A stretch of 64,000 bases of DNA from positions 62,001 through 126,000 of the forward strand of contig DATJTX010000021.1 in NCBI GenBank assembly GCA_035502855.1, read 5' to 3'. Positions 1 through 64,000 of this stretch are shown piece by piece. The notes under the pieces are model-generated. The model searched no databases and was not told the DNA's origin. It saw only the letters and a program-made list of their open reading frames with translations. The stretch is from Candidatus Baltobacteraceae bacterium. GTDB taxonomy: Bacteria > Vulcanimicrobiota > Vulcanimicrobiia > Vulcanimicrobiales > Vulcanimicrobiaceae. The position numbers were made by a program, and so were the translations under genes. Position 1 is the first letter of the stretch. Each line of letters begins with the position of its first letter.

Positions 1-7
1 CGCTCAT

Positions 8-1102
8 TTGGAACGCGAAGTTGCTCGACTGGTGTCCGTTCTCGATCGCCGGGCCATCCTGATCGAAGCCACGCGCATCCTGACCGCAGAGTGTGGGTTC
101 AATTGCGCTTGGTTTGCCGAGCGAGACGATGACGAAACCGTCGTGATTCGTTACGGAGCCCACATGCTCTCGCGCATTGCGGAGATGCAGCTCAAGCGCG
201 GACGCGGGCTGGGCGGGAAGGTTTTTGCGCTCGGCCGCACGCTCTGCGTCGACGAGTACCTGGGTTCCCGCGCGATCACCCACCATTACGACGAGAAGAT
301 CGTCGAGGAGCGCATGCACGGCATCATCGGAACGCCGATCCGGTACGATGGGACGTTCGAAGGCGTGCTGATGGGAGGTTCGCGCGACGGGACCACCTTC
401 GGCGACGGCGCGGCGAAGATGATCGAGACCGTGGCCGAGCGAACTGCGCAGGCGCTCAACGTCGCCGAACAGGCGCAGCGGCGCTCCGCCGCCGCCATTC
501 AGGAAGAACGGCAGCGCATGGCGCTCGATCTTCACGACACCGTCGGCGCAATGCTCTTTGCGATCACCGCGGGCGTGCGCAGCGTGAACGAGACGGTCAG
601 CGACGGCGACTTGCGCGCGCGTCTCGGCGCGATCGAGAGCCAAGCCAAGGAAGCTGCGACGATGCTGCGCGATTCGCTTCGCGCGCTCGCGACACCGACC
701 GATCAGCTTGCGCTCGGTTCCGTATTGCAGGCGGCGATTCATCATTTCGAAGTCCGCTCGTCGATCAAGGCAAATCTGGTCATGCTCGACGTTCTCCCCT
801 CCCTGAGCGATGCCGCGGTTCGCATTCTGATTGCCGCCGCCAAAGAAGGCTTGCTGAACATCGAGAAGCACGCGCGCGCGAGCAGCGTGGTGGTCACGTT
901 GGGCAGCTTGGGCAACGGCGTGACGATGGCAATCACCGATGACGGTATCGGCGCGAGCGGCGAAGCGGTTCGCGCTGACGAGCGCGATCACGGATTCGGT
1001 CTGGATGCGATCGAGCACGCGCTGGCGGGAATCGGCGGGACGCTGCACGTGAGCGAAAATCCCGAGGGCGGTACGACCTTCCGCGTATGGGTGCGCAGTT
1101 GA
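8..1102 (+). CDS. GAF-domain sensor histidine kinase, NarX/LuxR-type (5' end possibly outside window)
   Basis: Cytoplasmic sensor kinase that would phosphorylate the response regulator encoded immediately downstream. An N-terminal GAF-like domain spans about residues 15-150. It is followed by a HisKA_3 dimerisation helix with the phosphoacceptor in ALDLHDTVG (His176) and a HATPase domain with N-box residues E280 and N284, a DDGIG motif near 317 and a GFGL box near 330. No membrane segment is visible, so the signal is probably a small molecule or redox state bound by GAF. The reading frame is open to the window edge and the first possible start is TTG, so the true N-terminus may lie upstream. 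The gene overlaps the next one by 16 bases, consistent with coupled translation of a kinase-regulator pair. Confidence 0.85.
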   Translation: MEREVARLVSVLDRRAILIEATRILTAECGFNCAWFAERDDDETVVIRYGAHMLSRIAEMQLKRGRGLGGKVFALGRTLCVDEYLGSRAITHHYDEKIVEERMHGIIGTPIRYDGTFEGVLMGGSRDGTTFGDGAAKMIETVAERTAQALNVAEQAQRRSAAAIQEERQRMALDLHDTVGAMLFAITAGVRSVNETVSDGDLRARLGAIESQAKEAATMLRDSLRALATPTDQLALGSVLQAAIHHFEVRSSIKANLVMLDVLPSLSDAAVRILIAAAKEGLLNIEKHARASSVVVTLGSLGNGVTMAITDDGIGASGEAVRADERDHGFGLDAIEHALAGIGGTLHVSENPEGGTTFRVWVRS

Positions 1103-1716
1103 AGACGGTGGGCGCGAGGCCGATTCGGCTGCTGGTCATCGACGACCATCCGGTCGTTCGCGACGGCGTCGCGTTGCTCGCCGCCTCGACACGGCGTATC
1201 GAACTCGTCGGCTACGCGCCGAACGGCAAGAGTGCGGTAGAGCTGGCCGCTTCCGCCGCGCCCGATGTCATCCTGCTCGATTTGCGTCTGCCCGACATGC
1301 TGGCTCCGGAGTTGATCGGCATGCTGCGGCGCAGCGTTCCCGAGGCGCGGATCGTGATCTTCACCGCCTATCCAAATCATCCGGCGGTCTGTGCAGCGCT
1401 GAGCGCCGGCGCGTGCGGAATCGTGGCCAAGGATGCGGCGCGTACGGACCTGGCGGCGGTGATTACCGGGGCGATGGACGGAGAAGAGGGCGGCGCCCCA
1501 ACCACGGTTCCCGCGCGCGCGCACACGATGGTCGGCCGCCGGGAGTACGACGTGCTGCGCCGCGTCGCGATCGGCGAGACGAATCACGAAATCGCCGAGG
1601 CGATGAGCCTGAGCCCCAACACGGTCAAGGCCTATCTGCGCAACTTGATGCAAAAGCTCGACGCGCGAAACCGCGTTGAAGCCATATCGCGCGCGAGAGA
1701 GGCTGGTCTACTTTAA
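1087..1716 (+). CDS. NarL/FixJ-family response regulator
   Basis: Two-component transcription factor of 209 residues. The receiver domain has the acidic pair in IDDHP (about residues 18-22), phosphoacceptor Asp65 in LLDLRLPD, a Thr in FTAYP and the conserved Lys in VAKDAA. The C-terminal LuxR-type helix-turn-helix includes the recognition region NHEIAEAMSLSPNTVK. The ATG lies inside the last codons of the upstream histidine kinase gene, so the two form an operon and almost certainly a cognate pair. A strong hairpin follows the stop codon directly. Target genes cannot be told from the sequence. Confidence 0.9.
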   Translation: MGAQLKTVGARPIRLLVIDDHPVVRDGVALLAASTRRIELVGYAPNGKSAVELAASAAPDVILLDLRLPDMLAPELIGMLRRSVPEARIVIFTAYPNHPAVCAALSAGACGIVAKDAARTDLAAVITGAMDGEEGGAPTTVPARAHTMVGRREYDVLRRVAIGETNHEIAEAMSLSPNTVKAYLRNLMQKLDARNRVEAISRAREAGLL

Positions 1717-1758
1717 AGAGAAGAAGCTCCCGGCGGTGCCGAGAGCTTCTTCTCTTTT
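1715..1758. terminator. Bidirectional intrinsic terminator
   Basis: A perfect 15-bp inverted repeat (1715-1729 with 1743-1757, AAAGAGAAGAAGCTC and its complement) encloses a 13-base loop. The A-rich/T-rich ends give a U-tract on both strands. It sits between the stop codons of the convergent response regulator and beta-barrel protein genes, so it probably serves both. Confidence 0.85.
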
Positions 1759-1776
1759 GGTTATCGCTTGTTTATA

Positions 1777-2853
1777 TTAGAAGTGGAGTGCGTAGTTCAG
1801 TTTCAGTTCGCTGACCGCAAAGCGAATCACGTCCGGCGGCGGAACCGTGTCGGCCGAGTATCTGCCTTGCAGTTTGAGATACGTGTAGCTGAGCGTGAGA
1901 CCGTGCGGAAGCACCTTCACCAGCCCGAAGACGGTGATGTTGTAGACCTCGGGCGTGTTCTCGGCGTGGAAGATCACGGGGGCGCTCGAGTACCCGATGA
2001 ACGGAATGAAGCCCGGCACCATGTGGGTGTCGGCGAACGGGAACATCGTCAGCCCGTACGGATAGACCGTCTGGCTGCCGACGTAGCCATTGATGCCGCC
2101 GCTGTTGCAAGCCGGCTGGTACCCGGGGGTGTAGGTGGTGACGCCGCCCACCGTGACGCCCGGATTGCCCGCGCTCCCGGGGCATGGGACCGGATTGTTC
2201 GGGCGCGGATAGTAATCGACGTCGAAGGTGGCCTTGAACATCGGCGGTTCGAACATCGTGTGCGGGCCGAACTCGTAAGCCACGCCGACGCCCCAGTCGT
2301 TCGAGTTGATGCTCGAAGGATTCGAAAGTTCGGTGCCCGTTGGACCCGGACAGTTCATCTGGTTGAGGCACAACGCCTGGACGTTGGTGCGTTCGTGGCT
2401 CGAATAGTATCCATCGACCGAGAGCCCGTGGCCCGCGGCATAGGTCAGCGTGCCCTGGTCGGTACGGTCGTCGATGTCGCCGCTGATCAGCGAAAGGCAC
2501 GTGAAGGTTGCCGGGCTGCACTTGCCATAGGCGTAGTTCCCGAGGCTCAGAACGCGGCCGATCGAGAAGTCCAAGTTGGAGTGGGTGTACGCCAGCGTCC
2601 ACTTCTTGTTCATATGGTACGTCACACCGTAGTCGACGCGCCAATTGTTGGTGATCTGCGGGTTGGGATTGTTGTAGATCGGGATGTATCCGGGCGGCGG
2701 TGCCGCATTCGCATCGCCGGTTCCATTAAGGAAATAAGCCGGCGCGATGTCGATTTCCCAGCGATTGTCCGCGGCCGAGGCGGTCGCGATGGTGAACCCG
2801 ATGAGGGATGCGAACAGTACGGCGGCGGCGATGATAGTCAATGTTCGACGCAT
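1777..2853 (-). CDS. Predicted outer-membrane beta-barrel protein
   Basis: A 358-residue exported protein. I chose the ATG at 2853 because a GGAGG ribosome binding site precedes it and it opens a standard signal peptide (MRRTLTIIAAAVLFASLIGF, cleaved after ATASA). The mature protein is rich in alternating aromatic and polar strands and ends in KLNYALHF; a terminal Phe is typical of BAM-assembled outer membrane barrels. An internal region with several Cys and many Pro/Gly (about residues 180-270) may form an extracellular loop. The family was not recognised, and porin or adhesin-like barrel are both possible. An inverted repeat shared with the neighbouring dehydrogenase lies 100 bp upstream. 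Confidence 0.65.
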   Translation of the reverse strand: MRRTLTIIAAAVLFASLIGFTIATASAADNRWEIDIAPAYFLNGTGDANAAPPPGYIPIYNNPNPQITNNWRVDYGVTYHMNKKWTLAYTHSNLDFSIGRVLSLGNYAYGKCSPATFTCLSLISGDIDDRTDQGTLTYAAGHGLSVDGYYSSHERTNVQALCLNQMNCPGPTGTELSNPSSINSNDWGVGVAYEFGPHTMFEPPMFKATFDVDYYPRPNNPVPCPGSAGNPGVTVGGVTTYTPGYQPACNSGGINGYVGSQTVYPYGLTMFPFADTHMVPGFIPFIGYSSAPVIFHAENTPEVYNITVFGLVKVLPHGLTLSYTYLKLQGRYSADTVPPPDVIRFAVSELKLNYALHF

Positions 2854-2952
2854 GAGCTGCCTCCAAAGCAAAATTGGCGAAAGGCGGCCAAGCGCGTAAG
2901 CTTCTGACCCCTTCCGACTAACGTAATTATCGCATCTTAATAATTTTCCCTC

Positions 2953-2972
2953 ATACACCCCAAAGGGTGTAT
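2953..2972. promoter_or_regulatory. Inverted repeat, candidate operator (or weak hairpin terminator)
   Basis: ATACACCC-CAAA-GGGTGTAT, a perfect 8-bp dyad with a 4-base centre. It lies 100 bp upstream of the beta-barrel gene start and just beyond the stop codon of the dehydrogenase gene. A close relative of the dyad occurs at 3799-3818 upstream of the dehydrogenase, which favours an operator over a terminator. There is no clear U-tract. Confidence 0.4.
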
Positions 2973-2982
2973 TAAGGGAGGA

Positions 2983-3765
2983 TTATTGCATATGCCAGCC
3001 GTGGCTCACGACGATCGACTGGCCGGTCAGCGCATTGGTGGGAAATGCGGCCAAGAATACCGCCGTCTCGGCCACATCGGCGGTGGTGGTGAATTCACCG
3101 TCGACCGTCTCCTTGAGCATCACCGTGCGTATGACGTCCGCCTCGGAGATGCCCAGGGCCTCGGCCTGCTCGGGGATCTGCCGTTCGACCAGCGGCGTGC
3201 GTACGAAGCCCGGGCAGATCACGTTCGAGCGGATGCCGAACCGCGCGCCCTCCTTCGCGACGGTGCGTGATAGACCGAGCAGTCCGTGCTTGGCCGCAAC
3301 GTAGGGTGCCTTCAGCGGCGAGGCTTCGAGCGAATGCACCGAACCCATGTAGATGATGGAACCGCCCTTGTGGTGCGCGTACATATGTTGGAGCGCAGCG
3401 CGGGTCACCAGAAATCCGCCGTCGAGATGGACCGAAACCACCCGGCGCCAGTCCGCGAACGCCAACTCGTGAATGGGCGCGATGTGTTGGATTCCCGCGT
3501 TGCTGACCAGGATGTCGAGACCGCCGCCTGCCGCCACCGTGCGCTTTACGCCGGCGGTCACCTGCGCTTCGTCTACCACATCCATCTCGATCGCGATCGC
3601 GCGCGCCCCGCCGCGCTCCAGCGCCGATGCGGCGCGCTGCGCGCCCTCGGCCGAGATGTCGGCGATCGCGACGACCGCCCCTTCGCGTGCCATGGCGCGC
3701 GCGATCTCGAACCCGATCCCGCTGGCGGCGCCCGTCACCAGGGCGACTTTTCCGTTTAACCTCAC
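2983..3765 (-). CDS. 3-hydroxybutyrate dehydrogenase-like short-chain dehydrogenase
   Basis: A 260-residue classical SDR, predicted to interconvert 3-hydroxybutyrate and acetoacetate with NAD(H) in the cytoplasm, as in polyhydroxybutyrate/ketone body metabolism. The nucleotide-binding TGAASGIG is at residues 11-18, NAG at 89-91, and the catalytic residues are Ser142, Tyr155 and Lys159 (YVAAK). The stretch [20 protein letters not shown] and the C-terminal GWHMQ are characteristic of the BdhA subfamily as I know it. The start is taken as GTG at 3765, immediately before the Rossmann strand; the ribosome binding site is poor. A candidate operator dyad lies 33 bp upstream and a second one follows the gene. 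Confidence 0.85.
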
Positions 3766-3784
3766 AGCCTGAGTTTGGCAGGCG

Positions 3785-3800
3785 ATCCGCTCGGGCGGAT
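3785..3800. other. Short hairpin between the SDR and EAL genes
   Basis: ATCCGC-TCGG-GCGGAT, a 6-bp perfect stem with a tetraloop, just downstream of the EAL-protein stop on the minus strand. It has no U-tract, so it is at most a weak terminator or mRNA 3' stabiliser. Confidence 0.3.
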
Positions 3801-3818
3801 ACACCTTTTCGGGGGTAT
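3799..3818. promoter_or_regulatory. Second copy of the ATACACC...GGKGTAT dyad, candidate operator
   Basis: ATACACC-TTTTCG-GGGGTAT resembles the dyad at 2953-2972 with one mismatch in the arms. It lies 33 bp upstream of the dehydrogenase start, a plausible operator position. Together the two sites suggest one regulator controlling the dehydrogenase and the beta-barrel gene. Confidence 0.35.
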
Positions 3819-5797
3819 TAGTTGCGTTCGAGCCAGTAGTCGCGCAGCGTCCGGATGATCTGCGGCGCGGTCGAGGTTTCATGCCGGCGCAGCAAATCGA
3901 GTTCGCTGTCGTGCAATTCGTTGTGATCGATGAAATGTTGGGCGAGGCGATTTGCGCGCTCGACATCCCAGAGAAGATAGCCTGCCATTGCCCCGAGCGC
4001 CGTGCGCGGGGCATGCGGGTGAACCGGGTAGACGTAGCGTTTGCTCCAGAGCAGCAGCTCGGCCGTCGTCATCGGCTCGGCAATCGCGTGACCCTGTCCG
4101 CAATCCGCGCCCAGAACTGCGGCGGCTTCCAAGATGCCGTGGTTCTCGAGCCCTTCGACGGTTACCGGCGTTTCGAGCGCGTGGGCGAGGCGGGTGAGGT
4201 AGAGGATGAATTCAAGCGCGCGCTGCGGATTGCGCAGCGCGCCGCGCACGAGTTCCTGATCGACTTTCACCGCATCGAAGGGATATTGATCGAGCCGAAC
4301 CAGCGAACTGTGTCCGGCGCCAAGATCGTCTTGTTCGATCGAGATGCCGGCTTCGCGCAGACGGGCGATGAACGTGCGATGGCGCGCCGCATCGCCGGCG
4401 CCTGCCTGCGTCTCTAGCACCTCGAGCGCGAGCCGATTGGGTTCGATTCGATGCTCCGCGATCGCGCCGAAAAGCACGTTGAGGTACCGCGTATCGCCGA
4501 GAGCTTCGGCCGGAATGTTGATCGCGATTCGCGTCGTCAAGCCCTCGTGCTCGAGCTCGTGCCAGTCGCGGCACGCAAGGCCCACGACCTGTTCGAAGAG
4601 CGCAAGCAATTCCGCGTCGCCGAGCGCCGGGAGAAAGCTCGACGGGAGAAGCGGCTCGATTTCGCTCGTTTGCAAGCGCGCGAGCGCCTCGATCTTCGCG
4701 AGCGATCCGTCATGGAGATTCACGATCGGCTGGTAACGCACAATCACGCGATGCTTGTCGATCAGCCGGCGAAATTCGTGGCGATCGCTCATTGATACGA
4801 CGGGTGCGTTGATGCGCTGCGCGACCGCGTGGCTGAGCACTTGTCGCAGATGGGCGACGAAACGCATCATGCGATCGGTGGAGAAACAGCCCGGGAAGGC
4901 ACTGTACAGGCCGAGCAGCGCGATCGTGCGCCCGGCTTCGTCGACCAACGGAATCGCGACGCTCGATCGAAACCCGAGTTCTGAGCCCACCGGAAGCCAC
5001 GGCGCGCGATCGGGTTCCAGCTTCCAGGCGGGCGATACGATGATGTGACCGCTGCGCCACGCGCGTCCGCTCGGCCCTTGGCCGGCGGGATCGTTCGCGT
5101 CGGTCGTGATCTGCGGAATGCGCCCTTCGCTCATCGCTTCGAGATAGCGATGCGCGACGCCGAACGTCGCTTCGATATGCAGGCGGCCTTCGTTGTCGGC
5201 GCGCGCAAAGTACCCCGAGATTTCACCGGGTAAGCCGGCAAGGGTGGCGAGCAGCGCGTGCACGAGATCGGAGAGATTCGCCGCCGCAACGACATGCTGA
5301 TCGACGCGGCTCATGGTTTCGGTGACGTCGCGGCTCACCTGGTGGTAGCCGGCGACTTGTTCGTGCAAATCGACCAAGACGCGCGATGAAACGGCGCGCT
5401 GGACCGGCTCGCGCACCTGCGGCGGAAGGTCCGCCAGGTAGCGTTCGATGCCGCGTTGGAACGTCACCAGTGCTTCGACCAGCCACTGGATGTCCGCCCC
5501 GACGAGCGCATGCGTGCGGCCCGCGCGCCGTGCTTGGACCTGATGCGTCGCGAAGGTGAGCTGCGGACTGACGAGCATGACCAAGTATTCCGCTTGGCGT
5601 GCTTTGAGTGCGGCGAACTCCTCCGGTGTCAAGCGCGCGATGATCTCGCCGATCGAGCTCGAGCGTTGCAGCGTTTCGTAGAATTGTTCGGTCAGCGGTG
5701 AGGCCAGGCCGACGATCGGCTCCTCGAGCCGCCGCAGCGCCGCCCTCGCTTCCGCATCGTATGCATGCGAGAAATCCGCCGTCGATGAGGCGTCCAC
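3818..5797 (-). CDS. Sensor protein with GAF and EAL domains (c-di-GMP phosphodiesterase)
   Basis: A 659-residue cytoplasmic signalling protein expected to hydrolyse cyclic di-GMP. Residues 1-160 are helical and resemble a globin-coupled-sensor-like bundle. About 175-330 form a GAF domain and about 340-600 an EAL domain, followed by a 60-residue helical tail. The EAL signature is KIEALAR. Further expected metal/substrate positions are the Asn of INIPAE, the Glu of ALEVLE, the Asp pair of QDDLGAG, the Lys of VKVDQ, the Glu of VTVEGLE and the Gln of GQGHA, so the domain looks catalytically competent. No GGDEF domain is present. The GTG start is preceded by a G-rich ribosome binding site. The N-terminal ligand (heme or other) is not determined. 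Confidence 0.85.
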
Positions 5798-5905
5798 ACC
5801 AACCCCCCAAAATAGGCCTAAGCCTCGTTAACCTACGTCATTAGGCGGCGGGCAAGCTCTCTCCCACCTCGCGGGACCGTTCACGCCGTTTCGCGTAAGA
5901 AACGT

Positions 5906-7765
5906 GTGTCGATGTGGCGATTTACGGCGGGACTTCTCACGTGTACCCTGCTCCTCGGGGCCGCGCAACCAGCGGCGAAAACCTCCGCGTTCGACATCTT
6001 GGGCGCCAGCATCGATCTCGCGGTCGATCGTGACGGAACGAGATTGCCGGCAACGCAGGTGCCGTTTCTCAAGTCCGGCGACGGCATCGAGATTTCGTTT
6101 TCCAAGGGCGTGCAGTTCAGCCGCATGCCGCGCTGGCATCTGATCGTCGCCGACATGTACGAGAACTATCTCGAACACCCGCCGGTCTTCTCGATTCCGG
6201 ATGCGGACCTGAGCCGCGCGAAAGCGGGTACGGTGTGGAAGACGGTCGTGCCCGCCGATGCAACCCCGCTGATCTTTCTCGTGCCCGAGAGCGGAAGCCG
6301 GTACGGTCACGGCATCCCGGATGCGCGCGCAGCGATCGCCGAACTGAGCAACCGCGCGTTGTTGCTGCGCACGGCCAGGCTTTCGGCGAGCGTGCAGGTC
6401 AAGGCATCGACGCTGCGATCGTTCCTCGGTTCGCTCGCGTCGATTCAACCCGGTGAACTCGCCGACGGGCGCGCGCGCGTCGCGGCGGCCTCGCAATCGC
6501 TTTTCGGCTCGAATCTGGGCGGCGAGGCGTGTTTCAACTCGACGGTTGCGCAAAGCACGCAGTACGCATGCGCGGCGCAAGCGGTGGCGGCGGGCTACGA
6601 GAGTTCACCCAAGCCCGCCGTCGTGGCGGCGGTCGGCAGCGGTCTATCCGTCAACACGGCGACTTACGGAATGCTGATCGGCACGCTCTATCAGCTCTTG
6701 GCCAAGCGCCGTGTTTCCGCGCATTATAGTTTCGAACCCGGCGTCGTCAAGCCCGGCGCCAAGACGACCGACGTCTACGTCAGCGAACAGCTCCAGTACG
6801 ATCCCAGCGCGGCGAAACCGTCCACGATCGTGTATTTCACGATCGGCTCACGGGCGACCAGTCCGAAGCCGCCGGTTTATGGCCCCGCTCCGGCGCTCCC
6901 GGTGTGCCTGGCGGATCGCGCACTCGATCTGACCATCCCGTTTAGCGCGCTTCCGATCTATTTCCGAAGCCACGAGGTCAGGTTCAAAGCCGGCGGAGCG
7001 AGCTTCGCGGTTCCGGCCACGTATGACGTGGTTCGCGGGTATCGTGCCGATCTGAGTGCGCAGCAGTTTTCGGAACTGAAGTCGGGCGGCACGGCGAGTA
7101 TCGTCAGCAATTGGGGTTTCGAGAGCGTGCAGTCACCGGCGATCGATATCATCGAGCCGCATCCGGTGAAATGGGCGCTGCAGAAGGCGGGAACCTCGCT
7201 GGTCGCCGGAGCCAAATCGGCGCGGTTGACGTTCGACGACGCGGGGGCAGGAATGGGAAGCTGCGTGCAAACCGTCGAGGTGACGGACGAATTGGGTGAT
7301 ACGATCGCGCTCACGAAACTCGAGCGCGCAAAAGATACGGTGACGGCATCGCTGGATGCGTCGCAAGCCGGCGGAGCGAGCGGAAGCGCGATCGTGCGAG
7401 AGCTCGGGAATATCGAGTCCACGCCGGTCGCATTTACGATCCTGCCCGCGATGCCGTCGATCACCAGCGCGATCGCGTATCTTCCCAAAGGCGTGCTCGT
7501 GCTCAAGGGAACGGGCTTGAAGTACATCGCGAGCGTGATGCTCGAACGAACCGGCATTCGATTCGGATCGGGTACGCCGGATTCCGACGGATCGTGGTCG
7601 TTCACGGCGCAAACGCCGGCCGGCTACAACGCGGCATGGGAACACGAAACGATGGCGATTTCGTTTACGCTCGCCCCGCCCGACAAACGGACGGCGGCGG
7701 TGGAAGCCGACGTCGAATACGCTCCAACGCCGGCTCCCTCGCCTACATCGACGCCGACTCCCTAG
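5906..7765 (+). CDS. Secreted protein of unknown function with Pro/Thr-rich tail
   Basis: A 619-residue exported protein; I do not recognise the family. It starts at GTG 5906 or ATG 5912 with a signal peptide (MWRFTAGLLTCTLLLGAA). The middle is a mix of beta-rich segments, including a late section (about 510-600) resembling an IPT/TIG or Ig-like fold with GTGLKYIASVML. The protein ends in a low-complexity tail of Ala, Pro, Thr and Ser, typical of surface or cell-wall-spanning linkers. Two Cys pairs in the mature part could form disulfides. Its stop codon overlaps that of the convergent S53 protease gene (shared CTAG), so the pair shares one terminator region. Confidence 0.6.
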   Translation: MSMWRFTAGLLTCTLLLGAAQPAAKTSAFDILGASIDLAVDRDGTRLPATQVPFLKSGDGIEISFSKGVQFSRMPRWHLIVADMYENYLEHPPVFSIPDADLSRAKAGTVWKTVVPADATPLIFLVPESGSRYGHGIPDARAAIAELSNRALLLRTARLSASVQVKASTLRSFLGSLASIQPGELADGRARVAAASQSLFGSNLGGEACFNSTVAQSTQYACAAQAVAAGYESSPKPAVVAAVGSGLSVNTATYGMLIGTLYQLLAKRRVSAHYSFEPGVVKPGAKTTDVYVSEQLQYDPSAAKPSTIVYFTIGSRATSPKPPVYGPAPALPVCLADRALDLTIPFSALPIYFRSHEVRFKAGGASFAVPATYDVVRGYRADLSAQQFSELKSGGTASIVSNWGFESVQSPAIDIIEPHPVKWALQKAGTSLVAGAKSARLTFDDAGAGMGSCVQTVEVTDELGDTIALTKLERAKDTVTASLDASQAGGASGSAIVRELGNIESTPVAFTILPAMPSITSAIAYLPKGVLVLKGTGLKYIASVMLERTGIRFGSGTPDSDGSWSFTAQTPAGYNAAWEHETMAISFTLAPPDKRTAAVEADVEYAPTPAPSPTSTPTP

Positions 7766-9597
7766 GGATTGCTCGGCGTCTGGGGATTTCCGGCTAGCGG
7801 CGCAAGCGGATCGAGCGCGTATTGCGCACCGTACGGCGTTCCGTTTCCGACCACGTAGTTGTAGCCGCGTTTCGACGGATATCCGTTGTTACCGGGGATG
7901 TCGTTGTGGAAGACCGGACCGTTCCCGACCGTGCCGAGCGCGGCCAGCGCGTAGAGCAGGTAATTCGCGTTGCCGGCGCGGCTGTGTGTGATTTGATCTT
8001 GAACGGCTTGCAAGCCCGCAAACTCCGGTGACGAGGCGCTGGTGCCGATCAGCAGATAGAACTGACCGCCCAGGGCGGTGACGTCGGAGCTGCGATCCGG
8101 GCCGCATGGCGTCACCGATCCCACCGGACATCCGCCCATGTGCATCGCCACGTCGGGGTTGGTGCGCATCCGCGAACCGGTGTTGACCAAGTCCTGATAC
8201 GGTGGTTTCGGCCAGTAGATGCTGACGCCGCCGCCCGATCCCCAGATCTCGCCGGCCGGTTCGCCCGAGTCGGCTGCGAATGTGTCGTGGTCGGCGTTCT
8301 CAGCCACGTACGCCGAACGCAACGTGCTCGTGTAGGTGGTAACCAGATTGGTGCCGCCCACCGCGGTGACGTCAGGATCGTTCGCCGGCCAGTTGATGCC
8401 GAGCGTCGCGATCGTTCCCGTCGGGTCGGTACATTCCATCGCGCCGAAATCGCCGGAGGAATTCATGAACGTGATCCCTTGGGCGTTGCCTTGACGATAG
8501 AGATCGTGGAAGTCTTGAAAGAGGTACGTGAAATCTTCGCCGTCGTTGTAGGCTGCGGTGAAATAGAGTTCGCACAAGCCGAACGACGTGCTCACCACGT
8601 CGGCCAGATTGTCTTCGTCGATCGCGGTGTACATGTCGAGGAAGGAGGGCGCGATCGACGCGTCCGGGGCTTCGTAGACGATGATCTTGGCGCCGGGTGC
8701 CGACCCGCCCGATTGCTGAACGTCGAGCGAGACTTCATCCGAGTAGCCGCTGTCGATGTTGAACGGCGGGCTCCCGCCGTCGACCGGCCGGCGAATCACC
8801 GTCGGCGGGGTGAGATTCTCGTGACCGAAGTAGAGTGCGACGTCGCTGTCGAGAAAATCGCTGGCCGCGAGAATCGCGATCGTCTCGCCGCGGCCGCTCG
8901 CGTCGGCGTACGAGGGATAGGCGTAGGCTTGTTTGAGATCGTCGAACCAATACGGCCCGACGTTGCTGTAACGGTTGTCCGGAAACGCCGCCGTCGTTCC
9001 GGCGAACATAAAGTCCGGCTTGAGCGCCGGCAGCGGCGCGAACGCCGCGACCGTCGCGTCGACCTTTGCCAGCGGGGCCGGTATCGTCGGCGCTTTGTTC
9101 GATTGCAGCAGTTGCACCGGCGCGGCACCGCGCGTGAGGGCCGCGCTGCGTTGCGCCAAAGTGACACCGAAGGTACGTTCGACGATAGCCTGCGGCGCAT
9201 CCGCAACGACTCCCTGTGAGGTGATCGTCGTCTTGAAGCCTTGCGCGTTCAGCGCCGTTGCGACCGTTTGCAGGTCGCTAAGCGCCGGCCCGTACGATGC
9301 CCGGAATTGCGCCGGCGTCAAGAAATGATGATAGAGCGGCGAACCCTGTGTGCTTTGGTCAGCGATGAGCTGATCGAGTTCGGCACTGTTGCGCAGCGGA
9401 AGATGCACGTAGACGCGCACGTCCGCCGGCGCACCGGAGGGATAGGCAAACGACTGCGAGGCGGCCGCGCCGGTCGCGAGATTCGTTTGCGGAAGGTTCG
9501 TCATGGGAACGGGACTCGAGGAGTTGCCGCCTCCGCCGCACGCGGAGAGCGCGAAGAACGCAGCGGCAGCCAACCCGAAGGGTGCACGTATTGCCAT
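7762..9597 (-). CDS. Secreted S53 family serine-carboxyl peptidase (sedolisin/kumamolisin type)
   Basis: A 611-residue exported protease made as a proenzyme, normally active at acid pH. The signal peptide ends in LSAC, a lipobox-like sequence suggesting lipidation. Residues about 50-190 are the pro-kumamolisin activation domain (YHHFLTPAQFRASYG is diagnostic). The peptidase domain covers about 215-600. The catalytic Glu and Asp lie in DEVSLDVQ (near 286-290), the oxyanion Asp in SSGDFGA (near 381) and the Ser in GTSASSPEFAG (near 519). The C-terminal DIPGNNGY region fits the calcium site. Length agrees with the family. The stop overlaps that of the convergent upstream gene. Confidence 0.92.
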   Translation of the reverse strand: MAIRAPFGLAAAAFFALSACGGGGNSSSPVPMTNLPQTNLATGAAASQSFAYPSGAPADVRVYVHLPLRNSAELDQLIADQSTQGSPLYHHFLTPAQFRASYGPALSDLQTVATALNAQGFKTTITSQGVVADAPQAIVERTFGVTLAQRSAALTRGAAPVQLLQSNKAPTIPAPLAKVDATVAAFAPLPALKPDFMFAGTTAAFPDNRYSNVGPYWFDDLKQAYAYPSYADASGRGETIAILAASDFLDSDVALYFGHENLTPPTVIRRPVDGGSPPFNIDSGYSDEVSLDVQQSGGSAPGAKIIVYEAPDASIAPSFLDMYTAIDEDNLADVVSTSFGLCELYFTAAYNDGEDFTYLFQDFHDLYRQGNAQGITFMNSSGDFGAMECTDPTGTIATLGINWPANDPDVTAVGGTNLVTTYTSTLRSAYVAENADHDTFAADSGEPAGEIWGSGGGVSIYWPKPPYQDLVNTGSRMRTNPDVAMHMGGCPVGSVTPCGPDRSSDVTALGGQFYLLIGTSASSPEFAGLQAVQDQITHSRAGNANYLLYALAALGTVGNGPVFHNDIPGNNGYPSKRGYNYVVGNGTPYGAQYALDPLAPLAGNPQTPSNP

Positions 9598-9666
9598 TGC
9601 TCTTACTCCGTCTGACGGGTAGGCGGTGGGACTTACGTTGGCGCCGGTTGGGTCCTGCTTGGGAGT

Positions 9667-10437
9667 TTACTCCGCGTACGAGGCGTCGATGCGGTCCAGC
9701 TTGCGGATCAGTCCCGGCCAGGCCAGCGCGCCGCCGCCCGCGCCGCGGGTTACCTGCTTGGCCTGCGCCTGCGCGGTCGCGATGATGCGCGGGTCGATCG
9801 AAACCAGCTTATCGCCGCAGCTCTGCGCACGAACCTGGATCGTGCACGTGTTCTCGAAGGTGTACAGCGAGAGGAAGGCTTCGGGGATGCTCTCGGCCAC
9901 GGTGAGCAAGCCGTGGTTGCGCAGCATCAGAAAGTTCTTATCGCCGAGATCGCGTACGAGACGCGGTTTCTCGTCGTCGCGCAGGGCCACGCCTTCGTAG
10001 TCATGATAGGCGAGCGAGGAGAGCACGAAGATCGACTGCTGCGAGATCGGAAGTACGCCGTGCTCCTGCGCCGAGACCGCGATGCCGTTGAGGCTATGCA
10101 CGTGCATGATGCATTTGGCGTCGTCGCGGGCGGCGTGGATCGCGCTATGAATCGTGAATCCGGCCGGATTGATCTCGTACGGCGACTCCATGACCTTGTT
10201 GCCGTCGAGGTCGACTTTGACCAGGCTGGATGCGGTGATCTCATCGAAGAGCATGCCGTAGGGGTTGATCAGGAAATGATGGTGGGGGCCCGGCACACGA
10301 GCCGAGAGGTGCGTGAAGACGAGATCGTCCCAATGAAAATACGCGACCAGACGGTAGGCCGCCGCGAGTGCGACGCGTTGATCCCACTCCTCGGCTGAAA
10401 CCCGATCGCGAACGCTGGATGCCGCCGCTACGCTCAT
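9667..10437 (-). CDS. Class II aldolase/adducin family protein
   Basis: A 256-residue cytoplasmic protein of the family that includes fuculose-phosphate aldolase and ribulose-phosphate epimerase. The family uses a divalent metal held by three His. Visible candidates are the HVHS motif (about residues 114-117), typical of the first two ligands, and the His of LRNHGLL (about residue 175). The DLDGN stretch and the N-terminal segment AAYRLVAYFHWDDLVFTHLSAR are standard. The substrate is unknown; some members act on sugar phosphates and others have no known enzyme activity. It is divergently arranged relative to the following DUF1330-like gene. Confidence 0.85.
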   Translation of the reverse strand: MSVAAASSVRDRVSAEEWDQRVALAAAYRLVAYFHWDDLVFTHLSARVPGPHHHFLINPYGMLFDEITASSLVKVDLDGNKVMESPYEINPAGFTIHSAIHAARDDAKCIMHVHSLNGIAVSAQEHGVLPISQQSIFVLSSLAYHDYEGVALRDDEKPRLVRDLGDKNFLMLRNHGLLTVAESIPEAFLSLYTFENTCTIQVRAQSCGDKLVSIDPRIIATAQAQAKQVTRGAGGGALAWPGLIRKLDRIDASYAE

Positions 10438-10497
10438 GTGTGCCGTCCTTTCCGGGAGTTATAGGGTTCGGCGGATGCGCGCGCAATCCCAGCGCGT

Positions 10498-10878
10498 ATG
10501 GAAGTAGACGACATCGTCGAGCCGACCGGCGATCAGCTGCGGGCGCTCGCCGCGAGCCCGGACGACGGACCGGTGATGATGCTGAACCTTCTCGCATACC
10601 GCGAAGGCGGCCGGGAGCATTACCGCGCCTATATGGCGGTTGCGCAACGGGCGCTGAAAGAAGTCGGCGGTTCGGTCGTGCTGTTCGGGCGGGCGTCGGA
10701 GCCCTTTATCGGACCGCCCGACGAACGCTGGGACGAAGTGCTCATCGTGCGCTACCCCAGCCGCGCGGCGTTTCTGCGCATGCTCTCGTTCGACTACTAT
10801 CGCGACTCGCTCGTCCACCGGCGCAACGCATTGCAGCGCACGCGCATCTTCCCGCTCACCGTGGACACTGCTTCGTGA
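10498..10878 (+). CDS. DUF1330-like small protein (dimeric alpha-beta barrel)
   Basis: A 126-residue protein with the pattern of the DUF1330/ferredoxin-like dimeric barrel family: PVMMLNLLAY, an EHYRAYM helix, DEVLIVRYPSRAAFLRML and a C-terminal strand. The biochemical role of the family is not established. The gene ends four bases before the left boundary repeat of the genomic island, so it is the last native gene on that side. Confidence 0.7.
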   Translation: MEVDDIVEPTGDQLRALAASPDDGPVMMLNLLAYREGGREHYRAYMAVAQRALKEVGGSVVLFGRASEPFIGPPDERWDEVLIVRYPSRAAFLRMLSFDYYRDSLVHRRNALQRTRIFPLTVDTAS

Positions 10879-10888
10879 TGCGCGGTTC

Positions 10889-10907
10889 AATGCAGCGGTC
10901 TTGAAAA
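10889..10907 (+). repeat. Left boundary repeat of island (attachment-site-like tRNA-Ser fragment)
   Basis: AATGCAGCGGTCTTGAAAA is identical to 19564-19582 inside the tRNA-Ser gene. The similarity extends with a few mismatches from about 10882 to 10921, covering the D-loop edge, the anticodon arm and the start of the variable arm. The tRNA 5' half and acceptor stem are absent here. Same orientation as the tRNA gene. Confidence 0.75.
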
Positions 10908-11480
10908 TCACAAACGCCACGCTGTCCAAGTCTTCGCTAACGCGCTTTACGCACGAAAACTCGAACTGCCGGGACTTACCAAGACTTATCATGACCTAAT
11001 CCGTGACCCAACCGTGACTAGATCCGACATTTGGTCTCAGATCGTTAGCCTTGCGGCGCAGCGGTCAACGGGAGCCTTTTGCCGGATAGTCGGCCGATCG
11101 CGCCCGACCGAGCCGGCCCCGGATATCGCCCTCGCCTCGGGGCGACCACCACCTCGCCTCGGGCCAGGTTTGGCTCTATGCCGGCAGGCCTCGGAGCCGG
11201 GATTCGGGCGCCTCGGCATTGGTAACTGGCGTCCGCGCGGCGCTGAACCCATAGCGTGGTTGTTGCGCTGGAACTAGGTCTAAGGGCTTGGTACCAACGC
11301 ATTGTCGGCGCGGAAGTGCGAAGCGTCTCCCATTGTGACATGGGCCATAAATCCCAAAATTCGACGAGACAGGACAGTCGCTCGTCGCTTTGAACCAGCC
11401 TGGAAACATGCTGTGACAGGCGGGGTGACCTGGACGAGCCGTTAGACGACGAAGAGGTCGTCGAGAAGAAGCCGAGACCC
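10908..11480. other. Left island end without a recognisable gene
   Basis: About 570 bases hold no convincing reading frame. A frame running without stop from 11394 into the helicase gene lacks ATG, GTG or TTG before 11481, yet its translation is acidic then basic and protein-like. The helicase may therefore have an unusual start (CTG) or a lost N-terminus. No integrase remnant could be identified. Confidence 0.4.
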
Positions 11481-14400
11481 TTGCGCAGCGCGGTCATTCC
11501 ATATTGGAGGACCGTGCTGCGAGCGTTAAGCGCCGAAGATCTCATTGAGGACGGGAAATTCATTGCCGTGGCTCTTGGTCCCGATTGGGACCGAGGCGTC
11601 GTTTCGCTTAAGGCTGCGGAGTGGAAAAAACTCGGATTCAAGGACGGCGACGATCATATCCGTGTTGTCGTCGCGCTGGGATTCTTTCACAATTCAAGGA
11701 CGAAGGAGAAAGACTCGAATCATATACTCCTATCTTGGGCTGCATCTCTCAGTCGAGACGGACGGATATCTCCCGTCGAAGGCGCGGCGCCGATCATTGC
11801 GGATGAGTTTTATGATGACAGCGCTAAGAAGAGGCTCGCGCTTGCGTCGCGTGCAGCAGCAAAAAGATTTCTCGAGGAACGTCCCTGCCCTTCGCCCGAG
11901 GACGGCTGGCCTGCGCTTCTTCAGTATGCGCGTGACTACTATCGCGCGGCGTGCCGCAACGGCGTTCTGTTGGATGGTAAAGGGCCGACCACTCGCATCT
12001 ACGCCGAACCCGAAGAGGGCGATGCGAAGATCGCTAACTTGCTGCGTCTGTATGACGATCTTGAAGATTTGAACGGTGACGAGACCGCCCTCTACGACGC
12101 CCTCATCACTCCAAGGTCAAGTTCGCTGGTTCCATCGGATGCGGACCTTCGAGATGTTGCGCATGGCAACGAGGCCTTCCATTGTGCTCACGTCGACCCG
12201 CGCTATGGGCTCGACCCGGATCAAAGGCGCGCCGTGCGAAGCCTGCTATCGTCGACGACGCCCTCGATTGTTGCGGTAAACGGACCACCCGGCACAGGAA
12301 AGACCAGTATGCTCAAGGGTGTCATCGCGAGCGTATGGATAGCGCCACTACTACAGAAAGACTTTCCAGAGCCGCCGCTTATCATTGCAACTGCCGCGAC
12401 AAACCAGGCCGTCACAAATATCATCGCTGGTCTAGGGGATACTGCTCGTGGCAACGACCCATTCGAGAAACGTTGGTTACTCGGCGTGAACGGTGAAGAA
12501 ATCGCACCGTCCTATGGGTGGTTCTTTGCATCGAAAACGTCTGCTAGCAAATATCCGCGGTTCATGCAGCTGACGCTGGAGAAAGGTTTCCCGAGGCTGT
12601 ATGCGGACAAGGCGGGCAGTGGTGTCGATGGTAGCGATCAGGCACTCGTGTCTCAGTACGTGAAGGCATACGCTGCAGCCACATTAACGCCGATTGGTGT
12701 GCATAAAAAAGAATATATCAGGAAGACCATCCTCCGAGCTCTTCTTGAGAAAATTCGGGAATTATGGGCGAATGAGCGACGGCTCTATGAAGAGGCGGTG
12801 GCATTCGATAGGAACCCATCTGATCTACATAAGTCCGCGCTCGTTAACGGAATCAACGCCGCTGCCAAGGAGTGTGCAACTGCGGGCTCCGTTGATGGCC
12901 GAGCGACGCTGACGACTCTTGTTGCCGCGATCAATGATCGCGATGCGGGGTTCTGGGAGGCGTACGAGTGCTTCGTTGACACGGCGTACCGACGGCGGTT
13001 GTTCGCGATCGGCGCAAGGTATTGGGAAGGGCGGTTCATTGTTGGAGAACGAGGAGACACACGACCTGATACCGTTCGGTACTACGCGATGGTCGCGCCC
13101 GTTGTCGTTGCGACATGCCACACTCTTCCCAAGCTGCTATTCGACTACGATAAGCAAGAAAAAGTAAATCACCCGCGTTTTGGCTACGCGGACCTTCTGA
13201 TTGTAGATGAGGCCGGTCAGGCGAATCCGCCGCTAATAGCCGGTCTTTTTGGACTTGCGCGCAAGGCGCTTGTGGTTGGCGACGTAGAGCAGCTCGAGCC
13301 CGTGCTAAAGCTTCTCGAGTCGGAAGATGACATGCTTCTTCGTTCCGCGGGACTCGACTCAGCGGGGAGTTCCGTGCAGCCGCTGAAGGCGTCACAAGGA
13401 AACGTGATGCGTCTTGCGCAGGCAGCGAGTGCATTTAAGGAGGAGAGTGGTCCCGGTCTTACACTGCGACGTCACTACCGATGCGTCCCTGACATCATCG
13501 ACTTCTGCAACAGAAATGTATACGGCGGTGATCTGCGCTGTATTCGTCGCAATGATTCGAAGCCGCTGTACGGCAAGCACTTGCTCTTTGTAAGGTCTGA
13601 CGAGGGCGGTTACCAATCTTCTGGCAGCTGGGTAAATGACCGAGAGGCTGAAGCGATCGCGTCGTGGCTCGTTCGCGAACGTGGGAATATCGAGGCTTGG
13701 GCTAAGCGCACAAATCGCGATGGCGATCTGGCGGATATTGTTGGGATTATCACCCCGTACGAGCCGCAGGAATGGAAATTGCGGCACGCGATTGAGGCTG
13801 CTTTCTCCGCAGCCGCGGCCACCGAGGACCGCCGAGCTAGCGATGCCGCGATGGTTGAACGGATGACGATCGGGACAGTTCACAAGTTGCAGGGCGCAGA
13901 GCGGCCGATCATCATCTTTTCTGGAACGTCTGACAATGCGAAGTCGCGGCCCTATTATGATAAGGATCGACGCCTGCTGAACGTCGCGGTATCGCGAGCG
14001 AAAGATACGTTTGTGCTCTTTGGTGAGAGCCAGACGTTTTTCGAGGCTCCCGGTGACGGCGACGGAACTCGCGGAACGTCACTATTGGGAAGGCATGTGC
14101 TGGCTCGCGGTAAGCGTCTGTTCCCGCGTAACGTCGTTGTGGTCGAGTCGACGAACAAAACCCGAAAAATTCAGCGTTATCTCGGCGTCGACTATCTTGT
14201 GCTGCACTCAGGTGGCCACATTCGGAAGCTTAAGACTGGAAGGCGCGGCGTTGACGTCGATCGCGGGTTTGCACCCGAATACGAAGAGCTCGCCGAAGGG
14301 ACGCGATTGCTTGATCGAGTGCGAAGAGAGCTTCCTGAGATAGATCGCCTAATATTGGCTACGGACGCCGACCGCGAGGGCGATCACATCGCGCAAGCGA

Positions 14401-15002
14401 TTGTCGAAGCATTGGCGGGTGACGATACGAGTCATGTCACGGTGCAGCGTGTTCATCTGGAAGCGGTAAATCGTGCGGCGGTATCACGTGCGTTTGGCCG
14501 GCCGGCTGAGCTGGATCGGCAGTCGGCAGTCGCGGCGCGTACGCGCGAAATACTGGATTACCTGATTGGGCATCTTATCCCGACGGTTTTGCAGAATGAT
14601 GAGGACGTTCGTGGATCTTCTGGGCGAGTTCAAGCCGCGGCGCTTGCGCTGTTAATGGGCCGGGAGCAAGCTAGGCGGATTCGCGGGCAGAGATATCGTC
14701 TGACTCTTGGCGATCCAGACTCCGCCGATCGCACGACGTTGGCGGAACTCATACTTCCGGCAGGCGTGTCACCCCCTCTCGAGGGTACGCGATTCGGGCG
14801 TGTAGCCGTGGAATGTCGTGAGCTGCGGCTGCCAAGCGCCCCCGCTTCGACAACGGTTGAGGTATTGCGGCGAGCGTCGTCTGAATTAGGGCTCTCGCCG
14901 ACCGCTACTATGGCGGCCCTTCAAGAACTATTCGAGGGGCCACGTGAGATTGTCGTAAATGCGTCGCACCCTGCCGATCCGCAGACGGAGCTGCCACTCT
15001 AG
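11481..15002 (+). CDS. UPF1-like SF1 helicase fused to TOPRIM/core part of a type IA topoisomerase
   Basis: A 1173-residue fusion. Residues about 250-870 are an SF1B (UPF1/DNA2-like) helicase: Walker A GPPGTGKT near 268, DEAGQ near 575, GDVEQLEPV, RRHYRCVPDI, HKLQGAE and NVAVSRAKD. From about 885 a type IA topoisomerase begins: TOPRIM strand VVVESTNKTRKIQRYLG, GGHIRKLK, the metal motif ATDADREGDHIA near 958, then SSGRVQAAALALL near 1047. The protein stops after ALQELFEG, exactly where the topoisomerase active-site Tyr segment should follow. That segment is absent here and in the other frames. The remainder of the enzyme is encoded by the next two genes. The start is TTG with a weak ribosome binding site. 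The stop overlaps the next GTG (TAGTG). Arrangement recalls reverse gyrase but with a different helicase family. Confidence 0.85.
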   Translation: MRSAVIPYWRTVLRALSAEDLIEDGKFIAVALGPDWDRGVVSLKAAEWKKLGFKDGDDHIRVVVALGFFHNSRTKEKDSNHILLSWAASLSRDGRISPVEGAAPIIADEFYDDSAKKRLALASRAAAKRFLEERPCPSPEDGWPALLQYARDYYRAACRNGVLLDGKGPTTRIYAEPEEGDAKIANLLRLYDDLEDLNGDETALYDALITPRSSSLVPSDADLRDVAHGNEAFHCAHVDPRYGLDPDQRRAVRSLLSSTTPSIVAVNGPPGTGKTSMLKGVIASVWIAPLLQKDFPEPPLIIATAATNQAVTNIIAGLGDTARGNDPFEKRWLLGVNGEEIAPSYGWFFASKTSASKYPRFMQLTLEKGFPRLYADKAGSGVDGSDQALVSQYVKAYAAATLTPIGVHKKEYIRKTILRALLEKIRELWANERRLYEEAVAFDRNPSDLHKSALVNGINAAAKECATAGSVDGRATLTTLVAAINDRDAGFWEAYECFVDTAYRRRLFAIGARYWEGRFIVGERGDTRPDTVRYYAMVAPVVVATCHTLPKLLFDYDKQEKVNHPRFGYADLLIVDEAGQANPPLIAGLFGLARKALVVGDVEQLEPVLKLLESEDDMLLRSAGLDSAGSSVQPLKASQGNVMRLAQAASAFKEESGPGLTLRRHYRCVPDIIDFCNRNVYGGDLRCIRRNDSKPLYGKHLLFVRSDEGGYQSSGSWVNDREAEAIASWLVRERGNIEAWAKRTNRDGDLADIVGIITPYEPQEWKLRHAIEAAFSAAAATEDRRASDAAMVERMTIGTVHKLQGAERPIIIFSGTSDNAKSRPYYDKDRRLLNVAVSRAKDTFVLFGESQTFFEAPGDGDGTRGTSLLGRHVLARGKRLFPRNVVVVESTNKTRKIQRYLGVDYLVLHSGGHIRKLKTGRRGVDVDRGFAPEYEELAEGTRLLDRVRRELPEIDRLILATDADREGDHIAQAIVEALAGDDTSHVTVQRVHLEAVNRAAVSRAFGRPAELDRQSAVAARTREILDYLIGHLIPTVLQNDEDVRGSSGRVQAAALALLMGREQARRIRGQRYRLTLGDPDSADRTTLAELILPAGVSPPLEGTRFGRVAVECRELRLPSAPASTTVEVLRRASSELGLSPTATMAALQELFEGPREIVVNASHPADPQTELPL

Positions 15003-16036
15003 TGGCCCACGCGCAACTAACTCCAACGGATCTGCGTGTGGCGGCGGAAGATATTCGCAAAATGTATCGTGGCGCAGAGGAGAACGTAGTTCGCGTCTAC
15101 GATATCGTCCGGCGCTGTTCACTGAGAGCTCTATCGGCGAAGCCGCTCGTCGTGGAGAACGTTACTTCTTGGAAGCAAGGCGATTGGCTTGTCCGTACCG
15201 TCGGCAGGAAAATCATCGAATTCGGGTGGCTGGAGTACGACGAGTTCGCAAGGGAGAAATACGCCGAAAGCGACAGTCTAGCTGAGTTGGATGAGGTCTC
15301 CGTTTTGGCGACGGAATTGTCGGACGACGTAGGCATGCCACTGGCCGACCTCCTGGAGGCCATGGCCCTCCTCCAGATAGGGCGACCGTCAACATATGCT
15401 TCCACTATCCAACGGTTGGTCGAGAAGGGCTATATCGATCTTTCGGGCAGCAACGTGACGCTGACAGGCGGCGGACGTGAGATGTTTGAAGCCCTTCGCC
15501 GCAGCATGCCGCTAGTCACTGACGTGTCATTCACAGCCCTTGTCGAGCGGAGCCTCGACGCGATCGCAGCTGCTGAATCCGTCAACGAGTCGCGCCGTTT
15601 AGCGGACACTCTTCTGCGCGACCTCTGGGCGAGGCTAAACAGTAAGGACTACTATGTTGCGCAGATCGATGCCGAGTCATTCAACTATGCGCCCAATGTT
15701 ATCGACGCGGAACGTGTTGCAGAGTATTTGATTCCGAGGGACCATCCGCTACGGCTAGAGCTAAGTCGCTTTGAGGCACTCGCGGTCGATCGGCGCGAGA
15801 TGATCGACGAAATAGCGCTTAACATCGCTAAGCGAGTGTCGGTGTATGGAGTATTCGCCCTGATGCATATTGGCGCTGCGCTGGGGGCGCGCTCGGCTGA
15901 AGAATTGAGCGAACTCCTCGAGTTTGACGTACGGGCGCGATGGTTTGTTGATTATCCGCTTGATCGCTCCGCCTGGCCCGCCGACCTCATCAGGCCAGTA
16001 GTCGAGCAAATCCGTGAGCACCTCGGCGGTGGATGA
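15002..16036 (+). CDS. C-terminal core fragment of a split type IA topoisomerase
   Basis: A 344-residue protein that continues the topoisomerase begun in the previous gene. Its N-terminus AHAQLTPTDLRVAAEDIRKM matches the AHEAIRPSD segment that follows the active-site domain in TopA. LQIGRPSTYASTIQRLVEKG (near residue 127) matches the GIGRPSTYAPI motif, and VTDVSFTALVERSLDAIA matches the distal core. No zinc-finger tail is present. The catalytic Tyr segment that would precede AHEAIRP is missing from this protein too. The GTG start overlaps the upstream stop by one base and the 3' end overlaps the next gene by 23 bases, so the products are probably made in fixed ratio and assemble. Residues about 200-340 are divergent and helical. 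Confidence 0.8.
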   Translation: MAHAQLTPTDLRVAAEDIRKMYRGAEENVVRVYDIVRRCSLRALSAKPLVVENVTSWKQGDWLVRTVGRKIIEFGWLEYDEFAREKYAESDSLAELDEVSVLATELSDDVGMPLADLLEAMALLQIGRPSTYASTIQRLVEKGYIDLSGSNVTLTGGGREMFEALRRSMPLVTDVSFTALVERSLDAIAAAESVNESRRLADTLLRDLWARLNSKDYYVAQIDAESFNYAPNVIDAERVAEYLIPRDHPLRLELSRFEALAVDRREMIDEIALNIAKRVSVYGVFALMHIGAALGARSAEELSELLEFDVRARWFVDYPLDRSAWPADLIRPVVEQIREHLGGG

Positions 16037-16997
16037 AGATCAGGCGAAGGAGCCGGAAGAAAGGCCTGCATCAGAAGGCTCCTCGGCCGCACAGGAAGGG
16101 GCGTCGCGGGTTGCAGGCGGTGGCGACGATGGCGGTTCGGTAACCTATCCGAGAACAGACGGAACGGAACTGGATGAGGACGTCCGTCGCACGGCCGAGG
16201 CACTGGGACTGAATCCTGACCTGCTGCGGGACTACGCAGACCTTCGGATACTTACCGACGAGAATCTCGCGGCCATCTCGTATGCGGCTATTCAGTACGA
16301 CCTGGCCGCGGCTGTTCTATTGATTTCTCAACTGGAGGCGCTCCTTGCGTCTCCGGAGGTGATGAAAAACCCGAGGCTTGCCGGCGCAATTATCGAAGCG
16401 CTGCGCCGCGCGCGCCTTGCTGCATACAGTCATCAGGCGCTCGCGAGTCGAAAATCTTGGGCTGAGCAGCATCTGTTCGACACGTCGAGGAGCCACTTCG
16501 CATACGCGATGCCCGCATCCGCGGCAAGGAATGCGCTCGACGAGGTCCTCGCCAGGGCGCCGTTAGGTCGAACATCATCAGGCTTTCGTGGACTCGTCGA
16601 AGATTTGGGCATGGAAGGCGGTTCATGTTACATCGGCTGGATGATCGGGAAGCCTCTCGATGCACAGTCCCTAGTCTCGTTCACGGGTCGCAATACGTTC
16701 AATGGGTTTTACTTTGACCATGAGATCCGTTCGGTACAAGTGCTCGAAGCGAAGGGCGGAGGGTCACACCTTGGATACGCCGCTGGTCTTCGTCAGGGAA
16801 CCCAAGCGTACTTCGGTCATATTCTGTCGCGCATGGAGAGCTCGCCAGATTCGAGGAGACGCGCTGAGGCCCAGGACCTAATCAAGGCTTACAAGGATGG
16901 GTACGACGTGCGGTACGTCGGTGTGCGAACTACGTACGCGACCGGAAGCGAAGACCCCACTAAAGTGTTCGATTCGCGGATTACCCTAGCCTTATGA
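16014..16997 (+). CDS. Protein joining a topoisomerase active-site Tyr motif to a restriction-endonuclease-like domain
   Basis: 327 residues, not a known family as a whole. After an acidic, disordered N-terminus it has VTYPRTDGTELDED (Tyr45, Arg47, Asp49). TYPRTD is the active-site signature of type IA topoisomerases, here separated from the rest of the enzyme, which is split between the two genes upstream. Residues about 65-160 are helical. The C-terminal third contains FYFDHEIRSVQVLEAKGGGS, an Asp followed by E-A-K as in PD-(D/E)XK nucleases, and QGTQAYFGHILSRM, as in REase-fold polymorphic toxins. I infer that it supplies the transesterification Tyr in trans and a nuclease activity. The start GTG lies in the upstream gene and the end overlaps the next ATG (ATGA). 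Confidence 0.65.
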   Translation: MSTSAVDEDQAKEPEERPASEGSSAAQEGASRVAGGGDDGGSVTYPRTDGTELDEDVRRTAEALGLNPDLLRDYADLRILTDENLAAISYAAIQYDLAAAVLLISQLEALLASPEVMKNPRLAGAIIEALRRARLAAYSHQALASRKSWAEQHLFDTSRSHFAYAMPASAARNALDEVLARAPLGRTSSGFRGLVEDLGMEGGSCYIGWMIGKPLDAQSLVSFTGRNTFNGFYFDHEIRSVQVLEAKGGGSHLGYAAGLRQGTQAYFGHILSRMESSPDSRRRAEAQDLIKAYKDGYDVRYVGVRTTYATGSEDPTKVFDSRITLAL

Positions 16998-17737
16998 GCT
17001 ATCCGTTTGAACTCGATAGGAGCTTCGTCGAACTGCTGCGTGCGAACGCCGCAGAAGTCGTGATCGACATTGACGAGCGAATGTCACCCGACTACCTTGG
17101 TCCGCGAGCTGCCCCCGATGCCCTAGCTGCGCTTGCGGCGCGTGAGTGGCGCAGAATCACGGCATTTGAACACGCTGCGGGTCGGGCCGCTGTGCCGCCG
17201 GCTGGCCGGGCTGCAGCCTATGCATCGCGAGTTCTCGCCCGGGCGTCTACAATGACGCCGCACAGTTTTTTTAGCTGGTTCGGGATCGCGTTACTGGCAG
17301 CGTCCAATGTTCTGGTTGAAGCGCTGTGTGCGCTGGACCTGGGCGTCTTTCGTGAGTCTGGCGCAATAGAGTCACGGGCCGCGGAGGAGTTGGCGCGAGG
17401 CTGGCAGCGCGCATTTTCGGCGAACGAGAGCCTCGCTGTATCGGAACGGGTTGACTTCGAGCGCCTCATCGAGCTGGACAAGCTCGATCTCGACCATGCT
17501 GACGAATTAGAGAGCCTTTGGCGAGTGACGCTGGCTGTAGCTTCGAGAAGCCCCGACGAATTAGAGGCGAGCGTAGCGTTTCGGGCACGGAGCTTCGATC
17601 GTAGAGCGCGCGACGTAGAGGAGCGTTATGTGTCTGACTCCTTGCTCGACCTACCACTGACGGCGCTCGTAATTTACGGTCGGAGTCGTGGCTTGCGAGT
17701 GCCGCTTAGGACTCCCTACGTGGCGAAGGTGGAATAG
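16994..17737 (+). CDS. Island operon protein of unknown function (possible immunity protein)
   Basis: A 247-residue, mostly helical soluble protein; the family was not recognised with certainty. It has a weakly hydrophobic helix (FFSWFGIALLAASNVLVEAL, about 93-112) and an acidic-basic C-terminal half with the segments ELDKLDLDHADEL and RSFDRRARDVEERYVSDSLLDLP. Its place directly after a nuclease-domain gene, with a 4-base overlap, is where an immunity protein would be expected. The general look resembles Imm-type helical immunity proteins, but this is inference. The stop TAG overlaps the next GTG. Confidence 0.6.
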   Translation: MSYPFELDRSFVELLRANAAEVVIDIDERMSPDYLGPRAAPDALAALAAREWRRITAFEHAAGRAAVPPAGRAAAYASRVLARASTMTPHSFFSWFGIALLAASNVLVEALCALDLGVFRESGAIESRAAEELARGWQRAFSANESLAVSERVDFERLIELDKLDLDHADELESLWRVTLAVASRSPDELEASVAFRARSFDRRARDVEERYVSDSLLDLPLTALVIYGRSRGLRVPLRTPYVAKVE

Positions 17738-18210
17738 TGGGCTACACCTTAGAGTTATATGCACTCCGGCTTGAAACGCTTGAGACGATTGCGCGCGGCA
17801 GCGTTAAGCCCGAAGAGGTCGAACGCGCCATCTGGGATCGTGGTCAGGGAGATATTCGCGAGGGTACCTTTAGCGATGCGGCTGTAGATTTGCTAATCGA
17901 CCTCATTCGCACGCGAGGTCGCCGCCTTGTCTCACTGGAACACGCAAGCTGGTCGGGACAAGAGTTCCGAGCTACTATCGAACGAATTGCAGGTTCTTCG
18001 CTGCTGCGTAGGCCACTGATTGGCATTGAAACGGGTGATTTTCCCTGGATTGGCTGGCTGACGTTGTCAGAGGCAGCGTCGGTTGGAGTGCGCCAACTCG
18101 ATTCATTCGATTTGTCGGGACCTGACGAACAAGGATGGGCATCCGACCTCTGGCGCGCACTCGATTATGCGACGCGCGTCCAACTTGATGTGGTCAGCAT
18201 TTACACCTGA
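17737..18210 (+). CDS. Small island operon protein, DUF7691/immunity-like
   Basis: A 157-residue protein starting at GTG 17737, which overlaps the preceding stop by one base. The N-terminus MGYTLELYALRLETLETI, an acidic middle and a C-terminal helix LWRALDYATRVQLDVVSIYT resemble small immunity-type or DUF7691-like proteins, which often open with M-x-Y followed by a YA-x-x-L segment. I do not know a defined function. It is the last gene of the five-gene coupled operon; a 278-base gap follows. Confidence 0.5.
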   Translation: MGYTLELYALRLETLETIARGSVKPEEVERAIWDRGQGDIREGTFSDAAVDLLIDLIRTRGRRLVSLEHASWSGQEFRATIERIAGSSLLRRPLIGIETGDFPWIGWLTLSEAASVGVRQLDSFDLSGPDEQGWASDLWRALDYATRVQLDVVSIYT

Positions 18211-18488
18211 TGCTGCATGGCATGATGGACCGGCTATTGGGGTCCGGCGACCACCGCCGATGTCATGGCCCAGGCGACCCCATTGCTCGTCCTCTCGCTA
18301 CCGGGCCTTCCTGGCGGGCAGCCGACCGACCGGTTCCGCTTTCCATCGGGTCCCCCTCAGAGGCGGCCTGCCTGGTCTCCCGAAAGTAGCGCGCCCATGG
18401 CTTGTAGCTCCGGTGAGCGAGTGAACCGTGCCTTCTTTACAACTTCGCCGTTTCGCGTTAGTGTAGAGTAACTTCGGGAAAAAGCGAA
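18211..18488. other. Gap between island operon and toxin-antitoxin pair
   Basis: No convincing gene. Near its right end TTTACA (18436-18441) and TAGTGT (18459-18464), with a 17-base spacer, could form a sigma-70 type promoter for the toxin-antitoxin genes. The Pro-rich frame at 18265-18471 looks non-coding. Confidence 0.35.
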
Positions 18489-18878
18489 GTGGCGAGCATT
18501 CGGGTGACGCCCTTCTCGGCGGGAGGCAAGCAAGATGTCATCCGGCAGTTCCTTGGCAAGGATGCCAAGCGTCTACCCGGCGTGGCCACTGCGGTCTTTG
18601 ACGCCCTGCGGGTGCTCGAACTCACCCCGCAGGTCGATCTCAAAGCGCATGGATGCCTGTCGCTGCTGCGCGACGGCGTATGGGAAGTTCGGGTCGAAAA
18701 GATTCCCGCCATCAAGAAACCCAAAGACCATTGGGTCCGATTGTTCGTGGCCTACTACCCCACCGGCATCGAGTGCGTCGTCCTTCTCGTGAAAGTGAAG
18801 AAGACGAACAAAATTGATCCGGATGATACAAATCAAGCGATACGAAACTTGGGGCTTTACAAGAGACAACGTTCATAG
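18489..18878 (+). CDS. RelE/HigB-type toxin (Gp49-like)
   Basis: A 129-residue protein matching the phage-derived Gp49-like/HigB group of RelE-fold mRNA interferases. It has a helical N-terminus, CLSLLRDGVWEVRVEK as the central strands, then VRLFVAYYPTGIECVVLLVKVKKTNK and a C-terminal helix. Basic residues in the KKTNK segment are where the family places its catalytic and RNA-binding side chains. It would cleave ribosome-bound mRNA unless bound by the antitoxin. The start is GTG. The antitoxin gene follows within 12 bases, the toxin-first order typical of HigBA. Confidence 0.75.
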   Translation: MASIRVTPFSAGGKQDVIRQFLGKDAKRLPGVATAVFDALRVLELTPQVDLKAHGCLSLLRDGVWEVRVEKIPAIKKPKDHWVRLFVAYYPTGIECVVLLVKVKKTNKIDPDDTNQAIRNLGLYKRQRS

Positions 18879-18890
18879 GTGAAAGTAAGC

Positions 18891-19286
18891 ATGAAAACTC
18901 AGTCGTGGCGCGGAGACAGTCTGACCGATCAACTCGCAAAGGAGTATCCAGAGCTAGCACGCCATGCCGAGGAAACCGCGGGACTGCCGGAGTTGGCGTC
19001 CGCTTTGATCCAACTGCGTGCAAGAGGCGGGTTGCGGCAAGCCGATTTAGCGAAAGCTGGCGGCCTGCCCGTCACCCTCGTTTCGGAGCTCGAAAATGCC
19101 CAGAACAAAGGCGTTGCTTGGCGAACGCTGCAGCGCCTAGCAAAAGGAGCGGGGGCCCGGATCGAGCTGTCATTCATCATTGATCCATGCAACGCTGGCG
19201 AGGTTAACGTCAGTGTGGTCGGCCCGACCGGTCCGGAAGCCGGCGTCGATTCCGCCGACGCCCGCTGGCGTCGAAATTCCCCATGA
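18891..19286 (+). CDS. XRE-family antitoxin (HigA-like)
   Basis: A 131-residue protein with a helix-turn-helix of the XRE/Cro type: IQLRARGGLRQADLAKAGGLPVTLVSELENAQNKGVAWRTLQRLAKGAG. The ATG at 18891 is preferred over a GTG at 18879 because AGGTG lies nine bases upstream of it. As in HigBA modules, the antitoxin follows the toxin and probably autoregulates the pair. The C-terminal tail after the HTH is long and low in structure, and may have been altered by a frameshift since an open frame continues in another phase. Confidence 0.75.
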   Translation: MKTQSWRGDSLTDQLAKEYPELARHAEETAGLPELASALIQLRARGGLRQADLAKAGGLPVTLVSELENAQNKGVAWRTLQRLAKGAGARIELSFIIDPCNAGEVNVSVVGPTGPEAGVDSADARWRRNSP

Positions 19287-19305
19287 ACGTTTAATAGCGT
19301 CCATC

Positions 19306-19491
19306 GTGAACGAACTCGCACGTTCTCGCGTGCGCCACCGGGCATTACTGGATATTCTTGAAGAGCGCGGCCTCGTCAAGATCGCCGACAATGTCGAACG
19401 CTATCGTCTTGAAGAAGAACGCGACTTCAAGCCACTCGTTACATTCGTGACCAAATCCATGAACCAAATGGGCTTGAAGCGAATGCCGTGA
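19306..19491 (+). CDS. Small hypothetical protein at the right island end
   Basis: A 61-residue frame starting at GTG. Its translation (VNELARSRVRHRALLDILEERG, then charged helical sequence) looks protein-like, and the same frame is open upstream through the antitoxin tail. It could be an independent small gene or a displaced 3' part of a longer antitoxin after a frameshift. No family was recognised. Confidence 0.35.
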   Translation: MNELARSRVRHRALLDILEERGLVKIADNVERYRLEEERDFKPLVTFVTKSMNQMGLKRMP

Positions 19492-19542
19492 CCAAGCCCG
19501 AATCCCGAAAGCCCTGGTAGAAATCGGCGTTAGCGGGGACAT

Positions 19543-19630
19543 GGAGAGGTGGCAGAGCGGTTTAATGCAGCGGTCTTGAAAACCGCAGAACGCGATGAGC
19601 GTTCCGTGGGTTCGAATCCCACCCTCTCCT
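19543..19630 (+). tRNA. tRNA-Ser (anticodon UGA)
   Basis: A complete class II tRNA. The acceptor stem GGAGAGG pairs with CCTCTCC. The anticodon arm GCGGT-CTTGAAA-ACCGC places TGA as anticodon. The long variable arm is GAACGC-GATGA-GCGTTC and the T arm GTGGG-TTCGAAT-CCCAC. The CCA end is not encoded. Its anticodon arm is one copy of the 19-bp repeat that bounds the genomic island. Confidence 0.97.
19564..19582 (+). repeat. Right boundary repeat of island (tRNA-Ser anticodon arm)
   Basis: Identical to 10889-10907 in the same orientation. It lies within the functional tRNA gene, so the tRNA remains intact after insertion. Confidence 0.75.
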
Positions 19631-19636
19631 TTGCTT

Positions 19637-20299
19637 CTACGCCAGCAGCTCGACCTTGCCGCTGTGCAGTTCGTAGACGCCGCCGATGATTCGCGCGTGC
19701 CCGGCGGCGATCGCGTCGTCGACGATCGTGGACCGTTTGCGAACGTCGTGCACGCCGGTGCGCACGTTGGCTGCGATCGCATCGTGCAGCGAAGCGGCGT
19801 GATTCTTGACCGCGGGCGCGATGCTCTCCACCACGTATTGAATCGCACCGGGCTGTGAGGTTCCGTCCTTGACGAACGCGAGCGTGGCTTTGACCGCACC
19901 GCAGTCGCTGTGCCCCAGCACCATGATCAGCGGCGCCTTCAGCGCGGCGATGGCGTACTCGACCGATCCCAGGCCGCCGCGATCGACGAAATTACCCGCG
20001 ACGCGAATCACGAAAATGTTGCCGGGAATCTGATCGAAGATCGTTTCGATCGGAACCCGCGAGTCCGAACAGCCGAGCACGATTGCAAACGGGCTCTGTC
20101 CGGCCGCCAGTTCGAGCCGGCGGGCGGTGAGCGGAGGACAGGACGCCTTGTCGGCGACGAAGCGCGCGTTGCCCGCCATCAGCTCTTTCAGCGCGTCATC
20201 GGCGCTCAATGATGTACCCCCCGTTGCTGCGAGCGCAGTGCCTTGAAGCGCCAGGCCGGCGCCCGCTTGGAGCAGAAAGGTCCGACGATCGTACTTCAT
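19637..20299 (-). CDS. Exported beta-class carbonic anhydrase
   Basis: A 220-residue zinc enzyme converting CO2 and bicarbonate. The N-terminus has a twin-arginine-like signal (DRRTFLLQAGAGLAL), so a folded protein is probably exported to the periplasm. Zinc ligands are Cys77 (GCSDSR), His130 and Cys133 (LGHSDCGA); the Asp79-Arg81 dyad is present. The length is normal for the family. It converges on the tRNA-Ser gene. Its start lies within about 25 bp of the divergent chaperone gene start, so promoters must overlap coding sequence. Confidence 0.93.
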   Translation of the reverse strand: MKYDRRTFLLQAGAGLALQGTALAATGGTSLSADDALKELMAGNARFVADKASCPPLTARRLELAAGQSPFAIVLGCSDSRVPIETIFDQIPGNIFVIRVAGNFVDRGGLGSVEYAIAALKAPLIMVLGHSDCGAVKATLAFVKDGTSQPGAIQYVVESIAPAVKNHAASLHDAIAANVRTGVHDVRKRSTIVDDAIAAGHARIIGGVYELHSGKVELLA

Positions 20300-20311
20300 A
20301 AATGGGCTCGC

Positions 20312-20737
20312 TTGGATACTTTCTTGAGACGGACCTGGTTTTGTTCGTGGTTCGCGCTAGGGCCGTTCCTGCTCGGCGCGGCAACGCCGGTTTCATTCGG
20401 CCTAAAACCCGAGAGTGCGACCATCAGTCCGCAGGCCAAGATCGCCGAATTCCAATTCTCTAGTCTCTACGCCCAACCCGTCGTCTTCCAAGTAACCATC
20501 GCGCCGCGCGGCGCGGATTTCATCGTCGTTCCCGGCGTTTTTCGTATCACGCCGTACGAGACGCGCCTGATCCGCATCGCACTGCGCACGCCGGCCTTGC
20601 CGGCCGCCGAAGAACGCTACACGGTTTCGATAACGCAAGTCGTGCCCGGCGCGGCGACGCCGCCGCCGGCGGCTCGCCGGTTCACCGCCGCACTCGTCGT
20701 AACGCCTATCGTTCCGGCCGGTTCACCGCAGCCGTGA
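20312..20737 (+). CDS. PapD-like periplasmic pilus chaperone, N-terminal domain type
   Basis: About 141 residues from TTG 20312 (TTG 20324 also possible; no ATG opens a signal peptide). A signal-like hydrophobic stretch (WFCSWFALGPFLLGAATPVSF) precedes an immunoglobulin-like domain: AEFQFSSLYAQPVVFQVTI, FIVVPGVFRITPYETRLIRIALR. This is the pattern of the first PapD/FimC domain, including the basic residue before the edge strand. The second Ig domain seems absent, so the protein is shorter than classical chaperones. The stop overlaps the usher start (GTGA), and the pair would assemble surface fibres. Confidence 0.75.
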   Translation: MDTFLRRTWFCSWFALGPFLLGAATPVSFGLKPESATISPQAKIAEFQFSSLYAQPVVFQVTIAPRGADFIVVPGVFRITPYETRLIRIALRTPALPAAEERYTVSITQVVPGAATPPPAARRFTAALVVTPIVPAGSPQP

Positions 20738-23010
20738 GAGCGGTCGCGGCACTATTCGCCCTGGTCGTTCTGATCGCGCGTCCGGTGCTCGCGGCCGAGG
20801 AAACGACCGACGCGTTCGATCCCGCCTACACGCTCGAACGCTATCGCGTCTCGATCGACGGGGTCGAAGTCGACCCCAGCGCGGCGGTGTACATGAGCAC
20901 CGACGAGAGCGAAACCGTCTACGTTTCATCTAAAGAGCTCGACGCGTGGAACCTCAAGCGTCCGCGGGAACCGGCCTTCGAGCGCAGCGGACAGCAGTAC
21001 TTCGGGCTCCAAACCGATTTGAAGCTGGCCACCTCGTACGATCGCACCACCCATGAGCTCGAGATCGTCGCCCCCCGCACCGCGTTTCGCGGCCAACCCA
21101 GGCCCGGCAAACCGCCGGTTACGCCCGGCAGCGGCGCGTTCCTGAACTACGATTTGCGCCAGGACAATCAGAGTTACGATTTCTTCGCGGTGAACGGCGC
21201 CGGCGTCTTTCAAATGAAGTACATCAGCAGCACCGGCGCCGACGGGTTGCAATTCGTTCGCTCGGTCACGCGCTGGTACCGGTTGTATCCTGCCAGTCAC
21301 AGTCTCGTCACGTTCGGCGACAACACCAACGTGCCGGGTTGGCTCGGCACGGGCGCGTCCTTCGGCGGACTCCACTACGCGACCGACTACACCAGCGACC
21401 CGGAGTATTCGGCGAGCGGGCCGCCGATGGTCTCGGGTTTTGCCGCGTCGCCCTCGCTGCTCGAAGTGTACGTCGATAATATTCTCGAGCTTACGCGCGA
21501 CGTGCCGCAAGGTCCGTTCACGGTCAACGGCCTTCCGGCGTCGGCGGCCAACTCTCAGATCGTCATGGTGCTCACCGATCGGAACGGAAATAAAACGGTG
21601 CAAGTGGCGAGCCCGCAATACACGTCGAGCCCGCTCCCGCGCGGGACGTCGAATTTTCAGTTCGATTCGGGTGTCGCGCACGAAAACGTCAATCAGCGCG
21701 GCCAATACTATCGCGGCCTGGTTGCCGACGGAACCTACCGCTACGGCATCACCAACACGATCGCCGGGGAACTCTACGGCGAATCGATCAAAGGTGAGGA
21801 CTTTGCCGACGGTGGGGCTGATTTCTCGCTCGGCACCAGCACCACGTTCGGCTTTCGCGCCGGCGGCGGCGACCTGCGCCACTCGAGCGAGTACCGCTTC
21901 CAGACCAGCATCGGGGGCAACGTCACCTTCAGCGACACGTATCGCTTCAACTCGAGCACGCCGCTCGCTCTCGGGGACGACTTCGACAACGCTCAGTCGC
22001 TCATTTCGGAGAACAGCTCGCTCAACGTCACGCTCAGTCAACAATGGGGCCTCGGCTTCCAGTTTCAACGCTCGCGCGACAACATCGGCGGCAGCAACCA
22101 GTCCTCACTCTCGACGGACATCAGCTACACCCAAGGCATCCTCAGCCTCACCATTTCGCCGTATTACGATTTCATCACGCGCCAAGCCAGCGCCAACGCA
22201 AACGTGCGGCTGCGGCTGGACGCGAACCATCGCCTCACGCTGACCCCGAGCGTCACCGCGAGCGGGGAGACGGGCGCCGGCGTCGAGTGGAGCCAGGATC
22301 CCACCGACGACAACCCGATCTCGATGAAGCTCAAGCTTTCAGCGAACGCATCGCAAGATCGCCGCTTCGAAATCGGCGATTCGCTGCCGTGGGCGGTAGC
22401 CAACTTCAATTGGCAGCAGCAGAAAGGGGTCGACGGCAGCTCGAACAGCATCAACGAGGAGGAACTCCAAGGCGCGATTGCCACCGTCGGCGGCGGTATC
22501 TTCGCGATTCCCACGGTGAACAACGACGAATCCTTCGGCGTGCTGCAAATTCCGGGCGCACAGAACGTGCGCGTCCAGGTCAACGGCAGTCCCGTCGGGC
22601 GCACGAACACGCGCGGAAATCTTTTGCTGCGGAATCTCTCGCCGTATAAACTCAACGAGGTCATCGTCGACACTGCCGACGTGCCGATCTGGTACAATCT
22701 CGCCGACCCGATCGGCGTCACACCAAGCAAAGCCGCGCCGGTGCGCCTGCGCGCCCGTATCCTCTCGAAGGGCGGTGCGACCTTCACCGCGGTCGACGCA
22801 CGCGGCATTCCGCTTGCCGCGGCGAGCGATCTGGTGCTGGGCACCGAGCGCTATCCGGTCGGGTACGGCGGCAGCGTCTACGTGCCCGGTATCGCGCCCG
22901 GGCGAACGAACTTCACCGGCGTCGCCGACGGCCATCCGTGCACGATCGACCTCGTGATCCCGGGGAACGTCAACGACATCCCGAATCTGGGCACCGTGAG
23001 GTGCATCTAG
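20734..23010 (+). CDS. Outer-membrane fimbrial usher (PapC/FimD-like)
   Basis: A 758-residue secretion pore for chaperone-delivered pilus subunits. The signal peptide (MRAVAALFALVVLIARPVLA) is followed by a long beta-barrel region. GFAASPSLLEVYVDN, DVPQGPFTVNGLPA and VVMVLTDRNGNK-like segments (about 235-290) are the usher plug/barrel core. C-terminal domains include VQVNGSPVGRTNTRGNLLLRNLSPYKLN and IDLVIPGNVNDIPNLGTVRC. It is shorter than enterobacterial ushers (about 800-880). It shows that the cell has an outer membrane. No pilin gene is visible nearby. Confidence 0.88.
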   Translation: MRAVAALFALVVLIARPVLAAEETTDAFDPAYTLERYRVSIDGVEVDPSAAVYMSTDESETVYVSSKELDAWNLKRPREPAFERSGQQYFGLQTDLKLATSYDRTTHELEIVAPRTAFRGQPRPGKPPVTPGSGAFLNYDLRQDNQSYDFFAVNGAGVFQMKYISSTGADGLQFVRSVTRWYRLYPASHSLVTFGDNTNVPGWLGTGASFGGLHYATDYTSDPEYSASGPPMVSGFAASPSLLEVYVDNILELTRDVPQGPFTVNGLPASAANSQIVMVLTDRNGNKTVQVASPQYTSSPLPRGTSNFQFDSGVAHENVNQRGQYYRGLVADGTYRYGITNTIAGELYGESIKGEDFADGGADFSLGTSTTFGFRAGGGDLRHSSEYRFQTSIGGNVTFSDTYRFNSSTPLALGDDFDNAQSLISENSSLNVTLSQQWGLGFQFQRSRDNIGGSNQSSLSTDISYTQGILSLTISPYYDFITRQASANANVRLRLDANHRLTLTPSVTASGETGAGVEWSQDPTDDNPISMKLKLSANASQDRRFEIGDSLPWAVANFNWQQQKGVDGSSNSINEEELQGAIATVGGGIFAIPTVNNDESFGVLQIPGAQNVRVQVNGSPVGRTNTRGNLLLRNLSPYKLNEVIVDTADVPIWYNLADPIGVTPSKAAPVRLRARILSKGGATFTAVDARGIPLAAASDLVLGTERYPVGYGGSVYVPGIAPGRTNFTGVADGHPCTIDLVIPGNVNDIPNLGTVRCI

Positions 23011-23017
23011 ACGACCG

Positions 23018-23365
23018 ATGGACGATTTTCGAGACGGCACATTATTGCGCATCTTCGTCGATGAGGCCGATCGGCACGGCCTGCAGCCGAGCTACACTGC
23101 GATTGTCGAGTTCTTGCGCAAACGCGGCGTCTCCGGTGCGACGGTTTTTCGCGGTATCGAGGGCTTCGGTGGCCACGGCGAGGTGCACATGGCACGAGTC
23201 TTCTCATGGCTTCCGAATTTGCCGATCCTCATCGAGGTGGTAGACGACTGGCCGGTGCTCGAGCCGCTCATCGGCGAGCTGGAGACGCTGATGGGCGAGG
23301 GGCTGCTTACGATCGAGGCGGCGCAGTACTTGCGAATCTCCAAACCAAAATCGACCCACGCCTAG
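23018..23365 (+). CDS. DUF190 (PII-like) protein, first copy
   Basis: A 115-residue protein with the DUF190 pattern: LLRIFVDEADRHGLQPSYTAIVEFL, then GVSGATVFRGIEGFGGHGEVH, LPILIEVVDD and a C-terminal acidic helix. The fold resembles PII. These proteins are frequent neighbours of fluoride channel genes, and their precise role is unknown to me. It begins 8 bases after the usher stop and lies just before the first fluoride riboswitch, which is downstream of it and therefore does not control it. A second copy lies at 38278. Confidence 0.88.
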   Translation: MDDFRDGTLLRIFVDEADRHGLQPSYTAIVEFLRKRGVSGATVFRGIEGFGGHGEVHMARVFSWLPNLPILIEVVDDWPVLEPLIGELETLMGEGLLTIEAAQYLRISKPKSTHA

Positions 23366-23416
23366 CATGTCTGGAACAGGAGCGGCATCCATCGCTGCGA
23401 ACGGAGCACTCGAAAA

Positions 23417-23490
23417 GGCGATGGAGCACCGCCTCTGACTGCCGCGGAGCGGCTGATGGCTCCTATTCGACGACACGTATCGAATGAGGA
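23417..23490 (+). promoter_or_regulatory. Fluoride riboswitch (crcB motif) A, probable translational switch
   Basis: Aptamer 23417-23465: stem GGCG/CGCC enclosing ATGGAGCAC, a second stem GCCGC-GGA-GCGGC, then CTGATGGCTCCTA. The loop GGAGC can pair with GCTCC to form the pseudoknot of this class. The 3' strand TCCTATTCGA can instead pair with TCGAATGAGGA (23480-23490), covering the likely ribosome binding site of the Nudix gene. Fluoride binding would free that site. Confidence 0.88.
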
Positions 23491-23499
23491 TGCAGGGCG

Positions 23500-23982
23500 A
23501 TGAACAATGCCGGTCCATACCGGGTGCGCGTTTCGGCCGCGGTGCTTCGGCCGGGAGACGAACTGCTGGTCGTTCGCGAATCGCACATGGCGCTCGCGGT
23601 CGTGAATCTCCCGGGCGGCGCGCCGCAGATAGGTGAGACCCTAGAGCGAGCGGTCGTCCGCGAGGTGCTCGAAGAAACCGGATACGAGGTCGTTCCGACC
23701 GAGATTGCGTTCGTCGCGGAAAAACGAAGCGATCGCTACTCGTCGTCGGCGTTGGAGGTATGCTTCTATGCGCGCATTGCCTCGCGGGCCCAGCGCGAGC
23801 CGGTGTCCGGTGACGGTGTGCAGGTGGTCGAGTGGCTTCCCTTGGGCCATGCCGACCTCCGGCGTCACTTGCCCCACACCGCGCTGTTCGCGCAGAGCAA
23901 ACGAGGGCGCTACATCGACCAGGCTTCGCGCGCCGAAACGGCCGGCTACGAGGGGGCCGGGGCGCGCGGCCGGAAGCCCTGA
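23500..23982 (+). CDS. Nudix hydrolase under a fluoride riboswitch
   Basis: A 160-residue hydrolase of nucleoside diphosphate-linked substrates. The Nudix box GGAPQIGETLERAVVREVLEETGYE (residues 39-63) has the required GxxxxxE...REuxEExG pattern, with the metal-binding Glu residues in place. The C-terminal 30 residues are basic and Gly-rich. The ATG at 23500 follows the fluoride riboswitch, whose alternative hairpin covers GAGGA. The substrate is unknown. A link to fluoride stress (for example clearing non-canonical or misused nucleotides) is inference from the switch. Confidence 0.88.
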   Translation: MNNAGPYRVRVSAAVLRPGDELLVVRESHMALAVVNLPGGAPQIGETLERAVVREVLEETGYEVVPTEIAFVAEKRSDRYSSSALEVCFYARIASRAQREPVSGDGVQVVEWLPLGHADLRRHLPHTALFAQSKRGRYIDQASRAETAGYEGAGARGRKP

Positions 23983-23995
23983 CATACGAGAATTC

Positions 23996-24066
23996 CGGCG
24001 ATGGGGCCCGCCGAAACCGCCGCGTTCGCGCGGCTGATGGCTCCTACTTCATAGAGAAAGTAGGAG
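23996..24066 (+). promoter_or_regulatory. Fluoride riboswitch (crcB motif) B, probable translational switch
   Basis: Aptamer 23996-24046: stem CGGCG/CGCCG around ATGGGGCC, then GAAACC, stem GCCGCG-TTCG-CGCGGC and CTGATGGCTCCTAC. This is close to the textbook consensus. CTCCTACTT (24041-24049) pairs perfectly with AAGTAGGAG (24058-24066), which contains the ribosome binding site of the following gene, so the OFF state should block translation. Confidence 0.93.
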
Positions 24067-24075
24067 ATGTCAGAC

Positions 24076-24414
24076 GTGAACGATCCGGCCGCGACGGACG
24101 CAGCCCTTGCCCAGCGGTTGCACGCGGCCGAGCAACGCCTCTCCGAGCGGAGCGAGCGGCTCTACGAACTCCAGCAACACTATTCGTCCGAGCATTTCGC
24201 CCTTCAAGAGAGCATGCGCAATCTGAAAATCGAGCGCATGCGCAATGCGGGAGCATACGCGCAGCTCGAGTGGACGATGAAGCGCGCGCGTGCGCTGCAG
24301 TCGAGAATCGGCGATCTCAAAAACCGGCTCCGTCGCTACGAAACGGTCGAAGACGAGGAGTTCGATACCGCGCCCATTTTGATCGAAGATAACGCCGCGC
24401 CTCAGAGCGACTGA
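24076..24414 (+). CDS. Small coiled-coil protein of the fluoride-controlled MutS-like operon
   Basis: About 112 residues, almost entirely heptad-like helix rich in Glu, Arg, Leu and Gln (AEQRLSERSERLYELQQHY, then KRARALQSRIGDLKNRLRRYE), ending in an acidic tail. The GTG at 24076 is preferred because GGAG lies nine bases upstream; an ATG at 24067 abuts that site too closely. The family is not recognised. It is the first gene after riboswitch B and is followed eight bases later by two MutS-like ATPase genes, so it may be their partner or adaptor. Confidence 0.7.
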   Translation: MNDPAATDAALAQRLHAAEQRLSERSERLYELQQHYSSEHFALQESMRNLKIERMRNAGAYAQLEWTMKRARALQSRIGDLKNRLRRYETVEDEEFDTAPILIEDNAAPQSD

Positions 24415-24422
24415 CGGGATGG

Positions 24423-25967
24423 ATGAGGTTTCATAGCATTCTTTTCCCAAGCGCTCGGGACGAGCCGGACGGTATTCCCGAAGCGCCGTCTTTCTTCACC
24501 GATCTGAATCTCGATCAAATCATCGACGCCATCGTATCCGCGAAAGAAGCGTACGGCCTCAAGCCGTTTTTTTACACGCATCTAAAAACCATCGAGGCGA
24601 TCCGCTACCGTCACGCGGTGATGCGGGACGTCGAAAAAACGAGGATCTACGCCCTCATCGCGGAGTTTGCCGCGACGATGGATGCGGTGCGTCAGTGGCT
24701 TGCCCTCGCGAAGAAATCGTCCTACACATACGAGCGCGCGCGCTGGAGGGTGGACGCCGCCGATCTCTACTGCGAAGCGGCGCGGCGACTCGTCGAGGGA
24801 CTCGGCGATTCGGACGTCGAGTCCGACGGGCTGATCGCCCTGCGGGATCATCTCCTCGCGTACTTGGAAGCGGACGGCTTTCGCGCGCTCTCGCGCGACG
24901 CCGCCTCGCTGCTGACGGACCTCGCGCAAATCGATTATCAGGTGCTGGTCGGCAGCGGCACCGTGACCGTGCGCAACGGCAATCACGAAGGCGACCTCGT
25001 GACGTCCGTTCAAGCGACGTTCGAACGCTTTCGGCAGGGTGCAACAAAGAGTTACCTATTGAAGTTTGCGCAGCGGACGTCGATGAACCACATCGAGGCG
25101 AAGGTTCTCGACTTCGTCGCACTGCTGCACCCGGACGTCTTTTCGCAGCTCGAACGTTTCGGTGAGACGTACGAGAGCTTCATCGACGAGTCCATCGCTC
25201 GATTCGAGCGCGAAATCCAGTTCTACGTCGCGTGCACGGACTATCATCGGGCATTCGAACGCGCCGGGCTGCCGACGTGCTACCCGCTGGTGGACGCGAA
25301 CGGCAAAGAAGTTCGCGCCGAGGACGTTTTCGATCTGGCGCTAGCCCAGCGTCTCGTCGCTTCAGACGCTCGGGTGGTGAGGAACGACTTCTCCTTGAGC
25401 GGACCGGAGCGCGTTTTCGTCGTCTCCGGTCCAAACCAAGGAGGCAAGACGACGTTTGCGCGGACGTTCGGTCAGATACACTATCTCGCCGCGTTGGGTT
25501 GTCGCGTGGCGGGAAGGAGGGCCGCAACGTTTCTCTTCGATGCGATCTTCACCCACTTCGAGCGCGAGGAAGACCCATCGGCCTTGCGGGGAAAGCTGGA
25601 AGACGACGTCATCCGTATCCATGAAATTCTGGAGCGGGCCACGCCGAACAGCATCATCATCCTCAACGAAATCTTCGCGTCGACGACCGCATACGACGCG
25701 AGCACGCTGGCACGGCGGATCATGAGCAAGATACTCGAACTCGATACGTTGGGCGTCTGCGTGACGTTTATCGACGAGCTGGCTTCTCTGAGCGAGAAGA
25801 CCGTGAGCATCGTCAGTCTCGTCAACCCGGAGAACCCCGACGTGCGGACGTACAAGCTGGCACGGCGCCCGGCCGACGGTCTCGCGTACGCGGTCTCGCT
25901 GGCCGAAAAATACGGGCTCACGTACGATCGCCTCCACCGGCGCCTCACGATCGTCGAGCGGCCATGA
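24423..25967 (+). CDS. MutS-like ABC ATPase, first of a pair
   Basis: A 514-residue protein with the lever/clamp helices and C-terminal ATPase of MutS but without the N-terminal mismatch-reading and connector domains. The core domain runs to about 320. Walker A is SGPNQGGKTTFA (near 335-346). Walker B is IIILNEIFAST (near 413), with Asp replaced by Asn-Glu as in some MutS-related paralogues. Thr-Thr after Walker A fits ABC-type nucleotide binding. MutS-like genes are, as I recall, among those previously seen with fluoride riboswitches. It overlaps the second MutS-like gene by four bases (ATGA). A role as a heterodimer with that product is inference. Confidence 0.85.
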   Translation: MRFHSILFPSARDEPDGIPEAPSFFTDLNLDQIIDAIVSAKEAYGLKPFFYTHLKTIEAIRYRHAVMRDVEKTRIYALIAEFAATMDAVRQWLALAKKSSYTYERARWRVDAADLYCEAARRLVEGLGDSDVESDGLIALRDHLLAYLEADGFRALSRDAASLLTDLAQIDYQVLVGSGTVTVRNGNHEGDLVTSVQATFERFRQGATKSYLLKFAQRTSMNHIEAKVLDFVALLHPDVFSQLERFGETYESFIDESIARFEREIQFYVACTDYHRAFERAGLPTCYPLVDANGKEVRAEDVFDLALAQRLVASDARVVRNDFSLSGPERVFVVSGPNQGGKTTFARTFGQIHYLAALGCRVAGRRAATFLFDAIFTHFEREEDPSALRGKLEDDVIRIHEILERATPNSIIILNEIFASTTAYDASTLARRIMSKILELDTLGVCVTFIDELASLSEKTVSIVSLVNPENPDVRTYKLARRPADGLAYAVSLAEKYGLTYDRLHRRLTIVERP

Positions 25968-27493
25968 AGACCTTCCTGATGTACCGCGACCGCGACGTCG
26001 ACATGCAGCAGGCGCTTCCGTGGAACGCCGGCGATCTTATCCAGGATCTGGGACTCGAGCGGTTGTTCGCGGTGATGGCCTCGGCCGATCGCTTTCTGCC
26101 GGAGGTCGCGAAGCGATCCGTTTTGTGCGGGCTCCCCGGCGTGGACTCGATCGTCTATCGTCAGGACGTCCTGCGTGATTGTCTCGCGAATCCCGGCGTC
26201 ATTCGGGAAATCTACGCGCTGGCGGAAGAAGCGATCAAAAACGAGGGCCACTACTTCTGGGGATTGCGCACGCGAAACGTGGGCTCGATCTTGCGCCGCG
26301 GCACCGAGTTGCTGCAGATGTTCCTGGGCATCTTGCGGCGATTGCGCGCTCTCGCCGAGCGGCATCGGAACGACTTTACGTCCGATGGCTTCGAGCGTTT
26401 CTTCACGATGCTCGCAAGCGAGCTCGACGACGACTATCTGGCGTTGGCCGAGGACCACCTCCGCCGCGTCGAATTTCGCGGCGGCATCCTGATGAGCGCG
26501 CGCCTCGGGCGGGGAAACCAAGGCGACGATTACGTGCTTCGCGACTACGAGCCGAGGCTGCCGCGCTGGTTCGAGAGGTTGTTCGCGCCGAAGGAATCGG
26601 GCTACACGTATCGGCTGCACCCGCGCGACGAAAGCGGAATGCGGGCGCTCTCGGAACTCGGAGACCGCGGCATCAATCTCGTCGCCGACGCACTCGCCCA
26701 ATCCGCCGACCACATCCTCGCCTTCTTCACGACGCTGCGCTACGAGACCGGCTTTTACGTGGCGTGCGTCAATCTCTACGAGGCGCTCGCGGCCAAGAAC
26801 GAGCCCGTGTGCTTTCCACTGCTTTCGGACGCGGGCACCGGGATTCACGATTTCACCGGATTGTATGACGTGTGTCTGTCGCTCTCGGCGCAGCAGCGCG
26901 TCGTTGGGAACGACTGCAACGCCGACGGCAAGGCGATGATCCTGGTGACCGGAGCCAACCAGGGCGGGAAGTCCACCTTCCTGCGCAGTGTCGGAACCTC
27001 GCAGCTGATGATGGAATGCGGCATGTTCGTGCCGGCGATATCGTTGCGTGCGAGCCTGTGCAGCGGCCTGTTCACTCATTACAAGCGCGAGGAAGACGTC
27101 GAGATGAAAAGCGGAAAATTCGACGAGGAGCTTCGTCGTATGAGCGATCTCACCGGTCACCTGAGACCGAACGCGCTCGTGTTGTTCAACGAGTCGTTCG
27201 CCGCGACCAACGACCGGGAAGGCTCGGAGATCGCTCGTCAAATCGCCGAAGCATTGGTTGATTCCGGAATGCGCGTCTGCTTCGTGACGCACTTGTACGA
27301 GTTCGCCCATCGAATTTGGGAGGAGCGCGCCGCGCAGACGCGGTTCCTACGCGCGGAACGCGGTCAGGAAGGGAAACGCACGTTTCGACTGGTCGAAGGC
27401 GAGCCGTTGCCGACGAGCTACGGCGAGGACGTCTACCGGCGCGTGTTCGCCGGCGAGAAGCGGGGTTGCGCGAAGCAGCGGCAGCCCGGGTGA
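25964..27493 (+). CDS. MutS-like ABC ATPase, second of a pair
   Basis: A 509-residue paralogue of the preceding protein with the same layout: helical core, then ATPase domain with TGANQGGKSTFLRSVG (near 328-343), the FVPA segment, YKREEDVEMKSGKFDEELRR and Walker B LVLFNESFAATND (near 405). Both paralogues carry Asn-Glu at Walker B, suggesting a conserved active form. No mismatch-recognition or nuclease (Smr) domain is present. Translational coupling to the first paralogue suggests a stable complex. The 3' end overlaps the convergent gene at 27433 by 61 bp. Confidence 0.85.
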   Translation: MKTFLMYRDRDVDMQQALPWNAGDLIQDLGLERLFAVMASADRFLPEVAKRSVLCGLPGVDSIVYRQDVLRDCLANPGVIREIYALAEEAIKNEGHYFWGLRTRNVGSILRRGTELLQMFLGILRRLRALAERHRNDFTSDGFERFFTMLASELDDDYLALAEDHLRRVEFRGGILMSARLGRGNQGDDYVLRDYEPRLPRWFERLFAPKESGYTYRLHPRDESGMRALSELGDRGINLVADALAQSADHILAFFTTLRYETGFYVACVNLYEALAAKNEPVCFPLLSDAGTGIHDFTGLYDVCLSLSAQQRVVGNDCNADGKAMILVTGANQGGKSTFLRSVGTSQLMMECGMFVPAISLRASLCSGLFTHYKREEDVEMKSGKFDEELRRMSDLTGHLRPNALVLFNESFAATNDREGSEIARQIAEALVDSGMRVCFVTHLYEFAHRIWEERAAQTRFLRAERGQEGKRTFRLVEGEPLPTSYGEDVYRRVFAGEKRGCAKQRQPG

Positions 27494-28146
27494 AACGGTG
27501 GTATCCACTCCGGCGTGCGCGGGCGGATGCCCCACTGTTCTTCGCACCGCGGGCAGGCCTCGCTGTAACCGTTCACCTCGAAGCCGCTTGGTGTGCGGTC
27601 TCGGGCTACGCGATCGGCGTGGGCGAGCATGCTCAACCAATGGGCGATGATTTCGATCAGACTGAGATCGACCTCGAGCGCTTCCGATGAAACGATCGGG
27701 TTGAGCCGAAAGATATTCGCTCGAACGCCGGTGCACAATCCGGCAGCGCAGAGCTCGTCGACCGCGCCGTGCACCCTCCGTCGGTCTAACCCGGTCGTAG
27801 ATGGAGCGAAGACCACGTCCCGTTCCAGCGTCAACGGGGCGGCACGCGTGCGCACGAGCCGAGCGTTCAGCGAAAGCGATCGCCAAAGGTTGCTGTTCCA
27901 ATCGCCGGAGGGGCCGAAAGCAAACGTCCAAAGGTGCGGCCGCTCTTGGATCGTTTCCAAGTAGAAGCGATAGGTCATCAGGGGCTCGTACCACAGATTT
28001 TTGCCGAGCAGAGCGGCTGCGACGTCCTGGCTCGTGAACGGCATCTCGACGCTGCGTTCGAGAACGCCGCGGGTGATTCGCTCGTCCGCCGACAGCAGGT
28101 CCAACGCTTCGGAAAAGCGGTTACGAGAATGCTGCAAGAACCGCAT
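27433..28146 (-). CDS. Zinc-motif protein at end of fluoride-controlled GTPase operon
   Basis: About 237 residues from ATG 28146 (an earlier start would give a basic, non-conserved extension). The N-terminal part is helical and contains MPFTSQDVAAALLGKNLWYEPL. The C-terminus has ACPRCEEQW followed by FHPGCRCFAQP, a C-x2-C plus H-P-x-C-R-C arrangement that probably binds zinc. HPxCRC is also the hallmark of the phage MuF-type C-terminal domain, so a distant link is possible. The function is unknown. It overlaps the upstream GTPase gene by 26 bp and, convergently, the second MutS-like gene by 61 bp. Confidence 0.6.
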   Translation of the reverse strand: MRFLQHSRNRFSEALDLLSADERITRGVLERSVEMPFTSQDVAAALLGKNLWYEPLMTYRFYLETIQERPHLWTFAFGPSGDWNSNLWRSLSLNARLVRTRAAPLTLERDVVFAPSTTGLDRRRVHGAVDELCAAGLCTGVRANIFRLNPIVSSEALEVDLSLIEIIAHWLSMLAHADRVARDRTPSGFEVNGYSEACPRCEEQWGIRPRTPEWIPPFHPGCRCFAQPRFSPANTRR

Positions 28147-29779
28147 CCAAGATCCGCTCGTCGTGCCGGATGCGCTCCACCTGCGCGTGCAGCTTCGATT
28201 CGTCTCCCACGTCGCTCGCGCTCTCGAAGGCATCCTCGACGACACGGCGCGCCGCGCTGAGGCGTTCGCGCACGAGCCCGGCGTTGGCTAAGCGCCATTC
28301 GAGCAGATAGCGTACTGCTGCCGAACGCACCCGGCCCTTCGAACGGTCGAGAAGTTGGTTCGCAAGTGCGGCAAATCGTTTGCGCAGAGCGTGAAAACGC
28401 AGCGGTCCCGGAAGCGCCGCGAGCATCCCGCCGGTCACGAGCTCCAATCCCGTGGTTGGAACGGGACCGCTCATCCGCGTCGCCGCTTCTCGTGCGCCGA
28501 ACTCGATGCGGCTCGCGTCGTCGTCCTCGGGTATCTCCAGTCCTAGCGCCTTGCTGCCGGCTTCGGCAAAGCGCTTCTCCAATTCCGTCAGCACACGTAG
28601 CGTGGATGCTTTCCGTTTTTCGACTCGCAGCTCGAGCGCCGACGACACCTGCGCGGACCACTCCGCCTCGCACTCCGCCACGCACGCGTGAAGCGCACGT
28701 TCGCCGCGCCCCGGCCCTTCCTCCGCGTATCGGTCGATTTGGGCCGAAACGGTGGAGATGCCGCCCTGCAAAAGCGTACCGAGAAGCGCATCCACGCAGA
28801 CCAGCTCTTCGTTTGGAAATTGTTCGATCGCGCGGACGAGATCGGCTCCGCGCTCTTCGATCTCGGTGGCCAACTCGGAGAATAGCGCACGGGCGCGCTC
28901 GCGCTCGGCAGCCGGAAGCATCGCCGCAGCGCAACGGAGTTGCATTGCGCGCCGGATGCGCGAAGCCGCGCGCTGCACGCGCCGCGTGCGGGACCGCCGC
29001 GCGAGAATCCCGCCGCTCTCGGCGAGCGTACGCACGATCGTCTCGCGCAGCTCTACGATCCGCTCGTCGGAGTCCCTCGCGTTCACCGCGAAGAGAGCGA
29101 GGCCCGCAGGCGTCCCTTCATCGACGGTGCGCTGCGTGAACGCGAGGATCTCGGCCTCCGCGCCGCGCACGAGGTCGATCTTCGCGACGACCACGAACAC
29201 GCGCTCGGCCAGCTCCGTGAGCTCGCGGAGAAACAAGCGCTCCTCTCCCGTGATCGGCGGCTCGGGACCGGTGACGAACAGGGCGAGATCGACCCGCTCG
29301 CTCGCCTCGCGCGCGGTCTGGGTATTATGGGTGAGCGTCGAACCGATTCCCGGCGTGTCGATGAACGTGATGTCGTGCAGCAGCGGCAACGGTAGCGTCA
29401 CGTCGACGTACGCGACGCCGAGATGATTGCGCGGATTGCATTCTTCGGTGACGTAGGACGCGACGTTTTCAAGTTTCGTCCGTTCGGAGCGGCCATCGAA
29501 GAAGTGAACGGTCAGTCCGCGTTCGCCGAAGACGACGCGGGTCGTTACGCCGGTCAGAGGCAAACGTCCCGTCGGCAAGACGTTCTCCCCGAGGAGCGCG
29601 TTCAGTAACGTGCTCTTGCCGCGCTTGAACTGGCCGAGCACCGCGACGGCTGCGGTTTCCCTCGTTGCCTGATCGACGATCGAGTCGACGTCCGCGCGCA
29701 AGAGATCGTCGCCGTATGCGATGGCCAGATGCGCAAGCTCGTCGAGTTCGGTCGCGCGCTCCGGTTTCCAACCGGGCAT
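28121..29779 (-). CDS. Dynamin-like GTPase under a fluoride riboswitch
   Basis: 552 residues from ATG 29779, which overlaps the upstream stop (TGATG). The GTPase domain has P-loop GQFKRGKSTLLNALLG, switch Thr in LPLTGVTT, DxPG in FIDTPGIGS and an AKID motif for guanine binding. The GPEPPITGEE and long C-terminal helical stalk (about 280-540) fit bacterial dynamin-like proteins, which remodel membranes. A hydrophobic patch TTGLELVTGGMLAALPGPL in the stalk tip region could be a membrane paddle. Controlled by riboswitch D through the preceding gene. A role in membrane protection during fluoride or acid stress is inference. Confidence 0.85.
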   Translation of the reverse strand: MPGWKPERATELDELAHLAIAYGDDLLRADVDSIVDQATRETAAVAVLGQFKRGKSTLLNALLGENVLPTGRLPLTGVTTRVVFGERGLTVHFFDGRSERTKLENVASYVTEECNPRNHLGVAYVDVTLPLPLLHDITFIDTPGIGSTLTHNTQTAREASERVDLALFVTGPEPPITGEERLFLRELTELAERVFVVVAKIDLVRGAEAEILAFTQRTVDEGTPAGLALFAVNARDSDERIVELRETIVRTLAESGGILARRSRTRRVQRAASRIRRAMQLRCAAAMLPAAERERARALFSELATEIEERGADLVRAIEQFPNEELVCVDALLGTLLQGGISTVSAQIDRYAEEGPGRGERALHACVAECEAEWSAQVSSALELRVEKRKASTLRVLTELEKRFAEAGSKALGLEIPEDDDASRIEFGAREAATRMSGPVPTTGLELVTGGMLAALPGPLRFHALRKRFAALANQLLDRSKGRVRSAAVRYLLEWRLANAGLVRERLSAARRVVEDAFESASDVGDESKLHAQVERIRHDERILDAVLAAFS

Positions 29780-30351
29780 CACGACGACCGTGCGCACAGG
29801 GCCAGACCGATGCGGGTCTTGACGATCCCCAAACGATCCAGACCGTGTGCCAGAACGCGATCGAGTGCGGCCTGTAGGCCGGCGCCGATTTCGTCGCGGA
29901 CGGCTCCTCGCAGTTCCTCGATCCAATCGTCGACCTCGGACCGATGCGCGGGCGGTTCGGGAATTCGCATTCCCGCGACATCGAAGCGCCCGATCGTAAA
30001 CATTCTGGGCAGAAGGCGCTTCGCGGCCACCAGATGCGTCGCTCGTATCGCGTCCGCGATCCGGGTCTCGGATTCTGCCAGCTCGCTCGTGTAGATTTTG
30101 AAGCGGGCGCGAGCGCGCAATTGGACGTTGCTGCACGCCGTTCGTGCGCAGCGCATGGCGATGCGCTCGAAGGTCTCGCGGCCAAGGTTGGCGACATGCG
30201 CTTCGCGCCGGGCGGCGCCGAGCGGCCGCGCGAGGAACCGCTCCATTCTCGCGGCGTCGTCGGCGCATCCGGCGACCAATCGCACGCGGGCTTCCGCTTC
30301 GACACTGCGCAGCGCCGCGAAGAGGGCTTCGAACCGCACCGAGTCGGACAT
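29779..30351 (-). CDS. Helical protein, first gene of the fluoride-controlled GTPase operon
   Basis: 190 residues from ATG 30351, located directly after the riboswitch terminator. AGGAG, part of the terminator 3' arm, lies about ten bases upstream and serves as ribosome binding site. The protein is Ala/Arg-rich and helical with no recognised family; Cys in CARTACS near residue 70 might bind metal. One-base overlap with the dynamin-like gene suggests that the two products work together, perhaps as the small partner of the GTPase. Confidence 0.7.
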   Translation of the reverse strand: MSDSVRFEALFAALRSVEAEARVRLVAGCADDAARMERFLARPLGAARREAHVANLGRETFERIAMRCARTACSNVQLRARARFKIYTSELAESETRIADAIRATHLVAAKRLLPRMFTIGRFDVAGMRIPEPPAHRSEVDDWIEELRGAVRDEIGAGLQAALDRVLAHGLDRLGIVKTRIGLALCARSS

Positions 30352-30354
30352 ATG

Positions 30355-30392
30355 AAAAAAACTCCTGATCACTTGACGCATCCGATCAGGAG
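30355..30392 (-). terminator. Riboswitch-controlled intrinsic terminator (switch D)
   Basis: On the minus strand CTCCTGATC (30392-30384) pairs with GATCAGGAG (30370-30362), followed by seven U (30361-30355). The 5' arm contains the CTCC needed for the fluoride aptamer pseudoknot, so ligand binding and termination are mutually exclusive: a transcriptional ON switch. Confidence 0.9.
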
Positions 30393-30437
30393 CCATCAGC
30401 CGCAGCCGGCGGTTTCGCGGGGGCGCTCCATCCCCGT
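30388..30437 (-). promoter_or_regulatory. Fluoride riboswitch (crcB motif) D, transcriptional ON switch
   Basis: Minus strand: stem GGGG/CCCC around ATGGAGCG, then GCGAAACC, stem GCCG-GCTG-CGGC and CTGATGGCTCCTGA. GGAGC in the loop pairs with GCTCC at the 3' end. It is followed by a terminator that reuses CTCC. It controls the GTPase operon at 27433-30351. Confidence 0.92.
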
Positions 30438-30439
30438 CA

Positions 30440-30636
30440 ACGATATTTTCTGGAATCCGAGCAGAACGCCCTCTCTTCCAGACCGGTGCCGGCCGCGCGT
30501 CGGACTATCATCGAGTTCGACGAACCTTCGGCATTTGCGGGTCGCGTACGCAACGTCGGCGATCGACGATGATCCCGGGAGAATCTTTGGAAGGTGAGCG
30601 TTCTGACGCGTGAGAAGGAGGGCCCAAAGAGACCAC
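30440..30636. other. Divergent control region between riboswitches C and D
   Basis: About 200 bases with no gene. It must hold the promoters of both fluoride-controlled transcripts. I could not assign clear -35/-10 pairs. TTGCG and CGCAA flank nine bases near 30535, a possible but weak dyad. Confidence 0.35.
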
Positions 30637-30637
30637 G

Positions 30638-30683
30638 GGAGCGATGGAGCTCGCTTACCGCCCGGACGGGCTGATGGCTCCTA
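30638..30683 (+). promoter_or_regulatory. Fluoride riboswitch (crcB motif) C, transcriptional ON switch
   Basis: Stem AGCG/CGCT around ATGGAGCT, then TTACC, stem GCCCG-GA-CGGGC and CTGATGGCTCCTAC. The loop GGAGC pairs with GCTCC. The first stem differs from the other three copies by compensating base changes. A terminator that reuses the 3' strand follows. Confidence 0.92.
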
Positions 30684-30717
30684 CTCACTGCTTTGCGTTT
30701 GAGTATGGGAGCTTTTT
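30677..30717 (+). terminator. Riboswitch-controlled intrinsic terminator (switch C)
   Basis: GCTCCTACTCA (30677-30687) pairs with TGAGTATGGGAGC (30700-30712) and is followed by five U. It lies between the aptamer and the hydrogenase-4-like operon and competes with the pseudoknot. Confidence 0.88.
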
Positions 30718-30758
30718 GTGGTAGCCGTTGTTGCCTTCGAGCACGCAGGTAGCGGTGG

Positions 30759-31709
30759 ATGACGCAGTCGATCGCCCTTAACCTCCTCCAAATCGCCTTC
30801 GTCCTGCTGCTCTCCCCGCTTTTTGCCGGCATCTTGGCGCGATGCAAGGAACTCGTGCAGTCGAAGCGCGGGCCGAGCATCTTTCAGCCCTACCGTGACC
30901 TGCGCAAATTGTTCGGCAAGGACGAACGCATTTCCGAGGACAGCAGTTGGATCTTCCGGAGCGCCCCCTACTTCGTCTTTATCGTTCCCCTCATCGTTAC
31001 GCTGCTGATTCCGGTCCTGACCGATTTTCCGCTGTTCTTCGCGTTCGCCGGCGACATGGTGGGCGCGGGCTTCATCCTGGCGATTTCCGGAATGTTCTTC
31101 ACGCTCGCGGCGATCGACGGCGGCAACCCGTACGGCGCCATGGGCGCATCGCGCACGCGCATGGTCGGCTTCCTCGCCGAGCCCGTGATCATCATCGTAC
31201 TCTTCACGGTCTCGTTCGTCGCGAACTCGACGATTCCGTACATCGTGCAGCAACATTGGGTCCACCCCATTGCGAACTTCTTCGCTCCCTCACACGTGCT
31301 GCTGCTCATCGCGTTCTTCATGGTGCTGCTCGCCGAGACGGGAAGACTCCCGGTCGACAATCCGAGCGGCCATTTCGAACTTGCGATGGTCGACGAATCG
31401 AAGGCGCTCGAATTCTCGGGCCGCTCGGCGGCGCTGATCAAGTACGGCGGATACATGAAGTTCGTGGTGCTCTCGATCGTGTTTCTCAACGTCCTCACCA
31501 CACCATGGGGCCTCGCAACGAACGGATCGCCGGCGGGCCTCGCGCTCGCGATCGCCCTCGTCGCGGTCAAAATTCTCGCGCTGATCGCCGTCATCGTCGC
31601 GGTGGAGTCGTCCTACGCAAAGCTGCGGCTCTTCCGTATTTCGGAATTCTTGGCTGCCGCATTCGTGGTCTCCGTCACGGCGATGATCACCGAGATTCTG
31701 CACCTATGA
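30759..31709 (+). CDS. Hydrogenase-4/formate-hydrogenlyase-like membrane subunit, NuoH/HyfC family
   Basis: A 316-residue integral membrane protein, the quinone-site/proton-channel subunit homologous to complex I NuoH and HyfC/HycD. Eight or so hydrophobic helices are visible. Family landmarks are SKRGPSIFQPYRDLRKLFGKD near residue 35, the loop AIDGGNPYGAMGASRTRM and the conserved acidic loop AETGRLPVDNPSGHFELAMVDE (near 195). It is the first gene of a six-gene complex operon plus DUF190, directly downstream of fluoride riboswitch C, and overlaps the next gene by four bases. Confidence 0.9.
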   Translation: MTQSIALNLLQIAFVLLLSPLFAGILARCKELVQSKRGPSIFQPYRDLRKLFGKDERISEDSSWIFRSAPYFVFIVPLIVTLLIPVLTDFPLFFAFAGDMVGAGFILAISGMFFTLAAIDGGNPYGAMGASRTRMVGFLAEPVIIIVLFTVSFVANSTIPYIVQQHWVHPIANFFAPSHVLLLIAFFMVLLAETGRLPVDNPSGHFELAMVDESKALEFSGRSAALIKYGGYMKFVVLSIVFLNVLTTPWGLATNGSPAGLALAIALVAVKILALIAVIVAVESSYAKLRLFRISEFLAAAFVVSVTAMITEILHL

Positions 31710-32371
31710 CGGCATTGCTGCTCGAACTCAACGCGCTGGTGCTCGGGCTCTTCATCATCAGCACGATCGCAATGACGGTGACGCGTCAGATCGGCGCCTG
31801 CATGCAGATCTTCATCGTGCAGTCATTGCTGCTCGCCGCTTCTGCGTTTCTGCTCGGCGCGGCGCCCTTCTCGTGGCATTTGTTTGCACTCGGTTGCGTA
31901 ACCGTGGCGTCGAAAGCCGTCATCATCCCGTGGCTGCTGCGCCGGCTGGTGCCCGGCGAAATCGACCGGCGGCGCGAACTCTCACAAGCGATCGACGTTC
32001 CGACGACGCTGCTCATCGCTCTTGGTCTTACGTTCGCAGGGTATGCGTTTGCCCAGCATCTCGTGCATGCCGCTGACAATCTTTCGCCCGGAAACATTTC
32101 GATGGGCTTCGCCGCTCTGCTGGTGGGATTGCTGCTGCTGGCGGTGCGCATCGAAGCCGTGCCGCAGCTCTTGGGCCTTCTCGCGATGGAGAATGCCGCA
32201 TTTCTGGCGGGCATCGCTATTGCGCCGGACTTCCCGCTCATCGCCGAGCTCGCGATCGCATTCGACGTTCCGCTGCTCGCCTTCATCGTCGCACTGCTTG
32301 CGCGGATTGCGTACCGCAGCATGGGAACGACGCAAGTCGGTGGGCTCGCTTCGCTGAAGGAGCGGCAATGA
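31706..32371 (+). CDS. Hydrogenase-4 component E-like membrane protein (HyfE/NuoK-related)
   Basis: 221 residues from the ATG overlapping the upstream stop (ATGA). Seven or so hydrophobic helices. The N-terminal part with TVTRQIGACMQIFIVQSLLLA and the later stretch LLAMENAAFLAGIA resemble HyfE, whose C-terminal half corresponds to NuoK with its conserved Glu in a membrane helix (here in AMENAA). It is probably part of the proton-translocating arm of the complex. It overlaps the following gene by four bases. Confidence 0.85.
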   Translation: MTALLLELNALVLGLFIISTIAMTVTRQIGACMQIFIVQSLLLAASAFLLGAAPFSWHLFALGCVTVASKAVIIPWLLRRLVPGEIDRRRELSQAIDVPTTLLIALGLTFAGYAFAQHLVHAADNLSPGNISMGFAALLVGLLLLAVRIEAVPQLLGLLAMENAAFLAGIAIAPDFPLIAELAIAFDVPLLAFIVALLARIAYRSMGTTQVGGLASLKERQ

Positions 32372-33804
32372 CGCTGCTCGCGATTCCCGTGATCGCGCTC
32401 GCCGCCGCTCTCTGGTGCGCGATTCCACGCAGCGCTCGCGCCGCGCCGGCGGTTACACTCGGCGCGGCGGTGGTTGCGTTCGCGCTGTCCACCCAGGTGC
32501 TCTGGGCGCTCAGGTTCGGGGCAACGCTCGCGCCTGCGCGCGGCTGGGTCGAAACGGACGCTCTCGGCGCATTCCTGCTCGTGCTGATTGCATTCGTCTA
32601 TATGACGGCCGCGCTCTACTCGTGGGGCTATCTGAACGCCGAGGGAACGACGGCGCGCCGCGTCCGTCTCTACCATGCGAACTTCAATTTGTTCGCGTTC
32701 TCGATGTTTTGCATTCCGCTGGTGAGCGAACTCGGCCTGGTCTGGATCTTCGTCGAGCTGACGACGCTGCTCTCGGTGCTGCTCGTGAGCTACGCGCTCA
32801 CGCCCGAAGCGGTGGAAGCGGCATGGAAGTACATGATTCTCACGCTGCTCGGCGCGACGACTGCCGTGCTCGGCGTGCTCGTCCTCTTCTGGGCTCTGCA
32901 CACCACGGGCAGCACCGACTTCACCTGGGCCGGTTTGAGGGCGGCGGCTCCCCACATGCCGCAGGCGCTGCTCGGTGCGGCCTTCGTCCTGTTGCTCGTC
33001 GGATACGGAGCGAAGATCGGGCTGGTGCCGCTTCACACCTGGCTGCCCGACGCGCACAGTCAGGCGCCCTCGCCGGTTTGCGCGATGCTTTCGGGCATCG
33101 AAACCAGCGCGGTACTGTACGTGCTGCTGCGCCTTCGCAACGTGTTCGCGGGGGACCCGGCACTGCACGTCGGCACATGGTTCGCCCTCGCCGGTTTGAT
33201 CTCGGTCGGAGTCGCTGCCCTCCTCATCGTGCAGGCACGCGATTACAAGCGCTTGTTCGCGTTCTCGACCGTGGAACACATGGGAATCATGCTCACGGCG
33301 GCCAGCATACTCACGCCGTTCGGAGATACGGCGACACTGTGGCAGATGCTCGCACACGCCGTGACCAAGTCGTTTTGTTTCTACGCTGCCGGCATCGCGG
33401 TCATCGTGACGGGTTCGCGTGAGATCGCCGACGTGCGCGGATTGCTCGGCATCAGCCGCGTCGCGAGTGCGGGACTGCTCGTCGGAGGTCTGGCGATCGG
33501 CGGCGCTCCCCCGATGGCCGTGTTCCCGAGCGAACTGGCGATCGTGCGAGCGGCGCTGCAGGCGCACGGATACGCCGTCGCGTCATTGCTGGTGCTCTTC
33601 ATCGTTGTCGCGTTTTTCGGCGTCATGTGGCACGTGACGTCGATGCTCGCCGGGCCACCCGTCACCTCCGCTCGCCATCGGGTGCCGGTCACGTGCGCGC
33701 TGGCCCTCGCGGTGGCGGCGATTCCCGTCTTCGTGCTGGGCCTGTGGATTCCGAGCGGTTTATCGCAAGCGCTCGAAAGCGCCGCGAAGGTTCTGGGAAC
33801 GTAG
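32368..33804 (+). CDS. Antiporter-like membrane subunit (HyfF/NuoN type)
   Basis: A 478-residue protein with about 14 membrane helices, homologous to Mrp antiporter and complex I pump subunits. The helix-5 Glu lies in VWIFVELTTLLSVLLVSYAL. The TM7 Lys lies in LVGYGAKIGLVPLHTWLPDAHSQAPSPVCA, and a His/Lys pair occurs in the AHAVTKSFCFYAAG segment. These are the residues needed for proton movement. The short form matches HyfF. It is separated by three bases from the catalytic-subunit gene. Confidence 0.9.
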   Translation: MTLLAIPVIALAAALWCAIPRSARAAPAVTLGAAVVAFALSTQVLWALRFGATLAPARGWVETDALGAFLLVLIAFVYMTAALYSWGYLNAEGTTARRVRLYHANFNLFAFSMFCIPLVSELGLVWIFVELTTLLSVLLVSYALTPEAVEAAWKYMILTLLGATTAVLGVLVLFWALHTTGSTDFTWAGLRAAAPHMPQALLGAAFVLLLVGYGAKIGLVPLHTWLPDAHSQAPSPVCAMLSGIETSAVLYVLLRLRNVFAGDPALHVGTWFALAGLISVGVAALLIVQARDYKRLFAFSTVEHMGIMLTAASILTPFGDTATLWQMLAHAVTKSFCFYAAGIAVIVTGSREIADVRGLLGISRVASAGLLVGGLAIGGAPPMAVFPSELAIVRAALQAHGYAVASLLVLFIVVAFFGVMWHVTSMLAGPPVTSARHRVPVTCALALAVAAIPVFVLGLWIPSGLSQALESAAKVLGT

Positions 33805-33807
33805 GCG

Positions 33808-35367
33808 ATGCTGACCGAATTCGCGGAACTGATGCGCTCGCTCTGGCCGACGCTCGAATGGCGCATCGTCGATCGAACGATTAGCGTCGACGCCGACGCT
33901 CGCTACCTGCGTGCGATCGTGAAGCTTCTCCACGCGCAGCATTGGCGGATCGGGACCATCGTCGCACGCGAGCGCGGACGCGGATTGGAGGTGCGCTACG
34001 TTCTGTACGCGAGCGACTATCCCGGCTGGACGGAGCTGCGCGTGGCCGTCGACCCGGTCGAGCGAGCGCTTCCGAGTCTGACGAACGTCGTCATCGCATC
34101 GGACTGGTTCGAACGAGAAATCGAGGACCTGTTCTCGATTCGCTTTCTCGAGCATCCCCGGCTCGGGGACTTCGTGCTGCACGACGACCAGTGGGCCGAA
34201 AACCTCGGGCTCATGCGCCCGCACGTGCGCTCGGCCGAGGACGTGCCCGTGCACCGTCGCGAGTGGCATCCCAAACGCGTTCTCGAAGAAGAAGGAGCAT
34301 TCGTGATGACGGTTGGTCCCGTCTACTCGGGTGAAGCGGAGTCGGCACTCTTTCTTCTCGAGACCGTCGGCGAAGACGTCGTGCGCGCGGTTCCGCGGTT
34401 GTTCTTCAAGTATCGCGCGATCGAGAAGATCGCCGAAGGGCGCACCATGCACGACGTGCTGCTGCTGGCCGAACGCTGCAGCGGAACCTCCGCGATCGGC
34501 AACGCCCTCGCCTATTGCCAAGCCGTGGAAGCGGCGCTCGGCGTCCGCGTGCCGGCGCGTGCGTCGTCGCTGCGCGCGTTCTTCGCCGAGCTGGAACGGC
34601 TGCGTCACCACATGACGTCGATCCGCGAGATATGCGCATCGACCGCGCTGACCGTCGCCGAAAGCCAAGCGATCTGGATCGAGGAACAGCTGCTGCGTAT
34701 CAGCGGCTCGCTCGCCGGACACCGCTACCTCTTCGGGGTGCTCGCGATCGGCGGCGTCACGCGTGACTACGATCGCACGATGCTGCGCTCCGCGCTTACC
34801 GCGACCGAGGCGCTCGAGCACCGGGTCGAGTCGCTGCGAGCCGCCTTGGAGACCTCGAGCAGTTTCCTCGATCGGATCGAACAGATCGGCATCGTTTCGG
34901 AGCAGGCTGCGCACGCGTTCGAAATCGTGGGACCGTTTGCGCGCGCAAGCGGCGTGGCCTTGGACATGCGAAGGGTGCAGCCCTACGGTGCGTACGGCGG
35001 CATTCGATTCGACGTGCCGACCGAAAAGGACGGCGACGGCTACGCGCGATTACGCGTGCTCTTCGCGGAGATGACGCAATCGCTCCGCATCATGCGGGCG
35101 CTGGCGGAAGACTTTCCCGAAGGGGCGGTGCTGGGGGAGGTCGGTGCGCGAGGTTGCCATGCCGTCGGCTGGAGTGAAGCGCCGCGCGGCGCGTCGGTGC
35201 AGTGGGTCGAGCTGAACGATGACGGAACCGTCGCGCGATACCGGTTGACGCCGCCTTCGTTCAGGAATTGGCACGGGTTCCACGTCGCGACCGAAGACTT
35301 TGCGTTCCAGGACTTCCCGATCGTGCTTGCCACGCTCGATCTTTCCGTCGCGGAGAACGACCGCTGA
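33808..35367 (+). CDS. Hydrogenase-like large subunit (NuoC-NuoD fusion) lacking the NiFe cysteines
   Basis: 519 residues. Residues 1-150 are a NuoC-like domain (DWFEREIEDLFSIRFLEHP); about 170-519 are NuoD/HycE-like (FKYRAIEKIAEGRT, NALAYCQAVE, PYGAYGG). In active group 4 hydrogenases four Cys bind NiFe. Here the first motif reads AERCSGTS (Cys224 only) and the C-terminal DPCxxC is replaced by LDLSVAEND. The subunit therefore cannot hold a normal NiFe site and, like NuoD, is not a hydrogenase. It may couple a redox reaction or conformational change to ion pumping. The stop overlaps the next ATG (TGATG). Confidence 0.88.
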   Translation: MLTEFAELMRSLWPTLEWRIVDRTISVDADARYLRAIVKLLHAQHWRIGTIVARERGRGLEVRYVLYASDYPGWTELRVAVDPVERALPSLTNVVIASDWFEREIEDLFSIRFLEHPRLGDFVLHDDQWAENLGLMRPHVRSAEDVPVHRREWHPKRVLEEEGAFVMTVGPVYSGEAESALFLLETVGEDVVRAVPRLFFKYRAIEKIAEGRTMHDVLLLAERCSGTSAIGNALAYCQAVEAALGVRVPARASSLRAFFAELERLRHHMTSIREICASTALTVAESQAIWIEEQLLRISGSLAGHRYLFGVLAIGGVTRDYDRTMLRSALTATEALEHRVESLRAALETSSSFLDRIEQIGIVSEQAAHAFEIVGPFARASGVALDMRRVQPYGAYGGIRFDVPTEKDGDGYARLRVLFAEMTQSLRIMRALAEDFPEGAVLGEVGARGCHAVGWSEAPRGASVQWVELNDDGTVARYRLTPPSFRNWHGFHVATEDFAFQDFPIVLATLDLSVAENDR

Positions 35368-36089
35368 TGAAGAACTGGTTTCTGCGCGGACTCCTAGCGG
35401 GCGTTCGCACCGAACGGCCTCCGGACGGAGGCGACGTCGCGACCGCGCTCGCATCCGGCTTGCCGAAAACGACGCAGAGCACGCAAGAACGCGCGCTGGC
35501 GCTGGCGCAGGGTTGCCCGACCGGCGCAATTGAAGCGGACGCGGCGATCGCCCGTGTGAACCAGGACCGCTGCGTTCTCTGCATGCGCTGCAAAGGTGAG
35601 GGAGGAACGCAGTGGCGGCACGACGTGACTTGGGCGCATCCGCCGGATGTGAACGCGCGCGAACCGCTGGCCGGCCCCTTTACGCGCTCGCTGAATGTAC
35701 GCGTCGTTGACGCGGGTGATTGCGGTTCGTGTCTGAACGAGCTCGCGCAGATGAACGGCCCCTCCTACAACCTCCATCGGTTCGGTATCTTTATCACGCC
35801 GACGCCGCGTCAGGCGGACGTGCTGCTGGTCGTCGGGCCGGCGACGCGTCAGATGCACGATGCGCTGCGCGCAGCATACGAGGCTATGCCGGAACCCAAA
35901 CGGGTGGTGGCGGTCGGTGTGTGCGCCGCGACCGGCGGTGTATTCGGCCCGTCGCTGATGTCCTCGGGAGGAATCGCCGAGGTGATCCCCGTCGACCTGG
36001 TCGTTCCCGGCTGCCCGCCGCCGCCGCTCGCGATCATCGACGCGCTTCGCTTCGTCTGCGGCCAGTCACCGCGGGTTTCGCGCCCATGA
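35367..36089 (+). CDS. NuoB/HyfI-like iron-sulfur subunit with an N-terminal half ferredoxin
   Basis: 240 residues. The C-terminal two thirds are NuoB-like, with Cys119 and Cys122 (DAGDCGSCLNEL), Cys186 (GVCAATGG) and Cys216 (VPGCPPPP), the four ligands of the proximal 4Fe-4S cluster. The N-terminal part has Cys50 (GCPTGAI) and CVLCMRC (Cys69, 72, 75), enough for one further 4Fe-4S cluster, resembling a shortened HyfH fused to HyfI. The iron-sulfur wire is thus preserved although the NiFe site of the partner is lost. ATG 35367 overlaps the upstream stop. Confidence 0.88.
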   Translation: MKNWFLRGLLAGVRTERPPDGGDVATALASGLPKTTQSTQERALALAQGCPTGAIEADAAIARVNQDRCVLCMRCKGEGGTQWRHDVTWAHPPDVNAREPLAGPFTRSLNVRVVDAGDCGSCLNELAQMNGPSYNLHRFGIFITPTPRQADVLLVVGPATRQMHDALRAAYEAMPEPKRVVAVGVCAATGGVFGPSLMSSGGIAEVIPVDLVVPGCPPPPLAIIDALRFVCGQSPRVSRP

Positions 36090-38212
36090 CATCGCTCGTT
36101 TTGACGGTCGCGGCACTTGCGCTGTGCGCCGCCGGCGCCGTCGTCGCGCTTGCGCTGGCGGAACGATACGCATCGCGCGTCCTTGCGGTCACCGGCTGTA
36201 CGGCGGCAACGCTCTCGTTCATCGGCGGCGCGATCGCTCTTGCCGCCGGGCCGAGCGGCGATGTCGCACTGTGGTCGTTGCCGGTCGTCGGCACGATCAC
36301 GATCGGCACGACGGCGCTCGGGTCGTGGTTCGCCTGCGTGGCCTCGCTCGTGTACGTCCCGACCTCGCTCTTCACCCTCCGGTATCTCGAACGGTACGCC
36401 GGCGAATATTCGCTGCGCGCTTTCACCGTGTGGTACTGCGTCCTGCTCGCCGGGATCATCGGACTCTTCGTCTGCGCCGACGTGACGTCGTTCTTCATCG
36501 TCTGGGAGATCATTGCAATCGCGAGCGCGTTGCTCGTCGCATTCGAATGGCGCCGAGCCGGCAACGCTCGCGCTGCGTTCGTGATGCTCGGCATGAGCGA
36601 AGCCGGCACCATGGCCGCGCTTCTCGGTGTCCTGCTCGCACGCGGGGATTCGCTCTCGTTTGCGGCGGCCGCGCCTCCGCTGAGCGCCCCCTTGTCGTGG
36701 GCCGTGTTTCTGCTCGCATTCTTCGGATTCGGCGTGAAGGCCGGGCTCTTGCCCATCAACTCGTGGTTGCCCCGCGCGCATCCCCTTGCGCCCGGCAACG
36801 TGTCCGCGCTGCTTTCCGGCGTGATCCTCAACGTCGGCGTCTACGGAATCGTGCTGGTCGATACGGTGCTTGCGCCCTCGCGCATCCCGGCTCAGGGTCT
36901 CGTGGTCATGGCCGTCGGTGCCGCGTCTGCTTTGGTCGGCATCCTCTACGCGACGATCGAGGACGATCTCAAGGCAATGCTCGCGTATAGTTCGATCGAG
37001 AACATCGGGATCGTCCTGACGGCGTTCGGGGCAGCCTTCGTGTTCGCGGCCGAACGTCAGCCGCTCTTCGCCGGGATCGGTTTCGCCGCCGGGCTGTATC
37101 ATCTGACCAATCACTCCGCGTACAAAGGGCTGCTCTTTTTAGGGGCGGCGACGGTCGACACGAAGTTCGGAACACGGTCGATGAACGCGCTCGGCGGTAT
37201 TATCCGCGCGCTGCCGATCACGACCGCGTTGTTCTTCGTCGGTGTGCTCGCGATATCGGCCATTCCGCCGTTGAACGGCTTCGTGAGCGAGTGGATGACG
37301 TTCCAGGCTCTGCTGCGCAGCGTGCAGCTCGGTCCCTTGACGTTCCGTGTCATTTTCGCACTTTGCGGCGCGACGCTGGCGCTCACCGCGGCACTCACGG
37401 TAACGTGCTTCGTGAAGGCGTTCGGCATGTCGTTTCTCGGGCTGCAGCGTACGCCGCGGCCGAAGCCGGCGGAAGCATCGCGCAGCATGCTCCTCGGGAT
37501 GGGGCTGCTCGCGCTCGAGTGCGTGCTGCTCGGCACGTTGCCCACGTACGTACTGCCGCTCATCGGCCGTGCATCGAAGACGGCGTTCGGTTCGGACGTC
37601 GTCACCGGCACGCTCGTTCCACCGTTCTTCAAACCAGGCGCTCCGCCGAACCCGCTCCCGCCGGACTTCGTTGCATCCTTCCACGCGCTCGGCGCACAGA
37701 TCGGGCAGTGGCTCCCGGGCAGAGGACTCGTCGTGATGCTGCGCGGAGGCGAGACGAACCCGGTCGTCTTCGCGATGTCGACGACCTATCTGTGCGTAAT
37801 CATCATCGTCTTGTTGCTCGCCACGTACGGCGTGGTTCGGTTCATCACGCGGGCGCGGCGCGCCGAGCGTTCGAACGTGTGGGCCGGCGGGCAGAAATCG
37901 CTCTCGGCGGAGATGACGTACACGGCGACGGGCTTCTCGAACCCGGTCCGCGTCATTTTCGATGCGATCTTTAACCCGACCGAGGTTGAGAACCGGCGCG
38001 AGACGATTCACGAACATTTCCGGGCGGCGATCCTGCGCGAACGTGAGGATGTGTTCCTCGCCGATCGTTTGCTCAGTGCCCCGATCGCTTCAGCCGTGCG
38101 CGCCGCCGCGTCATTCCTGGCGCGAATGCACCACGGAAGACTCTCGGCCTATGTCGGATACGCGCTCGGAACACTCTTGGTCGCGCTCGCTGTCGTATCG
38201 GTGATGAACTAG
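36086..38212 (+). CDS. Large antiporter-like membrane subunit (HyfB/NuoL type)
   Basis: 708 residues from the ATG that overlaps the upstream stop (ATGA). About 15-16 membrane helices. The TM5 Glu is in FFIVWEIIAIASALLVAFEW, the TM7 Lys in FGFGVKAGLLPINSWLPRAHP, and further Lys/His are in NHSAYKGLLFLGA. The C-terminal 150 residues have the HyfB-specific cytoplasmic extension VWAGGQKSLSAEMTYTATGF and FNPTEVE. With the HyfF-like subunit it gives the complex two pump modules. Codon use is like its neighbours. Confidence 0.92.
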   Translation: MTSLVLTVAALALCAAGAVVALALAERYASRVLAVTGCTAATLSFIGGAIALAAGPSGDVALWSLPVVGTITIGTTALGSWFACVASLVYVPTSLFTLRYLERYAGEYSLRAFTVWYCVLLAGIIGLFVCADVTSFFIVWEIIAIASALLVAFEWRRAGNARAAFVMLGMSEAGTMAALLGVLLARGDSLSFAAAAPPLSAPLSWAVFLLAFFGFGVKAGLLPINSWLPRAHPLAPGNVSALLSGVILNVGVYGIVLVDTVLAPSRIPAQGLVVMAVGAASALVGILYATIEDDLKAMLAYSSIENIGIVLTAFGAAFVFAAERQPLFAGIGFAAGLYHLTNHSAYKGLLFLGAATVDTKFGTRSMNALGGIIRALPITTALFFVGVLAISAIPPLNGFVSEWMTFQALLRSVQLGPLTFRVIFALCGATLALTAALTVTCFVKAFGMSFLGLQRTPRPKPAEASRSMLLGMGLLALECVLLGTLPTYVLPLIGRASKTAFGSDVVTGTLVPPFFKPGAPPNPLPPDFVASFHALGAQIGQWLPGRGLVVMLRGGETNPVVFAMSTTYLCVIIIVLLLATYGVVRFITRARRAERSNVWAGGQKSLSAEMTYTATGFSNPVRVIFDAIFNPTEVENRRETIHEHFRAAILREREDVFLADRLLSAPIASAVRAAASFLARMHHGRLSAYVGYALGTLLVALAVVSVMN

Positions 38213-38277
38213 GGAAGCTCTGAAAAGGAAATCGGTCGCCCTGCCTGAACGCCGACGCACGATGCGCCCGGCACGCG

Positions 38278-38622
38278 ATGTCTGACCCGATTACGGGAAC
38301 GCTCTTGCGAATCTTCGTCGACGAGGAGGACCGCTATCACGGGCGGCCGCTCTACATGGCGATCGTCGATGCGCTCAAAGACGCGGGGTTCACCGGCGCC
38401 ACGGTTCTCAAAGGCATTGAAGGCTTCGGCTGCCACAAAACCGTGCATGCCGCGCGCACCTTCGACATGTCCACGAATCTTCCGATCCTGATCGAGGTCA
38501 TCGAGGAGGATCCGCGCGTTCGGGCGTTCATGCCGACGCTGCGGGGTATGATCGCGGAAGGGCTGATCACCCTCGAGAAGATCCAACTGATCGCGAATTC
38601 GCGCAAACTAGAGATCCCCTAG
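38278..38622 (+). CDS. DUF190 (PII-like) protein, second copy
   Basis: A 114-residue relative of the protein at 23018, with LLRIFVDEEDRYHGRPLYMAIVDAL, GATVLKGIEGFGCHKTVH and LPILIEVIEEDPRV. It lies 65 bases after the HyfB-like gene with no terminator seen between, so it probably belongs to the same fluoride-controlled transcript. The association of DUF190 with fluoride switches is known for this family; its exact function is not. It overlaps the convergent glutathione S-transferase gene by 15 bp. Confidence 0.88.
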   Translation: MSDPITGTLLRIFVDEEDRYHGRPLYMAIVDALKDAGFTGATVLKGIEGFGCHKTVHAARTFDMSTNLPILIEVIEEDPRVRAFMPTLRGMIAEGLITLEKIQLIANSRKLEIP

Positions 38623-39534
38623 ATGCTCACGAAGTGCCGGCATCTCGAGGTACTGTAACGGGCCGACGGGGACGATCCGGGTCGGGTTGATGTCGTCGTG
38701 CGTGTAATAGTAGTGCCGTTTGATGTGGTCGAAATCGACGGTCTGCGCGATACCGGGGTATTGGTAGAGATCGCGTAGGTAGCCGTAGAGGTTCGGATAA
38801 TCCACGATCCGCCGCAAGTTGCACTTGAAGTGTCCGTAATAAACCGGATCGAAGCGTATCAGCGTGACGAACGTGCGCCAATCGGTCTCGACCGGATGCT
38901 TTCCGAACAGAAACCGCCGCGTCGCGAGCCGCTCCTCCAGAAAATCGAGCATCGCGAAGACGCGGTAGGCGGCCTGTTCGTAGGCGGCTTGGCTCGTCGC
39001 GAATCCGGCTTGATAAACGCCGTCGTTGAGATTACGAAAGATCTCTTCGTTGAGCGCGTCGATCTCGGTCCGCAGCTCCAGCGGATAGAGATCGGGCTGC
39101 GGGTCACCGATCGCGTTGAACTCCGTTTCGAACATCCGCATGATGTCATCGTCCGAGTTGCTGACGATGCGTTTGGTCTGCATGTCCCATAAGACGGGCA
39201 CGGTCACGCGGCCCCGATAGTTCGGGTCGCTCGCCTGGTAGAGCTCGCTCAGGAAATGCGTGCCGTAGCGCCATCCGCGCTCGTCGCGAATCGGATCGAC
39301 GATCGTCATCGGAATCGCGGCTTCGAGCCGTTTGATCTTGCGAACGATGATCGTGCGATGCGCCCACGGGCAGGCGAGCGAGACGAAGAGCTGGTATCGT
39401 CCGGCGACGGGCGGGAATCCGGTATGCCCGTCGGCGCAAACCCACGTGCGAAAGCGGTCTTCTTGGCGGACGAACCTCCCGTCGGCCGATTGTTCGTCCG
39501 GGAACTGCGCCTTGACCGTCGTGTCCATATCCAT
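38608..39534 (-). CDS. Glutathionyl-hydroquinone reductase (Xi-class GST, YqjG-like)
   Basis: A 308-residue cytoplasmic enzyme that reduces glutathionyl-hydroquinones to hydroquinones. The thioredoxin-like domain has the active-site Cys55 in LACPWAHRT. The VDPIRDERGWRYG segment follows. The helical domain contains LYPLELRTEIDALNEEIFRNLNDGVYQAGFA and DWRTFVTLIRFDPVYYGHFKCN, all typical for the Xi class. The length fits. It implies that glutathione or a similar thiol is available. It converges on the DUF190 gene and diverges from the cytochrome c gene 14 bp away. Confidence 0.92.
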   Translation of the reverse strand: MDMDTTVKAQFPDEQSADGRFVRQEDRFRTWVCADGHTGFPPVAGRYQLFVSLACPWAHRTIIVRKIKRLEAAIPMTIVDPIRDERGWRYGTHFLSELYQASDPNYRGRVTVPVLWDMQTKRIVSNSDDDIMRMFETEFNAIGDPQPDLYPLELRTEIDALNEEIFRNLNDGVYQAGFATSQAAYEQAAYRVFAMLDFLEERLATRRFLFGKHPVETDWRTFVTLIRFDPVYYGHFKCNLRRIVDYPNLYGYLRDLYQYPGIAQTVDFDHIKRHYYYTHDDINPTRIVPVGPLQYLEMPALREHLGDL

Positions 39535-39548
39535 GGAAAGGAGCCTGC

Positions 39549-40118
39549 GTGCTAAAAGGATTCATTCTCGGCATCGTGGTTACGATCGTTGCCGCGCTCG
39601 TCGTCGGCTACGCCGGCATCACCGGGGGATTTCTGATTCCGGCCAACGCCGACGCGAAGCCCTCGCCATTCGAGCGGTGGGCCGCGTCGCGCTCCCTTGA
39701 CGCAACCATTGCGCGCGAGGCACCGACGCAGGCGAACCCGGTCGCGGCAACCGATGCGAATTACGAGGCCGGCATCAAGCTCTACGCAGCGAACTGCTCG
39801 GCCTGTCACGGTCTACCGGGCACGCGTCCGTCGTCGATCGCGATCGGACTGTACCAGCACGCGCCGCAGCTCGCCCGGCACGGCGTCGAGGACGATCCGG
39901 CCGGCGAGACGTTTTGGAAAATCAAGCACGGCATCCGTCTGACGGGCATGCCGGCCTTTACGCGCACGCTCTCGGACGCCCAGATCTGGACGCTCGCGCT
40001 CTTCCTCAAAGCGATGGATAAACTGCCGCCGGCCCCGCAAAAGCTCTGGAGGTCGCTGAAGATGCCGGTGGCACTCGCCCCGAGCTCGGCGCTGCCGCCG
40101 CCGCGGGCAGGTAGGTAG
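39549..40118 (+). CDS. Membrane-anchored or periplasmic c-type cytochrome
   Basis: 189 residues. An N-terminal hydrophobic helix (about 5-30), probably an uncleaved anchor, precedes one heme c domain with CSACH (Cys83, Cys86, His87) and distal Met134 in TGMPAF. A Pro-rich tail of about 25 residues ends the protein. It is likely an electron carrier in a periplasmic chain; partners are not encoded adjacent. The start GTG/ATG region lies close to the divergent GST gene. Confidence 0.9.
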   Translation: MLKGFILGIVVTIVAALVVGYAGITGGFLIPANADAKPSPFERWAASRSLDATIAREAPTQANPVAATDANYEAGIKLYAANCSACHGLPGTRPSSIAIGLYQHAPQLARHGVEDDPAGETFWKIKHGIRLTGMPAFTRTLSDAQIWTLALFLKAMDKLPPAPQKLWRSLKMPVALAPSSALPPPRAGR

Positions 40119-40147
40119 ACCCAATCGCCGAGAAACGCGCATTTAAT

Positions 40148-41080
40148 ATGGAAAGCACTCGCCTCGATTTGCGCCTCCTCCCCGTTTGGGAGCGACCGGA
40201 GAAGGTTTTCGACATCTTCGACCGTTTGCCGCCGGGAGGTTCGGTGATCGTGGTCACCGATCACGAGCCCCGCGGCCTGGCAAGCCGCATCGAACAAGAT
40301 CGCCAGCACCAGATGATCGTCGAGCACCGCCGGGTCGGGGATCGCGAGTGGGTTATCCACTTCACCCGGGCAACCGCCGAGTCCGAGCTGCCTTCGCCCG
40401 CCGGTATCATTAAACGCGCGCCGGTGTTCGCCACGCTCGACGAGGCGGAACGCCAGCGTTTGGCTGCCGAAGCGAGCATGCACACGACTCGGCGCGGACA
40501 AACGATCGTTCCGGAAAACACCGAGTGGCCGTACGTCGGTCTCGTGTTCGAGGGCACGCTGGCGTTGACTAGCGGCAACGGCAACGGGCGTCCGCGTATT
40601 TACGAAGAGATTTTCCCCTACGAACTCTTCGGCGAGCTCGAACTCTTCGACGAGGCGCCGGCAGCCTGCCGCGTGATCGCGCTCTCGAAGGTCGCGCGAT
40701 ACCTGCGGATCTCGCGCCGCGCAATTCTCGAAGCCGGAGAGCGTCATCCGCGCATGCTTCTTGCGCTCGGGCGGGTGAGCTCGCAGCGCTCGCGTGACTT
40801 GATGCAGGCGCTCTCGACGCAAGCGACGATGCCGATCATCGCGCGTATCGCGCAAGTGCTCGTGCCCTTTGCGATGCCCGAACGCGGACTGAGCGCTGCC
40901 CGCGCACCGCTGCCCCACATGACGCAGGCGCAGATTGCCGCGGCGGCGGGCACGGTCAAGGAAGTCGCGGCGCGCGCAATCGCCGATCTCGAGAGCCGCG
41001 GGCTGCTCAAGCGCGAGCGCGGCCACATTCGGTTTCTGGACCGGCAGCGTCTGATCGATCTCATCAAGGACGGCGGATGA
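40148..41080 (+). CDS. DUF2249 domain fused to a Crp/Fnr-type regulator
   Basis: A 310-residue transcription factor. Residues about 1-75 form a DUF2249 domain (LDLRLLPVWERPEKVFDIFDRLPPGGSVIVVTDHEP), often found beside hemerythrin, nitrogen oxide and respiratory genes. About 95-210 form a cyclic-nucleotide-binding-like sensor domain (ETSTVPENT-like start, LFGELELFDE). About 230-305 form a winged helix with MTQAQIAAAAGTVKEVAARAIADLESRGLL. No FNR Cys cluster is visible. It could sense redox or NO through DUF2249. The 3' end overlaps the hydroxylase gene by four bases. Confidence 0.85.
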   Translation: MESTRLDLRLLPVWERPEKVFDIFDRLPPGGSVIVVTDHEPRGLASRIEQDRQHQMIVEHRRVGDREWVIHFTRATAESELPSPAGIIKRAPVFATLDEAERQRLAAEASMHTTRRGQTIVPENTEWPYVGLVFEGTLALTSGNGNGRPRIYEEIFPYELFGELELFDEAPAACRVIALSKVARYLRISRRAILEAGERHPRMLLALGRVSSQRSRDLMQALSTQATMPIIARIAQVLVPFAMPERGLSAARAPLPHMTQAQIAAAAGTVKEVAARAIADLESRGLLKRERGHIRFLDRQRLIDLIKDGG

Positions 41081-41676
41081 TCGCCACGTTCTTCCGGCAT
41101 GGAAGTAACGCGGTCTTAGCTCTCGTCATCCTCGCGGCAATCGCCGCCTTCGCGCTCGGCGCGGTCCCGTTCGCTCTTTCGGGTGCGCTGATCGGCGCCG
41201 CAGTGTTTTTCGTCTCCGAATACACGACGCACCGGTTTCTCTTTCACGCGCAGCCCTCGAAGGCACCGTGGCTTCTGAAACTGCAGCACCGGCTCCACTA
41301 CGATCACCACATCGATCCGCCCAAGCTCGAACTTCTGTTCCTGCCGCTGTGGTTCGTGTTGCCTACGACGCTGCTCTACTTCGGTCTCTACGCCGCGATC
41401 ACGCGCAATCTGCCGTTCGCGTTTTCGCTCGCATTCGGCAGCGTTTGCGCGCTGTTCTATTACGAATGGGTGCACTACGTGGCCCACATTCCCTTTACGC
41501 CCAAGACGACGTTCGGCCGGTTCGTGAAGAAGTACCATCTCTGGCACCACTTCAAGAACGAGCATTTCTGGTACGGCGTCACCAATCCGTCGATGGACTT
41601 CGCCGGCGCAAGCTATCGTGACGTCGAGGCCGTCGAGCGCAGCACGACCGTGCGCGAAATCTGGCGCGGCATGTGA
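41077..41676 (+). CDS. Fatty acid hydroxylase/sterol desaturase family membrane protein
   Basis: A 199-residue membrane di-iron enzyme. His-rich motifs HRFLFH, HRLHYDHH, HYVAH and HLWHHFKNEH provide the eight or more His ligands. Hydrophobic hairpins are at about 10-45 and 85-120. The family hydroxylates fatty acyl chains, sterols or carotenoids; the short single-domain form is most like fatty acid or carotenoid hydroxylases. The substrate is not determinable here. It is coupled to genes on both sides by 4-base overlaps. Confidence 0.87.
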   Translation: MIATFFRHGSNAVLALVILAAIAAFALGAVPFALSGALIGAAVFFVSEYTTHRFLFHAQPSKAPWLLKLQHRLHYDHHIDPPKLELLFLPLWFVLPTTLLYFGLYAAITRNLPFAFSLAFGSVCALFYYEWVHYVAHIPFTPKTTFGRFVKKYHLWHHFKNEHFWYGVTNPSMDFAGASYRDVEAVERSTTVREIWRGM

Positions 41677-42908
41677 ATTACGCCGTCCTCCTCGGGCTTT
41701 CGCTCTTCTTCGGGTTTGCGTTCGAAGAATTTTTCGGGAGCGAGGATCCTCCGGTACCGGGCGGGATACGCACGTTTCCGCTCCTTTCGCTCACCGGCGC
41801 CGCACTCTACCTGATCGAACCGCATTACCTGCTCGCGTTCATAGCCGGCTTGTTCGTGCTGGGCACATGGGTATTTCTCTACATTCGAAATGTCGTCAGC
41901 GGGAGCCGCAAGCCGGTCGACGGGCCCTTGATCATCCCGGTGTGCGTCTTGATCGCCTACGTTCTCGGACCGGTGGCGCTGACGCAGCCGCTGTGGACCT
42001 CGTTCGCGCTGGTGGTGGGGGCCGTGCTGCTCGTCGGCTCGCGCAAGTGGCTGCACGCGTTGGTGGCGCGGGTGCCCGAGGAGGAAGCGATCACGCTCGG
42101 CCAATTCCTGCTGCTGGTCGGCGTGGTATTGCCGCTGTTGTATGGCGCCCCGCCGATTCCGCACACGAACATCACGCCGTTCAACGTGTGGCTGGCGGTC
42201 GTCGCCGTGTCGACCCTTTCATACCTGAGCTACGTGCTGCAGCGCTATGTGCTGCCGTCGAGCGGCATACTCGTCGCGGCCACGCTCGGGGGTCTCTATT
42301 CATCGACGGCGACCACCGTCGTGTTGGCGCGCACCGCGCGCGATGAAGGCGTAATGCCCGAAATCACTGCGGGCATCGTGGCGGCGACCGCGATGATGTA
42401 CGTGCGCATGGTCGTGATCGTCGCCATTTTCAACTTCCCGTTGGCGCGTGCCGTCGTCGTGCCGCTCCTCGCGCTCGGGATCGTCGCTGCCGTTATCGCC
42501 GGAGCTTTTGCCGCGCGCGCGGCGGGGATAAAGACGCGAGCGGTTGCGCCGTCCAATCCCTTGCGCCTTGGCACCGCGGCCGTCTTCGCGGTGCTTTTGA
42601 TCGCGATCTCGCTGCTCTCGAAGTGGGTGCAGGCACACGCCGGTGCCCACGGCGTCCTTGCGCTTGCGGCGGTGGTGGGCGTCACCGACGTCGACCCGTT
42701 CGTCGTGAGCCTGGCGCAAAGCGGTGCCGCCAGCGTCGGACTGGCGCTCTCGGCGGTGGCGATCGTCATCGCAGCGTCGTCGAACAACCTGCTCAAAGCC
42801 GTCTATACGGTCGCGTTCACACGCCGTTCCCAGAGCGTCATTCCCGCCGCGGTCCTCGGTGTACTCTGCGTGCTCGGCCTGGCCGCCGCGTGGATCATGG
42901 CGAGGTGA
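41673..42908 (+). CDS. MgtC/DUF4010-family membrane protein
   Basis: A 411-residue polytopic protein (about 12 helices). The N-terminal part matches MgtC-like sequence (GGIRTFPLLSLTGAALYLI); the C-terminal part matches DUF4010 (GLYSSTATTVVLARTARDEG, VVGVTDVDPFVVSLAQSGA, SNNLLKAVYTVAF). The function is unknown, possibly ion or stress homeostasis. The start is GTG overlapping the upstream stop and the end overlaps the next GTG. Confidence 0.85.
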   Translation: MNYAVLLGLSLFFGFAFEEFFGSEDPPVPGGIRTFPLLSLTGAALYLIEPHYLLAFIAGLFVLGTWVFLYIRNVVSGSRKPVDGPLIIPVCVLIAYVLGPVALTQPLWTSFALVVGAVLLVGSRKWLHALVARVPEEEAITLGQFLLLVGVVLPLLYGAPPIPHTNITPFNVWLAVVAVSTLSYLSYVLQRYVLPSSGILVAATLGGLYSSTATTVVLARTARDEGVMPEITAGIVAATAMMYVRMVVIVAIFNFPLARAVVVPLLALGIVAAVIAGAFAARAAGIKTRAVAPSNPLRLGTAAVFAVLLIAISLLSKWVQAHAGAHGVLALAAVVGVTDVDPFVVSLAQSGAASVGLALSAVAIVIAASSNNLLKAVYTVAFTRRSQSVIPAAVLGVLCVLGLAAAWIMAR

Positions 42909-43276
42909 GCTCGTTTCTCCGCGATCTCCTCGTGTCGATCGGTGTCCGTAAGCCGGAGCGTTCACCGATCGGCCTGCGGCCGCATCGTGACGTCGTGCTG
43001 CCGCTCGCAATCGATGCCGCGTACGAGCGCGTGCGCGAGGGCTTCGAGCGCACGCTCGGGGCCAACATCTATCTCGACGATCGCGCCGCGCGCACGCTCG
43101 AAGCCGGGTTCGGGACGATCAACCAGGAGCGCGTCCGCGCGAGCTTCGAATCCGAAGCGATCGCGCGAACGCGAGTCCGCATCGAGGCGTATTTCCCGGC
43201 GGGGTTTACGCCGCCGAAGCGTTCGCCGGCGGTGGACGCCTTAGCCGATGCGCTCGAAGCCGGCGTAGGGCACTAG
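42905..43276 (+). CDS. Hypothetical protein downstream of DUF4010 gene
   Basis: 123 residues from GTG 42905, which overlaps the upstream stop (GTGA). The protein is soluble and mixed alpha/beta: GLRPHRDVVLPLAIDAAYERVREGFERTLGANIYLDD, then GTINQERVRASFESEA and TRVRIEAYFPAG. It looks like a small SRPBCC- or START-like fold but no family is recognised with certainty. The 3' end overlaps convergently with serS by 36 bp. Confidence 0.65.
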   Translation: MSSFLRDLLVSIGVRKPERSPIGLRPHRDVVLPLAIDAAYERVREGFERTLGANIYLDDRAARTLEAGFGTINQERVRASFESEAIARTRVRIEAYFPAGFTPPKRSPAVDALADALEAGVGH

Positions 43277-44524
43277 CGCGCGCGGAACCGCGACCGAGCC
43301 GTCCGCACGCTGATAGTTCTCGAGGATGGCGAGGAACGTGCGTCCCACGGCGAGCGCCGAGCCGTTGAGCGTGTGAACGTATTCGAGTTTCGCCGCGGGA
43401 TCGCGGCGCATGCGGATCGCAGCGCGGCGCGCTTGAAAGTCGGTGCAATTCGAACACGAGCTGATCTCGCGATACCCGTTTGCGCTCGGTAGCCAAACTT
43501 CGAGATCGTACGTCTTGGCGCTGTTGAATCCGACGTCGCCGGCACAGAGCAGCATCGTGCGGTACGGCAGCTCGAGTTCTTGGAGCAATGCCGACGCGTC
43601 GGCGGTGAGCCGTTCGAGCGCGTCCGGCGAGTCTTCCGGCGGCGTGAGCCAAACCAGTTCCACTTTTTCGAACTGGTGCTGACGAATCAGCCCGCGCGTA
43701 TCCTTCCCGGCCGCGCCGGCTTCCTTGCGGAAGCACGGCGTGTGTGCCGTGAGCTTGCGCGGGAGGCCGGCGATGTCGAGGATCTCGTTTCCGTACAGCG
43801 CGGTGAGCGGAACCTCGGCGGTCGGAATCATGAACAGATCGGCTTCGGGATCGAGAAACATCGCGTCCGAAAATTTCGTGAGCTGGCCCGTGCTCCACAT
43901 CGTCTCGCGCGTCACCAGGAGCGGCGGCGCGATCTCGACGTAGCCGCGCTCGACCGCGCGGTCGAGAAAGAACTGCGCGATCGCGCGGTGCAACCGCGCG
44001 CCCTTACCTTTCAGCACCGAAAAGCGGCTGCCCGAAAGTTTGGCGGCGCGCTCGAAATCGAGCACGTCGAGCGCCTCCCCGAGCTCCCAATGCGCTTTGG
44101 GTTGGAACGTGAACGGCGTCGGCTCGCCCCAGGAGCGCAGGAGAACGTTGTGCGACGAATCGTTCCCGTCCGGAACGGAATCGTCGAGTACGTTCGGGGT
44201 GTTTTCGAGGATGACGCGTAGTGGCGAACCGGGCGCGTCGGGCGCGAGCGCCTTGGCGGTTTCGTCCGCTTGCGCGATCGCGGCCGAAAGGCTGTCGAGT
44301 CGAGGACGCAATTCGCGGGCGGCGACCGCCTTGTCGGCCGCCTTTCCGATTTCTGCCGTCAGCAGATTCTTCTCAGCCTTCAATCGCTCGGCTTGCGCGA
44401 GTGCGGAGCGGTACCGTGCATCCAGATGCAGAAGCTCATCGACGAATGACGCGTCGATCCCGCGACGCTGTGCCGAACGGCGCACGCGATCGGGATCGCG
44501 TCGAACAAGAGCGATATCGAGCAT
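43241..44524 (-). CDS. serS: Seryl-tRNA synthetase
   Basis: A 427-residue class II synthetase charging tRNA-Ser. It opens with MLDIALVRRDPDRVR, the standard SerS start, followed by the coiled-coil tRNA-binding arm (about 30-105). Motif 2 is PCFRKEAGAAGKDTRGLIRQHQF. Motif 3 is LNGSALAVGRTFLAILENYQ, with the GRT-type Arg. The ATG at 44524 is chosen from this alignment. It shares bases with the start codon of the divergent moeA gene (CATG), so the promoter of each gene must lie within the other. Essential gene. Confidence 0.96.
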   Translation of the reverse strand: MLDIALVRRDPDRVRRSAQRRGIDASFVDELLHLDARYRSALAQAERLKAEKNLLTAEIGKAADKAVAARELRPRLDSLSAAIAQADETAKALAPDAPGSPLRVILENTPNVLDDSVPDGNDSSHNVLLRSWGEPTPFTFQPKAHWELGEALDVLDFERAAKLSGSRFSVLKGKGARLHRAIAQFFLDRAVERGYVEIAPPLLVTRETMWSTGQLTKFSDAMFLDPEADLFMIPTAEVPLTALYGNEILDIAGLPRKLTAHTPCFRKEAGAAGKDTRGLIRQHQFEKVELVWLTPPEDSPDALERLTADASALLQELELPYRTMLLCAGDVGFNSAKTYDLEVWLPSANGYREISSCSNCTDFQARRAAIRMRRDPAAKLEYVHTLNGSALAVGRTFLAILENYQRADGSVAVPRALVPYAGFERIG

Positions 44525-45752
44525 GGAACAGCGCGGCTTCGTCTTTCTCGAAAAAAATCTTTTGTCGCCCGCCCAGGCGGTTGCGACGTTTCTCACGCGC
44601 GTCGCGGTTGCGCCGCGCGCGTTCGAGCGCGTGCGGCTCGAGGATGCGTGCGGCCGCGTTCTCGCCGAGCACGTCCTCGCCGATGCCGATTATCCGATGG
44701 CCCCGCGTTCGGCAATGGACGGATTTGCGATCGCCGCGGAGCGCGCGCCGGGCTCGTTTTCGATCGTCGGCGCGATCGCGATGGGCCATCCGTGGGGATC
44801 GTACTTGGCTCCCGGCCAGGCGGTGCGCATCCCCACCGGCGGCGTCGTCCCCGACGGTGCGGATGCGGTCGTGGCGGTCGAAGACGCGCGCCTGGCTGGA
44901 TCGCAGGTGGTGTACGTCGACGACGCGCTCGATGCCGGCACCAACGTCAACCCGCCTGCCGGCGACATGCGCGCCGGAACCCGCGTGCTCGAAGCCGGAA
45001 CGCGGATCGGCGGGCCGCAGATGGGCGTGCTGGCGACGTTGGGGATTACGCTCGTGCCGGTCTTTCCACGCCCGCGTATCGCGGTGATTTCGAGCGGCGA
45101 TGAGTTGGTGCCGCCCGCGATGCATCCCTCGCCCGCACAGGTGCGCGATTCGAATCGGCACGCGATCGCCGGCGCGCTGCAGGGCATGGGCGCGCAGCCC
45201 TTCCACGGCGCGACCGTTTCCGACGTGCCCGGCGCACTGGAGCGCGCGCTGCGTCGAGCACTTGCGGAAGCGGATGCCGCGATCGTCACCGGCGGTTCGT
45301 CCGTAGGTGACGCGGATCGTACGCCCGCAGCCATCAATGCGCTTGGAGCACCGGGTGTGATCGTGCACGGTCTGCGGGTGAAACCGGGAAAGCCGACCGC
45401 GCTCGGGGCGGCCGGATCCAAACCGGTGATCGGCCTTCCCGGCAACCCGACCTCCGCACTGGTCATTCTCGAAGCGGTTCTGGCGCCGATCATCGGCGCG
45501 CTGGCCGGTGCGCCGGTTCCGATCGTGACGGTTCCCGCCACGCTCGCCGGCGAAGTCCGGACTCGCGCGGGTTGGACGTGGTACGTGCCGGTCCGGCTGG
45601 AACCGGGGGAGGAAGGGTGGCGTGCCCTCCCGCTGGCGCTGCGTTCCTCCGTCGTCAGTCTGACCGCGGCCGCCGATGGATACGTGATCGCGCCGGAAGA
45701 AACCGAAACCTTGGAGATGGGATCGCGTGTCGCGGTACACCGGTTCATCTAG
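44523..45752 (+). CDS. moeA: Molybdopterin molybdenumtransferase
   Basis: A 409-residue enzyme inserting molybdate into adenylylated molybdopterin. Conserved segments are DYPMAPRSAMDGFAI, RIPTGGVVPDGADAVV, GGPQMGVLATLGI, ISSGDELV, ATVSDVPGAL, TGGSSVGDADRT and GLPGNPTSALV. The domain IV barrel is at the C-terminus. ATG 44523 is the only convenient start upstream of the conserved region. It overlaps the serS start codon on the other strand. Presence implies that the organism makes molybdoenzymes. Confidence 0.94.
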   Translation: MEQRGFVFLEKNLLSPAQAVATFLTRVAVAPRAFERVRLEDACGRVLAEHVLADADYPMAPRSAMDGFAIAAERAPGSFSIVGAIAMGHPWGSYLAPGQAVRIPTGGVVPDGADAVVAVEDARLAGSQVVYVDDALDAGTNVNPPAGDMRAGTRVLEAGTRIGGPQMGVLATLGITLVPVFPRPRIAVISSGDELVPPAMHPSPAQVRDSNRHAIAGALQGMGAQPFHGATVSDVPGALERALRRALAEADAAIVTGGSSVGDADRTPAAINALGAPGVIVHGLRVKPGKPTALGAAGSKPVIGLPGNPTSALVILEAVLAPIIGALAGAPVPIVTVPATLAGEVRTRAGWTWYVPVRLEPGEEGWRALPLALRSSVVSLTAAADGYVIAPEETETLEMGSRVAVHRFI

Positions 45753-45807
45753 GCCCGCCGGCCTACCACGCTAGGATGTTGCAACTGCACGGAGGTACAC
45801 AATACCG

Positions 45808-46914
45808 GTGATTCGCCCTGCACCCGCGATCGATGCGATCGCGCCCATGACGCCGTTCATCGGACCCGAACAGCTCATGCGTGAGACCGGGCGATCGGAA
45901 CTCGTCCGGCTCGGCGCCAACGAAAGCGCGTTCGGGCCGTCGCCCAACGCCGTTGCCGCGATGGCGGCCGAGCTCGAGCGGCTTTCATGGTACGGCGATC
46001 CCGAGTCGTATCAGCTGCGCGAGGCGCTGGCGCGAAAGCATGGTTGCCGGGTCGAGGAGGTTCTCGTCGGTGCGGGCATCGACGATCTGATGGGGCTGGT
46101 CGTGCGCGCGTTCGTCGCGCCGGGCGGCGCCGCGCTCACGACACGCGGCTCGTATCCTACCTTCAATTATCACGTCCACGGCTACGGCGGCCGCCTCGTC
46201 TTCGCGGACTATCTTCCGGACGGACGCCTCGACTTCGACCAGCTTGCCGCCGTTGCCGCGCGCGAGCGCGCGGCGGTCGTCTACGTTGCCAATCCCGACA
46301 ACCCGAGCGGGACGTTCGCGGGCAAAGACGCGATGCTGCGCCTTTTCGAAGCGCTCCCTCGCGACGCGGTCTTTTTGCTCGACGAAGCGTACGCCGACTT
46401 CGTCGACGAGGCGGCGCTCTTGCCGATGTACGTGGAAGATCGCCTGATTCGAACGCGCACGTTTTCCAAAGCCTACGGCATGGCCGGAGGACGCATCGGG
46501 TACGCGATCGCTTCCGAGCGGGTGAACGGCATCTTACAGAAGATTCGTCTGCAGTACGGCGTCAACCGCAACGCCCAGATCGGCGCGCTCGCTTCGCTCG
46601 CCGACGAGCCGTTCCGGCGGCACGTCGTCGACGCGGTCGCGACGGCGCGCGGGGATTATTACGCGCTTGCGCGTGAACTCGGCCTGGGCGCGATCGATTC
46701 GTCCACCAACTTCGTCTGCATCGACCTGGGTGATGCGGCGCGGGCGACGACGGTGATGAATGAACTGCTCGCACGCGGGGTTTGGATTCGTAAACCGGGC
46801 CTGCCGCCGCTCGACCGATTCGTACGGGTCAGCGCGGGAACGCCGCCGCAGCGCGAGGCATTCGCACGCGCTTTCCGCGAGGTCCTCGCGGCGGTGCCGA
46901 GCGTCTCCGCATGA
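45808..46914 (+). CDS. hisC: Histidinol-phosphate aminotransferase
   Basis: A 368-residue PLP enzyme of histidine synthesis. The GTG start has GGAGG 13 bases upstream. LGANESAFGPSP, NPDNPSGTF, LDEAYADFVDE and TRTFSKAYGMAGGRIGYA with Schiff-base Lys221 are family landmarks, and the phosphate-binding Arg follows. No other his genes are near. A related aminotransferase specificity cannot be excluded. It overlaps the next gene by four bases. Confidence 0.88.
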   Translation: MIRPAPAIDAIAPMTPFIGPEQLMRETGRSELVRLGANESAFGPSPNAVAAMAAELERLSWYGDPESYQLREALARKHGCRVEEVLVGAGIDDLMGLVVRAFVAPGGAALTTRGSYPTFNYHVHGYGGRLVFADYLPDGRLDFDQLAAVAARERAAVVYVANPDNPSGTFAGKDAMLRLFEALPRDAVFLLDEAYADFVDEAALLPMYVEDRLIRTRTFSKAYGMAGGRIGYAIASERVNGILQKIRLQYGVNRNAQIGALASLADEPFRRHVVDAVATARGDYYALARELGLGAIDSSTNFVCIDLGDAARATTVMNELLARGVWIRKPGLPPLDRFVRVSAGTPPQREAFARAFREVLAAVPSVSA

Positions 46915-47636
46915 GGTACGCGGTCATCTCCGATATCCACAGCAACATCGAATCGCTTCAGCGCGCGCTCGCGCTCATGCGCGAAGACGACGAGATCCTC
47001 TGTCTCGGGGACGTCGTCGGTTACGGACCCAACCCGAACGAATGTCTCGAACTCCTCCGCACGCGCCTCAAACACGCGGTGCTTGGCAACCACGATTTGG
47101 CTGCACTCGAGAATTTCGGCGTCGAATACTTCAACGACGCGGCGCGCGCGGCGATCGCCTGGACCCAAAGGGTGCTTACCGACGAGAACCGCGCCTGGCT
47201 CAACGGACTGTCCTATGAAATTCGCTATCCGGAGTTTCTGATGGTGCACGGTGCTCCGGTTCATTACTTCGAATACATTCTCGACAAGCGCACCGCGGCC
47301 AAGGCTTTTGCCAACACCGATGCGCCGCTGGTTTTCATCGGACACACCCACATCGCCGAATATTGGGTGCAAGAACCCGACGGCAGCGTCGGTCACCGGC
47401 ACATGCAGCACGGCGGCGCGCTCAAGCTCGAAGAGGGTCGGCGCTACATCATCGACGTCGGCAGCATCGGTCAGCCGCGCGACCTCAATCCCGAGGCCTC
47501 GTTCGTGTTCTATGAGCCCGAACGCCGCTCGGTTGAGTGGGTGCGTTATCCATACCCGATTCGCGAAGTGCAGGAGAAGATTCATGAAGCGCACCTGCCC
47601 GAGTATTTGGCGATGCGTTTGGAGTCGGGACGGTGA
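46911..47636 (+). CDS. Metallophosphoesterase (YfcE/ApaH-like fold)
   Basis: A 241-residue calcineurin-like phosphoesterase. The five metal/phosphate motifs are all present: SDIHSN, GDVVGYGPNP, GNHDLA, VHGAP and GHTHIA. The size and the GYGPNP motif fit the group of small cytoplasmic phosphodiesterases/Ap4A-like hydrolases. The substrate is unknown. It is coupled to hisC and to the thioesterase gene by 4-base overlaps. Confidence 0.88.
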   Translation: MRYAVISDIHSNIESLQRALALMREDDEILCLGDVVGYGPNPNECLELLRTRLKHAVLGNHDLAALENFGVEYFNDAARAAIAWTQRVLTDENRAWLNGLSYEIRYPEFLMVHGAPVHYFEYILDKRTAAKAFANTDAPLVFIGHTHIAEYWVQEPDGSVGHRHMQHGGALKLEEGRRYIIDVGSIGQPRDLNPEASFVFYEPERRSVEWVRYPYPIREVQEKIHEAHLPEYLAMRLESGR

Positions 47637-48079
47637 GCGCGCCCTTCGACGACGGCAACTGTTTCGGGTGCGGGCCCGAGAACGCAATCGGGCTGCATTT
47701 GCAATTCGAGCCGGCGGGTGAGGGCGTACGCGCGCACACGACGCTGGCGCGCGATTTTCAAGGTTGGCGTGCGATCGCGCACGGTGGGATCGTCGTGTGT
47801 CTGCTGGATGAAGCGATGGCGCACGCGGCCGGCGCCGCCGGGCATCGCGGCGTGACCGCCAGCGTCAACGTGCGCTTCCGCAAGCCGGTGCCGATCGACG
47901 AGCCGGTCGCGGTGACCGGCCGGATCGCGTGGCAGCGCCGCAACGTGCTGGGCGTCGAAGCGTGCGTGCTCGACGAGTCGGGCACGGTGCTTGTCGACGC
48001 CGAAGGTAAATTCGTCTCCAAGGGTTCGCTGGACGCCGTCAACGATCGCCGCAGCACATCTTGGGGAAATGTTGATTAG
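47633..48079 (+). CDS. PaaI-like hotdog thioesterase
   Basis: A 148-residue acyl-CoA thioesterase-like protein. It opens with CFGCGPENAIGLHLQF, a Cys pair typical of one PaaI-like subgroup. AHGGIVVCLLDEAMAHAAG carries the HGG and Asp/Glu of the hotdog active site, then VTASVNVRFRKPVPIDEPV. The GTG start overlaps the upstream stop. The substrate is not known. Confidence 0.88.
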   Translation: MSAPFDDGNCFGCGPENAIGLHLQFEPAGEGVRAHTTLARDFQGWRAIAHGGIVVCLLDEAMAHAAGAAGHRGVTASVNVRFRKPVPIDEPVAVTGRIAWQRRNVLGVEACVLDESGTVLVDAEGKFVSKGSLDAVNDRRSTSWGNVD

Positions 48080-48093
48080 GCGCGCCTTTTCAA

Positions 48094-48588
48094 ATGGCTA
48101 AGTCCAAACAAACACGGACCGTCGTCAAGGAAGAGGCCAAGCGCCGGAACGAGCCGGCGATCGATAACCGGCGGGCGCGGCACGAATATCACATCCTCGA
48201 TTCGCTCGAAGCCGGACTGGCGCTGACCGGGACCGAGGTGAAGTCCATTCGCGCCGGCGGCGTGAGCTTGAACGAAGCCTACGCGCGTTTTCGCGACGGT
48301 GAAGCTTGGCTGATGAGCATGCACATTCCGCCGTACAAACAGGGTAGTTTCTCGAACGTCGATCCGAACCGGCCGCGCAAACTGCTGCTGCACAAGGAAC
48401 AAATCGCATCGCTCGAAGCGCGGGTGAAGGAGAAGGGGCTCACGATCGTACCCCTGCGGATGTATTTCACGCGCGGCAAGGTGAAGGTGCAACTCGGCCT
48501 GGCGCGCGGCAAGAAGCTCTGGGACAAGCGCGAGGACATCGCAAAGCGCGACGTGGAGCGGGAGCTGGCACGGCATGCGCGGCGCTAA
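48094..48588 (+). CDS. smpB: SsrA-binding protein
   Basis: A 164-residue partner of tmRNA in rescue of stalled ribosomes. NRRARHEYHILDSLEAGLALTGTEVKSIRAG, EAWLMSMHIPPYKQG, RPRKLLLHK and the basic tail KKLWDKREDIAKRD are highly conserved. tmRNA itself is not seen in this window. The stop overlaps the tilS start by 14 bases. Confidence 0.97.
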   Translation: MAKSKQTRTVVKEEAKRRNEPAIDNRRARHEYHILDSLEAGLALTGTEVKSIRAGGVSLNEAYARFRDGEAWLMSMHIPPYKQGSFSNVDPNRPRKLLLHKEQIASLEARVKEKGLTIVPLRMYFTRGKVKVQLGLARGKKLWDKREDIAKRDVERELARHARR

Positions 48589-49456
48589 ACCGCACGCTTC
48601 GATCGAGCAAACGATCGAGCGCGGCGGGAGTGTCCGGCGCGGGGAGCGCGTAGTGATCGCGTGCAGCGGCGGCGCGGACTCGGTTGCGCTAGCCTATGCG
48701 CTGAACGCCGTGCGCAAACCGATGGAATTGGATCTGATCCTCGGGCACGTCAATCACGGCACGCGCGAATCGGCATGGCAAGACGAATGCGTCGTGCTGC
48801 GCGCGGCCGCGAGTTTTGGGTTGCCGGTACGGATCGCCGCGCTCGATGGTTGCGCACGCGACGAGGCCGCATTGCGCGAGGCGCGCTACGACGCGCTGCT
48901 CGCGATCGCGCGCGAGGCCGGCGCGAGCGCGATTGCGACCGCGCACCATCGCGAGGACCAGAGCGAAACCGTGCTGCTCGCGCTTCTGCGCGGCGCGGGT
49001 CCCGACGGCTTGGCGGGCATGCGGGCACGCCGTGCCCTGGCCCCGGGAATCGACTTAGTGCGGCCGCTTCTCCGCACAGCGTCGCAGGAGCTGCGAGCAG
49101 CCGCACATATGCACGCCCTGCCCTATGCGGTCGATCCCGGCAACGCCGATCGCGGGCTGCGGCGCAACGCGCTGCGCGCCGCCTTGGACGCGCTGCGGCC
49201 GCTCTTTCCCGGACTCGACGCGGCGGTCGCTCGTACCGCCGAACTGCTCGGCGACGAGTTGGCCGGTACCTCGCGTTCGGATTTGCGGCGCGACGTGCGG
49301 GCGACCCTTGCCGCTCAAGAGGGGCTGCAAGACGTGGACTTCGAGCACGTCGAAGCCGTCGTGCGGGCGATCGAACGCGGCGGCACCGGCAGCTTTCATA
49401 TGAAGAAAGGCGTCGAGCTGCGGGTCGAACGCGGCCTTATCGTCCGCGAGCGTTGA
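48575..49456 (+). CDS. tilS: tRNA(Ile)-lysidine synthase, short form
   Basis: A 293-residue N-type ATP pyrophosphatase that converts C34 of the tRNA-Ile CAU anticodon to lysidine. The PP-loop SGGADS is at residues 31-36, followed by GHVNHGTR, ATAHHREDQSETVLLALLRGAG and RPLL. The protein ends shortly after the second helical region and lacks the long C-terminal domains of E. coli TilS, as in other short forms. The position directly before hpt and ftsH is a widespread order in Terrabacteria. Confidence 0.93.
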   Translation: MRGAKPHASIEQTIERGGSVRRGERVVIACSGGADSVALAYALNAVRKPMELDLILGHVNHGTRESAWQDECVVLRAAASFGLPVRIAALDGCARDEAALREARYDALLAIAREAGASAIATAHHREDQSETVLLALLRGAGPDGLAGMRARRALAPGIDLVRPLLRTASQELRAAAHMHALPYAVDPGNADRGLRRNALRAALDALRPLFPGLDAAVARTAELLGDELAGTSRSDLRRDVRATLAAQEGLQDVDFEHVEAVVRAIERGGTGSFHMKKGVELRVERGLIVRER

Positions 49457-49472
49457 CGACGAACGGCGGGTA

Positions 49473-50054
49473 GTGATGAAGATAACCGACGACTACGAGA
49501 CGAGCATTGCGAAGGAACTCTTCTCCGCCGAGGAAATCGGCGTGGCAATCGCCCGGTTGGCGCGCGAGATCGCGGAAGATCATCGCCGCCTCCCGGTCAC
49601 GCTGCTCGGCGTGCTCAAGGGCGCGCTCTACGTGAGCGCCGATCTTTCGCGCGCGATTTCCGCGATCGCAGATGGCCCCGCTGAGATCGTGGTCGATTAT
49701 ATCAGCGTTTCGAGCTACGGCAACGCCGCGCGGTCCTCGGGCGAGGTGCGACTTCTGAAGGACGCGAGCGAGCCGATAACCGGGCGGCACGTCGTGATCG
49801 TCGAGGATATCATCGACAATGGTCTCACACTGGCGTACCTGCGCGCGTTACTAGGGGAGCGCAATCCGGCCAGCCTTCGCGCTTGTGTGCTCTTCGATAA
49901 GCCGTATCACCGTCTGGTGGACGTACCGCTGGAGTACGTCGGTCTCCAGGTGCCCGAGGAGTTCGTCGTAGGTTACGGGCTCGACTACCAGGAAATGTTC
50001 CGGAACCTCCCGTACCTTGCGCAGCTTCGACCAGAGGTCTTTCTCGAGGGTTAA
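49473..50054 (+). CDS. hpt: Hypoxanthine-guanine phosphoribosyltransferase
   Basis: A 193-residue purine salvage enzyme. GVLKGALYVSADLSR near residue 45, VDYISVSSYGN with the flexible loop Ser-Tyr, and the PRPP motif VVIVEDIIDNGLTL (about 108-121) are present. The C-terminal FVVGYGLDYQEMFRNLPYL is typical of bacterial Hpt. It lies between tilS and the ftsH leader. Confidence 0.95.
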   Translation: MMKITDDYETSIAKELFSAEEIGVAIARLAREIAEDHRRLPVTLLGVLKGALYVSADLSRAISAIADGPAEIVVDYISVSSYGNAARSSGEVRLLKDASEPITGRHVVIVEDIIDNGLTLAYLRALLGERNPASLRACVLFDKPYHRLVDVPLEYVGLQVPEEFVVGYGLDYQEMFRNLPYLAQLRPEVFLEG

Positions 50055-50496
50055 ACCTGTGTGAGGAGCCTGCCGACTAAGGAAACGATGGCCCGGGTAT
50101 CGTGGTTTAAGAGGTGGATACCCGTCGGAGGCTCGTGCCAAGCCGTCGGGATCCCGTCGCGCGAAGTCGCGATGGGGGTGCGCAGGCGAGTTTCCGCCGC
50201 GAAGTGGCGGAAGTGAACCGAAGCACCAAAACGACACGCGAAGTGTGTCGTTGATTTAAGGGGGGTCCCGTCGCGCGAAGTCGCGATGGGGGTGCGCAGG
50301 CGAGTTTCCGCGGCGAAGTGGCGGAAGTGAGCCGAAGCGCCAAAACGATACGCGAAGTGTGTCGTTAGTCTAAGGGGGGTCCCTTCGCGCGAAGTCGCGA
50401 TGGGGGTGCGCAGGCGAGTTTCCGCCGCGAAGTGGCGGAAGTGAGCCGAAGCACCAGACAGTGCGCGAAGTGCACTGTCAGTCAAAGGGAAAATAA
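50055..50496 (+). repeat. Three tandem 114-bp structured repeats in the ftsH leader
   Basis: Units start at 50152, 50266 and 50380. Each holds three hairpins with a GCGAAG-type loop: TCGCG/CGCGA, TTCCGCC/GGCGGAA, and a third stem whose sequence changes between units with pairing kept (ACGACAC/GTGTCGT in unit 1, GACAGTGC/GCACTGTC in unit 3). Each unit ends in a G-run; the last one gives AAAGGG before the ftsH GTG. The constant period and compensating changes indicate selection on RNA structure or an amplified mobile hairpin. Confidence 0.8.
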
Positions 50497-52416
50497 GTGA
50501 GCAAACATCTCCGTTCCATCCTTCTCATCGTCGCCGCAGTGCTGATCGTCTTCTTCGTCGTGGAGAAGCTGATGCAGCCGGGCGAAGGCGTTACGCGCCT
50601 CGATTACGGCGTCTTCTATCAGAAGCTCGAGTCGAACCAGGTGAGTTCGTTCCACGCCGTGGGCTTGGAGGCGTCGGGCGAGCTTAGCGATGGGACCAAG
50701 TACGACGTGACGCTGCCGAATACCGACAGCTCGTTTTCGCAGCAGCTCTCGAAGCACATCAAAAACGGCAAGTACGGCTTCGAGCAGCCGACGAACAGCG
50801 GGCTGGTTTCGAGCTTGGTCAGCATCGCGCCGCTGCTGCTGATCGCCGCCCTATTCTTCTTTATCTTGAGGCAGGCGCAGAGCGGCGGCAGCCAAGCGCT
50901 TTCGTTCGGCCGCTCGCGCGCGAAGATGATGAGCGAAAACCGTCCCAAAGTGACTTTTGCCGATGTGGCCGGTGTCGACGAGGCCAAGGAAGAGCTGGGA
51001 GAGATCGTCGACTTCCTTAAGTATCCCAAGAAGTATCAGGCGCTGGGCGCGCGTATCCCCAAGGGCGTGCTGCTGCTCGGACCGCCTGGTTCGGGTAAGA
51101 CGCTGCTCGCGCGCGCGATCGCGGGCGAAGCGGGCGTTCCGTTCTTCTCGATCTCCGGATCGGACTTCGTCGAGATGTTCGTCGGCGTCGGTGCGTCGCG
51201 CGTGCGCGACCTTTTCGATCAGGCCAAGAAATCGGCGCCCTGCATCGTGTTCATCGATGAAATCGACGCGGTGGGGCGGCAACGCGGCGCGGGCTTGGGC
51301 GGCGGGCACGACGAGCGGGAGCAAACGCTGAATCAGTTGCTGGTCGAGATGGACGGCTTCGATCAAAATACGGGCGTCATCTTGATTGCAGCGACGAATC
51401 GTCCCGACGTCCTCGATCCGGCGCTGCTGCGTCCGGGCCGGTTCGACCGGCAGATCGTCGTCGATCGGGCCGACTTCCGCGGCCGCGAGAAGATACTCGA
51501 GGTGCACGCTCGCAACAAGCCGCTTTCGAAAGAAGTCTCGCTGGAGACACTGGCCAAACGCACGCCCGGCTTCTCCGGCGCAGATCTCGAGAACTTGCTC
51601 AACGAAGCTGCGCTGCTTGCTGCGCGCAAGAACAAGAACGTCATCGAGATGAATGACTGCGACGAGGCGATCGACCGCGTCATGGTCGGCCCGGAGCGCA
51701 AGTCCACGGTGATGAGCGCGAAGGAGAAGGAGAACACCGCCTACCACGAGTCGGGTCACGCAATTCTTGGAGGCTTGCTCGACAAAGCCGACCCGGTGCA
51801 CAAAGTGACGATCATCCCGCGCGGCATGGCGCTGGGCATCACCTGGTCGCTGCCGGAGGACGACCGTCATCAAATGACGCGCGAAGAACTGCTCGCCCAG
51901 ATCACGATGGCGCTCGGCGGACGTCTGTCCGAGGAGATTCAGTTCGGTGACGTCACCACCGGTGCGAGCAATGATTTTCAGAAAGCGACCGAACTTGCGC
52001 GCCGGATGGTGACGCAGTACGGGATGAGCGATCTGGGTCCGATTCAGTTCGGACGAGGAAGCCACCAGGTGTTTCTTGGACGCGATTTCGGCGAGGAGCG
52101 CAACTACTCGGAGGAGGTCGCGAGCAAGATCGACGCCGAGGTGCGCCGGATCATCGAGTCGTGCTATGACCGCGGGCGCACGATTCTCACAGAGAACTGG
52201 GATAAAGTCGAGCGCATGGTCCGCTCACTGCTCGAATACGAAACGGTCGACGCCGAAGAAGTTCGCGCGATCCTCGAGAACAAGCCCTACGATCGCAACG
52301 ACTCGGGAGGCAGCGTGGTCGCCTCGGACTCCGGCCCGCCGGAGCGTCCTCCCGAGGAGCCGCAGCGCGAGAAGCCTTCGCGCATTCCGCCCACGATTCG
52401 GCCGGAGCCGGCCTGA
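50497..52416 (+). CDS. ftsH: ATP-dependent membrane zinc protease FtsH
   Basis: 639 residues. Membrane helices at about 5-23 and 108-127 flank a periplasmic domain. The AAA domain has [13 protein letters not shown] near 195, [15 protein letters not shown] and the second region of homology RPGRFDRQI. The protease domain has the zinc motif HESGH (His417-His421). The last 35 residues are acidic and Pro-rich. It degrades membrane and unassembled proteins. GTG start with AAGGG about eight bases upstream, immediately after the structured repeats. The stop overlaps the next ATG. Confidence 0.97.
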
Positions 52417-53705
52417 TGCGCCGGCCACTCCTTTTCGCAGCGGCGCTGGCCCTGATGCTCGCGCCGCTGGCCGCGTCTGCAGCCGGCGAACCTTCGGCCG
52501 GTCCGCTCCCGCACGGGGGCAACTATCTGATCGATCGCGACGCGACGCTCGCCTCGGCGGCGGTCGACGTGTGGTTTCGGGCGCCCGGGGCCGGGTATGA
52601 CAATGACTCGCCCGGCATCTCGCGCTTGGCCGCGACGGCCGCAGCTGCGACGACGCTCGAGAGCGGGAGATCGCTGGTGAGCTTGGTGCGTTCACTGGGT
52701 GGGCGCCTCACGATCAACGTCTATCCCGATCTGGTCGGCGTGAGCGCGAGCGTACCCGCTTCCGCCGCACGCCGCGTGGTTGCGGCGATGAGCGCGGCGT
52801 ACTTCGCGCCGGCGATCGACGAGGACGCGTTCAAGATCGCCGATACCGACGTCGCCGTGCTGAGCGCGCAGGAGCACTATTCGTCCGACGATCTGTTGCA
52901 CGACGCGCTCTTCGCGCAGCTCTTTGCGGCCGGCCCGGCACATTATCCCCCGATTCCCGCCGACGTGACCGACGTCAAAGACATCACGCTCGCACAGCTC
53001 AATGCCTTCGCGAAACGCGCATTCCGTTCATCGAACGCAACGTTCACGCTCGCGGGTAACGTCGATGCCTCGCTGCTCGGCGCGATCACCGACGGCACAC
53101 CGGGACCGGCCGAATCACCGATCGGCTCGACGGTGGCCGGCACGCCGGCCGATCGTACGATCACCGCCGCGGTTTCCGGCGAGGGCCTGGCGTGGTCCGG
53201 CCCGCCGATTAGCGACGAGCGCGCGGCGACCGCGATGGACTTTATCGCCGACTATCTCTTCCGCGACCAGACCGGCCTCGTGAGCAAAGAGATCGATCCT
53301 ACGAGCGATCAGTACGTAAACGGGCAGTTCATCACGCTGCACGATCCGGGGGTCATGCTCGTTACCATCGGCGGCTCGAAGCCGGATGCGATCGAGGCGC
53401 AAGTGCTCGCGGCGATCGCGAAGCTCGAGCAGCCGCTCGATCCCGCATCGTTCGCCGCGGCGCGTGAGGCGTTCTTATATCATCTTGCCTCCGACACGCA
53501 AACCCCCATCGAACAGGCGGACAACCTGGGGTGGTATTACGCCGAAGGAAACGGCAATTACGCGCCGAGTCAAAATGAAAGCACGTACTGGAAAACAGCG
53601 CGTTCGCTCGATCCGCAATTCGTCGCCTCGGTCGTCAAGAAATATCTCGCTCATCCGGTCGTCGTTCACCTGATCACCGCGACGAGTAAGGAATCGGCCT
53701 CGTGA
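52416..53705 (+). CDS. M16-like periplasmic protein without metal site (first of a pair)
   Basis: 429 residues with a signal peptide ([22 protein letters not shown]). The fold pattern of the M16 (pitrilysin/PqqL) family is seen: SAAVDVWFRAPGAGYDNDSPGISRLAATA, later [34 protein letters not shown]. The HxxEH zinc motif expected near residue 65-70 is absent, so the protein should be inactive as a protease. In M16B pairs one subunit is often non-catalytic, but the partner here lacks the motif too. It overlaps the next gene by four bases. Confidence 0.8.
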   Translation: MRRPLLFAAALALMLAPLAASAAGEPSAGPLPHGGNYLIDRDATLASAAVDVWFRAPGAGYDNDSPGISRLAATAAAATTLESGRSLVSLVRSLGGRLTINVYPDLVGVSASVPASAARRVVAAMSAAYFAPAIDEDAFKIADTDVAVLSAQEHYSSDDLLHDALFAQLFAAGPAHYPPIPADVTDVKDITLAQLNAFAKRAFRSSNATFTLAGNVDASLLGAITDGTPGPAESPIGSTVAGTPADRTITAAVSGEGLAWSGPPISDERAATAMDFIADYLFRDQTGLVSKEIDPTSDQYVNGQFITLHDPGVMLVTIGGSKPDAIEAQVLAAIAKLEQPLDPASFAAAREAFLYHLASDTQTPIEQADNLGWYYAEGNGNYAPSQNESTYWKTARSLDPQFVASVVKKYLAHPVVVHLITATSKESAS

Positions 53706-55000
53706 AATTCATTCTTGCCGCGCTCGCGGCTTTCGTACTGCTTGCCGCCGCACCGTCCGTTACGCCCCCTGCCGGCTCCGTCCCGGTCGTCACGCGCAAC
53801 GGCGGCGTCACGATGATCACCCAACAAGATTCGGCTGCGCCGCTGCTTCACGTCGTGTACGTCGTACGCGCCGGGCTCGACCGCCAGTCGCTCTCACAGA
53901 ACGGCGTAGCTGCGCTGACCGCCCAAACGATCGTGCTGACGCCGGTGAACGGCGTCCCGCTCGAAGATGCGATCGCGGGAGCAGGGGGCTCGATCGCCTT
54001 CACGATCGATCCGACCGACGTGCGCTTCGAGATCGAGTCGCTGCCCGAGGATGCGAACCGCGTGCTGGCCCTTGCGCGCACCGCGCTCGCGGCACCGGCG
54101 TTCGATGCCGCGACCGTGCGCGCGGCGCGCTCGAAATTGATCGCGCGCATCGCCGAGAACCAGCAAATCGCGTTTCAGGTCGGACTCGACATGCTCAGTT
54201 CGACCCTCGCAACGTCCGCCAACGCCGGTCTGCCCGAGCTCGGTCTTCCGGCGGCGCTTGCCCAACTCGGACCCGACGACGTGCGTTCGTTCTACGGAAC
54301 GTATTATCGCCGGGGCGGTTCGTATGTGAGCGCGGCGGGGCGCATCGATGCGCTGGCTGCCGGTACGCTCGAGCAGTTCGGGAATACCCTGGCCGAAGGC
54401 AGCACCTCGCCGGTGAGCGTGAAGCTGCCAAAACTCGAGGGCGCCTCGCGGCAACTGGTCGCCGAACGCGATATCGCGGCGCCGTGGCTGATCGCGCAGT
54501 ATCCCGCGCCGTCGGTTGCCAGCAAAGATTTCGGACCGATGCTCGTGCTCGCGACGTTCATGCAGCGCACGCTCTCCGATATGGCCGATGTCCCGGGCGT
54601 CGTATCGCCGACCTACGCTTCGCGTGCGGTCGGTACGCTCTATCAGTACGAGAATCCCGAGCCGAATCTCGTCCTCTACGTGAACGGCGGGATCGGGAAT
54701 CCGAACCGCTCTTTCTCGACCGCGCTCTCGATCGCGAGCATTCTCGCTTCCACCAAGCTCGAGGGTTCGATCGATCAATTCAAGGCGATGGCCTCGGGTG
54801 ATTTCATCAGCAGCACGAACACGCTGGAGGCGCGCGCTTGGCTCGCGGTCGTGTACGACGAAGCGGGTCAGCAGCCCGACTACCTCTCGCGCACGCTCGA
54901 CGCCATCGCGCAGACCACGCCGGCCGATCTGCAGCGCGTGGCACGTGAATATCTGACCAACCCAACGATCGCGTTGGTCCTCCCGAGAGAGGACTCCTGA
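53702..55000 (+). CDS. M16-like periplasmic protein without metal site (second of a pair)
   Basis: 432 residues. The signal peptide is MKFILAALAAFVLLAAAPS. M16 pattern: TRNGGVTMITQQDSAAPLLHVVYVVRAGLDRQSLSQNGVAALTAQ, GSIAFTIDPTDVRFEIESLPED, ELGLPAALAQLGPDDVRSFYGTYYRRGGSYVSAAGRI. At the place of HxxEH it reads GVAALTA. With the preceding gene it would form a two-part chamber with no zinc centre, perhaps a binding or chaperone device. The FtsH-coupled position hints at membrane protein quality control (inference). Confidence 0.8.
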   Translation: MKFILAALAAFVLLAAAPSVTPPAGSVPVVTRNGGVTMITQQDSAAPLLHVVYVVRAGLDRQSLSQNGVAALTAQTIVLTPVNGVPLEDAIAGAGGSIAFTIDPTDVRFEIESLPEDANRVLALARTALAAPAFDAATVRAARSKLIARIAENQQIAFQVGLDMLSSTLATSANAGLPELGLPAALAQLGPDDVRSFYGTYYRRGGSYVSAAGRIDALAAGTLEQFGNTLAEGSTSPVSVKLPKLEGASRQLVAERDIAAPWLIAQYPAPSVASKDFGPMLVLATFMQRTLSDMADVPGVVSPTYASRAVGTLYQYENPEPNLVLYVNGGIGNPNRSFSTALSIASILASTKLEGSIDQFKAMASGDFISSTNTLEARAWLAVVYDEAGQQPDYLSRTLDAIAQTTPADLQRVAREYLTNPTIALVLPREDS

Positions 55001-55004
55001 GCCT

Positions 55005-56081
55005 ATTCGCGTTGCGCTGGTTCATGATTATTTAAATCAGCGCGGCGGTGCGGAACGCGTTTTCGCGCATATCGCTCGCGCGTGGCCGCAGGCCCCGATT
55101 TATACCGCGCTCTACGACAGGGCAACGGTCGGCGATCTGATCGCACCCGAACGTGTGCACACGTCGTTCCTCGCGCGGATTCCCACCGCCAATCGGAGCT
55201 TTCGCTATTTCGCGCCGCTCTATCCGCGAGCGTTCGAAGCTTTCGACCTAAACGCATACGATCTCATCATCAGCTCGACCAGCGCATGGGCCAAGGGCGT
55301 GCGCTTTCGCGCCGGCGCGCGACATGTCTGTTTCATCCACACCGTCAGCCGGTTTCTGTTCGATTACGAACGGTACGTCGGGGGATTTGGTTTGGCGCGC
55401 TTTGCCCGGCCGATGGTGGATTCGCTGGTCCGTTGGGATCTCGAAGCCGCGACACGGCCGACCCGATACGTAGCCAACAGCCGCACGGTTGCGCTGCGCG
55501 TGCGCGATTTCTATAACCGTGATGCCGACGTACTGCATTCGCCCGCAGACGTCGATCGCTTTACCGTCGGAAGCGGCGCGGGCGATTACTTTTTCATCGC
55601 GTCGCGCTTGTTGCCGTACAAGCGCATCGACCTGGCGATCGACGCGGCTGCGCTTGCCGGCGTGAAGCTTTTCGTCGCCGGCGACGGACCGGCGATGCCG
55701 CAGCTGCGGCAGCGCGCGCGCGGAACGACGACGACGATGCTGGGGTTCCTCGACGACCGGGCGATAAACGATTTGATGGGCGACGCGATCGCCGCGATCG
55801 TACCCGGGGAAGAAGATCTCGGGCTCGTGCCGATCGAAGCCGCCGCGGCCGGCCGTCCGACGATCGCGTTTCGCGCAGGGGGCGCCCGTGAGACGGTGAT
55901 CGAGGGCGAGACCGGTGCGTTCTTCGATCGAGCCAGCGCGCAATCGCTGGCTGCGGTCTTGCGCACCTTCGATCCGCGCCGATACGATCCGGCCCGCCTG
56001 CGCGCGCATGCGGAATCCTTCGCACCGTCGCGCTTCATCGAACGCTTGCGGGCTATCGTCGACCAAACCACGGACGATTAG
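55005..56081 (+). CDS. GT4 family glycosyltransferase, probable AUU start
   Basis: 358 residues. The conserved GT4 N-terminus IRVALVHDYLNQRGGAERVF begins at 55005, but the frame back to its stop at 54954 has no ATG, GTG or TTG. ATT 55005 (or CTG 55017) is the likely start, with AGAGG upstream. A GTG at 55155 would remove the nucleotide-fold start. Later motifs are FIASRLLPYKRIDLAID, VAGDGPAMPQL and PGEEDLGLVPIEAAAAGRP with the catalytic E-x7-E. It probably adds sugars to envelope polysaccharide or lipid. The first base follows the M16 stop by five bases. Confidence 0.8.
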   Translation: MRVALVHDYLNQRGGAERVFAHIARAWPQAPIYTALYDRATVGDLIAPERVHTSFLARIPTANRSFRYFAPLYPRAFEAFDLNAYDLIISSTSAWAKGVRFRAGARHVCFIHTVSRFLFDYERYVGGFGLARFARPMVDSLVRWDLEAATRPTRYVANSRTVALRVRDFYNRDADVLHSPADVDRFTVGSGAGDYFFIASRLLPYKRIDLAIDAAALAGVKLFVAGDGPAMPQLRQRARGTTTTMLGFLDDRAINDLMGDAIAAIVPGEEDLGLVPIEAAAAGRPTIAFRAGGARETVIEGETGAFFDRASAQSLAAVLRTFDPRRYDPARLRAHAESFAPSRFIERLRAIVDQTTDD

Positions 56082-56142
56082 CGGGTTGCCGTTCGTTTCG
56101 TGGTAGAATGGGCCATCTGTTGCTTTCTATCGGAGGGCTCTT

Positions 56143-56565
56143 GTGAAGAGACTCGCTCTTAGCTGCAGCGTTGTTGCCGCAGCGTTTCTCCTCGCGGTCC
56201 AACCCGCGTTTGCGGCCAGAATCTACAACTTTCTTCCGGTCCCGGTGTTCGTTCGCGCACCCGGGCTGAGTATCCAGACCCTCAACCTCGCTCCGGGGGA
56301 GCGAAGCGGCAGCCTGAGCTGGACCAAATCGTACGGTGTCCAAGTTCAATCGACGACCGTAGCCCGCATGCTGTGCAACATCAACTACGGTCTGATGCGA
56401 GCCGATATGCAAGGCGGAAACTACATGACGATCGGACATCAGGGCAATCAGGTGATCTGCACCGTGTGCAATTCGAGTCACAATCAAATACACCGGGGAT
56501 CCGGTACCGCTCCCGCGGACTTGTGGGATGCGAAGAGGTATCCGTCCAGCCGCACCGGGTGCTGA
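56143..56565 (+). CDS. Small secreted Cys-containing protein
   Basis: 140 residues with a clear signal peptide (MKRLALSCSVVAAAFLLAV, cleaved near AFAA). The GTG start has CGGAGG ten bases upstream. The mature part is beta-rich (RIYNFLPVPVFVRAPG), with CNI, ICTVCNSS and a C-terminal Cys, enough for two disulfides. No family is recognised. It lies alone between the GT4 gene and the convergent second glycosyltransferase. Confidence 0.7.
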   Translation: MKRLALSCSVVAAAFLLAVQPAFAARIYNFLPVPVFVRAPGLSIQTLNLAPGERSGSLSWTKSYGVQVQSTTVARMLCNINYGLMRADMQGGNYMTIGHQGNQVICTVCNSSHNQIHRGSGTAPADLWDAKRYPSSRTGC

Positions 56566-56578
56566 TTCTCAAGTCCTC

Positions 56579-57550
56579 TCAGCGCGCCGTCAGCGCGCCC
56601 GTCAACACTCCGAGCGTGAGCCGTGCCGGCGCGTGCCGGTCGATACGGGCGGCGCGCGCGAGCGATCGCGCGCGCAGCGTGTGGCGGAGCCCGCCGTCGC
56701 GCGCGAGCCGCTGCAGCTCGCTCGCCCATGCCTCGACGTCGAACGGCGCCACGAGCATCGCGGCGCCGTCGCACGCCTCGGGGAGGGCGCTCGCGTTACT
56801 GGCGATCACCGGTGCGCCGCAGGCCATCGCCTCGACCGCCATCAAGCCGTAGCCTTCGGCGCTCGAAGGCACCGCAACCGCGAGTGCGCCGCTATACAAG
56901 CAGCGCAGCTCCTCGTCGTTCGGCTGAACCGTCGCAAGCGGCGTGTTTCCCGCGATCACGAGTTCGCATTCGCCCGCGGCAAATGCGCGTTCGAACGCGC
57001 GTACGAGCGTGGCGAGATTCTTGCGCTCTTCGGGGCCGCCGACGACCAGAATGTACGGTGCCCGGCGCGGCGGCTCCACCGGCTTCCAATACGGGTCGGG
57101 CACCGGATGAATCACCTTGAACGAAGCGGAATCGACGCGGAAAACGCGGGCGAGCTCGCGCGCGGACCAATACGAATTGGCCGTTCGCACGTCGGCGCGG
57201 CGCATCGCGCGCCGGATCGGCCGCTGCTCGCGCAGGCGCGCGATCCATTGGGAATGCGGCTGCGTAAAGGCGAAGGCGTCGTGAAAGAGCGCCACGCTGC
57301 GCGCGCCGCGGACCGCAAAGCGCAGCGCGTTCCACGGATACCACGCCGCGTCGTAACGGCCGCGAGCATCGGTCCGCACCGCGTAGGAGAGTTCGCGTTC
57401 GAGAAGAGGCACGTGCTCGGACTTACGCACGATCAGCGTGACTTCGAGATCCGCTTCGTCGTGCCAATCATCGAGCACCCGGCGCACGTAGCGCCCCATC
57501 CCGCGGCGATCGTCGACCAAATTCCAGGCGTCGACCGCGACGCGCATCAT
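56579..57550 (-). CDS. GT4 family glycosyltransferase
   Basis: 323 residues from ATG 57550, which overlaps the CPBP gene stop. The N-terminus MMRVAVDAWNLVDDRRGMGRYVRRVL is of the type seen in mannosyl- or rhamnosyltransferases. The nucleotide-sugar domain has ILVVGGPEERKNLATLVRAFERA, VPSSAEGYGLMAVEAMACGAPVIAS with the E-x7-E signature, and LVAPFDVEAW. Substrates are unknown. It forms an operon with the CPBP and rsmA genes upstream on the same strand. Confidence 0.88.
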   Translation of the reverse strand: MMRVAVDAWNLVDDRRGMGRYVRRVLDDWHDEADLEVTLIVRKSEHVPLLERELSYAVRTDARGRYDAAWYPWNALRFAVRGARSVALFHDAFAFTQPHSQWIARLREQRPIRRAMRRADVRTANSYWSARELARVFRVDSASFKVIHPVPDPYWKPVEPPRRAPYILVVGGPEERKNLATLVRAFERAFAAGECELVIAGNTPLATVQPNDEELRCLYSGALAVAVPSSAEGYGLMAVEAMACGAPVIASNASALPEACDGAAMLVAPFDVEAWASELQRLARDGGLRHTLRARSLARAARIDRHAPARLTLGVLTGALTAR

Positions 57551-58314
57551 TTCACGACTTGCGGTGAAAAAACAAGCAGCGCGATGATCGTGTATGAATT
57601 GAAAAGCCCGTGAGTGATCATCGAGGCGAAGATGTTGTTGGTGCGATAATAGACGAAAGCGAGAACGACACCGCCGAGGGCGAGCGGAAGCGCGGCGATC
57701 GGATCGCCGTGGACGAAGCCGAAACACGCTCCGCTGATCGCGGCTCCCGCCCAAAAGCCGAAGTATCGTCGTGACGCATTGAAGAGAAAGGCGCGAAAGA
57801 TCGTCTCTTCCATGAACGGCGCCAGCACGACGGCGAAGGTGATGAAAGCAAAGAGCAGCCGCGGATCGTGCAGTTGGCGCAGCATCGCGACCGACTGCTG
57901 GTCCGCAGTCGAATGCAGCGCGCTCTGGATCAGCGACGCCGCGCCGTTGGCGACCAGTGCCATCACCAACGAACCAAAGAACGCGACCACGAGATCGCGC
58001 GGCGAAAGCGCGCGAAAACCGAGCTGCCGCAGCGAGAGTCCGGCGACCTTCGGGAGCGTGACGAGGACGATGAGGAAGAGCACGCCTTCGACCGTGAGCG
58101 TGAGCAGGATCGAGCCGATGACGACGAGCGGATTCGCTAGTTCTTGTTTAGGGATCTGGACCGCGCCGGACTGGAGCATCTGCCACAAACCGAAAGCGAG
58201 CAGCGGAAGGATGACGATCACGAGCAGCGCGATCGTCGGTCCGCTTCGGAAGCTATCGCTGGGCCAGGAGGTCGGCCAATCGGCAAAACGCTTGGAGATC
58301 GAGTTGTTCACCAC
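57547..58314 (-). CDS. CPBP family intramembrane metalloprotease
   Basis: About 255 residues, with GTG 58314/58311 chosen as start; an ATG at 58362 is also possible and would lengthen the overlap with rsmA to 110 bp. About seven membrane helices. Active-site motifs are EETIFRAF (Glu-Glu and Arg), FGFVHGD (His) and HGLFNSY (His, Asn). Such proteins cleave membrane substrates or process peptides. The role here is unknown. Confidence 0.87.
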   Translation of the reverse strand: MVNNSISKRFADWPTSWPSDSFRSGPTIALLVIVILPLLAFGLWQMLQSGAVQIPKQELANPLVVIGSILLTLTVEGVLFLIVLVTLPKVAGLSLRQLGFRALSPRDLVVAFFGSLVMALVANGAASLIQSALHSTADQQSVAMLRQLHDPRLLFAFITFAVVLAPFMEETIFRAFLFNASRRYFGFWAGAAISGACFGFVHGDPIAALPLALGGVVLAFVYYRTNNIFASMITHGLFNSYTIIALLVFSPQVVK

Positions 58315-59047
58315 GTGACTCCGCAGGTAAGCCGCTCGCCGCAATCGCTTGCGCGATCGCATTGCGGTCGAGACCGAGTGCGAGGGTCAAGCTGTTGACG
58401 AGCGTCTTGCGGCGGTACGCGAACGCGCCGCGTACGACCTTCCGGAACAGTTCGAGATCGTGCGGCGCAACGAGCGGTTCGTTTCGGCGTGTAAGTGAAA
58501 CGACCGTCGAATCGACCTTGGGCGCCGGATAGAACGCGCGCGGTCCGAGCGTGAACGCACGCTCGACGCGCATCGCCCGCTGCACGGCGAGCGAAAGACT
58601 ACCGTACGCAGGCGTGCTCGGCTTGGCATCGATGCGGTCGGCGACGTCTTTCTGTATCATCGCCACGATGCGCTCGGGACCGCCTTCCATCTCGACGAAT
58701 TGCATGAGCAGCGGCGTTGCGATATTGTACGGAAGGTTGCCCGCCGCTCGCCACGGACCGCTTTGCGCGAAGGAGGCATAATCGTAGGTCATCGCATCAG
58801 TCCGCACGATGTCGGCGGCAGCGAGGTCGCCTCGATCGTTCAAGATCGCGACGAGCGCGGGGTCGATCTCCAGCGCGCAGACGCGCGCACCGGCTTCGAG
58901 TAGGGCGAACGTCAGCGTCCCGGTGCCCGCACCGATTTCAACGACCGGCGTGCCGGGCGCCGCGTCCTCGCAGGCCAGGCGCGCGATGCGTCCCGCCGCT
59001 GCGGCGTCCATGAGGAAATTCTGTCCGAATTTTTTGCGTGGACGCAC
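58253..59047 (-). CDS. rsmA: 16S rRNA dimethyladenosine transferase (KsgA/RsmA)
   Basis: A 264-residue methyltransferase that dimethylates two adjacent adenosines in helix 45 of 16S rRNA. KKFGQNFLMD at the N-terminus, SAM motif VEIGAGTGTLT (about 42-52), CALEIDPAL, NLPYNIATPL as catalytic motif IV and FYPAPKVDSTVV are all present. The start is GTG 59047. It is the first gene of a three-gene minus-strand set. Confidence 0.96.
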   Translation of the reverse strand: MRPRKKFGQNFLMDAAAAGRIARLACEDAAPGTPVVEIGAGTGTLTFALLEAGARVCALEIDPALVAILNDRGDLAAADIVRTDAMTYDYASFAQSGPWRAAGNLPYNIATPLLMQFVEMEGGPERIVAMIQKDVADRIDAKPSTPAYGSLSLAVQRAMRVERAFTLGPRAFYPAPKVDSTVVSLTRRNEPLVAPHDLELFRKVVRGAFAYRRKTLVNSLTLALGLDRNAIAQAIAASGLPAESRGEQLDLQAFCRLADLLAQR

Positions 59048-59076
59048 ACCTCGCCGCGCCAGTAAGGCGCGCGCGT

Positions 59077-60078
59077 TTATTTCAGACGGTATACCGTTAC
59101 CGCCCGCCGGCCGAAGTTCACCGCGGCGCGATCGGATTCGAATCCGAGATCGATCCGATAGCCCACGATCGCTCCACCGGTGTCACCGGCGATCGCGTAT
59201 CCGTATCCGGGAATGTAAAGCCTCGAACCGAGCGGGATCACCCGCGGATCGACTGCGACGACGCCGTGACCCGCTCGCGTACCGGTCGCCGTGATCCCGC
59301 TGCAACCGCCGCCGCAGTACGGCGTATACGCGGTTGCGACCATTTGCATCGACTCGGCTGCACCGACGGCCACGATATGGGGATGCGGTTTGCGTAGAAC
59401 GCGCGACCGGATCACCGTGGCGCGTACGTCGCCGTTCGGATGTTGAATGAATGAAACGACGACTTCACGCACGCCCGGTCTACCCGGGTTGATAACTTTC
59501 GATTTCCCCGGAACGACCGAGAAATCGACTCGCCGAATCGTCGGTACAGGGATCACACGATGCTCGATACGCTGCCACGTCAGATAGTGATCGATTCGCA
59601 CGACGCCGCCCGGCGGTACCGCGGCGCTGAGCGCGGGTTTGACGCTGTCGTATCTCCCGAGACGAACATTTTCCGCGGCGAGCAGCGATGCAACGTTGGG
59701 CGCAGCGGTAACGATGCGTTCGCGACGCTTTCCGTCGACGATCGTTACGGCGACCGCAGGACGATATTCGATCGACATGCGATCCGATAGCGGCGTGTCT
59801 GCCGCGGGCGAGACGTAATCGCGGAGGGCGATCGTGATCCCGTGTTGGCGCAGAAAATCGCCGACCGTCGCGGCCGTGGTCTCCGCCTCGCTCGTCATCT
59901 GCGGGGTGTTGAAGATCACGAGGTGAGATACCGTGCTGCCTGCATATGCCGGCGACGGAGAGGTGAGAAAACCGGCCCACACCAGGCCGGCGGTCAAGAC
60001 GCTTGCGGCAAGCAAATGGCTGCGCCGCAGGGGGCCGCGTCCTATCAACCCGAGGTCCTTTCTGTCCCAGCCCCGCAT
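59077..60078 (-). CDS. Exported DUF348-G5-3D domain cell-wall protein (YabE/RpfB-like)
   Basis: 333 residues. An N-terminal basic segment and hydrophobic helix (HLLAASVLTAGLVWAGFL) form the signal or anchor. Two DUF348-like repeats (about 55-160) follow, then a G5-like stretch with VREVVVSFIQHPNGD, and a C-terminal 3D domain: YTPYCGGGCSGITATGTRAGHGVVAVDP, IPLGSRLYIPGYG, IAGDTGGAIVGYRIDLGF with its three Asp. This domain acts on peptidoglycan as a lytic enzyme (MltA-like). A 190-base structured leader precedes the gene. Confidence 0.88.
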   Translation of the reverse strand: MRGWDRKDLGLIGRGPLRRSHLLAASVLTAGLVWAGFLTSPSPAYAGSTVSHLVIFNTPQMTSEAETTAATVGDFLRQHGITIALRDYVSPAADTPLSDRMSIEYRPAVAVTIVDGKRRERIVTAAPNVASLLAAENVRLGRYDSVKPALSAAVPPGGVVRIDHYLTWQRIEHRVIPVPTIRRVDFSVVPGKSKVINPGRPGVREVVVSFIQHPNGDVRATVIRSRVLRKPHPHIVAVGAAESMQMVATAYTPYCGGGCSGITATGTRAGHGVVAVDPRVIPLGSRLYIPGYGYAIAGDTGGAIVGYRIDLGFESDRAAVNFGRRAVTVYRLK

Positions 60079-60366
60079 CGGCCGCACCGCACACACCGCA
60101 AGTGGCGCACGAATGCCGCAGGCTGAACCAACAGTAGGTTGTAAATCGGCGATAGTAGCCCAGTGCTGATGGGCTTGGTCCCTGGAAGGAAACGCCGTGG
60201 TGGCGGACCCGAAGGGTTCCGCAAAATGGTCGCTTGTTGGGTGCGCGACCGGTAACCCGGGCACTATAGCACGCCCGCTGCTTGCTCGCACTATGCCGAA
60301 AGTCGCAATTCTCGCAGGAGAGACCTTTTTTGGAGCGGCCGCGGCGCGAACGGCGAAGGAAGCCGC
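60079..60366. promoter_or_regulatory. Leader and divergent promoter region of the 3D-domain gene
   Basis: On the minus strand an extended -10 element TGCTATAGT (60271-60263) is followed by about 185 transcribed bases before ATG 60078. The leader contains a strong hairpin, GCGGA-ACCC-TTCG-GGGT-CCGC (60222-60203), and further pairing segments. RNA-controlled wall-lytic genes are common (for example by c-di-AMP switches), but I cannot match this leader to a known class. The plus-strand gene start at 60367 has GGAAG upstream. Confidence 0.4.
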
Positions 60367-61539
60367 GTGAGTCACCTCCGCCTGGGCTTTTTTACCGAGA
60401 TCTATCGGCCCGCAGTCAACGGCGTGGTGGCCTCGGTCGAGACGCTCGCCGAGGGTTTGCGCGAACGCGGCCACGAGGTGTACTGCTTTGCACCAAGTAT
60501 GCCGGGCGGCGCGCGGAGCGACGGCGACGTGTTTCGTCTTCCCTCGCTTCCGCTGCCGACTGCACCCTATCGCCTAACGTTGCCGCTGGTCGGCCGGCGC
60601 AACGTCAACAACGTGATCAAACGTCTGGCCTTGATCCACGTTCACTCGCTTTTCGTAACCGGTTGGGCCGGCTTACGGTATGCGCGGCGTTACGGCATGC
60701 CGATCGTGTACACGTACCACACGCAGCTCGAAGCCTACGCGCATTACATTCCATTCGAGCCGAAGGCGACGCGTTTTGCCGCCTCCCAGCTCACCCGTAC
60801 CTTTTGCAACCTGGTCGATGGGGTGGTCGCCCCGACGCCCGCGATCGCCCGGCATCTGCGGGACCTGGGCGTGGAGGCCCGGATCGACGTGGTACCGAGC
60901 GGCATCGACGTCGATCGCTTTGCGGCGGGACGGCGCGAAGCGCGCCTGCGCCGCGGGCTTGGCGTCCCTTCCGGCGGGCGGCTGCTGGTGTGCGTCACCC
61001 GGCTGGCGCGTGAGAAGAACGTCGAGTTGCTGCTGCGCGCGCTGGCGGAGAGCGGCGACCCCGCGACCGCACTCGCCATTGCCGGCGACGGCCCGCAGCG
61101 GGACGAGCTCGAGCACTTGGCGGTCGACGTTGGCGTTGCCGACCGCGTGGTCTTCCTCGGCGTCGTCGCGGCGGCCGAGTTGCCCGATCTCTATGCGAGC
61201 GCGGACGCGTTCGTTTTTCCGAGTACGACCGAGACGCAGGGCTTGGTCCAGGCCGAAGCGCTAGCCGCCGGGGCGCTGGTGATCGCCGCCGACACCCCGC
61301 CCAACCGCGAGGTTCTCGGGGATGCTGCGCGCATCGTTGCTCCCGACCCGGCCGCGTTTGCGCGCGCCTTTCGCGATATTCCCCGCGTGCCCGACGCCGC
61401 CGTCGCGCGGCGCGCCAAAGCCGCCGCGCAGCGGTTCTCTGCGGCGCGGCAGGTCAGCCGCATGATCGAGCTCTACGAGAGCCTCCTTGCCCGAGATCCG
61501 GGCCGTCTTGACGGCGCGAACACACGTTCGATATCATAG
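60367..61539 (+). CDS. GT4 family glycosyltransferase (diacylglycerol glucosyltransferase-like)
   Basis: A 390-residue GT-B enzyme resembling 1,2-diacylglycerol 3-glucosyltransferases. The N-terminus is LRLGFFTEIYRPAVNGVVASVETLAEGLRERGHEV. Further motifs are YTYHTQLEAYAHY, PSGIDVDRFA, VTRLAREKNVELLLRAL, AGDGPQRDELE and PSTTETQGLVQAEALAAG (E-x7-E). Probably adds a hexose to a membrane lipid or to a phosphatidylinositol-type acceptor. The start is GTG. Confidence 0.88.
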   Translation: MSHLRLGFFTEIYRPAVNGVVASVETLAEGLRERGHEVYCFAPSMPGGARSDGDVFRLPSLPLPTAPYRLTLPLVGRRNVNNVIKRLALIHVHSLFVTGWAGLRYARRYGMPIVYTYHTQLEAYAHYIPFEPKATRFAASQLTRTFCNLVDGVVAPTPAIARHLRDLGVEARIDVVPSGIDVDRFAAGRREARLRRGLGVPSGGRLLVCVTRLAREKNVELLLRALAESGDPATALAIAGDGPQRDELEHLAVDVGVADRVVFLGVVAAAELPDLYASADAFVFPSTTETQGLVQAEALAAGALVIAADTPPNREVLGDAARIVAPDPAAFARAFRDIPRVPDAAVARRAKAAAQRFSAARQVSRMIELYESLLARDPGRLDGANTRSIS

Positions 61540-61543
61540 CACT

Positions 61544-61942
61544 ATGGTGCAGGCTCAGCTCGGATACGCCGCCGATGGATTGGGGGAGGGAATTGCCTAC
61601 GCGCGCCTGACGACGCGGGCGGGAGAGCGGCTTGTGCGAGTCGCCTTCCGCGTCCCGCGCCGGTGCGGTCGAGACGATCGGGTGATCGCCTACGCGGCGC
61701 TGACGGCCATCGCTTCGATGCTCCGCGAACATGGGCTGGAGCGCGCGTCGTTCGCGCTTCCCGACGCGGAACTGGTGGCCGACTGTCACGATCGTCGCGA
61801 GGTTCCGCCCCCGCTGGTCATCCCGTACGTGCGGCTGCGTTGCGCGCTCAATCGCTTTGCCGGATACGAATTGCGCGTAGCGGAAGATCTCGACCTCGAG
61901 GGCCGCGCGCGCGCCGAACTGGTGTTGCATCCCGCCGCGTAA
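61544..61942 (+). CDS. Hypothetical protein, possibly RNase H-like fold
   Basis: 132 residues from ATG 61544, immediately after the glycosyltransferase. The sequence starts as a strand-turn-strand (QLGYAADGLGEGIAYARLTTRAGERLVRVAFRV), then a helix AYAALTAIASMLREHGLERASFALPDAELV. This strand-helix order with acidic residues recalls RNase H/retroviral-like reverse folds, but the required carboxylates are not all clear. The role is unknown. Confidence 0.55.
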   Translation: MVQAQLGYAADGLGEGIAYARLTTRAGERLVRVAFRVPRRCGRDDRVIAYAALTAIASMLREHGLERASFALPDAELVADCHDRREVPPPLVIPYVRLRCALNRFAGYELRVAEDLDLEGRARAELVLHPAA

Positions 61943-62009
61943 TCGTCTTGCCCCCGGCGCCGGATCGGACGCGGCCGGGCGGCCTGAGGTCACGGCGAGG
62001 TCGTCAAGA

Positions 62010-62038
62010 TTGCGGCTTCCCGGAGGACATGATATAGT
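62010..62038 (+). promoter_or_regulatory. Sigma-70 type promoter upstream of rho
   Basis: TTGCGG (62010-62015), a 17-base spacer, and TATAGT (62033-62038) with an extended TG at 62030-62031. The rho coding region begins about 55 bases downstream. The spacing and elements fit a housekeeping promoter. Confidence 0.65.
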
Positions 62039-62093
62039 AAGCGCGTTTAATCCCCCGTACCTATGAATCGACGCTCGCGAGGCAGCCTCGCCC

Positions 62094-63590
62094 GTGATAG
62101 TGTCGCGTGTTTCATGCGTACGACTCTACGAGAGAGACACTCCTCTGCAAACGGAACATCGCCCTAACGATAATGGACGGCCGCAGAGTGGTGGTCGCCG
62201 CCGCCGCTCCCGCCGCAGACACCATTTCAACCAACAATTTCCCCAACACGACCAGTTTCCTCAAGCGGAAACCGGGCCGCCGCTTTTGACCGCCGCCGAC
62301 CTCGAAACGAAGAAGAAGGCGGAGCTCGTCGAGATCGCCGAGACCAACGAAGTCCCGCTCGGCAACCCGACGACGATGAAAAAGGACGAGATCGTCGCTG
62401 CGATTCTCACCGCCCAGCAGCAGCGCTCGGGCGTCGAGATGGCAAGCGGCATCCTCGACATCCTTCCCGAGGGCTACGGCTTCTTGCGCCGCGGCGGCTA
62501 CGTGATCGGTAACGACGACATCTACGTCAGTCAGTCGCAGATCCGGCGCTTCGAGTTGCGGCGCGGCGACATGGTCGAAGGCCAAGTCCGCCGTCCCAAG
62601 GAGAGCGAGAAGTACTACGGGCTCATTCGCGTCGATCGCGTCAACGATTTCGATCCGGAAGCCATCAAGGGCCGGCGCACGTTCGAAAAGGGCACGCCGA
62701 TCTACCCGAACGAGCGGTTCAAGCTCGAGGTGCGCTCGACCCAGCTTTCGACCCGCGTCATCGATTTGTTCTGCCCGATCGGCAAGGGTCAGCGCGCGTT
62801 GATCGTTTCGCCTCCGAAGGCCGGTAAGACGACGCTGCTCAAGAACATCGCGAATTCGATTTCGATCAACCATCCCGATGCGCACATCATCGCGCTGCTC
62901 GTGGACGAACGGCCGGAAGAAGTAACCGACATGCAGCGTACGGTCGACGGCGAAGTCGTTGCGTCGACCTTCGACGAGCACCCCGAGAATCACACGGCCG
63001 TCGCCGAGCTGACGATGGAACGCGCGAAGCGCTTGGTCGAACTTGGTAAGGACGTGGTGATCTTGCTCGACTCGATCACGCGTCTGGCTCGTGCCTACAA
63101 CCAGGTCGTGGCGAGCTCGGGCCGCACGCTCTCCGGCGGTCTCGATACCGCCTCGCTCCACAAACCCAAGCGCTTCTTCGGCGCCGCGCGCAAGATCGAA
63201 GAGGGCGGTTCGCTCACGATCATCGCGACCGCGCTGATCGAAACCGGCTCCAAGATGGATGACGTGATCTTCGAAGAGTTCAAGGGCACGGGTAACATGG
63301 AGCTCAACCTGACGCGCAAACTGGCCGAATCGCGGGTCTTCCCGGCGATCGACATCAAGCGTTCGGGTACGCGCCACGAAGAACTTCTGCTCACGACCGA
63401 AGAGATGCGCAAGATCTGGATGCTGCGCCGTGCGACGTCGGTACTCAACACCGGGGATATCACGGAAATCATTCTGGACAAGATGGCGCAGACGCGCACG
63501 AACGACGAGTTCCTGCAGTCGGTTACCAAAGAAGCGCTCTCGATGTCGCGCGGGTATGACGAATCCAACGGAAACGGCAGCAAATACTAG
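62094..63590 (+). CDS. rho: Transcription termination factor Rho
   Basis: Up to 498 residues; the N-terminal 55 residues are Arg/Gln-rich and disordered, so the exact start (GTG 62094 or later) is uncertain. Then come the Rho N-terminal helical domain (LETKKKAELVEIAE), the RNA-binding cold-shock-like domain (GYGFLRRGGYVIGNDDIYVSQSQIRRF), and the ATPase with PPKAGKTTLLKNIA near 240, LLVDERPEEVTDM, VILLDSITRLARAYN and RVFPAIDIKRSGTR. A hexameric RNA-dependent ATPase that ends transcription. Confidence 0.96.
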   Translation: MIVSRVSCVRLYERDTPLQTEHRPNDNGRPQSGGRRRRSRRRHHFNQQFPQHDQFPQAETGPPLLTAADLETKKKAELVEIAETNEVPLGNPTTMKKDEIVAAILTAQQQRSGVEMASGILDILPEGYGFLRRGGYVIGNDDIYVSQSQIRRFELRRGDMVEGQVRRPKESEKYYGLIRVDRVNDFDPEAIKGRRTFEKGTPIYPNERFKLEVRSTQLSTRVIDLFCPIGKGQRALIVSPPKAGKTTLLKNIANSISINHPDAHIIALLVDERPEEVTDMQRTVDGEVVASTFDEHPENHTAVAELTMERAKRLVELGKDVVILLDSITRLARAYNQVVASSGRTLSGGLDTASLHKPKRFFGAARKIEEGGSLTIIATALIETGSKMDDVIFEEFKGTGNMELNLTRKLAESRVFPAIDIKRSGTRHEELLLTTEEMRKIWMLRRATSVLNTGDITEIILDKMAQTRTNDEFLQSVTKEALSMSRGYDESNGNGSKY

Positions 63591-63683
63591 GCTTTATCGG
63601 ACAAAGCTGAAGCTTTGTCCGATAAAGCCGCGTGGCTCGCTGGACTTTATCCGTCAAAGCTAAAGCTTTGCCGTCTAAAGTCG
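63591..63683. repeat. Two related long hairpins downstream of rho
   Basis: Hairpin 1 (63591-63630): GGCTTTATCGGACAAAGCT and its perfect complement, 19 bp with a 2-base loop. Hairpin 2 (63644-63683): outer stem GACTTTA/TAAAGTC and inner stem CAAAGCT/AGCTTTG with internal mismatches. Both share the ends CTTTA and the CAAAGCT centre, so they are copies of one element. There is no U-tract; they could stop transcription or protect the 3' end. Confidence 0.65.
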
Positions 63684-63717
63684 CTCGCTCACGCTGCGCT
63701 GGTATCGTTATCGACGT

Positions 63718-64000
63718 ATGCGGCTGAACAAATACATCGCGCAGGCGGGCGTTGCGTCGAGGCGGCGTGCCGACGAATTGATCGCGCGGGGAAAGGTGCG
63801 GGTCAACGGCAAGGTCGTCCGGGAACTGGGCACGATCGTCGTGCCCGAGGATCTCGTCGACGTGAGCGGCACCGCCATCAGGCCGGTCGAGGAGAGCGCC
63901 TATCTGGTGCTACACAAGCCGGCGGGCGTCATGACGACGATGCGGGATCCGCAAGGTCGCCGTACGGTTGCTGATCTGCTTCCCAAGCGCACGCCGCGCC
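63718..64000 (+). CDS. rRNA pseudouridine synthase, RsuA/RluB type (3' end outside window)
   Basis: 94 codons are visible before the window ends. The frame starts MRLNKYIAQAGVASRRRADELIARGKVRVNG, an S4 RNA-binding domain, and continues with ESAYLVLHKPAGVMTTMRDPQGRRTV, the opening of the RsuA/RluB/E/F catalytic domain. The catalytic Asp (GRLD motif) lies beyond the edge. It probably modifies 23S rRNA (RluB-like), but the subfamily cannot be set from this part. Confidence 0.9.
   Translation, partial: MRLNKYIAQAGVASRRRADELIARGKVRVNGKVVRELGTIVVPEDLVDVSGTAIRPVEESAYLVLHKPAGVMTTMRDPQGRRTVADLLPKRTPR

What the first reader, a model, noticed from the sequence alone, without database searches (positions are those of the whole stretch)
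11481..16997. Type IA topoisomerase split over three coupled genes, with the catalytic tyrosine moved to a separate nuclease-like protein
Seen: gene 1 has TOPRIM (VVVEST, ATDADREGD) and SSGRVQ and ends at the LFEG segment that normally precedes the active-site Tyr. Gene 2 begins with AHAQLTPTD and has GRPSTYA, the segments that normally follow it. Neither contains Y-x-R-T-D. Gene 3 has VTYPRTDG near its N-terminus, followed by a D...EAK nuclease-like domain. Known: TYPRTD/TYMRTD is the active-site signature of type IA topoisomerases. Inferred: the three products assemble and the Tyr acts in trans, possibly linking strand passage to DNA cleavage. I know of no described system with this arrangement.
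Basis: partly seen in the sequence, partly recalled or inferred. Interest (0 to 1): 0.95.

Follow-up and report, generated by a model that had tools for sequence, protein, structure and literature searches.

The report
Split topoisomerase with tyrosine on toxin
Bacteria in several phyla carry a gene cluster in which a DNA-unwinding enzyme is fused to a topoisomerase that lacks its one essential tyrosine, and that tyrosine sits instead at the start of a separate, exchangeable toxin protein (a DNA-cutting enzyme in several members), an arrangement I could find no description of and which probably defends cells against phages.

Summary
Gene 1 is mostly an SF1 helicase of the Mokosh-II (MkoC) type, fused to the TOPRIM half of a type IA topoisomerase and stopping just before the active-site tyrosine. 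Gene 2 starts exactly at the next catalytic motif (AH, E. coli His365). Gene 3 carries the missing GxVTYPRTDG peptide at residues 41-50 in front of a probable nuclease toxin; gene 4 is a weak Imm49-like immunity gene.

Searches that never used gene 3 found 19 more loci in proteobacteria, Myxococcota, a plasmid and a phage contig. All 20 have the same gap, and in all 20 a Tyr-x-Arg peptide stands at the start of a nearby gene (19/20 within 10 residues). It is joined to different domains (HNH with SUKH-type immunity, EAK-type, unknown). TOPRIM Glu, DxD, Lys, Tyr, Arg and His are all retained. All 14 host genomes checked keep an intact TopA. At least seven loci lie beside known defence genes; the window copy is an 8.7-kb island at tRNA-Ser.

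Most likely this is an anti-phage system: the helicase-topoisomerase scaffold borrows its nucleophile from the toxin, so the toxin is positioned on, and possibly covalently joined to, the DNA being processed. Split and conservation are shown; trans catalysis and defence are inferred.

The parts
11481..15002 (+). Gene 1: MkoC-type SF1 helicase (about residues 1-870) fused to TOPRIM and the first part of a type IA topoisomerase; ends before the catalytic Tyr
   Evidence: AAA_11/AAA_12, Toprim 2.7e-13, Topoisom_bac; PADLOC MkoC 4.7e-156; S. mutans TopA 1.4e-25
14145..14372 (+). TOPRIM catalytic residues: Glu codon 14145-14147, Lys 14157-14159, DxD 14364-14366 and 14370-14372
   Evidence: identical in 19/19 members
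14928..14999 (+). LFEG motif that normally precedes the active-site Tyr, followed by a tail of 20 residues (PREIVVNASHPADPQTELPL) and stop
15002..16036 (+). Gene 2: topoisomerase C-part (topoC); starts at AHAQLTPTD (E. coli A364-H365), contains GRPSTYA, extra C-terminal ~140 aa
   Evidence: PF01131 214-403, 4.3e-21; 1ecl 364-573, 1.7e-7
16014..16997 (+). Gene 3: effector; catalytic-Tyr peptide GSVTYPRTDG at residues 41-50 (Tyr45 = 16146-16148, Arg47 = 16152-16154), C-terminal probable PD-(D/E)xK toxin domain (D..LEAKGGGS..RQGTQAY)
   Evidence: toxin domain has no database hit
16994..17737 (+). Gene 4: probable immunity protein, weak Imm49 similarity; ATGA overlap with gene 3
   Evidence: PF15575 3.6e-4, 20.7 bits, cut-off 30.1
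17737..18210 (+). Gene 5: unknown, 1-base overlap with gene 4; same operon by position
   Evidence: no hit
18489..19286 (+). HigB/HigA-like toxin-antitoxin pair (Gp49-like 18489-18878, HTH 18879-19286), cargo of the same island
10882..19587 (.). Genomic island that carries the system: 31-nt direct repeat 10882-10912 / 19557-19587, right copy inside tRNA-Ser(TGA) 19543-19630; lower GC than its flanks

Best explanation
This is a mobile defence system with an effector that can be exchanged. SHOWN: gene 1 + gene 2 encode an SF1 helicase joined to a type IA topoisomerase from which exactly the Tyr segment is missing (PF01131 about 156-210). That peptide, Tyr-x-Arg included, is the N-terminus of gene 3, a separate protein whose C-terminal domain differs between loci and is followed in several loci by an immunity-type gene. 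The arrangement is one clade and the core catalytic residues are retained on their three pieces. INFERRED: the effector's N-terminal strand docks into the vacant slot of the topoisomerase domain and supplies the nucleophile in trans. The helicase runs on foreign or damaged nucleic acid and feeds single strand into this site; Tyr cleaves it and becomes joined to the 5' end. This places the toxin domain on that DNA, where it destroys the invader or, if unchecked, the cell. The immunity protein holds free toxin inactive. Because the third TOPRIM acidic residue is lost in 15 of 19 members (Asp in three of them), resealing may be poor, so the effector may stay attached.
For: Same split in 20 loci found without using gene 3; 4 loci and the phage contig were found after the prediction had been made, and all 5 fit. 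The helicase chain matches PF01131 2-155 and topoC 211-410, while intact TopA (2-410) lies elsewhere in the same genomes. Residues identical in 19/19: TOPRIM Glu, Lys, D-x-D, and the Arg of the R..LD and GRVQ motifs; Tyr and Arg of the effector and His of topoC 19/19; L153 keeps them too. Pseudomonas/Burkholderia members have the two topoisomerase halves in one chain with a linker of about 30 aa in place of the Tyr segment; AF2 of that chain (pLDDT 76, pTM 0.75) matches E. coli TopA (E 2.5e-20), with the linker among its few low-confidence stretches. Azonexus L046 joins Tyr peptide and topoC in one ORF over PF01131 157-383. Tyr peptide near a start codon: only 6 unrelated ORFs in about 7,900 start sites. 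C-terminal domains swap: L043 and L041 share only the N-terminal ~60 aa. Neighbours are retron I-B, GajB, type I RM, SIR2, Orf5/DUF262, PDC-S02. Clade separate from PLD-type MkoC, support 100/99. Resealing needs the metal site while cleavage does not (PMC7587558).
Against: No complex was modelled and nothing was assayed. The betaproteobacterial members have degenerate GRVQ/R..LD regions, so catalysis may be lost there. The window toxin domain has no detectable relative; its nuclease nature is a motif reading. In the window the Tyr is 44 residues from the start, unlike the 5-8 of all others. Neighbourhood only suggests defence.
Confidence: 0.6

Rival explanations
1. Docking tag or safety latch: the Tyr peptide completes the topoisomerase fold only to hold the effector, which is released or unleashed when the helicase meets its trigger (as in Hachiman, where the helicase restrains the nuclease). 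The Tyr chemistry itself is not used.
For: Third TOPRIM acidic residue lost in most members; GRVQ region degenerate in the L029/L046/L047/L048 group. HamB restrains HamA until DNA damage is met (PMC12278908, abstract).
Against: A tag would not need Tyr and Arg in 20/20, nor TOPRIM Glu, DxD, Lys and topoC His in all members.
Confidence: 0.2
2. A fully working topoisomerase that needs three subunits, linked to the toxin gene so that losing either part is punished (addiction), with relaxation or decatenation as its real job.
For: All core catalytic residues kept; E115 position kept in the window, L036, L037 and L143. L046 has no toxin part left.
Against: Toxin domain type varies while the topoisomerase stays; E115 position lost in 12 of 19 and changed to Asp in 3; intact TopA already present.
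Confidence: 0.1
3. A competition toxin: a polymorphic toxin delivered to other cells, the helicase-topoisomerase being a packaging or transfer device (for example sent with DNA through a conjugation channel).
For: Exchangeable C-terminal toxins with SUKH-type or Imm49-like immunity are typical of polymorphic toxins (PMC3482391); one member is on a conjugative plasmid.
Against: No trafficking domain or secretion gene seen beside the loci; neighbours are intracellular defence genes; one member is on a phage contig.
Confidence: 0.08
4. A decayed or mis-assembled topoisomerase gene.
For: Frame breaks between the three genes.
Against: 20 independent loci, conserved breakpoints, intact ORFs in almost all, single copy with no assembly duplicate.
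Confidence: 0.02

Closest known systems
Mokosh type II (MkoC)
   Same: SF1 helicase of the same family (PADLOC MkoC 455-520 bits); defence islands
   Different: Mokosh II carries a PLD-like domain (PMC10952713; C-terminal in L034 and P0009 as read by eye); here TOPRIM/topoisomerase replaces it, plus three further genes; separate clade with support 100/99
Bacterial TopA (type IA topoisomerase)
   Same: TOPRIM, GRVQ, LYEG, AHxxxTP, GRPST motifs; predicted fold of the L038 chain
   Different: Tyr segment missing from the chain and placed on another protein; E115 usually lost
Reverse gyrase
   Same: Helicase fused to a type IA topoisomerase
   Different: Reverse gyrase uses an SF2 helicase module and keeps its Tyr on the same chain (own knowledge); match is weaker than TopA
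Polymorphic toxin systems (Tox-REase-1/-6 with Imm49; HNH with SUKH)
   Same: Constant N-terminus, exchangeable C-terminal toxin, immunity-type gene next door
   Different: The constant N-terminus is a topoisomerase active-site peptide, not a trafficking domain
Hachiman (HamAB)
   Same: Helicase sensor plus separate nuclease effector
   Different: No topoisomerase and no shared active site (own knowledge)

Membership tests
Type IA topoisomerase | TOPRIM with Glu and DxD | tested here: met
   19/19
Type IA topoisomerase | Catalytic Tyr on the same polypeptide, between LYEG and the AH motif | tested here: not met
   Absent from genes 1 and 2 and from all Tyr-less one-chain members; profile gap about 156-210
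Type IA topoisomerase | Tyr-x-Arg present somewhere in the set of subunits | tested here: met
   On the effector in 20/20 loci
Type IA topoisomerase | Relaxes or decatenates DNA | not testable with these tools
   Needs biochemistry
Mokosh type II | MkoC-type SF1 helicase | tested here: met
   4.7e-156
Mokosh type II | C-terminal PLD-like domain | tested here: not met
   Pfam finds Toprim and Topoisom_bac there, no PLD
Mokosh type II | Protects against phage | not testable with these tools
   Needs a phage challenge assay
Polymorphic toxin | Constant N-terminus with exchangeable C-terminal toxin domain | tested here: met
   HNH in L029, L036, L037, L047, L143, L153, other types elsewhere
Polymorphic toxin | Adjacent immunity gene | tested here: met
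   SUKH-type beside HNH effectors, mostly just under the Pfam cut-off; only a weak Imm49 match in the window
Polymorphic toxin | Trafficking or secretion domain | tested here: not met
   None found by Pfam; the N-terminus is the Tyr peptide
Reverse gyrase | SF2 helicase plus complete topoisomerase in one chain | tested here: not met
   SF1 (AAA_11/AAA_12) helicase and no Tyr on the chain

The most novel reading that the evidence does not exclude
The topoisomerase half-reaction is used as a coupling reaction: Tyr near the effector's N-terminus is joined to the 5' end of the DNA that the helicase delivers and is not released, so a nuclease is welded to the invading genome. This would be a defence mechanism based on covalent protein-DNA joining, with the nucleophile supplied by an exchangeable toxin.
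Probability: 0.35. Interest if true: 0.97.

Novelty: categorically new. Interest (0 to 1): 0.92.

Why it matters
As far as I know, every described type IA topoisomerase carries its tyrosine on the chain that holds the TOPRIM site. A conserved clade in which the nucleophile sits on an exchangeable toxin would be a new way to build an enzyme, a new way to target a toxin to DNA, and a way for defence systems to swap effectors while keeping one sensor. It makes direct predictions: a covalent effector-DNA adduct that depends on genes 1 and 2 and on Tyr45.

Tried and rejected
Hits to gene 3 in family genomes at E about 1e-4 were chance matches inside unrelated proteins. Single-protein scans of viral contigs with genes 1 and 3, and with A1, found nothing. 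Four further viral-contig hits were ordinary MkoC where inspected. AF2 of gene 3 failed. I first thought the window toxin, immunity gene and gene 5 were the Pseudomonas-type cassette; profile tests do not support this beyond the EAKGG motif. Broken gene or assembly error rejected. Nine literature searches in the held library found no description; subscription papers are not held, so a published description elsewhere cannot be excluded.

Full report
What is in the window. Gene 1 (11481-15002) has helicase domains AAA_11 and AAA_12, then Toprim and the first part of Topoisom_bac; its helicase matches PADLOC MkoC at 4.7e-156. It stops 20 residues after LFEG, the motif that precedes the active-site Tyr. 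Gene 2 (15002-16036) covers PF01131 214-403 and starts at E. coli A364-H365. Gene 3 (16014-16997) carries GSVTYPRTDG with Tyr45 and Arg47, then a domain with D..LEAKGGGS..RQGTQAY. Gene 4 is weakly Imm49-like. Imm49 is listed as the partner of Tox-REase-1 and Tox-REase-6, whose motifs are E, D, ExK, Q (PMC3482391), so a nuclease toxin is likely but not proven. The genome has one ordinary TopA elsewhere.

It is a system, not a broken gene. tblastn in plasmids gave Polaromonas JS666: helicase-TOPRIM ending at LYLG, then an effector starting MSGVSSYPRTRG with an HNH domain, then a YrhA/SUKH-type immunity gene, then topoC starting MTMHAHPMLTP. A genome scan with the helicase-TOPRIM junction gave 13 more, profile searches of about 1,185 genomes in three orders gave four more, and a viral-contig scan one more. 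In every one an effector gene nearby starts with the Tyr peptide: MGLITYPRTKG, MGDITYPRVDG, MSGGLTSYPRTGG, VSKISYPRTQT, MGHISYPRTAG, LSGVISYPRTDG, MGYITYPRSTG, MSGLSSYPRSGA, MGFISYPRTAA, VNITGYPRTGS, MSSISYPRTAA and so on. The searches never used the effector, so this is an independent result. Outside the system only 6 unrelated ORFs in about 7,900 start sites show such a peptide. Within the window's own phylum (149 genomes) no second copy was found.

The gap is exact. In host genomes the system's helicase chain matches PF01131 2-155 and topoC matches 211-410, while the housekeeping enzyme matches 2-410. In Pseudomonas, Burkholderia and L142 the two halves are one chain, with LYDG/LYEG joined by a linker of about 30 residues to GHPPVxPLD and then GRPST (GKPSS in L142); the Tyr segment alone is missing and stands at the start of the next gene. 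In Azonexus (L046) the Tyr peptide is followed directly by topoC with no toxin, which may show the state before insertion or after loss of a toxin cassette. The Tyr-less Pseudomonas chain is predicted to fold as a type IA topoisomerase (pLDDT 76; Foldseek to E. coli TopA 2.5e-20), with the linker among its few low-confidence stretches.

The active site is kept although it is spread over three proteins. TOPRIM Glu, Lys, D-x-D and two Arg positions are identical in 19/19; Tyr and Arg of the effector and His of topoC likewise. The third acidic residue of TOPRIM (E115) is kept in four of 19 only. In type IA enzymes cleavage does not need divalent metal but resealing does, and metal-site mutants kill by trapped cleavage complexes (PMC7587558). 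Cleavage without efficient resealing is therefore a reasonable but untested reading.

Effectors are modular. HNH types occur in L029, L036, L037, L047, L143 and L153, with SUKH-type neighbours in L029, L036, L047, L143 and L153 (several matches are just under the Pfam cut-offs); an EAKGG type in L038, L039, L045; others are unidentified. L043 and L041 share only the first ~60 residues. This is the logic of polymorphic toxins, but with a topoisomerase peptide in place of a trafficking domain.

Setting. Neighbours include retron I-B (L041), type I RM (L042), GajB (L038, L142), SIR2 (L039), Orf5/DUF262 (L037) and PDC-S02 (L045). These neighbours were picked by eye before testing, so the count is not a controlled enrichment. 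L153 lies on a contig with a terminase gene. The window copy lies on an 8.7-kb island bounded by a 31-nt repeat from tRNA-Ser, with lower GC than its flanks. The helicases form one clade apart from PLD-type MkoC (100/99).

Mechanism. Best reading: helicase sensing and unwinding, Tyr supplied in trans by the effector, effector placed on the DNA, immunity protein as a brake. Split, conservation, modularity and setting are shown. Assembly, trans cleavage, adduct formation and defence are inferred. I found no description of it in the held literature.

Noticed in passing
window 10882-19587: 8.7-kb island bounded by a 31-nt repeat of tRNA-Ser(TGA); related genomes show partial copies of the same tRNA near the full gene (for example G041:C7 197709-197754 and 201242-201338), suggesting an integration hotspot. 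No integrase seen inside.
   Followed up: partly
window 18489-19286: HigB/HigA-like toxin-antitoxin pair on the same island.
   Followed up: no
L038, L039, L040-L045, L141, L142, L144 upstream of the helicase: An extra gene of 380-735 aa just before the helicase, often overlapping it, with no Pfam or PADLOC hit in those tested; it falls into at least two sequence groups and is absent in the window.
   Followed up: partly
L046:11173-12450: Azonexus member with Tyr peptide fused directly to topoC and no toxin: possible ancestral or toxin-free form.
   Followed up: partly
L037 6673-11152: Myxococcales copy has its helicase split by a frame break: sequencing error or decay.
   Followed up: no
L040:12032-12856: Pseudoalteromonas effector is short and looks truncated compared with L144 (440 aa), near a contig end.
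   Followed up: no
L048:11576-12358: Acidithiobacillus effector (TTYSRTSG) has a C-terminal domain with no match in the libraries searched and an extra 155-aa gene before it.
   Followed up: no
L153:1-1254 and 4098-11683: A member on an IMG/VR contig beside a large terminase gene, so probably carried by a prophage.
   Followed up: partly
window 7762-9597: S53-peptidase-like secreted protein gene (read by eye) just outside the island.
   Followed up: no

Follow-up and report, generated by a model that had tools for sequence, protein, structure and literature searches.

A dynamin-like GTPase gene behind a fluoride riboswitch in a multi-switch island of Vulcanimicrobiales

The described system closest to the locus analysed here is the regulon of the fluoride riboswitch (crcB motif, RF01734). 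Genes associated with the motif include mutS, formate hydrogen lyase genes and genes that serve the transport of K+ or Cl-, according to the available part of Weinberg et al. 2010 (PMC2864571). The accessible sections of a 2024 review (PMC11139923) add exporters, antiporters, pyrophosphatase, HAD proteins and enolase; as known defences against fluoride they describe its export, pH homeostasis and ways to replace or bypass the enzymes that it inhibits. The word 'dynamin' is absent from the available parts of both texts and from those of a 2020 review. Our literature search returned no paper joining a fluoride riboswitch to a dynamin or a GTPase, and for crcB together with dynamin it returned only papers titled on eukaryotic cells; the riboswitch-associated genes of Baker et al. 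2012, reportedly the main paper on this subject, lie outside the comparison.

Among dynamin-like proteins (DLPs) of solved structure, the closest relatives of the GTPase studied here are BDLP1 (cyanobacterial) and IniA (mycobacterial). Both align with it over the G domain and the start of the helical trunk (approximately 390 profile positions), although identity is low, and we know of no fluoride switch controlling either of them. Bacillus DynA, which acts in membrane surveillance, resembles the GTPase in being a bacterial, stress-linked DLP, but it is two-headed whereas the GTPase is single-headed; DynA and IniA are both reported at membrane lesions (PMC8844932, available portion).

The locus lies in a window of 64,000 nucleotides (positions 62,001 to 126,000 of contig DATJTX010000021.1, assembly GCA_035502855.1), to which all coordinates refer. 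Taken together with its counterparts in relatives, it shares with the RF01734 regulon the aptamer, the overlapping terminator and members such as mutS, formate-hydrogenlyase-like, HAD, Na+/H+ exchanger and CrcB genes, and differs from it in that a dynamin-like GTPase and two unknown families, termed HEL and CH, are regular members. What is new is the dynamin-like GTPase family within a known kind of regulon.

Switch D and its operon

Switch D (30380..30444, minus strand) matches RF01734 with 46.4 bits, above the Rfam gathering cut-off of 34, and an E value of 1.1e-9; the alignment spans model positions 1-64, i.e. the whole model, with 0 pairs marked as non-standard. A predicted transcription terminator, consisting of a hairpin and U7 (30361..30393, minus strand, ends approximate; -16.2 kcal/mol), overlaps the aptamer. 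The 5' arm of its hairpin is the conserved 3' end of the aptamer, and the 3' arm carries AGGAG, the likely Shine-Dalgarno sequence of HEL, about 10 bases before the ATG at 30351. In the predicted fold the terminator/Shine-Dalgarno hairpin starts inside the aptamer, which would place the expression platform under control of the aptamer's 3' strand, while the predicted fold of the whole leader is not exceptional (z -1.35 versus shuffles). Several relatives' leaders have no U-run, but an AGGAG-like sequence complementary to the aptamer's CTCCT lies near the start codon. Because aptamer and hairpin compete for one strand and AGGAG lies in the hairpin's 3' arm, fluoride binding should prevent termination and free the ribosome-binding site, making D an ON switch. 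Fluoride control of the operon is strongly inferred.

Downstream of switch D, consecutive genes overlap in the order HEL, dynamin-like GTPase, CH. All three can be aligned with relatives from other genomes (17 rows for the GTPase, 13 for HEL, alignment A3, and 12 for CH) and are regarded as real genes on this ground. In this respect the initial annotation, which had placed three genes under switch D and its terminator, is borne out. HEL, a helical protein of 190 amino acids (29779..30351, minus strand), matches no Pfam, NCBIfam or PADLOC family; the longest open reading frame begins within the aptamer, and the start was corrected to the ATG at 30351. CH, a Cys/His protein of 237 amino acids (27433..28146, minus strand), starts at approximately 28146, overlaps the GTPase gene by 26 nt and carries the C-terminal motif CxxC...PPFHPxCRCxAQPR. 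The pattern CxxC...WG...PFHPxCRC is kept in 12 of 12 rows, its Cys and His residues being invariant. Profile searches for CH and HEL covered the genomes of the order and, with a local profile, 17 loci. HEL is present in 15 and CH in 13 of the 103 genomes of the order, with 15 of 16 HEL copies no more than 2 kb, and 14 of 14 CH copies within 7 kb, from a fluoride switch.

The GTPase (DLP1; 552 amino acids, 28121..29779, minus strand) matches Dynamin_N with an E value of 3.1e-25. Its ATG was corrected to 29779, leaving a 1-nt overlap with HEL (TGATG). The G1-G4 motifs (P-loop, switch Thr, DTPG, K-x-D) are conserved across the 17 rows, in which relatives are 29-64% identical to the window's protein. 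Compared with PDB entries, its profile matches BDLP1 (7.6e-29), IniA (8.4e-28) and also the GTP-binding protein pair of entry 5OWV. Hydropathy analysis detected no transmembrane helix in the GTPase and a modest hydrophobic, paddle-like patch around residues 442-466. AlphaFold models of the GTPase with one homolog allowed (mean pLDDT 37.5) and of CH alone (pLDDT 34.5) were unusable.

A multi-switch island

Operon D is one unit of a larger multi-switch fluoride island that, judged from sequence comparison, is common to several phyla, an arrangement which the initial annotation of this operon had missed. Four fluoride aptamers were identified by cmscan in the window: besides D, switch A (23408..23472, plus strand; 42.1 bits), switch B (23988..24053, plus strand; 54.7 bits) and switch C (30631..30690, plus strand; 39.8 bits), which is divergent from D and has a terminator of its own (-15.6 kcal/mol). 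Switch A precedes a Nudix hydrolase gene (23500..23982, plus strand; NUDIX 3.4e-16), and nearby lies a gene for a DUF190 protein (23018..23365, plus strand; 2.9e-28), a family that often adjoins CrcB in the islands examined. The operon under switch B (24067..27493, plus strand) encodes a 115-aa coiled-coil-like protein followed by two MutS-domain-V ATPases (MutS_V 2.3e-16 and 2.7e-19), and its genes have orthologs in the islands of most relatives. Across several phyla, fluoride islands contain counterparts of the ATPase pair (24423-27493) with 45-53% identity. A secondary match to KamC, a reactivase ATPase, falls below its cut-off but hints that the pair may have a function other than DNA repair. 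Under switch C lie the genes of a hydrogenase/complex-I-like membrane complex (HyfC, E, F/NuoM, G, I and NuoL-like; 30759..38212, plus strand; NADHdh 1.8e-32, Complex1_49kDa 3.7e-44). Its HyfG-like subunit (33808-35367) has only four cysteines and no CxxC at the RC motif or at the end, which makes a NiFe site improbable in this complex; presumably it is of the Ehr type.

The source genome (3.33 Mb in 39 contigs), of a lineage assigned to Eremiobacterota/Vulcanimicrobiota, has seven fluoride switches, and no CrcB (PF02537) was found in it; among 14 GTPase-bearing genomes, CrcB is present in only 4. Elsewhere in the source genome, a 103-aa hydrophobic protein without a Pfam family, a candidate membrane protein, is encoded behind its own fluoride switch (L033:11619-11927, on contig C35). 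Gene maps of relatives show one gene set, not complete in every genome, reshuffled among several switches: the GTPase, HEL, CH, the 115-aa coiled-coil-like protein, the MutS-domain-V pair, Nudix, metallophosphoesterase, HAD, MFS, DUF190, CrcB and the Hyf-like complex. In one relative (G074) an unassigned stretch of about 1.2 kb separates HEL from the GTPase gene.

Linkage of short dynamin-like GTPases to fluoride switches

The 103 genomes of the order were searched for the GTPase and for RF01734. Short GTPases are of two types, DLP1 and DLP2, and in the latter the trunk is replaced at the C-terminus by a Cys/His region resembling DUF6062. In G105, G107 and G070 this type of region is a separate gene after DLP1, and a similar gene is located at the end of a viral contig (L038:5064-6656, L042:5018-6073 and L074:1-1764 for these genes). 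One or the other type occurs in 16 genomes, all 16 of which also have a switch above the cut-off. Expressed the other way round, a short DLP is found in 16 of 38 genomes with such a switch, the remaining 22 having the switch only, versus 0 of 65 genomes without one. Short DLPs were located at 20 sites, one of them in G119, a genome of another class of the phylum, and 19 in the order; 19 of the 20 lie no more than 10 kb from a fluoride switch; the sole exception is G106, in which the DLP and HEL are located on a 3.2-kb contig devoid of a switch and were counted as misses. By contrast, none of the 48 loci of other DLPs, which are mostly about 900 aa long and in several cases have two G-domain hits, comes as close as 10 kb; the smallest distance to a switch is 10.8 kb (Fisher 6e-16 for short versus other DLPs, a value that ignores relatedness). 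Before the 48 were counted, weak hits (E ~1e-5 to 1e-3, most with open frames of 460-610 aa; e.g. G044:C3, G051:C1, G064:C15, G099, G061, G023, G084, G094:C12, G089, G085 and G001:C58) had been set aside, as had additional fragments of genes already on the list and a hit in G146, which does not belong to the order. As a measure of chance, the 10-kb surroundings of all fluoride switches make up about 1.5% of the source genome.

A same-strand aptamer is present upstream of DLP1 in 14 of 14 loci with readable upstream sequence, 11 above the Rfam cut-off and 3 below it (G006, G087, G107), and upstream of DLP2 in 3 of 3 loci with upstream sequence. The initial proposal of a dynamin-like GTPase under fluoride control is thereby well supported at the level of sequence. 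It had named a search for dynamin-like genes behind crcB-motif RNAs of other genomes as a check, and an association unique to this genome as a refutation; such genes were found at the loci just given and, outside the order, in another class and on Burkholderia plasmids, and the association is therefore not unique to this genome.

In the representative of the other class, G119, the genome of 7.4 Mb contains no more than two fluoride switches, one directly before the gene for a 611-aa DLP (42% identical over the G domain) and the other before an adjoining Na+/H+ exchanger gene. No MutS or Hyf-like genes occur in the stretch examined; since its two switches serve only the DLP and the exchanger, this DLP needs neither beside it. 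G119 is the only one of five genomes of its class with this DLP.

A plasmid collection contained 11 records with DLP relatives. Fluoride switches were detected in three of eight plasmid regions examined (six of the 11 DLP records and two others), namely those of Lichenicola cladoniae, Burkholderia cenocepacia and B. multivorans, and in none of the other five, from Anabaena, Paenibacillus, Kovacikia, Pseudomonas and Moraxella. Both Burkholderia regions have the order switch, hypothetical gene, dynamin gene; the 206-aa hypothetical gene was considered as a HEL relative and rejected by profile comparison. These islands (L088 and L089) are dense, with ten and seven fluoride switches in a stretch of some 30 kb, and also hold MutS-like genes, DUF190, a Hyf-like complex, and two enolase and two pyrophosphatase genes each. 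The MutS-like pair of B. multivorans is 45-47% identical to that of the window, and the island plasmid of B. cenocepacia is typed as conjugative. On the Lichenicola plasmid, which has no MutS or Hyf-like genes in the stretch examined, a DLP2-type gene and a switch-crcB pair are transcribed divergently, and the switch faces crcB, not the DLP gene. Six further MutS-containing plasmid islands were examined (of 48 records found), all with switches; because none of the six has a DLP, the GTPase is an accessory of fluoride islands and not a core gene.

A scan of viral contigs for the GTPase yielded one truncated DLP2-type gene (IMGVR_UViG_3300032053_018296), whose upstream sequence is missing there, and no fluoride switch was found in the 5.8 kb of this contig. 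In a G-domain tree DLP1 groups with the protein of G119 (98/96) and DLP2 with that of Lichenicola (100/99), the Burkholderia pair standing apart. Two or more separate origins of fluoride-linked DLPs are not claimed, a single group not being rejected (p-AU 0.31) in a topology test that left out the IMG/VR row.

Possible role of the GTPase

HF enters cells, and cytoplasmic fluoride then rises. Together with Mg2+, fluoride would stabilise aptamer D and withhold its 3' strand from the terminator/anti-Shine-Dalgarno hairpin, and once this hairpin cannot form, transcription and translation of HEL, the GTPase and CH would proceed, as expected from the known riboswitch class. As a single-headed bacterial DLP without a transmembrane helix, the GTPase would bind to the inner membrane, where its GTP-driven assembly might repair or reshape leaky patches and limit the leak of HF and H+, comparable with what is reported of DynA and IniA at damaged membranes. 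Other products of the island, its antiporters, exporters and repair-type ATPases, would work alongside the GTPase, and HEL and CH would be lineage-specific partners. We assign a probability of roughly 0.5 to operon D being a fluoride-induced, membrane-acting module. The role in membrane sealing or fission suggested in the initial proposal would be the likeliest by family membership. Because DynA and IniA are reported at membrane lesions and the partner in G119 is an exchanger, we prefer a function in shielding the inner membrane from leak or from acidification driven by HF. Weak points of a membrane role are the missing transmembrane helix, the modest patch and the poor structural model, and a DLP2 with a DUF6062-like Cys/His region instead of the trunk appears odd for a membrane-remodelling protein. 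Against a fluoride-induced module speak the leader fold, which does not stand out from shuffles, the orientation of the Lichenicola switch and the fact that most fluoride islands have no DLP.

A dynamin-like GTPase behind the fluoride switches of many genera and of Burkholderia plasmids would mean that cells also defend their membrane against fluoride, and bacterial dynamins, whose physiological triggers are mostly unclear, would gain a clean chemical inducer. In G119 the switch and the GTPase gene can be separated from the other island genes. Recurrence in relatives and on Burkholderia plasmids suggests that some bacteria respond to fluoride in part by remodelling their membranes, which has so far gone unrecognised. 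More tentatively, and with some doubt on our side, we speculate that GTP-driven membrane remodelling is a separate line of defence against fluoride, in addition to export, pH control and enzyme replacement, and that it is used most by bacteria without Fluc channels, with DLPs, some of them carrying zinc-type Cys/His tails, in fluoride regulons of at least two phyla.

The main rival, which we consider rather unlikely, is that the GTPase serves as an assembly or reactivation factor for island products such as the MutS-like ATPase pair or the Hyf-like complex, with HEL and CH as adaptors. Its operon partners are indeed often the MutS-like pair (G044; for DLP2, G074, G094 and G107) or Cys/His proteins (CH, C22/DUF6062), DLP2 fuses the GTPase to a DUF6062-like region that follows DLP1 as a separate gene elsewhere, and the KamC match of the MutS-like partners, although below its cut-off, is to a reactivase. 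However, the DLPs of G119 and Lichenicola have neither MutS nor Hyf-like genes in the stretch examined, and in many islands MutS or the complex occurs without a DLP. The linkage to MutS-domain-V proteins could instead point to work on the nucleoid or in DNA repair together with the MutS-like pair, reminiscent of the clamp-binding dynamin-like protein CrfC; there is a weak NCBIfam match to CrfC (8e-5), and DNA damage is suggested for crcB-motif genes in the available part of Weinberg et al. 2010 (PMC2864571). Yet the MutS-like proteins match domain V only, the CrfC match is far below its cut-off, and DLPs are found without MutS, which makes such a role improbable.

Just as improbable is a GTPase that contributes nothing to fluoride tolerance and is linked to the switches only because the whole gene cluster is transferred as one piece. 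Plasmids do carry island genes, and related genomes cannot be counted as independent, but the DLP stays behind its switch while gene order is reshuffled between genera, DLP1 relatives are as little as 29% and at most 64% identical to the window's protein, and G119 has only the DLP and the exchanger and no island. That operon D is an anti-phage defence cassette which landed by chance in a fluoride island is hardly credible in view of the near-absolute linkage to fluoride switches across many genera, even though the PADLOC profile of LeoA matches the GTPase (5.3e-13), an anti-phage effect of DynA is described in the available part of PMC8844932, and one DLP2 relative is on a viral contig. Among eight proteins scanned, just two GTPases gave clear defence-profile matches; the LeoA and LeoBC profiles match GTPases only and neither HEL nor CH, i.e. 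the LeoB/LeoC partners of LeoA-type defence were not found.

With respect to the third gene of the operon, the Cys/His C-terminal motif of CH resembles the tail of phage MuF-type head morphogenesis proteins. The family phrog_4728 is matched by 11 of the 12 members at E values from 1.4e-4 to 0.5, weakly and with the C-terminal tail only; the 12 members have no MuF domain in Pfam and no phage context, and CH has no match in the plasmid collection or the viral contigs. As the CH and MutS-like genes converge with a 61-nt overlap (27433-27493), these two fluoride-controlled transcripts may be mutually antisense at their ends. In one copy (L032:16067-17110) CH is naturally fused to DUF190, which links it to a family found beside CrcB.
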